Below are positions 1 through 29,129 of a stretch of DNA of 29,129 nucleotides, piece by piece. The number at the start of each line of letters is the position of its first letter. Positions within the stretch are counted from its first letter, which is position 1. The stretch lies in the IMG/VR virus record IMGVR_UViG_3300017613_003336, positions 1 through 29,129 of that record, one strand, 5' to 3'. The translations under genes and the position numbers were made by a program. The notes under the pieces are model-generated. The model ran no database searches. It saw only the letters and a program-made list of their open reading frames with translations, and had not been told where the DNA came from. The DNA comes from a virus.

Positions 1-246
1 GATCTCATGGATAAGAATCCACACGTGCGCAAATGGATCAGCCCGAGCAGCTTCTCGAAACGTATCAAAGCTTTTTGCTTGTACAACAAGTACCACTACA
101 ATCCCACCGTGCCCAACAGGGAGGGGGTAGAGTTCGCGGATTATCTGCATGAGAATCCCCGGGGCATTTTTATGGGTGAGGCAGATAAGTCGGGCGGAAC
201 GGAGTACATGACTATTGCGGATTCAGAATATATGGGAATGATATGA
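1..246 (+). CDS. 3' end of a gene entering from the left, possibly phage replication protein
   Basis: The reading frame is already open at base 1 (Asp-Leu before the first Met at 7), so this is the C-terminal part of a longer protein. About 81 residues are visible, ending IADSEYMGMI. The segment is basic then aromatic (WISPSSFSKRIKAFCLYNKY) and looks like the end of a helicase/primase-type phage protein, but no catalytic motif lies in this part. The stop codon overlaps the next ATG (ATGA), so the two are translationally coupled. A replication role is inferred from the DnaA-like gene just downstream. Without the upstream part the family cannot be named. Confidence 0.55.
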   Translation, partial: DLMDKNPHVRKWISPSSFSKRIKAFCLYNKYHYNPTVPNREGVEFADYLHENPRGIFMGEADKSGGTEYMTIADSEYMGMI

Positions 247-488
247 AACGACTAACAAACTGGCTCGGGTGTGAGTACTATGCAACCCTTCCTGAGAATG
301 CCAGGCCGGGCACCATCAATGATTTTGTTGGTAGGGGAGGGAAGAAGAAGGTGGGGATGGAGTATCTGACCTACAGTGAGATTAAAAATGTGTATTACAT
401 CAATGTTGTCCGTGAGGCAACGACCGGCAAGAAGATTAAGGAGTACATCGATGCCGGGATCCTGTATGTATTCACCAACCAAAACTAA
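243..488 (+). CDS. hypothetical protein, 81 aa
   Basis: A small protein of 81 residues that I do not recognise. It contains a Gly/Lys-rich stretch (VGRGGKKKVGMEYL, about residues 29-42) followed by a segment likely to mix strand and helix. The start ATG overlaps the stop of the preceding gene (ATGA), typical of tightly packed phage operons and the best evidence that it is translated. It is followed after a few bases by the DnaA-like gene. No signal peptide or membrane segment is visible. Its position suggests an accessory replication or early function, which is inference only. Confidence 0.5.
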   Translation: MKRLTNWLGCEYYATLPENARPGTINDFVGRGGKKKVGMEYLTYSEIKNVYYINVVREATTGKKIKEYIDAGILYVFTNQN

Positions 489-492
489 ACAT

Positions 493-897
493 ATGAATCA
501 ATCTATTTCACCCATGGCCATCGACAGAATAAAGCATCATGCTTTGAAGATTGTGCATAAAAAGCTTACCCATGAGGCTATCCTCCAGGAGGTAAGCAGG
601 GAGTTTCAGATATCGATCCACCAGGTGCTTTCACGATCGACAGCTGACCAGATAGTTTACCCGCGATTGGCCGGGTACCTGTTCTCTATTTATCAACCTG
701 GTTACACTCTTAAACGAACCGGCGCCGATTATGGTGGTCGTGATCATTCGACAATACTCAGGGGGCTCCGGACAGCACTTAGTCTGTACGATACTGATCG
801 TGACTTTCGTGAGAGGGTAAACCGGATCCGGAGCAGCTTCAACATTCACCCTGATATTTTCCAATTACATATTAAAAGATGGAGGAACAAGTCATGA
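493..897 (+). CDS. DnaA domain IV-like DNA-binding protein
   Basis: A 134-residue protein corresponding to the DNA-binding C-terminal domain of DnaA without the AAA+ ATPase part. The signature is GGRDHSTI at residues 81-88, the helix-turn-helix motif that reads DnaA boxes. It is preceded by VYPRLAGYL (about 55-63), matching the 'pRqiAMYL' helix, and by VSREFQISIHQVLS (about 34-47), matching the 'V...y.i...dLls' helix. I chose the ATG at 493 because residues from there align with the domain. An in-frame start at 376 would lie wholly inside the previous gene. The protein probably binds origin or operator DNA. Phage proteins of this type can act as replication initiators or recruit or compete with host DnaA; which applies here is unknown. 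Its stop overlaps the next ATG. Confidence 0.85.
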   Translation: MNQSISPMAIDRIKHHALKIVHKKLTHEAILQEVSREFQISIHQVLSRSTADQIVYPRLAGYLFSIYQPGYTLKRTGADYGGRDHSTILRGLRTALSLYDTDRDFRERVNRIRSSFNIHPDIFQLHIKRWRNKS

Positions 898-1160
898 AAG
901 AGATGTCAAAAGAAAAGGCCAAGCTCATACACTTAAAAGCCAGAAAGCAATACCTGGAGGGGCAGCTGGTAAAACTTGCCGATGCTGATGAAGTTGACTT
1001 GGATCAGTTCCTGGCGGCGTCAAGAGAGATCGATACGATTGATCATAAGATCCAGGTACAAGAGAACTTCCTGGAGGAAGGATTTAATACCCGGGTGAAG
1101 AACACCTCTACAATCCCTTCAAGCATCCGGCCCAGGCACTTTGCTCGTTATAAAATCTGA
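894..1160 (+). CDS. hypothetical coiled-coil protein, 88 aa
   Basis: An 88-residue, highly charged, mostly helical protein. Residues 1-60 (MKEMSKEKAKLIHLKARKQY onward) read as two amphipathic helices likely to form a coiled coil. The tail (NTSTIPSSIRPRHFARYKI) is basic. I prefer the ATG at 894, which overlaps the previous stop (ATGA) and has GGAGG about 10 bases upstream; an in-frame ATG at 879 would include that GGAGG in the coding region. I do not recognise a family. It is probably part of the same early operon as its neighbours. Confidence 0.5.
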   Translation: MKEMSKEKAKLIHLKARKQYLEGQLVKLADADEVDLDQFLAASREIDTIDHKIQVQENFLEEGFNTRVKNTSTIPSSIRPRHFARYKI

Positions 1161-1163
1161 GGA

Positions 1164-1460
1164 GTGAAGGATCCGGAAAGAGCAAATCGCAGGCGTTGGA
1201 TGCAGTTTCTGACGGTAGTGTTGTACACCATTATGGTGCCGGTACTGGTGTTTGTGACATTACGATTTATCATTCCCTGTGAGAACCGACATTATCAAAT
1301 ACCGATCAGGGATCTGGATCCCATCCCCTATGAGACACTGATCATTAATCCCAATGAGGTGCTGCTGATCAGCGATGATTCAGACACAATACTCCTGGAG
1401 CTGATCAATTCGAATAATCTGGCAGCTGAGTGGGTAATACGAATAAGACAGAAACGATGA
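1164..1460 (+). CDS. small membrane protein, 98 aa
   Basis: A 98-residue protein with a basic N-terminus (ERANRRRW) followed by one hydrophobic helix at about residues 14-36 (FLTVVLYTIMVPVLVFVTLRF), then a soluble, acidic C-terminal part. This suggests a single-pass inner-membrane protein with the N-terminus inside. The start is GTG at 1164, three bases after the preceding stop and inside GGAG; an ATG at 1200 is an alternative that would remove the basic N-terminus. The stop overlaps the next gene's ATG at 1457. Function unknown; small membrane proteins in early phage operons are sometimes exclusion or lysis regulators, but nothing here shows that. Confidence 0.5.
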   Translation: MKDPERANRRRWMQFLTVVLYTIMVPVLVFVTLRFIIPCENRHYQIPIRDLDPIPYETLIINPNEVLLISDDSDTILLELINSNNLAAEWVIRIRQKR

Positions 1461-2296
1461 ATTACTTCTATAAAAAGGCCGGTGTTATCCTGGCCAGATC
1501 TTCCAAGTGGGATATCGAACAATATGGATTTGCGAAGGATGGAATTGGGGACTGCATCTTCCGTACTGCTATCGCGTCCATGGCCTATAATGATCATTCA
1601 CTAGTCAACAAATGCAAAGAGCTTCTGCAGGATCGCATTCGGTGGCCAAACCTATTGGATCCTCCGAAGATCAAGGGTAAGGAGTCCATTCGAAGTCAGA
1701 GAAGTATGACCCGTGATCCATACATCATGACTTATTGTGCGATGTATTTTTTAACCGAGGGGCCCACTTTAAATCTCCATGGGATTAGAATGCCCTGGTG
1801 GCTATACCGATCCTATCTGAGTAACTGGAAGAAGTTTCTGGTGGCTGCCTGTGATCCGAATTGTTCTCGAAAGGAGTTCAATAAATACCGTCCCCGTTTT
1901 GAAAGGCAGTTGGCAAGATTAGTATGGTGGGGAAACAAAACAGAGCCTATCCGGATTAATGTAGAGAAAAGTAAATTTTTAAGATGGACCAGGCATGTAT
2001 TTGGCATTCACGCTTACAGTCTGCATTTGTGGGTCTGGATGGCGTATACGGCTGGGAGTACGAAGGCAATGGATATCCTTTGGCCTTATGTACCTAAATG
2101 GAATCATCTGCTTTGTGCTATGATATTTGGGCCTCCGACACATGAGCCATATGTTAGTGATGTGGAGGATTACAAGAGTAAGAAGGGGTATCAATGGACG
2201 GGTCATGTCTGGAAGGACAAAGACTACCTCCCAGAGGGAGAGAAATACTATTTAGACAAGGACATTCTGAACTTTATTATTGATCGTAAATCATGA
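1457..2296 (+). CDS. hypothetical protein, 279 aa, Trp/Tyr-rich
   Basis: A 279-residue soluble protein starting at the ATG that overlaps the previous stop; a 9-residue longer GTG start at 1430 is less likely. It is strikingly rich in Trp and Tyr (for example MPWWLYRSYLSNWKKF at about residues 115-130, and LHLWVWMAYTAG). It begins with a segment that could be helical repeats (DGIGDCIFRTAIASMAYND). The pattern of conserved-looking aromatic clusters suggests an enzyme or sugar/peptide-binding fold, but I cannot assign a family. No signal peptide or membrane helix is visible. It is coupled to the following small gene by an overlap of four bases. Confidence 0.6.
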   Translation: MNYFYKKAGVILARSSKWDIEQYGFAKDGIGDCIFRTAIASMAYNDHSLVNKCKELLQDRIRWPNLLDPPKIKGKESIRSQRSMTRDPYIMTYCAMYFLTEGPTLNLHGIRMPWWLYRSYLSNWKKFLVAACDPNCSRKEFNKYRPRFERQLARLVWWGNKTEPIRINVEKSKFLRWTRHVFGIHAYSLHLWVWMAYTAGSTKAMDILWPYVPKWNHLLCAMIFGPPTHEPYVSDVEDYKSKKGYQWTGHVWKDKDYLPEGEKYYLDKDILNFIIDRKS

Positions 2297-2565
2297 AATT
2301 TCCATTTAAGATCTATAGGGCCTCTCTTGTCAAGGAGGAATTAAAGAGCCGGTATGTTGTTAAGGAAGCGGATCCTCGCTTGTTCTATTCTTTGCTGGGT
2401 TCATATCAGTCCAGGATCTTGGGGCTGTGTATCATTCGTCCTGAGGATAAGATTGAGGATCTCCACGGAGAGCTCTGTTTATGGTTCCAGGGAGATAAGA
2501 GGCGGGCTGAGGAGATCATTAAACAGTTTCCCGATATCTTTTCGCTTGAGAGTGGTCAGGAATAA
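2293..2565 (+). CDS. hypothetical protein, 90 aa
   Basis: A 90-residue protein starting at an ATG overlapping the previous stop. It is mixed alpha/beta in character, with a central hydrophobic strand (SRILGLCIIRPED, about residues 40-52) and a charged helical C-terminus (GDKRRAEEIIKQFPDIF). Not recognised. It is the last gene of the left operon; the next 378 bases are non-coding and composition becomes more AT-rich beyond it. Confidence 0.5.
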   Translation: MKFPFKIYRASLVKEELKSRYVVKEADPRLFYSLLGSYQSRILGLCIIRPEDKIEDLHGELCLWFQGDKRRAEEIIKQFPDIFSLESGQE

Positions 2566-2943
2566 GGCATAATGCTGTGACTAAAAATCTAGACTTTGAT
2601 CAGCGGTAACATTTCTCCCGTTCAGCGGATTCTCAAGAATACGCCTCAAAACCCCTATAAACACTATAAGGCCCACTGGGAGGTAACTTAATCTCTGCGT
2701 AAAAGAGAATTCATGCTCTACAACATGTTATTCTCGGGTAACAAATTCTCTGCATTCCGGATTAAACTAACATTAGTCAAATCCGATAGTGGACATTTTG
2801 ATTGCTATTTGCATCGAAATGCTACTAAAATATTGACTTACACTAAATGAAAGGGGGTGAGTATGAAATAATCACTACACAAATTAGTTTCATAGTTAAA
2901 AGGGATTATCATCTCAACAATTAACCCTCTAAGTGATTACAAC
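2566..2943. promoter_or_regulatory. non-coding gap with repeated ATTCTC/GAGAAT motifs
   Basis: 378 bases without a supported gene. The hexamer ATTCTC or its complement occurs at 2629-2634, 2705-2710 (GAGAAT), 2730-2735 and 2745-2750. The copies at 2705 and 2730 form the ends of an imperfect hairpin that also has CATG in both arms (2712-2715 and 2724-2727). This is the expected place for the promoter and operators of the cargo genes that follow. I could not place a convincing -33/-7 pair. A 25-codon reading frame near 2847 is unsupported. Confidence 0.35.
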
Positions 2944-3612
2944 GTGAGTTTTAAGATCAAGGCCGTTCCTATAGGGATTCTCATAATGCTTCCAGCTCTT
3001 CTCTTTTCTCAGAATGAAGGAAATAGATCTATTGGTGGAGAATTTAGATTAGCGAGTTTGTATTACCAAAAGTCTGCCCTCGGCGTTAGAAAGGATATTG
3101 ATCTGGGATTTGCGTTTAATTATCTGAAAATTCTCTCCCCCCTTTATCATTCTGATAGCATTCAAGTACGAGACCGTCACATCAATACTCAATCTGCTTC
3201 ATCATTTGGGTTTGGAGCCTTCATAGGGATATCAGGTTATTACCATAACACAGATTCAATAATACAACATGGTACGAATCTCTTTTTCGGGCCAGTTGTG
3301 AGGTATTACACTTCGAAGATCCTGTTTCTTGAAGGCAAATGTTCCATGCAATATAATGCTTATAAGGTTGAGATTGCGGATCCCACATCTGGCAATTATT
3401 TGTATTACCCTATTACTAAAACTATAGATCTAAACTTGGAAATGGGAGTAGGTGCAAAGATTAGATTGACGAACAATGTCTTTTTTGAACCAATTCTATC
3501 GTATCAACGATCATGGGAGAATATCTATATAAATCAGGATGGTTTATTAAAATCTCCGAATAAACGAGCCCATAGTATAGTTTTAAGCATGAGGTTTCAA
3601 TTTTACTATTGA
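2944..3612 (+). CDS. outer-membrane beta-barrel-like protein (cargo)
   Basis: A 222-residue protein with a signal peptide: Lys-rich start, hydrophobic core IGILIMLPALLF, and a likely cut after LFSQ or nearby (about residue 23). The mature part is a series of alternating hydrophobic/polar strands separated by polar turns and ends in an aromatic strand (VLSMRFQFYY), the C-terminal pattern of outer-membrane barrels. The start used is GTG at 2944, giving the complete signal peptide; an ATG at 2986 would delete the basic part. It overlaps the next gene by one base (TGATG). Composition is AT-richer than the phage genes on both sides. This fits host-surface cargo (lysogenic conversion) rather than a virion gene; the exact role is unknown. 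Confidence 0.65.
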   Translation: MSFKIKAVPIGILIMLPALLFSQNEGNRSIGGEFRLASLYYQKSALGVRKDIDLGFAFNYLKILSPLYHSDSIQVRDRHINTQSASSFGFGAFIGISGYYHNTDSIIQHGTNLFFGPVVRYYTSKILFLEGKCSMQYNAYKVEIADPTSGNYLYYPITKTIDLNLEMGVGAKIRLTNNVFFEPILSYQRSWENIYINQDGLLKSPNKRAHSIVLSMRFQFYY

Positions 3613-4223
3613 TGGAACTTATCCAGTATAGAGCTCTTAGTATATTTGTGATAGTGTTAATCACCACTCTCCATGTAGATGCGCAGAGTATCACTGAGAT
3701 TCGACGAGGCTCTTTTGCTTTAGGTGGTGATGTTGGTCTTCAGCTAAAAAGCATTGAATATGAGTCCTCAAACCACAGTGAGATAAGTTCTTCTGGCAAT
3801 CTGAAATTTGGATGCTTCATTTCCCCGTATGATTTGATAATGATTCGACCAGGGTATTCTTATGAGCGATCAAGTAGGATTGGTTCTAACTGGTTTGATA
3901 GCAGAATATCCTTTGGAATGGTCATCACTTATCGAAGGTATTTTGGCACCTCCTTGTTTTCTGGTCTATATGTTGGTGGTGATTATGTCAGAAATTGGTA
4001 TGAACACTCATCTTCTCCAACGGTGGACTACGACAAGGCTATAAAAGCTGGAGCCGAAATTGGTTATACGTATTTCCTAAAACCAAATGTTGGAATTGAA
4101 GCATCAATGTTTTTTGAAATGAGTCAGATTGGAATTGAGAGAGGAACTATTGAGTACTATACTTTTATTCAGGGGGGAGTTAATATTGGCTTTTTGTACT
4201 TATTTAAACTTCGAAAACTTTAA
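3612..4223 (+). CDS. outer-membrane beta-barrel-like protein (cargo)
   Basis: A 203-residue exported protein with a signal peptide ending in VDAQ (about residues 20-25), a common processing site in Bacteroidota. It continues with glycine- and aromatic-rich beta strands (FALGGDVGLQL; YRRYFGTSLFSGLYVGGDYV; IGYTYFLKPNVGIEASMFF) and ends in INIGFLYLF-type strands. It resembles the porin-family small barrel proteins common in Bacteroidota. It starts at the ATG at 3612, overlapping the stop of the previous barrel gene, so the two are probably made together and may be diverged relatives. Function unknown. Confidence 0.65.
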   Translation: MELIQYRALSIFVIVLITTLHVDAQSITEIRRGSFALGGDVGLQLKSIEYESSNHSEISSSGNLKFGCFISPYDLIMIRPGYSYERSSRIGSNWFDSRISFGMVITYRRYFGTSLFSGLYVGGDYVRNWYEHSSSPTVDYDKAIKAGAEIGYTYFLKPNVGIEASMFFEMSQIGIERGTIEYYTFIQGGVNIGFLYLFKLRKL

Positions 4224-4226
4224 ATT

Positions 4227-5567
4227 ATGTGGATACTAAATAACAAAAATAAATCGTCTTTTTTAATAGCCTTTGCTTTCATTATCTCTTTAAGCTCAAT
4301 CGAGTTGAAGGCAGGTGACTTTGAAGTGCATGATTATACTATACCATGTACTTGCTACCCGAATGACTTTTACACTAATTACAATGCTATTGAAGTAACC
4401 GATATTGCTGGTACATATGAGGTTTATGAATTTCGAATTGTAGAATTGGGTGGTGATTTGAACGTCTCTAGTGCACTTATCGATATTGAGAATGGCGACT
4501 GGTTCTGGGACCCGTATCATAAAGGTCTTGGTGCTACTGAACTAACTGATGGTATTAGTGAGAAGATCGGACTAAAAGTAACGGTTGCTAAAAATAATAT
4601 TGCACCACCAGGGGCTTATCGGAACTATAAGTTGCAATATAAAGTAAAAGATATAAATCACAATTGGAGTGATTGGATAGATACGGAAGTGTTTACTGTA
4701 TCGGTAGCGGAAGTTCCTATTACAACAAACACACCCGGTGTAGTATGCACCACTAGTCGACCCTATTCTATTTCCCCTCCCACAGGATATTCCTCATCTT
4801 GGTCGTTCAGCCCTTCCAGCATGGTGACATCTTCATCGGGATCCGGTACATCAGCATCCTTAACGGGATCATGCAATGGCATTGGAGATGGGACTCTCAC
4901 TTTTACAATGACTAAGGCTTCTTGTCCTACTTTAACAACATCAAGAACAATAATGGTTAACGGGCCGAATCATGCCGATTTGGAAATGAAAGCCTATTAC
5001 ACAAACGGTAATCCTGCACCTAAAGGTGGATCAACCTACTTGCTATGCCCTAATACCCATTACCATATTTATTTAGATAATGATATCAGCTATAGCTGCG
5101 GGGTGTCAAATCTAACGTGGACTATACCTGCGGGATGGACGAAAAATTATCAATCATCTAACATGATTTCTATTTATACAAATTCATCTCCAGGTGGTCA
5201 GGTAATAGTGAAAGGGCAGACTTGCTGTAGTGGATGTGGATCAAATATGTCGCTGTTAACAGGATATTTTGGAACCTACTACAGTTGTGGAGGTTATTAT
5301 ATGGCCTCTCCTAATCCAGGATCAGAATATATTGATATCGATTTTACACCAGAAGCTGCAGAAATGAAATCGACAAGTTCATCGTTGGATTTGGAGATAA
5401 GATTAGTAGACAAGATGGGAACGGTCATTAGCATTGAGAATGTGAACAGCTTTCCACATAGGATAAACGCTAGTAAACTACCCGAGGGGAATTACATTGT
5501 GCTAGTAAGGGATAAGAAGGTCAACAGTAAAACTTACGATTCAGTTAAAATTCTAATAGAACACTAA
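4227..5567 (+). CDS. secreted protein with T9SS C-terminal sorting domain (cargo)
   Basis: A 446-residue exported protein. Residues 1-30 are a signal peptide (Lys/Asn-rich start, FLIAFAFIISLSS core). The middle contains Ig/PKD-like beta domains rich in Ser, Thr, Gly and Cys (about 165-250 and 255-345). The last ~90 residues start with SPNPGSEYIDIDF and continue through LVDKMGTVISIENV and LPEGNYIVLV, matching the Por-type sorting domain (type A) that sends proteins through the type IX secretion system. Multiple Cys residues (C-x-C-type pairs at CCSGC) suggest disulfides. It follows the two barrel genes with a three-base gap and is followed by a terminator. T9SS occurs in Bacteroidota, so this is strong evidence for the host group. 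Role is probably at the cell surface; adhesion or exclusion is inference. Confidence 0.75.
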   Translation: MWILNNKNKSSFLIAFAFIISLSSIELKAGDFEVHDYTIPCTCYPNDFYTNYNAIEVTDIAGTYEVYEFRIVELGGDLNVSSALIDIENGDWFWDPYHKGLGATELTDGISEKIGLKVTVAKNNIAPPGAYRNYKLQYKVKDINHNWSDWIDTEVFTVSVAEVPITTNTPGVVCTTSRPYSISPPTGYSSSWSFSPSSMVTSSSGSGTSASLTGSCNGIGDGTLTFTMTKASCPTLTTSRTIMVNGPNHADLEMKAYYTNGNPAPKGGSTYLLCPNTHYHIYLDNDISYSCGVSNLTWTIPAGWTKNYQSSNMISIYTNSSPGGQVIVKGQTCCSGCGSNMSLLTGYFGTYYSCGGYYMASPNPGSEYIDIDFTPEAAEMKSTSSSLDLEIRLVDKMGTVISIENVNSFPHRINASKLPEGNYIVLVRDKKVNSKTYDSVKILIEH

Positions 5568-5587
5568 AAATTCCCATTAACCCTCTC

Positions 5588-5630
5588 AGCACCATTCCTC
5601 AATTATCTTAAGGGATGGTGCTTTTTTATG
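5588..5630 (+). terminator. rho-independent terminator after the cargo block
   Basis: AGCACCATTCC (5588-5598) pairs with GGGATGGTGCT (5611-5621) with one G-U pair, followed directly by a T run (5622-5627). It lies 21 bases after the stop of the T9SS gene and closes the three-gene cargo unit. Confidence 0.9.
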
Positions 5631-6013
5631 ATACTTTTTTGGATCCAAGTTTTCTTTTTTAATTAGTTGGATAGTATAGATCTGGTACAGTTAAAAAAGG
5701 TTGATTTTTTCATACTCATTTGTTGAAGCATGATTTGTACTGAAATTCGCCCTTCCCCCCTCCATTTTTTGAAAATATCTGGTACAGAAGTACTGATCGT
5801 AAAAAAAACAGTACAGAAATAGTACGGAAGTCTGCACACTTTTTATCCGAAAATATGATTTTCGAATCAATGGCAGGGTATATTATAAGTATATTCTTTT
5901 ATATTTTCTTCATTTTTTGCAAACAAGGGTCTTACAAAAAAGTAGAAAAAAACTGTGCAACAGTACGAAAATGGATAATGCATTAATACACAATAAATTA
6001 CAGCGTTTCAAAA

Positions 6014-6044
6014 TAGTGCGCACTGTGTACACTTTAGTGCGCAC
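6014..6044. repeat. twin TAGTGCGCAC sites 21 bp apart
   Basis: TAGTGCGCAC is present at 6014-6023 and again at 6035-6044, exactly 21 bases apart, i.e. two turns of B-DNA. Each contains the 8-base palindrome GTGCGCAC. Same-face spacing of two dyads suggests cooperative binding of a dimeric regulator. A related GTGCAC palindrome follows at 6063-6068. Confidence 0.6.
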
Positions 6045-6113
6045 AGTACGGAATGCCAAAAAGTGCACAGTTAGGCGCTGATAATGAGTCGTATACGGAA
6101 ATGAATGTAAATT

Positions 6114-6129
6114 CTGTACTGTTGTACAG
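6114..6129. promoter_or_regulatory. inverted repeat CTGTAC-N4-GTACAG
   Basis: A perfect 6-base inverted repeat with a four-base spacer, followed by a T run. The half-site GTACAG recurs singly at 5685, 5782 and 5811, so this looks like the complete dyad of the motif repeated across the region: a candidate operator upstream of the 6272 gene. Confidence 0.5.
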
Positions 6130-6271
6130 TTTTTTTACCCTTTTTACCTAAGGGGGTGTTCGTAAGTACATCAGGATCCTCTGCAGCAATGTGCAAGATC
6201 TCCTGGCGAAATCCTTTATTTCCACCTGGTGAATCTGTAATTTTCCAGCAGGGTTAAGGTAGCTTTTGCGT

Positions 6272-6832
6272 ATGGCATATATCACGGTTGACATGGTATT
6301 CTCGAAAGAGTATATCCGGAGGTTCGCATTTTCACTTTCAATTAACAAGCAAGCGCTGGAGTTCAAAAAGCGTGATAAGCTAAACACAATGGTTCGCACC
6401 TACCTGGAGATCTCCCGCAAGGATCACAAACCACGGTTCGGACCTGAGATAACAAAGATCATTCTGCCAGTGAACGGGCGCCATCGCAATAACCCGGCCA
6501 TGGAGATCCTGCCGGCTAAATCATTCAAGGATGTGGAGAGTGAGTTCGAGGATCTGTTCTTTACCCTGTTTCATAAAATTGATTCTGCCGGGTGTTTGAA
6601 TGACGGTTACCGGAAGCATGCCCGGGAGAAATATTTAGCCGCTTGTGATATCACCAGTGAAGTGCTTACCGAGGATGCTTTTCGTAAGCTTTTTGACCGG
6701 TTCCGCAAGAAAAAAGAGGCCCAAATCAGCGACTTTTTAGAGAATTCGGATTTTGACCTTCTAACCTTCTATGAATCAGGCAGAAAAAATTTTACACACA
6801 AAGACCCTGAAAATGTCCAGCTTTTATCATGA
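6272..6832 (+). CDS. hypothetical phage protein, 186 aa
   Basis: A 186-residue soluble protein beginning MAYITVDMVFSKEY at the ATG at 6272; a TTG two codons upstream is less likely. The C-terminal half (about 90-175) is strongly helical and charged, with RFRKKKEAQISDFLE resembling a basic DNA-binding or coiled-coil segment. It is the first gene after the GTAC-repeat region and is coupled to the next gene by an ATGA overlap. It lies two genes upstream of the prohead protease, so it may belong to head assembly or regulate the late genes. I do not recognise a family. Confidence 0.5.
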   Translation: MAYITVDMVFSKEYIRRFAFSLSINKQALEFKKRDKLNTMVRTYLEISRKDHKPRFGPEITKIILPVNGRHRNNPAMEILPAKSFKDVESEFEDLFFTLFHKIDSAGCLNDGYRKHAREKYLAACDITSEVLTEDAFRKLFDRFRKKKEAQISDFLENSDFDLLTFYESGRKNFTHKDPENVQLLS

Positions 6833-7209
6833 AAGAATTCGTAAATAAGATCCAGATCTCAGTTGCCAGTGAAATCGATTCGATATCAGGAACAACCCTC
6901 ACGATGAAAAGTGGCGGAACCATAGATCCGTTTTTTTCAACCAACGATCTCATTCCTGAAGAGCAGGATAATAAAAAGAGTGGTAACCGATATTTCGCCC
7001 AGTCATTGAAAGTAATTTGTGACTCCATCACCACCACCTTATATAATAGGTATCGAAATCGAAAGGTGGTTATCAAGCTTTATGACAGCTCAGATAATGA
7101 GTATCTACTGGGAAGTATTGAGTACCCGGCACGATGTGTCATAAAAAGAGATCTCAACCATGACACCATGAATATCACCTGCGATACCCCTGATTCCTTG
7201 GTTCCGTAG
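6829..7209 (+). CDS. hypothetical phage protein, 126 aa
   Basis: A 126-residue protein, predicted mostly beta, with Ser/Thr/Gly-rich turns (SGTTLTMKSGGT at about 20-31) and a helix around residues 54-75 (FAQSLKVICDSITTTLYNRY). Its start overlaps the preceding stop. Its own stop is at the very base where the first late promoter begins. No membrane or signal sequence. It could be a minor head or neck protein; the position just before protease and capsid genes is the only hint. Confidence 0.5.
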   Translation: MKEFVNKIQISVASEIDSISGTTLTMKSGGTIDPFFSTNDLIPEEQDNKKSGNRYFAQSLKVICDSITTTLYNRYRNRKVVIKLYDSSDNEYLLGSIEYPARCVIKRDLNHDTMNITCDTPDSLVP

Positions 7210-7245
7210 TCCTTTCATTTGTTCACATTCAGGCACATATTGCAT
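7209..7245 (+). promoter_or_regulatory. putative phage late promoter 1 (GTCCTTTC-N23-TTGCAT)
   Basis: GTCCTTTC at 7209-7216 and TTGCAT at 7240-7245 are separated by 23 bases, with CATA before TTGCAT. The same pair with the same spacing occurs before four other late genes. It lies 17 bases upstream of the protease ATG. The second half resembles the Bacteroidota TAnnTTTG box. Confidence 0.7.
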
Positions 7246-7262
7246 GATAGAGACAATCTATC

Positions 7263-8204
7263 ATGTCGAGAAAAGCTTTACGAATACAGCCACAGCTCAG
7301 CAATCTGCTTGTTGATCGGCTATTTATGACCAGGGAGGCACTGATGGAGGTGCTCACTGAAATGCATTTTGGGGATCCTAAATCATACTACAGTGAAGAT
7401 ACCCCGAGCTATCAGGATAATGTTGCAAAGCTCTCTGAGGATCTTTCCTCAGATGAGATTTCACTGACCTCTAGTTTCAATGAGACCGATATCCCGGATG
7501 ACTCAATAGCCCTTCATGTGATAAAAGGCACCATCCGGGCCGACTACTCCAGATGGTGGTTCTCGACCAAACAGTTTATTGATGATATCCGCTCAGCTGA
7601 GAAGAATCCGCAGATCATTGCGCATTTATTTTTCATCAATTCTGGAGGAGGAGAAGCCTGGTACCTGGAGAAAGCTTTAAAGGCTGTTCAGGAGCTGAGC
7701 AAACCGGTAGTGGCTTTTGTAGAGAAGCGTTGCTGCAGTGCGGCCTATTATATAGGGTGTGGTGCCGGCAGGATCTATTCCACCTCGATCAATGATACAG
7801 TTGGTAGTATTGGTACCATGGTAGCCTTCCTGGATATCATTCCCTGGTTTGAGAAAATGGGAGCCAAGTGGATTGAGGAATATGCCAACCAAAGTAAACT
7901 GAAGAACAAACGATTTAACGATCTACTCGATGGAAAACCAAAAAAGTACAAAGAAAAGGAGCTCGATCCCCTCGCCGCACAGTTCATTGACGCAGTCCGT
8001 GGTGCACGGGATCCCCTTGCTAAGCTCCCCGAGGGCCACGATGTCTTCGCCGGAGATTCATATAGCTCAGAAGAGGGCCAACCCCATGGACTGATCGACG
8101 AGATAGCGGATCTGGATGTGGCCCTTCAGTACACCCTGGAGCAGGGCAAGAGCTGGAAAGAAAAAGTTGAACAACGAAACCGAATGCAAACCTATATCGA
8201 TTAA
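7263..8204 (+). CDS. S49 family (SppA-like) prohead protease
   Basis: A 313-residue peptidase of the ClpP/SppA (S49) fold. Residues 85-210 hold the core: a strand HVIKGTI, then HLFFINSGGGEA (oxyanion-side glycine turn, about 121-132). The catalytic Ser is at about 159 in CCSAAYYI, followed by the GSIG turn at 181-184. A lysine at 212 or 214 (QSKLKNKRF) is placed where phage S49 enzymes keep the general base. There is no signal peptide, as expected for a cytoplasmic assembly protease rather than host SppA. It lies directly upstream of the major capsid gene and probably removes the scaffold-like N-terminus of that protein during prohead maturation. First gene of the unit driven by late promoter 1. 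Confidence 0.88.
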   Translation: MSRKALRIQPQLSNLLVDRLFMTREALMEVLTEMHFGDPKSYYSEDTPSYQDNVAKLSEDLSSDEISLTSSFNETDIPDDSIALHVIKGTIRADYSRWWFSTKQFIDDIRSAEKNPQIIAHLFFINSGGGEAWYLEKALKAVQELSKPVVAFVEKRCCSAAYYIGCGAGRIYSTSINDTVGSIGTMVAFLDIIPWFEKMGAKWIEEYANQSKLKNKRFNDLLDGKPKKYKEKELDPLAAQFIDAVRGARDPLAKLPEGHDVFAGDSYSSEEGQPHGLIDEIADLDVALQYTLEQGKSWKEKVEQRNRMQTYID

Positions 8205-8205
8205 A

Positions 8206-10218
8206 ATGAAAAAATTCGCATTACAATTCAAAGCTATCCTGGATGAGCTTAAGCTGGCTGATAAGGCCAAGGCTGGTGAGCTTTCCGAAAAGGACTGGAA
8301 AAAGATCGCTGAGGCTTACCAAGCTAAGTACGAGAGCGATTTCTACGAGGACCAGAAAAAAGCAGAAGCTGAGGAAGAGCACGGCTTGATCCACAGTGCT
8401 GCTTTGGACCTACTCAACGATGAGGGTGACGATGGTACCGGTGCCGGATCATCCACTACAGATCCACCTGAAGAAACAGCTGATCAGAAGGAGGCCAGGG
8501 AGAAGTTGGAAGCATCAAATAAGAAGGCCAAGGAGCTGGAGAAGAAAAACAAGTCATTGACCGAGAAGGTGGCGGCCCTGGAGGCCGACCCGGAGGGTGA
8601 TGATCCGGATACCGTGACCATCAAGGAAGGACAGCTGAGCCTTGCGACCACGGAAAAGCATCTGTTCGGTATTGATTCCGATATGTTCTCCATGGAGAAC
8701 CGCTGGAACCAGGTCACCGCAAACCCGGCTTATGCATCTCTTAACCCGGTGGATGAGGCGCAGGATGGTAGTAAGTTCCGTTCTGCAGTAGAGGGCTACG
8801 CCGCCTCCTTAGCCAATCGGTGGAAAGAGCTTCATAATTCCGGAAAGATGGCTAACCTTATTAAAGGTGCAGCACTAGATGTTGGGTACTCTGACCTGAA
8901 CGATGCCGGACTGGGCAAACAGTTTGTAGTCCGCCGGCAGGATGAGCTGATCGCCAGGATCATGAAGGTTCCCACTGTCTATGACATTTTCCCCAGGCGT
9001 TACGGAGTACAGGACCGTGAGTTGATCACCAATGCTTTCTTGGGAGAATTCTCTCAGGCATATCAGGCAGGTGAGGTTTGGAAAGGTACTGTTGATCTGC
9101 AGCCTGAGGTTGGTCATGTGGACGATGCCATGTACAAGACCCTTTTCAATTCAATGAAATGGATCGAGCGTCAGTACATCGGTTATCTGAACAGTGAAGG
9201 ATCTGATGATATTAAATGGTCGATGATCGAGTGGATGGTCCTCAGGATCGCCACCGTCCTGGTCAATGAGCAGAGCAAGCGCCGTATCATGGGTCATTAC
9301 ATCAAGCCGGTTACCGGTACTGCAGGAAATTACCTGTTTGCCTCCACCGGTGTGATCCATACCCTGATCAGGCACTTCCACGAGAACAAACTGCTTCCAT
9401 TGGACAACGCTGCATACAACACTTACACCAGTACCTCCACGACTTTTGTGGATGCTGTTGATCTGTTCCTAGCTGATGCACTTGCCGCGCGAGGTAGCCT
9501 TGATGGCTATGCCCTTCACCTGAATAAGAACCATAAGAACTGGTACAAAGCTTCAGTGCGGACTAAGTATGGTACTCATTTTGACTTCACCGGGCCCAAA
9601 GAGGACTTAGTCGTTGATTGGGATCTACCCATCAAGTGGGTTCCTAATATGAAGCAGAGCAAGATGATGATCCTGCAGCAGCCTGGAAATATCCAGTGTC
9701 TGGAGTTTGTTCCAGGTGAGATGCTTAAGATTGGATTCCAGCCTGAGATGGAGAGCGTGAAGAGCTGGTCCAAGTGGAAAGAAGGAGTATCTCCTGCATT
9801 TTCCGGTAAGAAGTTCGATAGCCTCGTACTGCTGACCGCGAATGATTATGATCTTCAGGAGATCTTCATCAACAAGCCCGCTACTGCCCTGGCGGCTGAT
9901 GCCACCACCGCAGACGCTGCTGTCAACAACTGGTTCAAGACCATTGCAAATACCGGAGCCACTGTTCTCACCACTATCTCTAACGCCATTGTAGGTGAAG
10001 TATATATCCTTGAGAATGGTAGTACCACCAATGATACAACCATTGCAGCCAGTGGAGATTTCAGCGAGCTTAGCGCTGCATATACACCGACCGCCGTTGG
10101 TGATTACATCAAGCTGTACTATGATGGTACTAAATTCCATGATCTGGAGCGCTGTGTAGGAGGTACCCGTACCATCGTTTCCACACTGCAACCTAATATC
10201 CAGGGGGCCACACGATAG
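8206..10218 (+). CDS. major capsid protein with fused N-terminal scaffold domain
   Basis: A 670-residue protein starting one base after the protease stop; a 30-codon longer frame reading back into the protease gene is a shadow. Residues 1-150 are charged and helical, with an acidic Gly/Ser/Thr linker (70-90) and a heptad coiled coil (about 90-128, EKLEASNKKAKELEKKNKSL). They look like a scaffolding or delta domain. From about residue 165 (MENRWNQVTANP) to the end is a globular mixed alpha/beta region with Trp-rich segments and a Thr/Ala-rich C-terminal beta part. No separate scaffold gene is seen, and the adjacent S49 protease supports a processed capsid precursor with HK97-type logic. The fold is inferred from context and size, not from a clear motif. 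A terminator follows. Confidence 0.78.
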   Translation: MKKFALQFKAILDELKLADKAKAGELSEKDWKKIAEAYQAKYESDFYEDQKKAEAEEEHGLIHSAALDLLNDEGDDGTGAGSSTTDPPEETADQKEAREKLEASNKKAKELEKKNKSLTEKVAALEADPEGDDPDTVTIKEGQLSLATTEKHLFGIDSDMFSMENRWNQVTANPAYASLNPVDEAQDGSKFRSAVEGYAASLANRWKELHNSGKMANLIKGAALDVGYSDLNDAGLGKQFVVRRQDELIARIMKVPTVYDIFPRRYGVQDRELITNAFLGEFSQAYQAGEVWKGTVDLQPEVGHVDDAMYKTLFNSMKWIERQYIGYLNSEGSDDIKWSMIEWMVLRIATVLVNEQSKRRIMGHYIKPVTGTAGNYLFASTGVIHTLIRHFHENKLLPLDNAAYNTYTSTSTTFVDAVDLFLADALAARGSLDGYALHLNKNHKNWYKASVRTKYGTHFDFTGPKEDLVVDWDLPIKWVPNMKQSKMMILQQPGNIQCLEFVPGEMLKIGFQPEMESVKSWSKWKEGVSPAFSGKKFDSLVLLTANDYDLQEIFINKPATALAADATTADAAVNNWFKTIANTGATVLTTISNAIVGEVYILENGSTTNDTTIAASGDFSELSAAYTPTAVGDYIKLYYDGTKFHDLERCVGGTRTIVSTLQPNIQGATR

Positions 10219-10241
10219 AGCCCCACATCTGAGACGTGAAT

Positions 10242-10271
10242 AGGGCCGGGATAAGGTCTCGGCCCTTTCTT
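10242..10271 (+). terminator. terminator after the capsid gene
   Basis: AGGGCCG (10242-10248) pairs with CGGCCCT (10260-10266), followed by TTCTT. GTCTC inside the loop (10256-10260) could alternatively pair with GAGAC at 10231-10235, so partial read-through is possible. No copy of the late-promoter motif lies between this and the next gene, so the tube-like gene probably depends on read-through. Confidence 0.75.
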
Positions 10272-10295
10272 CAAACCAGATTAAAAGCAAGGAAT

Positions 10296-11315
10296 ATGAA
10301 AAAGCAAAACGAAAAACAGAAAGCGTACTCAGCCCGGCAGATAGCCTGGGCAGGCGCACAAACACGCAACCGGTTGCTCTTTGGCATGGTTGGGATCCTC
10401 GCCCTGGTGTTGATAGGATTCGCGGTAATCAATCCAGATATAGTAGATATAGTCTCGGCCCTGGGAATTTCAGGAGGGGGAGCCACCTTAGCAACTATGG
10501 CCGGCATAGGTAATGTTGCTGGTGTTACAGACCAGTATACTGCAGGAAATCAGATTGCCTACCGGGTATGGTTGGTACATGTAAGCCAGATCGATCCTGA
10601 TCAGACCTATCCAGCACCCAACAGTAGCCGCGAAGTTGGTACGATACCCTTACTTACGGGTGAGTACATGCACTACTTCGAGGCGATCGATGGAACACCG
10701 AAAGATAATTCCACGGGCGAGAAGGGTGAGCTGACCACTGAGGTGACCAACACGTTTGGATTTACCATGGGTGGAGATACCGCTAAGCTGTATGACTTTA
10801 TTGAGCAGTATGCTGGTGGACGATTCGTAATTATCTACCAGAAATGCTCTACAGGAGACTACTCTGTGGTTGGAACCAATTGCAAGCCTATGATCCTTCA
10901 GAGCTTCGATCGTAAGAGGGATAATGAGGCAACAGCTGTTGCGTTCACTTTCCAGAACAAGACGTTCAAACAGCCATACACTTACGTAGGATCGATTACC
11001 AGGACCACTCCACAGACAGTTGCTGCAGGAGCTACTGATCTGGCCATCGTGGCAGGGAAGGACCAGTATCAGCTGAGCGATCACACCGCTTCGGTTGCAC
11101 TGGCCACCACCTCTGGTATCACTTCTGCAATGTATGGGAACAACATCGAGGTGTTGGGATCGGGTGGAACCAATCCTCCGACCATTGCAGATAACACCGT
11201 GTTTATTCTGATTGATGGGACTACATGGACCGCTAATGCAGGATCGAAGATCTCCTTCAGGATCCATGATGATGCGACCCTGGTTGAGATCGAAGGTACC
11301 CGGGTACAGACCTGA
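10296..11315 (+). CDS. putative major tail-tube-like structural protein
   Basis: A 339-residue protein starting at the ATG at 10296; an upstream GTG in frame lies before the terminator hairpin. It has a basic N-terminus (residues 1-28), one hydrophobic helix (about 29-46, GMVGILALVLIGFAVINP), a glycine-rich linker, and then a beta-rich domain from about 78 to 339. The core includes YMHYFEAID, KLYDFIEQYAGGRF and TFQNKTFKQPYTYVG. Strand-helix-strand order, position after the capsid gene and before a frameshifted gene pair suggest the major tail tube subunit. I see no diagnostic motif, so this is inference. Residues ~11-339 are paralogous to the N-terminal third of the protein encoded at 24470. 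The membrane-like helix in a virion protein is unusual. A terminator follows. Confidence 0.6.
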   Translation: MKKQNEKQKAYSARQIAWAGAQTRNRLLFGMVGILALVLIGFAVINPDIVDIVSALGISGGGATLATMAGIGNVAGVTDQYTAGNQIAYRVWLVHVSQIDPDQTYPAPNSSREVGTIPLLTGEYMHYFEAIDGTPKDNSTGEKGELTTEVTNTFGFTMGGDTAKLYDFIEQYAGGRFVIIYQKCSTGDYSVVGTNCKPMILQSFDRKRDNEATAVAFTFQNKTFKQPYTYVGSITRTTPQTVAAGATDLAIVAGKDQYQLSDHTASVALATTSGITSAMYGNNIEVLGSGGTNPPTIADNTVFILIDGTTWTANAGSKISFRIHDDATLVEIEGTRVQT

Positions 11316-11371
11316 TAATCCATAGCCACCCTTTGGTTTAGTTAATAGTTAAGTTGGTAGTTTAAGTTAGG

Positions 11372-11399
11372 AAGGAGCCTCACCCGGGGCTCCTTTTTA
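11372..11399 (+). terminator. terminator after the tube-like gene
   Basis: AGGAGCC (11373-11379) pairs with GGCTCCT (11388-11394), followed by TTTTAA. It sits four bases before late promoter 2, separating the two transcription units. Confidence 0.88.
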
Positions 11400-11402
11400 A
11401 TT

Positions 11403-11439
11403 GTCCTTTCACTTGGTTTGCAATGCAAATAAATTGCAT
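11403..11439 (+). promoter_or_regulatory. putative phage late promoter 2 (GTCCTTTC-N23-TTGCAT)
   Basis: GTCCTTTC at 11403-11410 and TAAATTGCAT ending at 11439, with 23 bases between GTCCTTTC and TTGCAT. It is insulated by the terminator just upstream and lies 42 bases before the ATG at 11482. A TTTGCA-A-TGCAAA dyad at 11417-11429 lies inside the spacer and could be an operator. Confidence 0.72.
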
Positions 11440-11481
11440 CTATCGACATCATTATTAACAATATTCATTAAACACCAGATC

Positions 11482-12390
11482 ATGAATTTAAAAGAGAAAC
11501 TCGGGACTTTCCATAAACTTCTGGACGATGGGTTCCTGGAAGCAGATTATGCCTTGCTGAAAAAGGAGGATCCCAAGAACACAATCCTCACCAAACCCTG
11601 CAACCAGGTACAAGGCCGTGAGGCCCTCCTGGAGCTCGTAGAGCTCGTTGGTGAGAAAGCAATCATCAAGCACCGGAAATCATTCCATAAGGAGCAAAAG
11701 AAAGAAGCTGAGATCGCCCGCAAGGCTGAGCAGCTCTCCCAGAAGGAAGCGTTGCTGGAGCAACTGGAAGAAGGTAAGCTGAAGGAGGTTCGGGATGCTG
11801 TCGACCACCTGCCGGAAGATCACCTGTTCCTGGGCGACCTGGTTGAAGTCCTGGAAGAAGCAGAAGCTGTTGCTGCTGAGAAGGTAAAGGGGGAAGCTGG
11901 TGAGCAGAAGGAGGAAATCCTGAAACTCCTGGAGGAAGGCAAGATCACCGAGGCAGAGGAGGCTTTCGTAGAGTTGCCCAAGGATTTCATCTTCCTGACT
12001 GAGCTGGCAGAGGCCATTAATGATGCCAGGGTTGCTGCCACGGAAGCAGAGGAGAAAGCTGCTGCAGAAAAAGCCGTGGAGGAGGCTGAAGCGGAGAATA
12101 ACACTATTCTGAGGTTGCTGGAGGATAGTAAGCTTGAGGAGGCTGAAACGGCCATCGTAGGATTGCCAGAAGATCATCCTTTTAAGGCTAACCTGGTTGA
12201 AGCTCTGGAGGCATCAAAGGAGGACGCCCCAGAAAAGTCCAACGAAGAAGATACCAAACAGGGTGCCGGAAATGCTGCCCCAGCTGCAGGCGAACCAGGT
12301 GATGATCCTGCAAAAAAAAAGGAGGAGGACACCCAGGGAGCAAGCTCCAAAAAGAACAAGAGTACCCAGGGATCCGGTGGGACCAGCTAG
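11482..12390 (+). CDS. acidic helical-repeat protein, putative tail assembly chaperone (gpG-like)
   Basis: A 302-residue, very acidic, helical protein from the ATG at 11482. After a ~85-residue N-terminal domain it has three imperfect helical-hairpin repeats. They centre on LEEGKLKE..LPEDHLFLGDLVEVLE (about 91-128), LEEGKITE..LPKDFIFLTELAEAI (147-183) and LEDSKLEE..LPEDHPFKANLVEAL (about 210-248), spaced 55 and 63 residues. The last ~45 residues are a low-complexity Gly/Lys/Ser/Glu tail. An A9 run at codons 278-280 forms the slippery heptamer A AAA AAG. Frame -1 is open from just before it through the next ORF, so a longer 446-residue product is likely. Position after the tube-like gene plus a -1 shift suggests the gpG/gpGT tail chaperone arrangement; this is inference, since no sequence similarity is evident. 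Confidence 0.6.
   Translation: MNLKEKLGTFHKLLDDGFLEADYALLKKEDPKNTILTKPCNQVQGREALLELVELVGEKAIIKHRKSFHKEQKKEAEIARKAEQLSQKEALLEQLEEGKLKEVRDAVDHLPEDHLFLGDLVEVLEEAEAVAAEKVKGEAGEQKEEILKLLEEGKITEAEEAFVELPKDFIFLTELAEAINDARVAATEAEEKAAAEKAVEEAEAENNTILRLLEDSKLEEAETAIVGLPEDHPFKANLVEALEASKEDAPEKSNEEDTKQGAGNAAPAAGEPGDDPAKKKEEDTQGASSKKNKSTQGSGGTS
12315..12321 (+). promoter_or_regulatory. putative -1 ribosomal frameshift site A AAA AAG
   Basis: The run of nine A (12312-12320) followed by G gives the heptamer A AAA AAG in zero frame (codons AAA AAA AAG at 12313-12321). The -1 frame has a stop (TGA 12303-12305) immediately upstream and is then open to 12819. The zero frame stops at 12388-12390, so the slippery site falls inside the ~85-base overlap. 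GGAGGAGG follows directly. An undercalled homopolymer (A10) would give the same fused protein without a shift. Confidence 0.6.
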
Positions 12391-12434
12391 AGGATCCTGA
12401 TGTCCAAAAGGCAACGATCCTTTATAACGATAGG

Positions 12435-12821
12435 GTGAACTGTCTGCGCAAGATGCGCGAGATTGATGCTGTCATAGACGAGAAGCCCACCAAAAAAAGA
12501 GTGAAGGACCTGGTTGAGCTCCGAAACCGTAACCTCCTTGCGTTTGAGGAGCTCCAGCATTTTAACGACACAGGGACGTTCCGGTACCGGCACCCACTGA
12601 TCATCCATTACAGCCTGCGGGCAGAGTTGCTGGAATTGAAGCGGAAAAACCCGGATGAGTTTCTGAATCAATACGCCAACGCCCGGGATAACGTAAAGCG
12701 CTACAGTAGTTTTCTGAATAGAAAGACTCGTAGCAAGGAGCAGAAGGAGAAGGACCAGGAGAACCTCAAAAAGCATGAAGACCGGACCGAAGTGTTTAAG
12801 GAAGTTCTCCAGGAAGACTAA
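12435..12821 (+). CDS. downstream ORF probably translated by -1 frameshift (gpT-like extension)
   Basis: From the first possible internal start (GTG at 12435) this encodes 128 residues; ATG at 12453 is an alternative. The same frame is open back to 12306, and the extra residues look coding (YPGIRWDQLEDPDVQKATIL directly before the GTG). They contain no ATG, GTG or TTG. The most economical reading is that this ORF is the C-terminal 166 residues of a 446-residue fusion with the preceding protein. It is helical and strongly charged, with basic clusters (KPTKKRVKDLVELRNRN; NRKTRSKEQKEKDQENLKKH). Its role would match the T part of gpGT, which contacts tape measure and tube. That is inference from arrangement. 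Confidence 0.6.
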   Translation: MNCLRKMREIDAVIDEKPTKKRVKDLVELRNRNLLAFEELQHFNDTGTFRYRHPLIIHYSLRAELLELKRKNPDEFLNQYANARDNVKRYSSFLNRKTRSKEQKEKDQENLKKHEDRTEVFKEVLQED

Positions 12822-12827
12822 ATAGGA

Positions 12828-13136
12828 ATGAAGATCGATAAGTCCATAACTTCTATTGTTTTCCGTTACGGGAAAATGAAATATTCTGCCAAGAAAATCT
12901 GCGATCTGCTCGGTCTGGACCAGGTGCAGCGGGCAGAGTTTACGCTTCGCTTTGAGGATCCTAATGATGAGATCCACATTAAATATCACCAAGGCCTGGC
13001 CATCGGGGAGTATCGTATGGAGCGGTTGCTGGAAAAAGAGGCCCGGAAGGGCAATATTTTTGCAATTACAGAGCTGGGCACCCGTCAGTACCACCGGAGA
13101 ATAAATGAGCTGAAAACGGAGCTATTTGAATCATGA
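12828..13136 (+). CDS. small phage protein, 102 aa, terminase-associated
   Basis: A 102-residue, mostly helical protein. Residues 18-45 (KYSAKKICDLLGLDQVQRAEF) read like a helix-turn-helix. The second half (YHQGLAIGEYRMERLLEKEA...GNIFAITELGTRQYHRRINEL) follows a pattern often found in small phage packaging proteins: a helix ending in 'A..G...Ai..L'. It starts seven bases after the previous stop and overlaps the terminase small-subunit gene by four bases (ATGA), so it is likely a packaging or DNA-recognition partner. Assignment is tentative. Confidence 0.55.
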   Translation: MKIDKSITSIVFRYGKMKYSAKKICDLLGLDQVQRAEFTLRFEDPNDEIHIKYHQGLAIGEYRMERLLEKEARKGNIFAITELGTRQYHRRINELKTELFES

Positions 13137-13789
13137 GCAAGCTTGCAAAACTTGAGCAGCTGGATCCGGATATTGTCTATGACTTTATCGAAACAGGAAA
13201 GTCCCAGGCGATATCCAAAGAACTGCAGGTATTCATCTCCCAGATTCAGTGGGCAGCTGAGATTTGGACAGGTGAAAGGAATATTACAAGGGCGGCTAAG
13301 AAGCTTCAAAAGAGGATCGGCGCTGCGTATAAAAGACAGGTCTCTGTCGTTACCTGCAAGAGCCGTATCTATGATGCCATGAATTACTTTGATGTCGATC
13401 ACAATGTAGCTCAGGAGGTCTGGGACAGGGATACAGCCAATAAACTTGAGGACCTGGCCCAGCTGGCCATTGCAGAAGGAAAGTTGGATGTTGCCAATCG
13501 TTGCTATAACCGCGCAAACGAGCTACGTGCGCGCGCGAACAGTTCGCTAAAAGCTGAAGATTTACGCCCACCCATGTTCCTGATCTCTCCTAACATTACT
13601 GCAGAGGATCTGGGTTTCTCAAGTGAGCGTATCCTGGCTATCTCTAAGAAGGCCAATGAAGGCGTTTATGCACAGATGATTTCCGAGCTGCCGATTGAAA
13701 AGCAGGAGAAGCTTCGTCTAATGTCTGATGCGGAAATAACGGATGTAGACTTTGAAGAAATAAAAGATGGGAGCACCTCTAAAAGCTGA
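13133..13789 (+). CDS. terminase small subunit (putative)
   Basis: A 218-residue protein immediately upstream of, and overlapping by 23 bases, the large terminase gene. The N-terminal ~100 residues are helical, with an alternation suiting a DNA-binding domain (NITRAAKKLQKRIGAAYKRQVSVVTCKSRIYDAMNYF, about 47-85). The middle (VWDRDTANKLEDLAQLAIAEGKLDVANRCYNRANELRARA) is a helical hairpin typical of oligomerisation regions. The C-terminus is acidic, ending DVDFEEIKDG. The family call rests on position and fold character. TerS would bind the packaging site and hand DNA to TerL. Confidence 0.65.
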   Translation: MSKLAKLEQLDPDIVYDFIETGKSQAISKELQVFISQIQWAAEIWTGERNITRAAKKLQKRIGAAYKRQVSVVTCKSRIYDAMNYFDVDHNVAQEVWDRDTANKLEDLAQLAIAEGKLDVANRCYNRANELRARANSSLKAEDLRPPMFLISPNITAEDLGFSSERILAISKKANEGVYAQMISELPIEKQEKLRLMSDAEITDVDFEEIKDGSTSKS

Positions 13790-15515
13790 GCGATCAGAGG
13801 CCTTTGAAAGGCTTTATATGAATAAGGCGCAGATCCAGTCCACGGTGATAGATCCTAATACCCTGATCGCGGAGATGGCCCGTGCATCGGGAAAGACGGA
13901 GGGTATTATAGGACCCAGGATGATCCGTGTGGCCTACGACATGCCTGGTGAGCTCTCTTTTCTGATCCATAAGACCTACGTCGCCCTGATGAACAACATC
14001 GTTCCTAACCTGAGGGCATTTTTCAGCAAACCAGGTCAGGATGGTAAGCCTCTCATGGAGGAAGGTATTCATTATGTGGTAGGAGCCACTAACCTTCCCA
14101 AGCATTTTGTGAAGCCACTTTACCCTGCTGCATATCCCAAGCATTCGATTGTGTTTGTCACCGGCCATCAACTACAGCTGGTCGCCTCCGATCAGCCAGA
14201 TAGCATGGCAGGCCGGTCGGGCGTGCATGCCTTTATCGAAGAGATGAAGCATAACAAAGGGGAGAAGCTGAAGAGCCGGATCTTCCCTGGGCTACGTGGA
14301 GGGAAGGGTAAGACCAGGATGAGCCATTACTACGAAGGGATCACCGGTGTGTCCGACACCGCCCGGGTGGACCTGGGGGAAGATGATTGGTTTTTTGAGT
14401 TTGAGAAAAACGTTGATCAGAAGCTGATATCGGAGATCGTATCCGCAGCCTTATATCTCAACAAGGCCATTGTAAAAAAAGAACGTCTTGAGTATGAGCT
14501 ACAGCTGGAACGCGATCACGATTCCCGGGCAGCAGCTCAGAGACAACTGCGAAAGGCCACCTCGGTAGTCAATACCTGGGCGCCCAAGCTGCGTGATATG
14601 CGGCACGCAGCCACTTACTACCTGAAGGCCTCCACCTTTGTCAATAAAGATTTCCTGGGAGTCAAGTACTTCAAAACACAGCAGGACACCTTGCTGATGG
14701 AGGAGTTCCTTTCTGCAATCTGTAATATCCGTATGCAAAGAGTAACCGATATGTTCTTCTCCGGATTCAAAAAACTGCTTCATACTTTCGATGACAGTTA
14801 TAAATATGATTCAATCTTAAAGTTTGACTTGAAGGAAACTTTCACCCTGAGCGCTGAGTACCTGAGACACTATGATCACCGGGAGCCACTGCTGATCGGT
14901 TATGATCCTGGCAATTTCTGTTCTATGGTCGTGGGCCAGGAGAAGAGGGACACGAATGAGATCCGGATCCTGAAAGAATTCTATTGCTGGATCCCAAACC
15001 AGCAGGGTGAGCTGGCAAGGCAGTTTGCAGCCTTCTTTGGGCAGCATGCCACCAACCGGAGGATCATCCTCTATGCCGATAGGGCCGGAAACAAAAAAAA
15101 GATTGAGGCGGATAAGATCACCACCGACTCTCGTTTGCTTAAATCTGAACTTGAAAGTTATAAGTTCAGGGTCGATCATAAGACAGAGAAGCAGAGGACA
15201 ATATTCTACTTCGAACACCTGAAGCTGCTGACCATGATCCTGGCAGAAGACATGCGGTCGCTTCCGAAACTCCGTATCGACTCCAATGAGTGCACCAACC
15301 TGGTGTCGTCGATCTTCCTGACCCCCGTGAAGCGTGACGATGGCAAGATAGAGATGGATAAATCGTCAGAAAAGAAGGTTTCGATGGAGTATCAGGCCGG
15401 TCTAACTCCTCAGCTACCTTCTGCGCTGACCTATCTTTTGTTCGGATTGTATGAAAAACTCCTTCCCAAGGAGATGAAGAAAGGGATTACCCTGCCGCCA
15501 AACTACTCCATGTAG
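13767..15515 (+). CDS. terminase large subunit
   Basis: A 582-residue packaging ATPase/nuclease. The ATPase half has an atypical Walker A, ARASGKTEG (residues 38-46). It has a Walker B at VHAFIEEMKH (about 153-162) with Glu-Glu in place of the more usual Asp-Glu. The nuclease half (from ~370) begins with LIGYDPGNF (Asp380), then IILYADRAG (Asp438), the metal-binding acids of an RNase H-like fold. The third acid expected near the C-terminus (SALTYLLFGLY region) is not obvious. Length suits the family. The start used overlaps the TerS gene; ATG 13818 is a shorter alternative but still keeps Walker A. It drives ATP-dependent DNA packaging through the portal. Confidence 0.85.
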   Translation: MGAPLKAERSEAFERLYMNKAQIQSTVIDPNTLIAEMARASGKTEGIIGPRMIRVAYDMPGELSFLIHKTYVALMNNIVPNLRAFFSKPGQDGKPLMEEGIHYVVGATNLPKHFVKPLYPAAYPKHSIVFVTGHQLQLVASDQPDSMAGRSGVHAFIEEMKHNKGEKLKSRIFPGLRGGKGKTRMSHYYEGITGVSDTARVDLGEDDWFFEFEKNVDQKLISEIVSAALYLNKAIVKKERLEYELQLERDHDSRAAAQRQLRKATSVVNTWAPKLRDMRHAATYYLKASTFVNKDFLGVKYFKTQQDTLLMEEFLSAICNIRMQRVTDMFFSGFKKLLHTFDDSYKYDSILKFDLKETFTLSAEYLRHYDHREPLLIGYDPGNFCSMVVGQEKRDTNEIRILKEFYCWIPNQQGELARQFAAFFGQHATNRRIILYADRAGNKKKIEADKITTDSRLLKSELESYKFRVDHKTEKQRTIFYFEHLKLLTMILAEDMRSLPKLRIDSNECTNLVSSIFLTPVKRDDGKIEMDKSSEKKVSMEYQAGLTPQLPSALTYLLFGLYEKLLPKEMKKGITLPPNYSM

Positions 15516-15830
15516 GCAGATTCGTCTGTTTATACGTTTGCTTTAAGTCGTTAACTGTCACAATTTCATACATTCTACTTACAATTACATGAAATAATAG
15601 GTTGATCTGAACCAATCTAACACCTCAAAGTGCGACGCTTTCGATATTAAAAGAAATTCATCGCACGCCCCGCTAAAAAACCATCCTGCCATACAGACAG
15701 GTCAAAACGTCTGGAAATATGACGGGGAGCGGGATACAGCGCATTCAGGCTATAGAAACCGCGCACCTGGTGCACCAGGTACCCGGACGGGATCCCAGAT
15801 GGCGATCCGGATGCAATGCATAGGCGTTGT
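15516..15830. other. non-coding gap with GC-rich, palindrome-containing segment
   Basis: 315 bases between TerL and the next promoter without a supported gene. The first ~130 are AT-rich and featureless. From about 15660 the sequence is GC-rich with several pairings: CCCGCT (15669-15674) with AGCGGG (15728-15733), CAGAC (15694-15698) with GTCTG (15709-15713), and a perfect 16-base palindrome ACCTGGTGCACCAGGT at 15765-15780. It may be a structured RNA, a packaging (cos/pac) site or an operator. No reading frame on either strand looks coding. Confidence 0.4.
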
Positions 15831-15867
15831 GTCCTTTCGACTCTTGGGGTCAACTTCGATCTTAGCA
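15831..15867 (+). promoter_or_regulatory. putative phage late promoter 4 (GTCCTTTC-N23-TTAGCA)
   Basis: GTCCTTTC at 15831-15838; at the same 23-base spacing the second box reads TTAGCA (15862-15867), a degenerate form of TTGCAT. The ATG at 15871 is only three bases further, so the transcript would have almost no leader. Confidence 0.55.
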
Positions 15868-15870
15868 ATC

Positions 15871-16185
15871 ATGAAGACCATTGGTGGTATCGATGCCATT
15901 CGTATGATGCAGGAGGTAAGTAAGCTGCCTGATGGAATGTTCAACATTGCATTCTACAAGTTCAACCGCACCACGGGAGAGGCCTCCACCAGGTTGCAGG
16001 TGCGAAAGGGATGCACGACCCGGGCACAGCTCCCCCAAGATCGATTCGAGATACCATCAGATAATTACTTCCTGTTCCAGGACGCAGATGCTAACCCGAA
16101 GACCTGCTTCAGGATGCTGTTACGCTTCATAGGCTTTCCCCCCGAGTACAATATGTTAAAAGTAAACTGGTTCAAAGATGAATGA
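15871..16185 (+). CDS. small phage protein upstream of portal, 104 aa
   Basis: A 104-residue protein starting MKTIGGIDAIRMMQEVS at 15871; a longer in-frame start at 15799 would run back through the promoter motif. It is mainly beta after an N-terminal helix (FNIAFYKFNRTTGEASTRLQVRKGC), with aromatic strands and a C-terminal segment FRMLLRFIGFPPEYNMLKVNWF. It overlaps the portal start by eight bases. Not recognised; position between TerL and portal suggests a head-related or packaging accessory protein. Confidence 0.6.
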   Translation: MKTIGGIDAIRMMQEVSKLPDGMFNIAFYKFNRTTGEASTRLQVRKGCTTRAQLPQDRFEIPSDNYFLFQDADANPKTCFRMLLRFIGFPPEYNMLKVNWFKDE

Positions 16186-17716
16186 TTTCCACATAGAGGG
16201 CAGCCTGGGTCACTACCGGGATGCGGACAACCTGATCACTTTTCAGATAGGTGCTACCACCCCTGGGGTGATTGATATCGACCGCTTCAATAATTTGAAC
16301 CTACCAGTGATGTATAAGGTGGGCCCCAATAAGATCCTGATCAAAGGGAATAATAATCTGCTTCCGGAAGAGATACAGCTGATGATTGGGGGCAACCGCC
16401 TGCTGCCCGAGCTGATCGAGAAGCAGGTGAGGATCCTCTATGGCCAGGGTCCCCATGTATACAAAAGAGAGATCAAGAAGAACCGCCTCATCCGCAACTG
16501 GGAGGACAACCCGGAGATCACATCCTGGATGAATGCCTGGCAGGGTCGTGGACTGCAGGACTCCATCGAGCAGTACTCCATGAAGGTCATACGTGACTTC
16601 TACCACTTTGAGGATTACTGGATCAAATGGCGCTATACACGGGCCAGGCGCACTGGTGGACCTATCCCGGTACTGGGACTGGAGCATGTCGATAACCGTC
16701 GGTGCCGGCTGGCTACCAAAAAGGAAATTGACATGGCTGATGATCCAGTAGACCAGGACTTCCAGACGGTGATATCAGGTAACTGGCAATATGGGAATGA
16801 ACGGAAGTTTAAAGTCTACAAACGTTTTAACCCGGCTAATCCTCTGCAGTCACCGATAGCTATCAGCTATCATAGCAATGCGACCGTGGGGCAGATCTAC
16901 GGAATCAATAAGATGTATGCCGGCATCAAGGACTGGCTAACAGGAATGAACCGTAATCCGAAATACATCAACTCCTTTCTGAAAAATTCACTGTCTGCCA
17001 AGATCCACCTGATCATCCCCGCTGAGTGGATGCAGCTCACTGAAGAGAAGCTCAAGCAGTACTGTGATGAGAATAAACTAAAGGAGGATGCTAGTGAGGC
17101 GCTGATCACGCTCAACGATATCGAAATCGGTACCGAGTACAAGGTCAGTGTGCGGGACAAGTACATCGCCTCGGAGATTAAGAAGCTGTCTACCTTCCTC
17201 ACCGGTGTAGAGAACCAGGGCAAGCTCTATGTGACCTATTCATACACAACTGGCGACGGGAATCCGGTACAGTGGAAGCTGGAGCCGATAGATCTCAAGT
17301 ATAAGGAGTTCATCTCTTCACTGACCGATTATGATAAGCGGGCCGATGAGGTGACCCTGGCTGCCAAGGGCCTCGATGCATCGATCAGCTCGATCTCCAA
17401 AGAAGGAGTGATATCCAAATCAGGAGCTGATCTGTACTACAATTATATCATCTATCTGCATAACCTCTATACAGCTGAGTCGATATGTAACGAAGCTATA
17501 AACCAGGCTGTACGTGTCAACTTCCCCAATGCTTATAACAGCGGGTACCGGGTAGGTTTCTATAATGAGATCCCATCCAGGCAAGAGGATGTGGCGCCGG
17601 ACGATCGTATGCAGAACAATCTTAACCAGGTTGCTCAGCAGGTATCAGGTGTGGCACAGCAAGTTTCCAGTGTGGCAGCCACCGTAGAGAAGCTAGAATC
17701 TAAGATAAACGCATAG
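16178..17716 (+). CDS. portal protein
   Basis: A 512-residue protein in portal position (after TerL, before connectors). It contains an N-terminal region with EEIQLMIGGNRLLPELIEKQVRILYGQGPHVYKRE (about 64-98). A central helical/beta stem region includes YWIKWRYTRARRTGGPIPVLGLEHVDNRRCRL (about 146-177), the 'P.d..R' type turn seen in Bacteroidota phage portals. A later long-helix region (residues 400-470) ends in NPxY-like polar turns. The last ~35 residues form a repetitive coiled coil (NQVAQQVSGVAQQVSSVAAT). It would form the dodecameric ring through which DNA enters. The family call rests on length, position and fold character rather than a unique motif. Confidence 0.75.
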   Translation: MNDFHIEGSLGHYRDADNLITFQIGATTPGVIDIDRFNNLNLPVMYKVGPNKILIKGNNNLLPEEIQLMIGGNRLLPELIEKQVRILYGQGPHVYKREIKKNRLIRNWEDNPEITSWMNAWQGRGLQDSIEQYSMKVIRDFYHFEDYWIKWRYTRARRTGGPIPVLGLEHVDNRRCRLATKKEIDMADDPVDQDFQTVISGNWQYGNERKFKVYKRFNPANPLQSPIAISYHSNATVGQIYGINKMYAGIKDWLTGMNRNPKYINSFLKNSLSAKIHLIIPAEWMQLTEEKLKQYCDENKLKEDASEALITLNDIEIGTEYKVSVRDKYIASEIKKLSTFLTGVENQGKLYVTYSYTTGDGNPVQWKLEPIDLKYKEFISSLTDYDKRADEVTLAAKGLDASISSISKEGVISKSGADLYYNYIIYLHNLYTAESICNEAINQAVRVNFPNAYNSGYRVGFYNEIPSRQEDVAPDDRMQNNLNQVAQQVSGVAQQVSSVAATVEKLESKINA

Positions 17717-17720
17717 AACC

Positions 17721-18620
17721 ATGGCATCAAACGACCTATTTAATACTACCCCAGATCTCAGGGCATACCTACCCATGATAGAGGCCGCAAAGCCACTTAC
17801 TGAGCTGGAGTTTGCCTTTCGGCAGCCGGAAGGGAAAATGAAGGAGATTATTGGAGAGGCCACCTACAACCAGATCATGGCTCATTACAAAGGCGGAACA
17901 ACGGTGGCCATCTTGGACAAAGCTGTGAAATACCTGCAGGGGGCCCTGGCTAACCTGGCTGGTGATGTGTTTTTCGTGATGGATGCAGGAGAACGCAACG
18001 ATGCCAAGAAATTGTTCAAGTACCAGGAGGACCAGCAACGTGCCATCTTCCATGATACAGCCAACGCTGAGATTGGTCAGCTGCTCACCACCCTGGATTC
18101 AGATACAAACACATTCTCTGATTGGGCCACCACAACATTCTACACTACGCGTCAACTTCAGATCATCAAGACACATACTGAATTTGGGAAGTATTACTCC
18201 ATCGATGAGTCGGCCTATTTCTTCTCCCGGGTGGTGTTCTTGATGAAGGAGATCACCATTGATAAGATCACTCCTCTTATCGGGGCTTATGCGGATCTGG
18301 ATGCTGGGACAGATGCTGCCATTATTGACCAGGTGAAAAAAGCCCTGGCATACCTAACCATGGCCATGGCTCTACGCCGGTTTGATTTTGTTGAACTCCC
18401 CAAGACTATCCGTAACAATGTATCTGATTCCAAATCCAGGACTATCCGTACTGGAGGAATGGAAGGTGCAGCAGTCCGCCGAATCTCTGAAGAGATTGAG
18501 GTGAGAGGGATGGGCTACCTGAATGTCCTGAGCCTGATGATGGAAAAGAAGAATACCGGTACCCTGGAGGAGCCCGATGAGATCAATGATGTAGATGAGC
18601 CATTCTACCTTCAAACATAA
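17721..18620 (+). CDS. head-tail connector-like protein (DUF6712-type), 299 aa
   Basis: A 299-residue, mainly helical protein beginning ASNDLFNTTPDLRAYLPMIE. The N-terminal helices (LTELEFAFRQPEGKMKEIIGEATYNQIMAHY) are followed by two duplicated-looking helical domains, about 60-150 and 155-235. The pattern resembles the DUF6712 proteins found after the portal in Bacteroides-type phages, with a role like the gp6-type adaptor ring. I give the DUF name from memory of the pattern, so it is tentative. It lies five bases after the portal gene and six before the next, so it belongs to the same unit. Confidence 0.6.
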   Translation: MASNDLFNTTPDLRAYLPMIEAAKPLTELEFAFRQPEGKMKEIIGEATYNQIMAHYKGGTTVAILDKAVKYLQGALANLAGDVFFVMDAGERNDAKKLFKYQEDQQRAIFHDTANAEIGQLLTTLDSDTNTFSDWATTTFYTTRQLQIIKTHTEFGKYYSIDESAYFFSRVVFLMKEITIDKITPLIGAYADLDAGTDAAIIDQVKKALAYLTMAMALRRFDFVELPKTIRNNVSDSKSRTIRTGGMEGAAVRRISEEIEVRGMGYLNVLSLMMEKKNTGTLEEPDEINDVDEPFYLQT

Positions 18621-18625
18621 CAATC

Positions 18626-19765
18626 ATGACTACGAAAAAAAATAACCCTGAAGCGAAAAAAGTTACTGGTAAAGCTCAAAAGAAGACTTCGAAAAAGCAA
18701 CCTTTTTCTAAAGCGAAGAAGGACGGTGTGGAAGCTCAAAAAGCCGCTTCAGAGGTTCAGAACGATGCTCCGGAAGAGCAAGACGGCATGCTGACACTAT
18801 ACCTGAAAAAGAAGAAATATCAGTTCCCCAACAGCTGGGAGAAGCTCACCCAGGAGCAATTTATCTACCTGGCAGGCCTACTCCGTGATTATCACCTGGG
18901 GATCCTCGATGCCGGTGAGGTTCGTATTCGCTATTTTCTCATGGTGGCTGGTCTGAAGCCGCGCAGGATCAGGCGCGCTGAGCGTGAGCAGCTCTTCACT
19001 GAGAATGTATACCGGGCAGCATCGAAGATCAATTTCTTTTTCAAGTATGAATACGAGAATAAGAAATCCTTCCACAACTTTCCAAAGGAGCTTCAGGAGC
19101 AGCTGCAGCATACCGATCCGGAGGAACTTCCAGCCAGTGTAGAGGTGAGGGCTGCACGTAAGATGAAACGCTCCCGTGAGGTCGATGTAGTATTTGCCCG
19201 CAACCTTGTGACTGAGCTTCCCGGGATCCACTCCATGAAAGCCTATCGCTTCAACATGGAGAATGGCTTCGTAGATACCTCCCTTACCGCGGCCCAGTAT
19301 GTTGATGCATACTCCGTATTTGAATCCTGGTCGGAAAAAAATGAGGTGATGAAGCTAGATCTGCTGTGCGCTATTCTCTACCAGGATAAAGACTACTCAT
19401 CTGAGAAAGCATATTCAAGAGTTGAGCTGGCCAGAACACTCTCTCCGGAGATAAAGGTGGCTGTCGTTCTTAACTACATGGCCATTCATGTATTCTTCGC
19501 TCAGCGGACCAAGTATGCAATCTTGTTTACCGGTACCGAAACCGACAAAACCGGGAAGATCTCCCTGGGATTTCATAACAGCATCTACTCCCTGATCAAA
19601 GCAGGTTATGGTGATGTTGAGAAGATGAACCTGGTGAAGTTCCTGGATCTAATGCTAAAGGAGCTGCAGGATGGTGTACAGGCCATGCACGCGAGTGAGA
19701 TGAAGATGGAGGACATAGCCGCTAAATCCAAGCTTTCCATACCACAGATAATAGCCCTGCTATGA
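18626..19765 (+). CDS. hypothetical phage protein with Lys-rich tail, 379 aa
   Basis: A 379-residue protein. Residues 1-55 are low-complexity Lys/Ala/Gln/Glu, histone-tail-like. From about 56 (MLTLYLKKKKYQFPNSWEKLTQEQFIYLAGLL) a globular helical domain follows, rich in charged helices to the end (MHASEMKMEDIAAKSKLSIPQIIALL). The 'P.sWeeLt.eQ' opening is common in Bacteroidota phage proteins of unknown role. It overlaps the next gene by four bases (ATGA). Position suggests neck or tail-joining function, but I cannot name a family. Confidence 0.55.
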   Translation: MTTKKNNPEAKKVTGKAQKKTSKKQPFSKAKKDGVEAQKAASEVQNDAPEEQDGMLTLYLKKKKYQFPNSWEKLTQEQFIYLAGLLRDYHLGILDAGEVRIRYFLMVAGLKPRRIRRAEREQLFTENVYRAASKINFFFKYEYENKKSFHNFPKELQEQLQHTDPEELPASVEVRAARKMKRSREVDVVFARNLVTELPGIHSMKAYRFNMENGFVDTSLTAAQYVDAYSVFESWSEKNEVMKLDLLCAILYQDKDYSSEKAYSRVELARTLSPEIKVAVVLNYMAIHVFFAQRTKYAILFTGTETDKTGKISLGFHNSIYSLIKAGYGDVEKMNLVKFLDLMLKELQDGVQAMHASEMKMEDIAAKSKLSIPQIIALL

Positions 19766-20328
19766 TCACCACTTCTGCTTTGCGCGATACCTTTGAGTAC
19801 TTTGCCAAGTTCCCGCTTCATGCCGGTGTGATGGAGATGTTCAATAACACCACTTCCAGCTATTTTGAGGAGGAATATCCTGCATTCCGGACCAAGATCC
19901 AGGATATGGCTGAACATTCCCTGGTCCCGGGGATCTCCGACTATGTATTCGGTGTGAATGAGAAGCTGGTGAAACAACGGATTCAACGGATCGATGGGTT
20001 CTACCTGTTTGTGGACTATGGCAGTATGTCAGATGAGCGTGATGAGTATAAGGTGAAAAAGCAATCGTTGATGATTGCTATCACTGTGGCCATCCCCCGG
20101 GATCCCGAAAGCATTGATGATATCGAGGCCTTGCTATATGCTGATCAGGCGCTGGACTTTATCCGGCAGATCCGGGCCAGGATGCTTTCTGATCAGAAGG
20201 AAGGCTGTGGCCTGCTGCAGCACCTGACCTTTCCAAATGAAATCACCCCGTTTTTTGCCCGCGAGCTCCAGAATTCGACCGGGTGGACCCTTTTATTCTC
20301 CAGGCAAGGGGTAGGATTGATAGAATGA
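19762..20328 (+). CDS. putative neck / tail-terminator protein, 188 aa
   Basis: A 188-residue alpha/beta protein. It opens with a helix (ALRDTFEYFAKFPLHAGVMEMF), continues with strands (FYLFVDYGSM; QSLMIAITVAIP) and has a helix at 125-150. It ends with paired strands (TFPNEITPFFARELQNSTGWTLLFSRQ). This order resembles tail-completion/terminator proteins that cap the tail tube, and the position after the connectors fits. The following gene is an AT-rich insertion, so this would originally have been next to the 21440 gene. Function is inferred. Confidence 0.55.
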   Translation: MITTSALRDTFEYFAKFPLHAGVMEMFNNTTSSYFEEEYPAFRTKIQDMAEHSLVPGISDYVFGVNEKLVKQRIQRIDGFYLFVDYGSMSDERDEYKVKKQSLMIAITVAIPRDPESIDDIEALLYADQALDFIRQIRARMLSDQKEGCGLLQHLTFPNEITPFFARELQNSTGWTLLFSRQGVGLIE

Positions 20329-20413
20329 TTCAGATCGGTTTTTGCTTCCGTAATGTTTTTGTACCTTGGATATACTTATTTATTTAATATCTGAAACAGA
20401 CATTCCACACATC

Positions 20414-21376
20414 ATGATAAGCGATTTCAAACCTGATTTTTATTGGATGCTAAGAGAAGCCAAAGGACTATATCCATGGGTAACCAATTCCCCACACAGA
20501 TTATTAAGGATCATGAGTTCATGGCATAGAAACCATTTCTTGTATTTTGAAGAAGATGGAAATAGCTTAGCTAGAACATTTATTACTGAACAGATTTTCA
20601 GAAATCAGTTGATAGATCTGTTTGTAAAGGCGTTAGTGAGAGCAGAAATTAGGTTCATTAGCAGGTATGTACCACAAAGAAGCCATGAAGAGAGATTAAC
20701 TGGGAGTCTCGTCTCAGAAATTGATAGTTCATTGTTTCTGATAAAAAAACAGATCAAAGAGAAATCACTTGAGATGTATGATGAACCAAAAACAATCGAT
20801 TTCTTCTACAAAGATCTATCCAGGGGTGGTAAAATTGAAAAAAACACTGGTGCTGATTTGGAATTTATACTAGTACTGGATTTACCTGATTATCCATTTA
20901 CAATAAGAAGTATTGTGCTTCAAGCTAAGAAGATCAGTAGTTCTGCTCAATTGGACATGCGACAATACGAAACTCTTTTGGAAAATAACGATGATGACTG
21001 TGCTTACTTATTTTATGATACGAATCTTAAAACTCTAACTTCTCCTATCATTTTAGGGCTTGAGGACTATGACTTGAAAAAGAATTATGAAAAGGCGAAG
21101 AGTAAAGGAAGCTCCTCCTTTTCAATCAAATATAAGGATATTCTAGACGGCAAACCACTCTCGCTTTTTATTTACAAGAGTCTATTTGAATCTTTCTATG
21201 GGAGGACTCATCATAGTTTCAAGAATGCCCTCGAGTACTTTGATAACCTAATGTATAGAGATAAGAGAATGATCCATGATGAGGATAGTTTTAATGGAAG
21301 ACTTGGTATCATCTCCATAGGCAAAAGCATTTCCTACTCTATCGTTAATAATGAGGTTCTATCACTTGATATCTAG
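20414..21376 (+). CDS. PD-(D/E)XK nuclease-like cargo protein
   Basis: A 320-residue protein starting at ATG 20414; an in-frame TTG at 20366 is a weaker start. The core reads NTGADLEFILVLD (Asp148), then SIVLQAKKI (Gln170, Lys172). That gives a D...QxK signature as in Mrr-like/PD-(D/E)XK nucleases, with a possible N-terminal helix acid (Glu102 in GSLVSEI). This is followed by a helix with QYETLLE and a strand CAYLFYDTN. It is much more AT-rich than the flanking tail genes and has its own downstream terminator, so it is a cargo gene (moron). The GAD...QAK pattern is reminiscent of DUF6615-like proteins seen in defence contexts. Exclusion of competing phages is a reasonable guess, not shown. 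No promoter of the late type precedes it. Confidence 0.6.
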   Translation: MISDFKPDFYWMLREAKGLYPWVTNSPHRLLRIMSSWHRNHFLYFEEDGNSLARTFITEQIFRNQLIDLFVKALVRAEIRFISRYVPQRSHEERLTGSLVSEIDSSLFLIKKQIKEKSLEMYDEPKTIDFFYKDLSRGGKIEKNTGADLEFILVLDLPDYPFTIRSIVLQAKKISSSAQLDMRQYETLLENNDDDCAYLFYDTNLKTLTSPIILGLEDYDLKKNYEKAKSKGSSSFSIKYKDILDGKPLSLFIYKSLFESFYGRTHHSFKNALEYFDNLMYRDKRMIHDEDSFNGRLGIISIGKSISYSIVNNEVLSLDI

Positions 21377-21399
21377 AGAAAACTCTTATCAAAGAAAAC

Positions 21400-21436
21400 G
21401 TCCTTTCCACATTGATCTATAGCCCCTTTTTTTGTA
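21400..21436 (+). promoter_or_regulatory. putative phage late promoter 5 (GTCCTTTC-N23-TTTGTA)
   Basis: GTCCTTTC at 21400-21407 and, 23 bases on, TTTGTA at 21431-21436, closer to the host TTTG box than to TTGCAT. The start ATG at 21440 is three bases downstream. The second box lies inside the 5' arm of the terminator of the cargo gene. Confidence 0.6.
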
Positions 21437-21476
21437 TGTATGCTTACCGAGCAATACAAAAAGGGGCTTTCTTTTT
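21421..21476 (+). terminator. terminator of the nuclease-like gene, overlapping next start
   Basis: AGCCCCTTTTTTTGTAT (21421-21437) pairs with ATACAAAAAGGGGCT (21454-21468), a 15-pair stem with a two-T bulge, followed by TTCTTTTTT. The loop and 3' arm contain the ATG and first codons of the 21440 gene. RNA started from promoter 5 at about 21440 would lack the 5' arm and escape termination. Confidence 0.85.
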
Positions 21477-21853
21477 TGGACCACTCCACCGAGGTCCTGG
21501 ACGACACTGCAGAGAAGTTGCTGAAGCAACAGCGTGGGATCCTTTCAACTTACTATAATCGCCGCACCGGCACCCTTCAATCACACCTTCAGTCTCATCC
21601 TTTTCATGTGAAGAAGAGTTCAGCCGGAGCTGACCTGGTAATTGATTACCTGGCACAGATCCGTTTCATGGATCTTCGAAAAACCGTCAAGGGCAAAAAC
21701 AAGAAGATCTACCACCCCATCTATAACAAGCCGCTATACGGATTCCTGTTTGGCTACGCATATTATCGGTTGCGAATGGGTCTCCTGGAATATCTCAGAC
21801 AGGAAACAACGGCTAAGGTTGACACCATCCACATAGTAATACCAGCATCATGA
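21440..21853 (+). CDS. neck/tail protein upstream of tape measure, 137 aa
   Basis: A 137-residue protein whose ATG lies in the loop of the preceding terminator; the first 10 codons encode MLTEQYKKGL from the hairpin's 3' arm. A TTG at 21476 is an alternative start. The sequence RRTGTLQSHLQSHPFHVKK followed by ADLVIDYLAQIRFMDLRK, and an aromatic helix YGFLFGYAYYRLRMGLLEYL, resembles HK97 gp10-like neck proteins (RTG...L motif then strands). It overlaps the tape-measure start by four bases. Function by position and pattern only. Confidence 0.6.
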   Translation: MLTEQYKKGLSFLDHSTEVLDDTAEKLLKQQRGILSTYYNRRTGTLQSHLQSHPFHVKKSSAGADLVIDYLAQIRFMDLRKTVKGKNKKIYHPIYNKPLYGFLFGYAYYRLRMGLLEYLRQETTAKVDTIHIVIPAS

Positions 21854-24396
21854 GCCTTAAGAAAGATATAATCGAAGCCGAATTCCGGACTACCGGTGCA
21901 AACAAATTGCAGAACGATATCGGAGCAACCACAGGGGAGATAAAGCGGCTGAATAAGGAGAATGATATGCTCCTGATCAATAAGAAGAAGCTGGAAGCCC
22001 AGGGGAAGAAGAACACTAAAGGGTGGAAGGAGCTGACAGCTGAGATCAATAAGAACAAAGAGGCCATAAATAATGGGAAAATCAAGTTGGATGAGTTGAA
22101 AAGCAAGCTCAAACTAACTGAGATGTCAGCCAAGCAACTGCTGGTCGAAAAGCGCAACCTTACCAGGGAGTTGAACAATACTTCCAAGGCCCTGAATCCA
22201 AAGAAGTGGAATGAGCTGAACGGCAAGCTAAAGAAAGTAACCACCCAATATGACAAAGTACGGGTAGGTGGCCGGGGGGTGAATAGTGTGATGCAGAAGA
22301 TGGGGGCGCTATTACCTGTAGTAGGCTTTGCTGCCCTGTTAGCAGGCGGAAAGAGACTATTGGCAAATATCATAGAAGTGAGGAAGGGATTTGAGAAGTA
22401 TGAGGCCATGCTGAAGGTCTCCCTGGGTACCCAGCGTGCTGCTCGGAGGGAAATGAAAATGCTGGCTGATTTTGCTGCAGAGACACCTTTTCAGATTGAT
22501 GGCCTGACTGATTCATTTGTAAAGCTAACCAACCAGGGGTTTAAGCCAAACAGGGAGGAGATGACTAAGCTGGGAGATCTTACTGCCGCCATGGGAAAAG
22601 ATTTCGATCAGCTGACAGAAGCAATAATTGATGCCCAGACTGGTGAGTTTGAACGCCTGAAGGAGTTTGGGATCCGGGCCTCCAAACAGGGCGACCAGGT
22701 GAAATTTACCTTCAGAGAGATTGAGACACAAGTGGGTTTCACTGCCTCTGAGATCCGGAAGTATATCCTTGGTCTGGGTGAGATGGAAGGGATCTCCGGA
22801 AGCATGGCAGAGATCTCAGGTACTCTTGGTGGCCGGATATCAAACCTGGGTGATGCCTGGGATTCATTAATGAATACTATGGGACAAAGATCCTCCGGGA
22901 TTATGGTTTCTATTATAAATTGGAGCATCGATGTAGTAAATGGTCTCCAGATGGTCTCTAAGAGCATCAAACAGATCAAACAGGATGTGATGGATGATCT
23001 GACATCTCAGAACCTTCAAAAGGGCCTCGTTGAAATAGATGATATCATGCAGGGGCTGGTTAGGCGTGGTGTTGAACAGGCACGAGCTGAGAAAAGAGCT
23101 GTCGCGTTATATATACAATCCATGGACACCCGGATAAAAGAAACCCGGAAAGCCCTGGATATGGCAACAGTAGAAGAGCAAGAGTTCCTGCAAAAGAAGC
23201 TCGATCTATTGGTCAATGAAAAGCAGGCTATCCAGGATCATTTCTTTGAGGTGGCTCAGCTGGAGAAGAAAGAGCGTGAAGCATACCTGACGCAGTATGA
23301 AAAGGAGCAGGAGGAGAAGAGGAAGAAGGAGGTAAAGGCCAGAGAAAAAGCCAAAAAGGCAGCCCTGGAGATGAACGCAATCCTCCATGAGGAAGAGATG
23401 AATCAACTCAAGCAGCAACTTCTGGATAATGAGATCACGCAGCAGGAGTACGAGGATTTAATCCTAAATCAAAAAATTGCCTCTCTGGAATTAGAGATGG
23501 AGATCCGGCGCCAGGCAGGCGAAGAGGTGATAGCCATTCAGAACCAGATTCTGGATCTTGAGATAGGGTATATAAATAGACTGGCTGCTGAACAGGAGAA
23601 AGCCCGGAAAGAGCAAGCAAAAAAGGATAAGGAGGCTGCAGAGAAGAAGAAAGAAGAGGATGAAAAGGCCCTTGCTGAGCAAATAGAAGTATATAATGAA
23701 AAGGTATTTTATTTCTCAGATGTTGCCGCTGAACTGGGACAAGCAATGGCCGATGCGATTACATCCGGTGATGATGTTATGGGAGAGCTCTTGCGTAAGT
23801 CACTTCTAGTGGCCTTAAAATACCTTCGTGATTTTGCCCGGGCAAAAATACTAGCATTGTCACTGGCCGGTGCTGACAGCGTGGCCACTTTTGGAGTTGC
23901 GGGTATTGCAAAAGCTGCAGCCCTTACTGCCTTGGTTGAAACTGCATATGGTGTAGCTAAAGCGGCACTCACCAAGAAAGCCGATACCAAGCAATTATAC
24001 TCCGGCGGCCCAACCGGCCTGGGTGGAAAGTATGAGCCGGCAGGGATTGTTCATAAAAACGAGTATGTGATTCCGGAGGAGGGCTTTTTTAATCCAGCTC
24101 TACGACCATTCATCAATTTGATAGAAGAGGCCCGTCGCGCCGGCAGCCTCAGATCCCTGAACATGAACCAACCCGCTCAGCGGGGATTTGCAGAAGGAGG
24201 ACCAACCACCCAGATGGCCTTCCCCCAACAAGCTGGAACGGATCCCGGAATGATTAGCCTTCTGGAAGCTAACATTGCATTCCTGCGACAGCTAAGCGAA
24301 CAGGGGGTATATGCCTATATCGGCGATCCTCAAGTTCGTGATATCCGCGATCGCACCAAGAAAATTGAGGCTATCGAGCTGAGTGTCTCAAAGTAA
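21850..24396 (+). CDS. tail length tape measure protein
   Basis: An 848-residue protein. Residues 20-135 form long coiled coils, and a hydrophobic segment is at about 151-176 (MGALLPVVGFAALLAG). The tape-measure core at about 200-335 contains FAAETPFQIDGLTDSF, MGKDFDQLTEAIIDAQTGEFERLKEFGI and MAEISGTLGGRISNLGDAWDSLM, classic for the family. A very long charged coiled coil follows (about 385-620, Lys/Glu/Gln-rich). A second hydrophobic helical region (about 640-710) comes next. The C-terminus has the GGPTGLGGKYEPAGIVHKNEYVIPEE pattern common to tape measures. About 850 residues would suit a tail of roughly 120-130 nm by the usual 0.15 nm per residue rule. The presence of a tape measure places the phage among long-tailed types; no sheath gene is visible, suggesting a siphovirus-like tail. 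Confidence 0.9.
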   Translation: MSLKKDIIEAEFRTTGANKLQNDIGATTGEIKRLNKENDMLLINKKKLEAQGKKNTKGWKELTAEINKNKEAINNGKIKLDELKSKLKLTEMSAKQLLVEKRNLTRELNNTSKALNPKKWNELNGKLKKVTTQYDKVRVGGRGVNSVMQKMGALLPVVGFAALLAGGKRLLANIIEVRKGFEKYEAMLKVSLGTQRAARREMKMLADFAAETPFQIDGLTDSFVKLTNQGFKPNREEMTKLGDLTAAMGKDFDQLTEAIIDAQTGEFERLKEFGIRASKQGDQVKFTFREIETQVGFTASEIRKYILGLGEMEGISGSMAEISGTLGGRISNLGDAWDSLMNTMGQRSSGIMVSIINWSIDVVNGLQMVSKSIKQIKQDVMDDLTSQNLQKGLVEIDDIMQGLVRRGVEQARAEKRAVALYIQSMDTRIKETRKALDMATVEEQEFLQKKLDLLVNEKQAIQDHFFEVAQLEKKEREAYLTQYEKEQEEKRKKEVKAREKAKKAALEMNAILHEEEMNQLKQQLLDNEITQQEYEDLILNQKIASLELEMEIRRQAGEEVIAIQNQILDLEIGYINRLAAEQEKARKEQAKKDKEAAEKKKEEDEKALAEQIEVYNEKVFYFSDVAAELGQAMADAITSGDDVMGELLRKSLLVALKYLRDFARAKILALSLAGADSVATFGVAGIAKAAALTALVETAYGVAKAALTKKADTKQLYSGGPTGLGGKYEPAGIVHKNEYVIPEEGFFNPALRPFINLIEEARRAGSLRSLNMNQPAQRGFAEGGPTTQMAFPQQAGTDPGMISLLEANIAFLRQLSEQGVYAYIGDPQVRDIRDRTKKIEAIELSVSK

Positions 24397-24412
24397 CTAA
24401 ACAATAAAATGT

Positions 24413-24449
24413 GTCCTTTCAGCTTCTACCCCTGTAAGCTAAGTTGCAT
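24413..24449 (+). promoter_or_regulatory. putative phage late promoter 3 (GTCCTTTC-N23-TTGCAT)
   Basis: GTCCTTTC at 24413-24420 and TAAGTTGCAT ending at 24449, with the same 23-base spacing. It lies 20 bases before the ATG at 24470 in the short gap after the tape-measure gene. Confidence 0.72.
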
Positions 24450-24469
24450 TCAAACACAAATCAACCATT

Positions 24470-27166
24470 ATGGTGCCCGCGGATCCATATCGTTCAAAAC
24501 CATTTAAGCGCCCCAATAATAAGCAAGTGGTGTACTCGGCCAGAAAGGTTGTCTGGGCGAAGGCGATGCTCAAAAATCAGTTTGTCCTCTGCATGACAGG
24601 GCTATTTCTTTTCCTATTGATCGGATTCGCAATCATCCATCCTGATCTCGTTGACCTGGTTTCTGTTATTGGATTAGGTGGGGGAGGACTTCACCTGGCT
24701 TATTTGGGTTTTATTGGCAACATCATCGGGGTAACCGATAGATACACTGCCGGCAACCAGATCGCCTACAAGGTTTGGCTAACTGAAGCAAGCCAGGTTG
24801 ATGAAACACAGGAATTCCCCTCTCCAAATGTTAATCGCGAAGTAGGAACTGTCCCCTTAAAACTTGGAGAGTACATGCACTACTTCGAGGCCATCGACGG
24901 CACCCCGAAGGATAACTCAACCGGCGAGAAAACGGAATTGAGCACGGATGTGACCAACTCCTTAAGTTTTGCGATGGGTGGAGATGGGTCAAAGCTCTAC
25001 GATTTCATAGAACAGTATGCCGGTGGCCGCTTCATTGTAATCTACCAGAACAGCTCCACAGGAAAGTACAGTATTATGGGCTCCTGGAATAAACCCATGA
25101 TCTTGCAAGACCTTGATCGAAAAAGAGACAATGAAGCAACGGCGGTCACCTTCACCTTTCAGAACAAATCCTTCTCACAACCATATGTATATGTTGGCGC
25201 CATAGTAAATACTATACCACAAACCGTGGCCGCAGGTGCAACCGAACTCACCATTGTTGCTGGTAAAAGTCAGTATCAACTTACTGATCATACAAGCCAA
25301 GCCATTTTAGATGGCGTGTCTGGTATTGGCGCTGATGTGTATGGAAATAGTATAGAAATAATAGGATCTGGTGGTAGTTATCCGGCTCTGTTATTAAGTA
25401 ATTCGGTGTTTATTCTTATTGACGGAGATCCTTGGATAGGATTTTATGGTTCTAAAATTGGATTTCGAATTCATGACGATGATACACTTGTTGAAATACC
25501 TGGGACCCGTGTTTTACTTGATGACGCTGGTGGGGCAGCTCCTTCGTATCCTTTAGCTCGTAATACCGACATAGTACTTGGAGGGGGGTATGTTGATGTT
25601 GTCGATACTGGCGGTGCAGATTTCAATACAGACACATCGGGCGGCCGCTGGTATTTGCTTAATTCAAAGGAGAGTAGAATCAGGCAAAATGGCAGTTTAA
25701 CTAAAGTTAAGATGTATATACCCAATACCGCGGACTGGGGTGATGTTACTGATTACTTGCTTCAGGTGTGGAGAAAGGACGGATCAACTTATGATTTAGT
25801 AAATGAGCAAAGCATCTTTTCCTCCCTAAGTATAAATCAAATCAACGAAGTTTCTTTGAGTCCTGCCATTGCTGTTCAGGAGGGTGATTACTTAGCTTTA
25901 GGTATAACTAGTGTTGGTAAGGCAGACTCTGTGGCTTATGGGTTAATTGGATATGCGTTAGGGGTAAGATACAAGAGTGCTCCGGCACCAGGGAGTGTGG
26001 ATTTCGATTGGGACGCACAAGCCTCCTCTGGATATATTATACCAGCCCAGGTTTATATGCAGGCTCCTTTGATGGTTGGGATAGGGGATTCTATAATGGC
26101 TGGGCACACAGACCATTTTTCATTTATTGAGAGTAATCAAACGACGGATATTGCCAACCAAATAATGTACCAGCTCTCTCAGATTGATTCGAGTATTGTG
26201 TATCAAAATATGGGGATTGGTGCGCAGGAAGCTGCAGAGATTCTGGCAAGGTTTGATAAGGATGTTGTCGCTTTAAAACCTCGGTATGCTGTTATTATGG
26301 CGGGGGTGAACGATCTGGCCAACGGAACGACTAAGTCAGAGTACATCGCCAGTATGACGAGCATGCTTTATAAATGCAATTCGAATGGGATAATACCTGT
26401 TGTTATTAAGATACTTCCGTGGACAAATGGCACAAACACCCAAATGCAAAACAGAGACAATTGGATGGTTGATCTGAAAGCTTTGGTGGTCAACAGGCGG
26501 GGATTGTTTGTGGATTGTGACGAGTCTGTTGGGGTGTATAGAGCGGGGGGTGATCCTGGAAATTATTGGAATCAACAACCCGCTTTAAATGATGATAATG
26601 TGCATTGGAATGAAGCTGGTGATGAAAAAATAGCTCGATGTGTTTTTACAGAGTTATTGAATGTAGACACGGCTGAAGGATATGGTCCGGAACTAAATAC
26701 TCTCGCTAATGCTGTTAGCATTCCAAATGAAACAGATGCTACAACTGGATGGAGTCAGCAGCATTTGGATGTAGGCGCGAATGTTTTTGAAAGTATCTTA
26801 TTAGATGGAGAGTTAGTATTTCATGCGAATGCTGATGATACACCAACTTCAGCGGCTCGGTTCTTAATAGATTTGGAGACAATGTTTGGAATACAGAATG
26901 GGGATGAGTGTAGATTAATATTATCAAAAAGGGGGAAGGGGACGGGTGCTGGAACCGGGCAATGGGACTCTGTTTTAGATGATGCAGTAAACGGATCAGG
27001 AGGAATCGTTGTAGCAAGTGTGGATAAATCCGATACTACTTTTCAGGCCTTTAAACATGAGTGGGTTCATGACGCGAATCATCGGTATCTGGTTATTAGG
27101 GAATCTAACTCCGAGAATGATGGCGGGGTATATTTTGACGCTTTCTCATTAAGGAAAAAACTCTGA
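24470..27166 (+). CDS. tail-tube paralogue fused to SGNH hydrolase, 898 aa
   Basis: Residues 1-350 repeat the whole tube-like protein of 10296 (basic N-terminus, hydrophobic helix, then shared blocks GVTDxYTAGNQIAY, YMHYFEAIDGTPKDNSTGEK and KLYDFIEQYAGGRF). Residues 350-530 look like a beta-sandwich (TGGADFNTDTSGGRWYLL, EGDYLALGI). Residues 535-735 are an SGNH/GDSL hydrolase: GIGDSIM (Ser541), NMGIG (Gly582), GVND (Asn614) and DNVHWN (Asp709, His712), so all four blocks are present. Residues 735-898 are another beta-rich, possibly carbohydrate-binding part. Codons become AT-richer from about residue 275 onward. It has its own late promoter. It probably displays an esterase/deacetylase on the tail for a host surface glycan; the substrate is unknown. 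Confidence 0.8.
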   Translation: MVPADPYRSKPFKRPNNKQVVYSARKVVWAKAMLKNQFVLCMTGLFLFLLIGFAIIHPDLVDLVSVIGLGGGGLHLAYLGFIGNIIGVTDRYTAGNQIAYKVWLTEASQVDETQEFPSPNVNREVGTVPLKLGEYMHYFEAIDGTPKDNSTGEKTELSTDVTNSLSFAMGGDGSKLYDFIEQYAGGRFIVIYQNSSTGKYSIMGSWNKPMILQDLDRKRDNEATAVTFTFQNKSFSQPYVYVGAIVNTIPQTVAAGATELTIVAGKSQYQLTDHTSQAILDGVSGIGADVYGNSIEIIGSGGSYPALLLSNSVFILIDGDPWIGFYGSKIGFRIHDDDTLVEIPGTRVLLDDAGGAAPSYPLARNTDIVLGGGYVDVVDTGGADFNTDTSGGRWYLLNSKESRIRQNGSLTKVKMYIPNTADWGDVTDYLLQVWRKDGSTYDLVNEQSIFSSLSINQINEVSLSPAIAVQEGDYLALGITSVGKADSVAYGLIGYALGVRYKSAPAPGSVDFDWDAQASSGYIIPAQVYMQAPLMVGIGDSIMAGHTDHFSFIESNQTTDIANQIMYQLSQIDSSIVYQNMGIGAQEAAEILARFDKDVVALKPRYAVIMAGVNDLANGTTKSEYIASMTSMLYKCNSNGIIPVVIKILPWTNGTNTQMQNRDNWMVDLKALVVNRRGLFVDCDESVGVYRAGGDPGNYWNQQPALNDDNVHWNEAGDEKIARCVFTELLNVDTAEGYGPELNTLANAVSIPNETDATTGWSQQHLDVGANVFESILLDGELVFHANADDTPTSAARFLIDLETMFGIQNGDECRLILSKRGKGTGAGTGQWDSVLDDAVNGSGGIVVASVDKSDTTFQAFKHEWVHDANHRYLVIRESNSENDGGVYFDAFSLRKKL

Positions 27167-27173
27167 CATCGGC

Positions 27174-27575
27174 ATGAAGAAGTTTTATATAGTTACCATT
27201 ATATTACTTGGGATCATCTTGGCTGACGCCACCGGAGATGCCTTTCGTTTTAAGGGATGGATGCTTTTGCATCATTCAATGGAAGTAATACAGATTGGGG
27301 GATTCTTAATACTGTGGAAGCTGTATGGATTTCGGTGGGCATTTGTTCTGCTATATATCCTTGCCAGGCTTTGGTTGTTTGATATTGTCTACAATTTGAT
27401 TTGTGGATTTCATCTGTTGTACGTTGGCACCACCGATCCGGTGGATAAAGGCATCCGGGGTTTTGCTTACCTGGTCAGGCAAAACTATATGCATTTTTCC
27501 TTCATGATCAAGTTCATAGCCCTTGTCTCTTTGATCGGGGTCTTTATTAGACAACTGAGGAACTATAGAGCATGA
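27174..27575 (+). CDS. multi-pass membrane protein, 133 aa
   Basis: A 133-residue protein with about three or four hydrophobic helices (2-19; ~36-55; ~57-78; ~106-124). Short charged loops are enriched in Arg/Lys. It starts eight bases after the SGNH-fusion gene, and its stop overlaps the ATG of the 43-aa ORF. It leads the lysis cassette, so a holin-type role is possible, but polytopic proteins in phage tail-end regions also include exclusion factors. Not recognised. Confidence 0.55.
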   Translation: MKKFYIVTIILLGIILADATGDAFRFKGWMLLHHSMEVIQIGGFLILWKLYGFRWAFVLLYILARLWLFDIVYNLICGFHLLYVGTTDPVDKGIRGFAYLVRQNYMHFSFMIKFIALVSLIGVFIRQLRNYRA

Positions 27576-27703
27576 AGATCCTCGACTACATAAAAGATTT
27601 CAAATCATTGAAGCTTGCTCCGTATATCACTGGGGCTTCTATAACGGTGATTGGAACGGAGCGACGGTTTAACAGCAGTTCAACCACTACAATAATTGAA
27701 TAG
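27572..27703 (+). CDS. small ORF, 43 aa
   Basis: A 43-codon frame starting MKILDYIKDFKSLKLAPYIT and ending TTTIIE. It is supported by an ATGA overlap with the preceding membrane-protein gene and by filling the otherwise empty gap before the next start. It is too short for domain recognition; basic/hydrophobic at the start, then Thr/Ser-rich. May be a coupled lysis-cassette peptide. Confidence 0.4.
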   Translation: MKILDYIKDFKSLKLAPYITGASITVIGTERRFNSSSTTTIIE

Positions 27704-27705
27704 TA

Positions 27706-28137
27706 ATGGATGAGGGAACAAAGCTGCTTTTGGAAGATATACTCCATCAGATACATGAAAACAGGGATAGTGTAAAAGAGGAGTTCGCAATACAGGCTAC
27801 CGCTATCAGCGGGCGAGTAGATGCAAAAATGGACGAGAAGCTTGGAGATTTGAAGCAAGATGTTGGAAAGCTGTTAGCACATAATGAAAAGCAGAACGGG
27901 TGGATAATGGATCATGGTGATAGGTTGGAAAAGCTGGATGGCGATGATGGGTGTGTCTCAAGACTGGAAGTTGAAGCAGCGGCCAGTCAATCTCATAGGC
28001 ACTATTTCAAGAAGCTTGGGCAGAATTGGAAATGGTTAGCTGCTGCCGTGATCATTGGCTTATTTGCACTGCATTCACTTTTTGATGCAGTTAATGTTAA
28101 GACGATAATTGAATGGATTGGGAAACTAATATTTTGA
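27706..28137 (+). CDS. coiled-coil plus C-terminal membrane helix protein, holin-accessory-like
   Basis: A 143-residue protein. Residues 1-100 are acidic helical coiled coil (DEKLGDLKQDVGKLLAHNEKQN). A single hydrophobic helix lies at about 108-126 (WKWLAAAVIIGLFALHSLF), followed by a short amphipathic tail. This topology resembles XhlA-type holin partners, which sit in the membrane next to the endolysin gene. It starts two bases after the small ORF and ends one base before the endolysin ATG. Function is inferred from topology and neighbours. Confidence 0.6.
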   Translation: MDEGTKLLLEDILHQIHENRDSVKEEFAIQATAISGRVDAKMDEKLGDLKQDVGKLLAHNEKQNGWIMDHGDRLEKLDGDDGCVSRLEVEAAASQSHRHYFKKLGQNWKWLAAAVIIGLFALHSLFDAVNVKTIIEWIGKLIF

Positions 28138-28138
28138 T

Positions 28139-28594
28139 ATGACAGTAAGCGAAATCATATTTAATGAATACGCCCTGAAGGAGCTGCAGGGACCGGAAGC
28201 AAATACTCCGGAGATTTTGAACTTCTTCGGGGAAATCGGACATAAGTGGGTCAAGACAGATGAGACCGCCTGGTGTGCTGCATTTGCCAATTATGTTCTG
28301 AAGATGGCCGGATTTCCCTATACTGGAAAACTGAATGCCAAGAGTTTCCTTGAGCTTGGTGAGCAAATTAGTGTCCCCAGGCCATTGGGATCCAGTGATG
28401 ATTTTGTGGACCTCGTGGTATTTTGGAGGGTCAAACCAAATAGCTGGCAGGGCCATGTGGGTTTCTTCATCAAAGAGAGAGGGGATTTGATCTATACACT
28501 TGGGGGCAACCAGAGCAATATGCTCAAAATTAGCGCTTACGATAGGGGTAGGCTTGAACAGTACAGAAGGATCTATAAAACTGCATCAATATGA
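28139..28594 (+). CDS. endolysin of TIGR02594 (CHAP/NlpC-like) type
   Basis: A 151-residue peptidoglycan amidase/peptidase. It shows TAWCAAFANYVLKMAGFPYTG with catalytic Cys46, GHVGFF with His106, and LGGNQSN with Asn124, in the order and spacing of the TIGR02594 cysteine-histidine family. It has no signal peptide, so it would need a holin to reach the wall. Length matches the family's short form, and the whole protein is the catalytic domain. It is flanked by a holin-like and a spanin-like gene, forming a lysis cassette. Confidence 0.88.
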   Translation: MTVSEIIFNEYALKELQGPEANTPEILNFFGEIGHKWVKTDETAWCAAFANYVLKMAGFPYTGKLNAKSFLELGEQISVPRPLGSSDDFVDLVVFWRVKPNSWQGHVGFFIKERGDLIYTLGGNQSNMLKISAYDRGRLEQYRRIYKTASI

Positions 28595-28869
28595 AAAAAG
28601 GTAAAATATGGATGATCATAGCCTTGTTATCAATTGGCTGTTCAGGCGGGATTGTTATCGGAGTGGTTGTTGATGCTGATCAGGTATATCATACCACCAT
28701 CAAGAAGATACGACAGAAAAAGAGCCCGGAAGGATCCATAGTGGTGGATGTGGAAGCGGGTACCGGTGAAGTGAAAACAAATAAGGAGATCCGTCAGGAG
28801 AAGAAGGATGACAGACAGGAGGACCGGCAGATCCGGAAGGCTCAGCGTAAACTACAACGACAAACCTAA
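28591..28869 (+). CDS. spanin-like membrane protein candidate, 92 aa
   Basis: A 92-residue protein beginning at an ATGA overlap with the endolysin stop. It has a basic N-terminus and a hydrophobic helix (about 6-28) with a Cys at residue 17 (LSIGC). The LSIG sequence is not a perfect lipobox. A soluble part rich in Lys/Asp/Gln forms a charged coiled coil (KEIRQEKKDDRQEDRQIRKAQRKL). An inner-membrane anchor followed by a periplasmic coiled coil is the i-spanin plan. No matching o-spanin lipoprotein is evident. Function is inferred. Confidence 0.5.
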   Translation: MKKGKIWMIIALLSIGCSGGIVIGVVVDADQVYHTTIKKIRQKKSPEGSIVVDVEAGTGEVKTNKEIRQEKKDDRQEDRQIRKAQRKLQRQT

Positions 28870-28889
28870 TATTCACTAAATTATACAAC

Positions 28890-29087
28890 ATGAAAAAGCT
28901 TATCTTATTTGCAATTATTGCTTGTTTTTTTGCCGTTCCCGTTCTTGCCCAAGGTGACGATGGTGGCGGTGGTATCAATCTTTGGACCATAATCAGTGCG
29001 GTCCTGGGATGTCTCGTCCTGAAATATGGCTACAGGTTAATATTACTTTTTAAGCTGTTAATTTATATACCATATTCGGTGTTTTAA
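28890..29087 (+). CDS. small exported/membrane protein, 65 aa
   Basis: A 65-residue protein with a cleavable-looking signal peptide (FAIIACFFAVPVLAQ, cut after about residue 20), a Gly/Asp linker (GDDGGGG), and a hydrophobic helix (about 29-58, TIISAVLGCLVLKYGYRLILLF). Likely a small envelope protein, perhaps of the lysis cassette. Not recognised. The last 42 bases of the window hold no further feature. Confidence 0.5.
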   Translation: MKKLILFAIIACFFAVPVLAQGDDGGGGINLWTIISAVLGCLVLKYGYRLILLFKLLIYIPYSVF

Positions 29088-29129
29088 AGTCTAAAGATAA
29101 ATGTAATCTTATTTCGTTGTATAAATTAA

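Follow-up and report, generated by a model that had tools for sequence, protein, structure and literature searches.

We analyzed the whole of a 29,129-base virus record, which we call the window. It contains two copies of a tail-tube-like gene, and the second copy is fused to a predicted esterase of the SGNH family. We think it probable that this duplicate moved behind the tape-measure gene and became a tail anchor for a glycan-active enzyme. The placement of the fusion in the virion, its copy number and position there, its catalysis, and its substrate are parts of this proposal that we infer.

This is a virus of Bacteroidales-type bacteria, and part of its tail probably carries enzymes that strip ester groups off host surface sugars. 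Bacteroidota cells have variable, often modified polysaccharide coats, and how phages breach them is poorly known. If a tube paralogue does anchor an enzyme, six or more enzymes could surround the tail, and there would be a testable path by which a duplicated gene gains a new function in the tail. In addition, phrog_19897, a family so far unnamed, is likely to be the protein that forms the tail tube in Duneviridae-like phages.

The fusion protein and its domains

The fusion gene (24470-27166; like all features below with a stated strand, on the plus strand) starts with ATG and encodes 898 residues in one open frame without an internal stop. It is a separate in-frame gene, 13 kb downstream of copy 1 (10296-11315, plus strand; 339 residues). 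The preliminary description held that its first ~350 residues are a diverged copy of the copy 1 product, and this was borne out. Fusion residues 12 to 348 (24503-25513) align without gaps to the 339-residue product of 10296-11312, with 217 of 337 positions identical (64%; E = 3e-162). A chance similarity is ruled out by this E value and gapless identity. Differences between the copies at the first, second, and third codon positions are 0.26, 0.19, and 0.66 in the tube part and 0.47, 0.25, and 0.68 in the N-terminal 68 codons. Because they peak at the third position throughout, both copies have been maintained as protein, including the N-terminal helix.

An AlphaFold2 model of copy 1, built from 21 relatives, had a mean pLDDT of 73.8. 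When aligned with VIA-align, its residues 86 to 237 matched the monocin tube protein MttP (8qhs, Z 8.2), 80alpha (6v8i, 8.2), NF5 (9m7c, 8.1), and lambda gpV (7t4f, 7.9), as well as the SPP1 tail tube and Hcp (overall Z 7 to 8.4). Fusion residues 96 to 248 (24755-25213) matched the same structure entries with Z 7.9 to 8.7, and the matches to MttP, 80alpha, SPP1, lambda gpV, and Hcp span Z 7.5 to 8.8. For both copies, nearly all rows were tail tubes or Hcp, with Z of ~7 to 8.8 over ~100 to 122 residues, although Z of ~8 is a range where common folds score too. Foldseek on copy 1 returned the same families with weak E values, and BFVD matches include named tail-tube proteins. The sequence libraries matched the N-terminal part only to phrog_19897, of unknown function. 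Therefore, the two N-terminal regions are structurally similar, and both model as a tail-tube/Hcp fold, a beta sandwich that has a helix at its flank and a long loop. However, the two models are not fully independent, because most of their alignment rows are common to both.

Copy 1 lies directly after the likely major capsid protein gene (8116-10218, plus strand), which has a weak profile match and synteny with an annotated major capsid protein. Because related Bacteroidota phages have the same arrangement, we regard copy 1 as likely to be the tube protein, with the fusion carrying a second copy. Fold model and gene order together make it very probable that copy 1 is the major tail-tube protein. 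Its homologues follow head-maturation protease and capsid genes in Porphyromonas, Flavobacterium, Cellulophaga, and Bacteroides phages, in which they are annotated as hypothetical or "holin". The label "holin" on the homologue of Bacteroides phage BT-TP2 (PQ571279.1, 9727-10533; L032) is probably a misannotation.

The tube fold of the fusion is followed by a C-terminal beta domain (about residues 248 to 348; 25211-25513), which matches 24qj with Z 8.3. The last 100 residues of the copy 1 model resemble a tailspike domain (Z 8.9). As a separate observation, the last ~100 positions of the tube profile (11001-11312 in the window) weakly match the capsid protein C terminus (L032, L036-L038, L043, L045; whole-sequence E 6e-4 to 6e-3). 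This suggests that tube and capsid may have one beta domain in common as surface decoration.

The GDSL/SGNH hydrolase domain occupies residues 538 to 718 (26081-26623). It matches PF13472 (E = 2.1e-13; 51.6 bits against a cutoff of 32.9), the phrog_6102 lipase family (2e-12), and the PDB entries 4rsh, 3p94, and 4iyj. A full SGNH set had been described here. Ser541 in GDSI (block I; codon 26090-26092), Asn614 in GVND (block III; codon 26309-26311), and Asp709 and His712 in DNVH (block V; codons 26594-26605) are indeed where that description put them. However, Gly582 lies three residues upstream of the block II position, which falls on Ala585, next to Gly584, in an alignment with 3p94 ("DRGISGQT" over "NMGIGAQE"). 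The wording "full set" therefore seems slightly overstated. In the same alignment, 4rsh likewise has no Gly at this position. In SGNH enzymes the oxyanion is normally contacted through a main-chain NH, so alanine at block II need not abolish the predicted activity. The C-terminal two thirds of the full-length fusion model is of low confidence, with pLDDT under 50 in the SGNH part, and for that reason we kept this model out of claims on SGNH structure.

Two modules of unknown family flank the hydrolase, residues 349 to 534 (25514-26071) and residues 736 to 898 (26675-27163). Neither residues 349 to 534 nor residues 735 to 898 matched a family in the Pfam search, and these two regions and the SGNH part had no similarity to any open reading frame (ORF) of the fetched relatives. 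A peptide scan of viral contigs found no relatives of the C-terminal 550 residues, and against phages and plasmids these residues gave SGNH-level matches only. The hydrolase had been described as lying between beta-rich domains. This holds for residues 248 to 348, a beta domain at high pLDDT, but residues 349 to 534 and 735 to 898 have low-confidence models with some strands, from which a beta-rich character is plausible. The last module is possibly glycan binding, as judged from its sequence.

Gene order and second copies in relatives

The tape-measure gene (21850-24396, plus strand; phrog_26804, 3e-55; phrog_1716, 5e-43) is directly upstream of the fusion. Thus, copy 1 after the capsid gene and copy 2 after the tape measure are both within the structural module. 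A near relative with a second tube copy is a prophage (G016) in the Bacteroidales MAG RS_7_37. Its genes come in the same order as in the window (protease, capsid, tube, terminase, portal, tape measure), and the second copy (L049:17173-18090) follows. This copy has 306 residues, begins ~60 bases after the tape measure, and lacks both the N-terminal helix and an enzyme. However, the gene next to it (L049/L050, contig C2, 71105-73615) encodes an 837-residue protein with Laminin_G_3 and polysaccharide lyase 14 (PL14) matches, both above the cutoff (44.7 bits against 27 for PL14). A second tube copy beside a PL14 gene supports the anchor proposal. What counts against it is that this is the only other genome with a second copy and that the enzyme is not fused there.

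Second copies are rare. Scans of 15 viral and 4 phage records for copy 1 gave one match each, and among 16 further records only G016 had a second copy (1/16). In all, ~30 other records have a single tube copy. We found no further second copies among the viral contigs searched, and, apart from G016 itself, searches of its order (393 genomes), family (28), and phylum (395) yielded none either. A tape-measure scan for additional neighborhoods found nothing.

The window is a virus record of metagenomic origin that has no end repeats at least 20 bases long, and its second copy has evolved at an accelerated rate. The arrangement could then be an assembly chimera, or the duplicate could be functionless and decaying. 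We regard this as very improbable. An assembly chimera is disfavored by the independent MAG contig of G016, which has a second copy at the same place. Decay is hard to reconcile with 898 open codons, an excess of third-position changes, and the retention of 35 of 39 key residues.

In the trees, one well-supported clade contains the second copies together with the first copies from the window, from G016, and from two short contigs. Because they sit in the same clade as those first copies, the duplication is recent compared with the family as a whole. Joining both second copies by constraint gave no rejection (p-AU 0.30), and in the unconstrained tree the two window copies pair with weak support (50/91). 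The trees are compatible with either one or two duplications. The second copies have branch lengths of 0.42 and 1.03 versus 0.07 for first copies, and they keep 35/39 and 30/39 of the residues that are invariant in first copies. As judged from these sequence comparisons, the second copies appear constrained in fold and changed in role.

Distal-tail genes lie directly after the tape measure in many siphophages. Copy 2 might accordingly be an essential tube-end protein, either a tip initiator or a Dit-like adaptor from tube to tip, that carries the esterase incidentally. Its position fits, and tube-fold chains of baseplates (phage Mu, 80alpha, and Pa193) were among the structural matches. However, ~30 relatives manage without a second copy. 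In most of those for which this region was retrieved, a conserved protein of ~670 residues is encoded next after the tape measure, and G016 has kept a homologue of it ~12 kb further on. These findings make an accessory ring more likely than an adaptor that is new and essential, and we consider the tube-end explanation unlikely. Because G016 retains this tip protein, copy 2 seems to add to the tip and not to replace part of it. Between the tape measure and the tip genes there is thus an added block made up of the second tube copy, enzymes, and lysis-type genes, and the window stops before the place where tip genes are expected.

The N-terminal hydrophobic helix

First copies of this clade and the second copy of the window begin with a helix of ~40 residues that contains a strongly hydrophobic stretch (KD19 2.2 to 2.9) preceded by basic residues. 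The preliminary description had overlooked it. The conserved starting helix lies within 10296-10500 and 24503-24707 in the window and is found in relatives L003-L039. In the fusion, the hydrophobic part is at about residues 38 to 56 (24581-24637; KD19 2.77). Neither the Duneviridae homologues nor the second copy of G016 has this helix. These shorter forms start at a Met that is conserved inside the longer proteins (M68; present in 20/21 rows, with TTG in the second copy of the window). We looked for a consistent ribosome-binding site upstream of Met68 and did not find one. By its sequence, the segment resembles one for membrane insertion or export, which would not be expected of a tube that is assembled in the cytoplasm. 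It could be accounted for by removal of the segment, a second start at Met68, or a membrane step in assembly.

Such a helix after basic residues is odd for a virion tube and counts against the anchor proposal, as do the low-confidence SGNH model and the replaced block II Gly. The fusion might instead be a membrane-anchored enzyme that never enters the virion. Its helix would sit in the host inner membrane, and its tube-like and SGNH parts would lie outside, editing surface glycans or their precursors during infection or lysogeny, for example against superinfection. The strength of the helix (KD19 2.77), the basic stretch before it, and its retention after the duplication would suit this role. 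In addition, glycan-active proteins with signal peptides have been reported from Bacteroidota phages (PMC8776804), and the PL14 neighbor in G016 also has a signal-peptide-like start. However, copy 1 of nearly all of the clade has the same helix together with a tube position and fold, so the helix does not mark a nonvirion protein, and by itself it is no argument against a virion role of the fusion. Furthermore, the second copy of G016 is without it, the gene lies after the tape measure and before lysis-type genes, as fits structural genes, and a membrane anchor would leave the tube fold without a use. We consider this explanation fairly unlikely.

The proposed tail anchor and its setting

In our preferred explanation, the major tail-tube gene was duplicated, and one copy would have been relocated to just after the tape-measure gene and joined to an esterase-like enzyme. 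The tube domain of copy 2 would enter the tail, either in a single special ring at the tip or close to it, or as a minor shaft subunit. The C-terminal beta domain, the linker module, the SGNH hydrolase, and the last module would be held outside. At adsorption, the SGNH domain would strip ester groups, most likely O-acetyls, from the host surface polysaccharide, as SGNH receptor-binding proteins of other phages do. Gene position favors the tip, and analogy with the 936 TpeX and SPP1 gp17.1* proteins favors the shaft; both placements are possible. A search for virion proteomics on any family member found none. The preliminary description had a tube-like subunit bearing the enzyme outward on the tail or its tip. 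The tube/Hcp fold, the duplication, the attached SGNH domain, and the second copy next to a polysaccharide lyase in a relative agree with that picture, which remains partly conjectural.

Several known proteins resemble the fusion in part. In 936-group lactococcal phages, the TpeX extension of the major tail protein has a C-terminal glycan-directed module after an Ig-like decoration and binds host cells (PMC6669499). The fusion also places a C-terminal module, predicted to be glycan directed, on a tail-tube protein. However, TpeX comes from the one tube gene by programmed frameshift and adds a module for binding, whereas the window has a separate duplicated gene, in its own frame, with a hydrolase. 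The tube proteins lambda gpV and SPP1 gp17.1* have a C-terminal Ig-like domain (PMC8718954). Like the fusion, they have a beta domain of ~100 residues that comes after the tube fold and points outward, but they have no enzyme, no second copy, and no described N-terminal hydrophobic helix. Specialized (evolved) Hcp effectors, Hcp-ET, join a tube fold to a C-terminal enzyme domain, as the fusion does, and the type VI secretion system (T6SS) tube delivers toxins into cells (PMC8262886); for the fusion we suggest a phage tail and a glycan esterase instead.

Evolved Dit proteins of siphophages are tail-tip ring proteins with an inserted CBM (PMC6669499). The fusion similarly has an added module, predicted to be glycan directed, but its base is a recent tube duplicate and not a Dit. 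Its position would fit a Dit, yet the conserved protein usually encoded after the tape measure still has a homologue in G016. SGNH domains are common on receptor-binding proteins of Klebsiella prophages; two Klebsiella prophage SGNH proteins have esterase activity, and G7C gp63.1 deacetylates LPS (PMC13123978). The fusion would likewise be a phage tail protein with an SGNH domain, in its case a predicted one. However, those proteins are fibers or spikes with fiber anchors, whereas the anchor of the fusion is a tube paralogue. The post-capsid protein of Duneviridae and Porphyromonas phages (phrog_19897) is homologous to both tube parts, but it is single copy, has no enzyme, and is annotated as unknown, hypothetical, or "holin".

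Searches of the open-access literature gave no case of an esterase joined to a tail-tube paralogue. The use of a tube-gene duplicate as an SGNH anchor therefore appears to be new, whereas extensions that bear enzymes or bind glycans were already known on tube and tip proteins. The unusual receptor-module design claimed earlier is thus softened by the 936 extensions, the Hcp-enzyme fusions, and the SGNH receptor-binding proteins. A bolder idea, which we hold only tentatively and think somewhat doubtful, is that the duplicated tube protein of this clade is a dedicated docking ring for swappable glycan enzymes, with SGNH attached covalently in one phage and PL14 encoded next door in another.

Other genes of the window deserve brief mention. 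The product of 376-897 contains the stretch GGRDHSTILRG, which by eye resembles the DnaA C-terminal signature. Three ORFs at 2944-5567 have a G+C content of 0.38; two are outer-membrane-protein-like, and one has a weak T9SS sorting-domain match (TIGR04183, below the cutoff). These may be lysogenic-conversion cargo or host-derived genes. Within the tail genes, a 336-residue ORF (20366-21376) without a family match has a G+C content of 0.34 versus 0.45 for the window and looks like a moron gene. Finally, the 151-residue product of 28139-28594 matches phrog_1259 (baseplate hub and tail lysozyme, C-terminal part; 3e-23) and weakly CHAP, and it is likely an endolysin.
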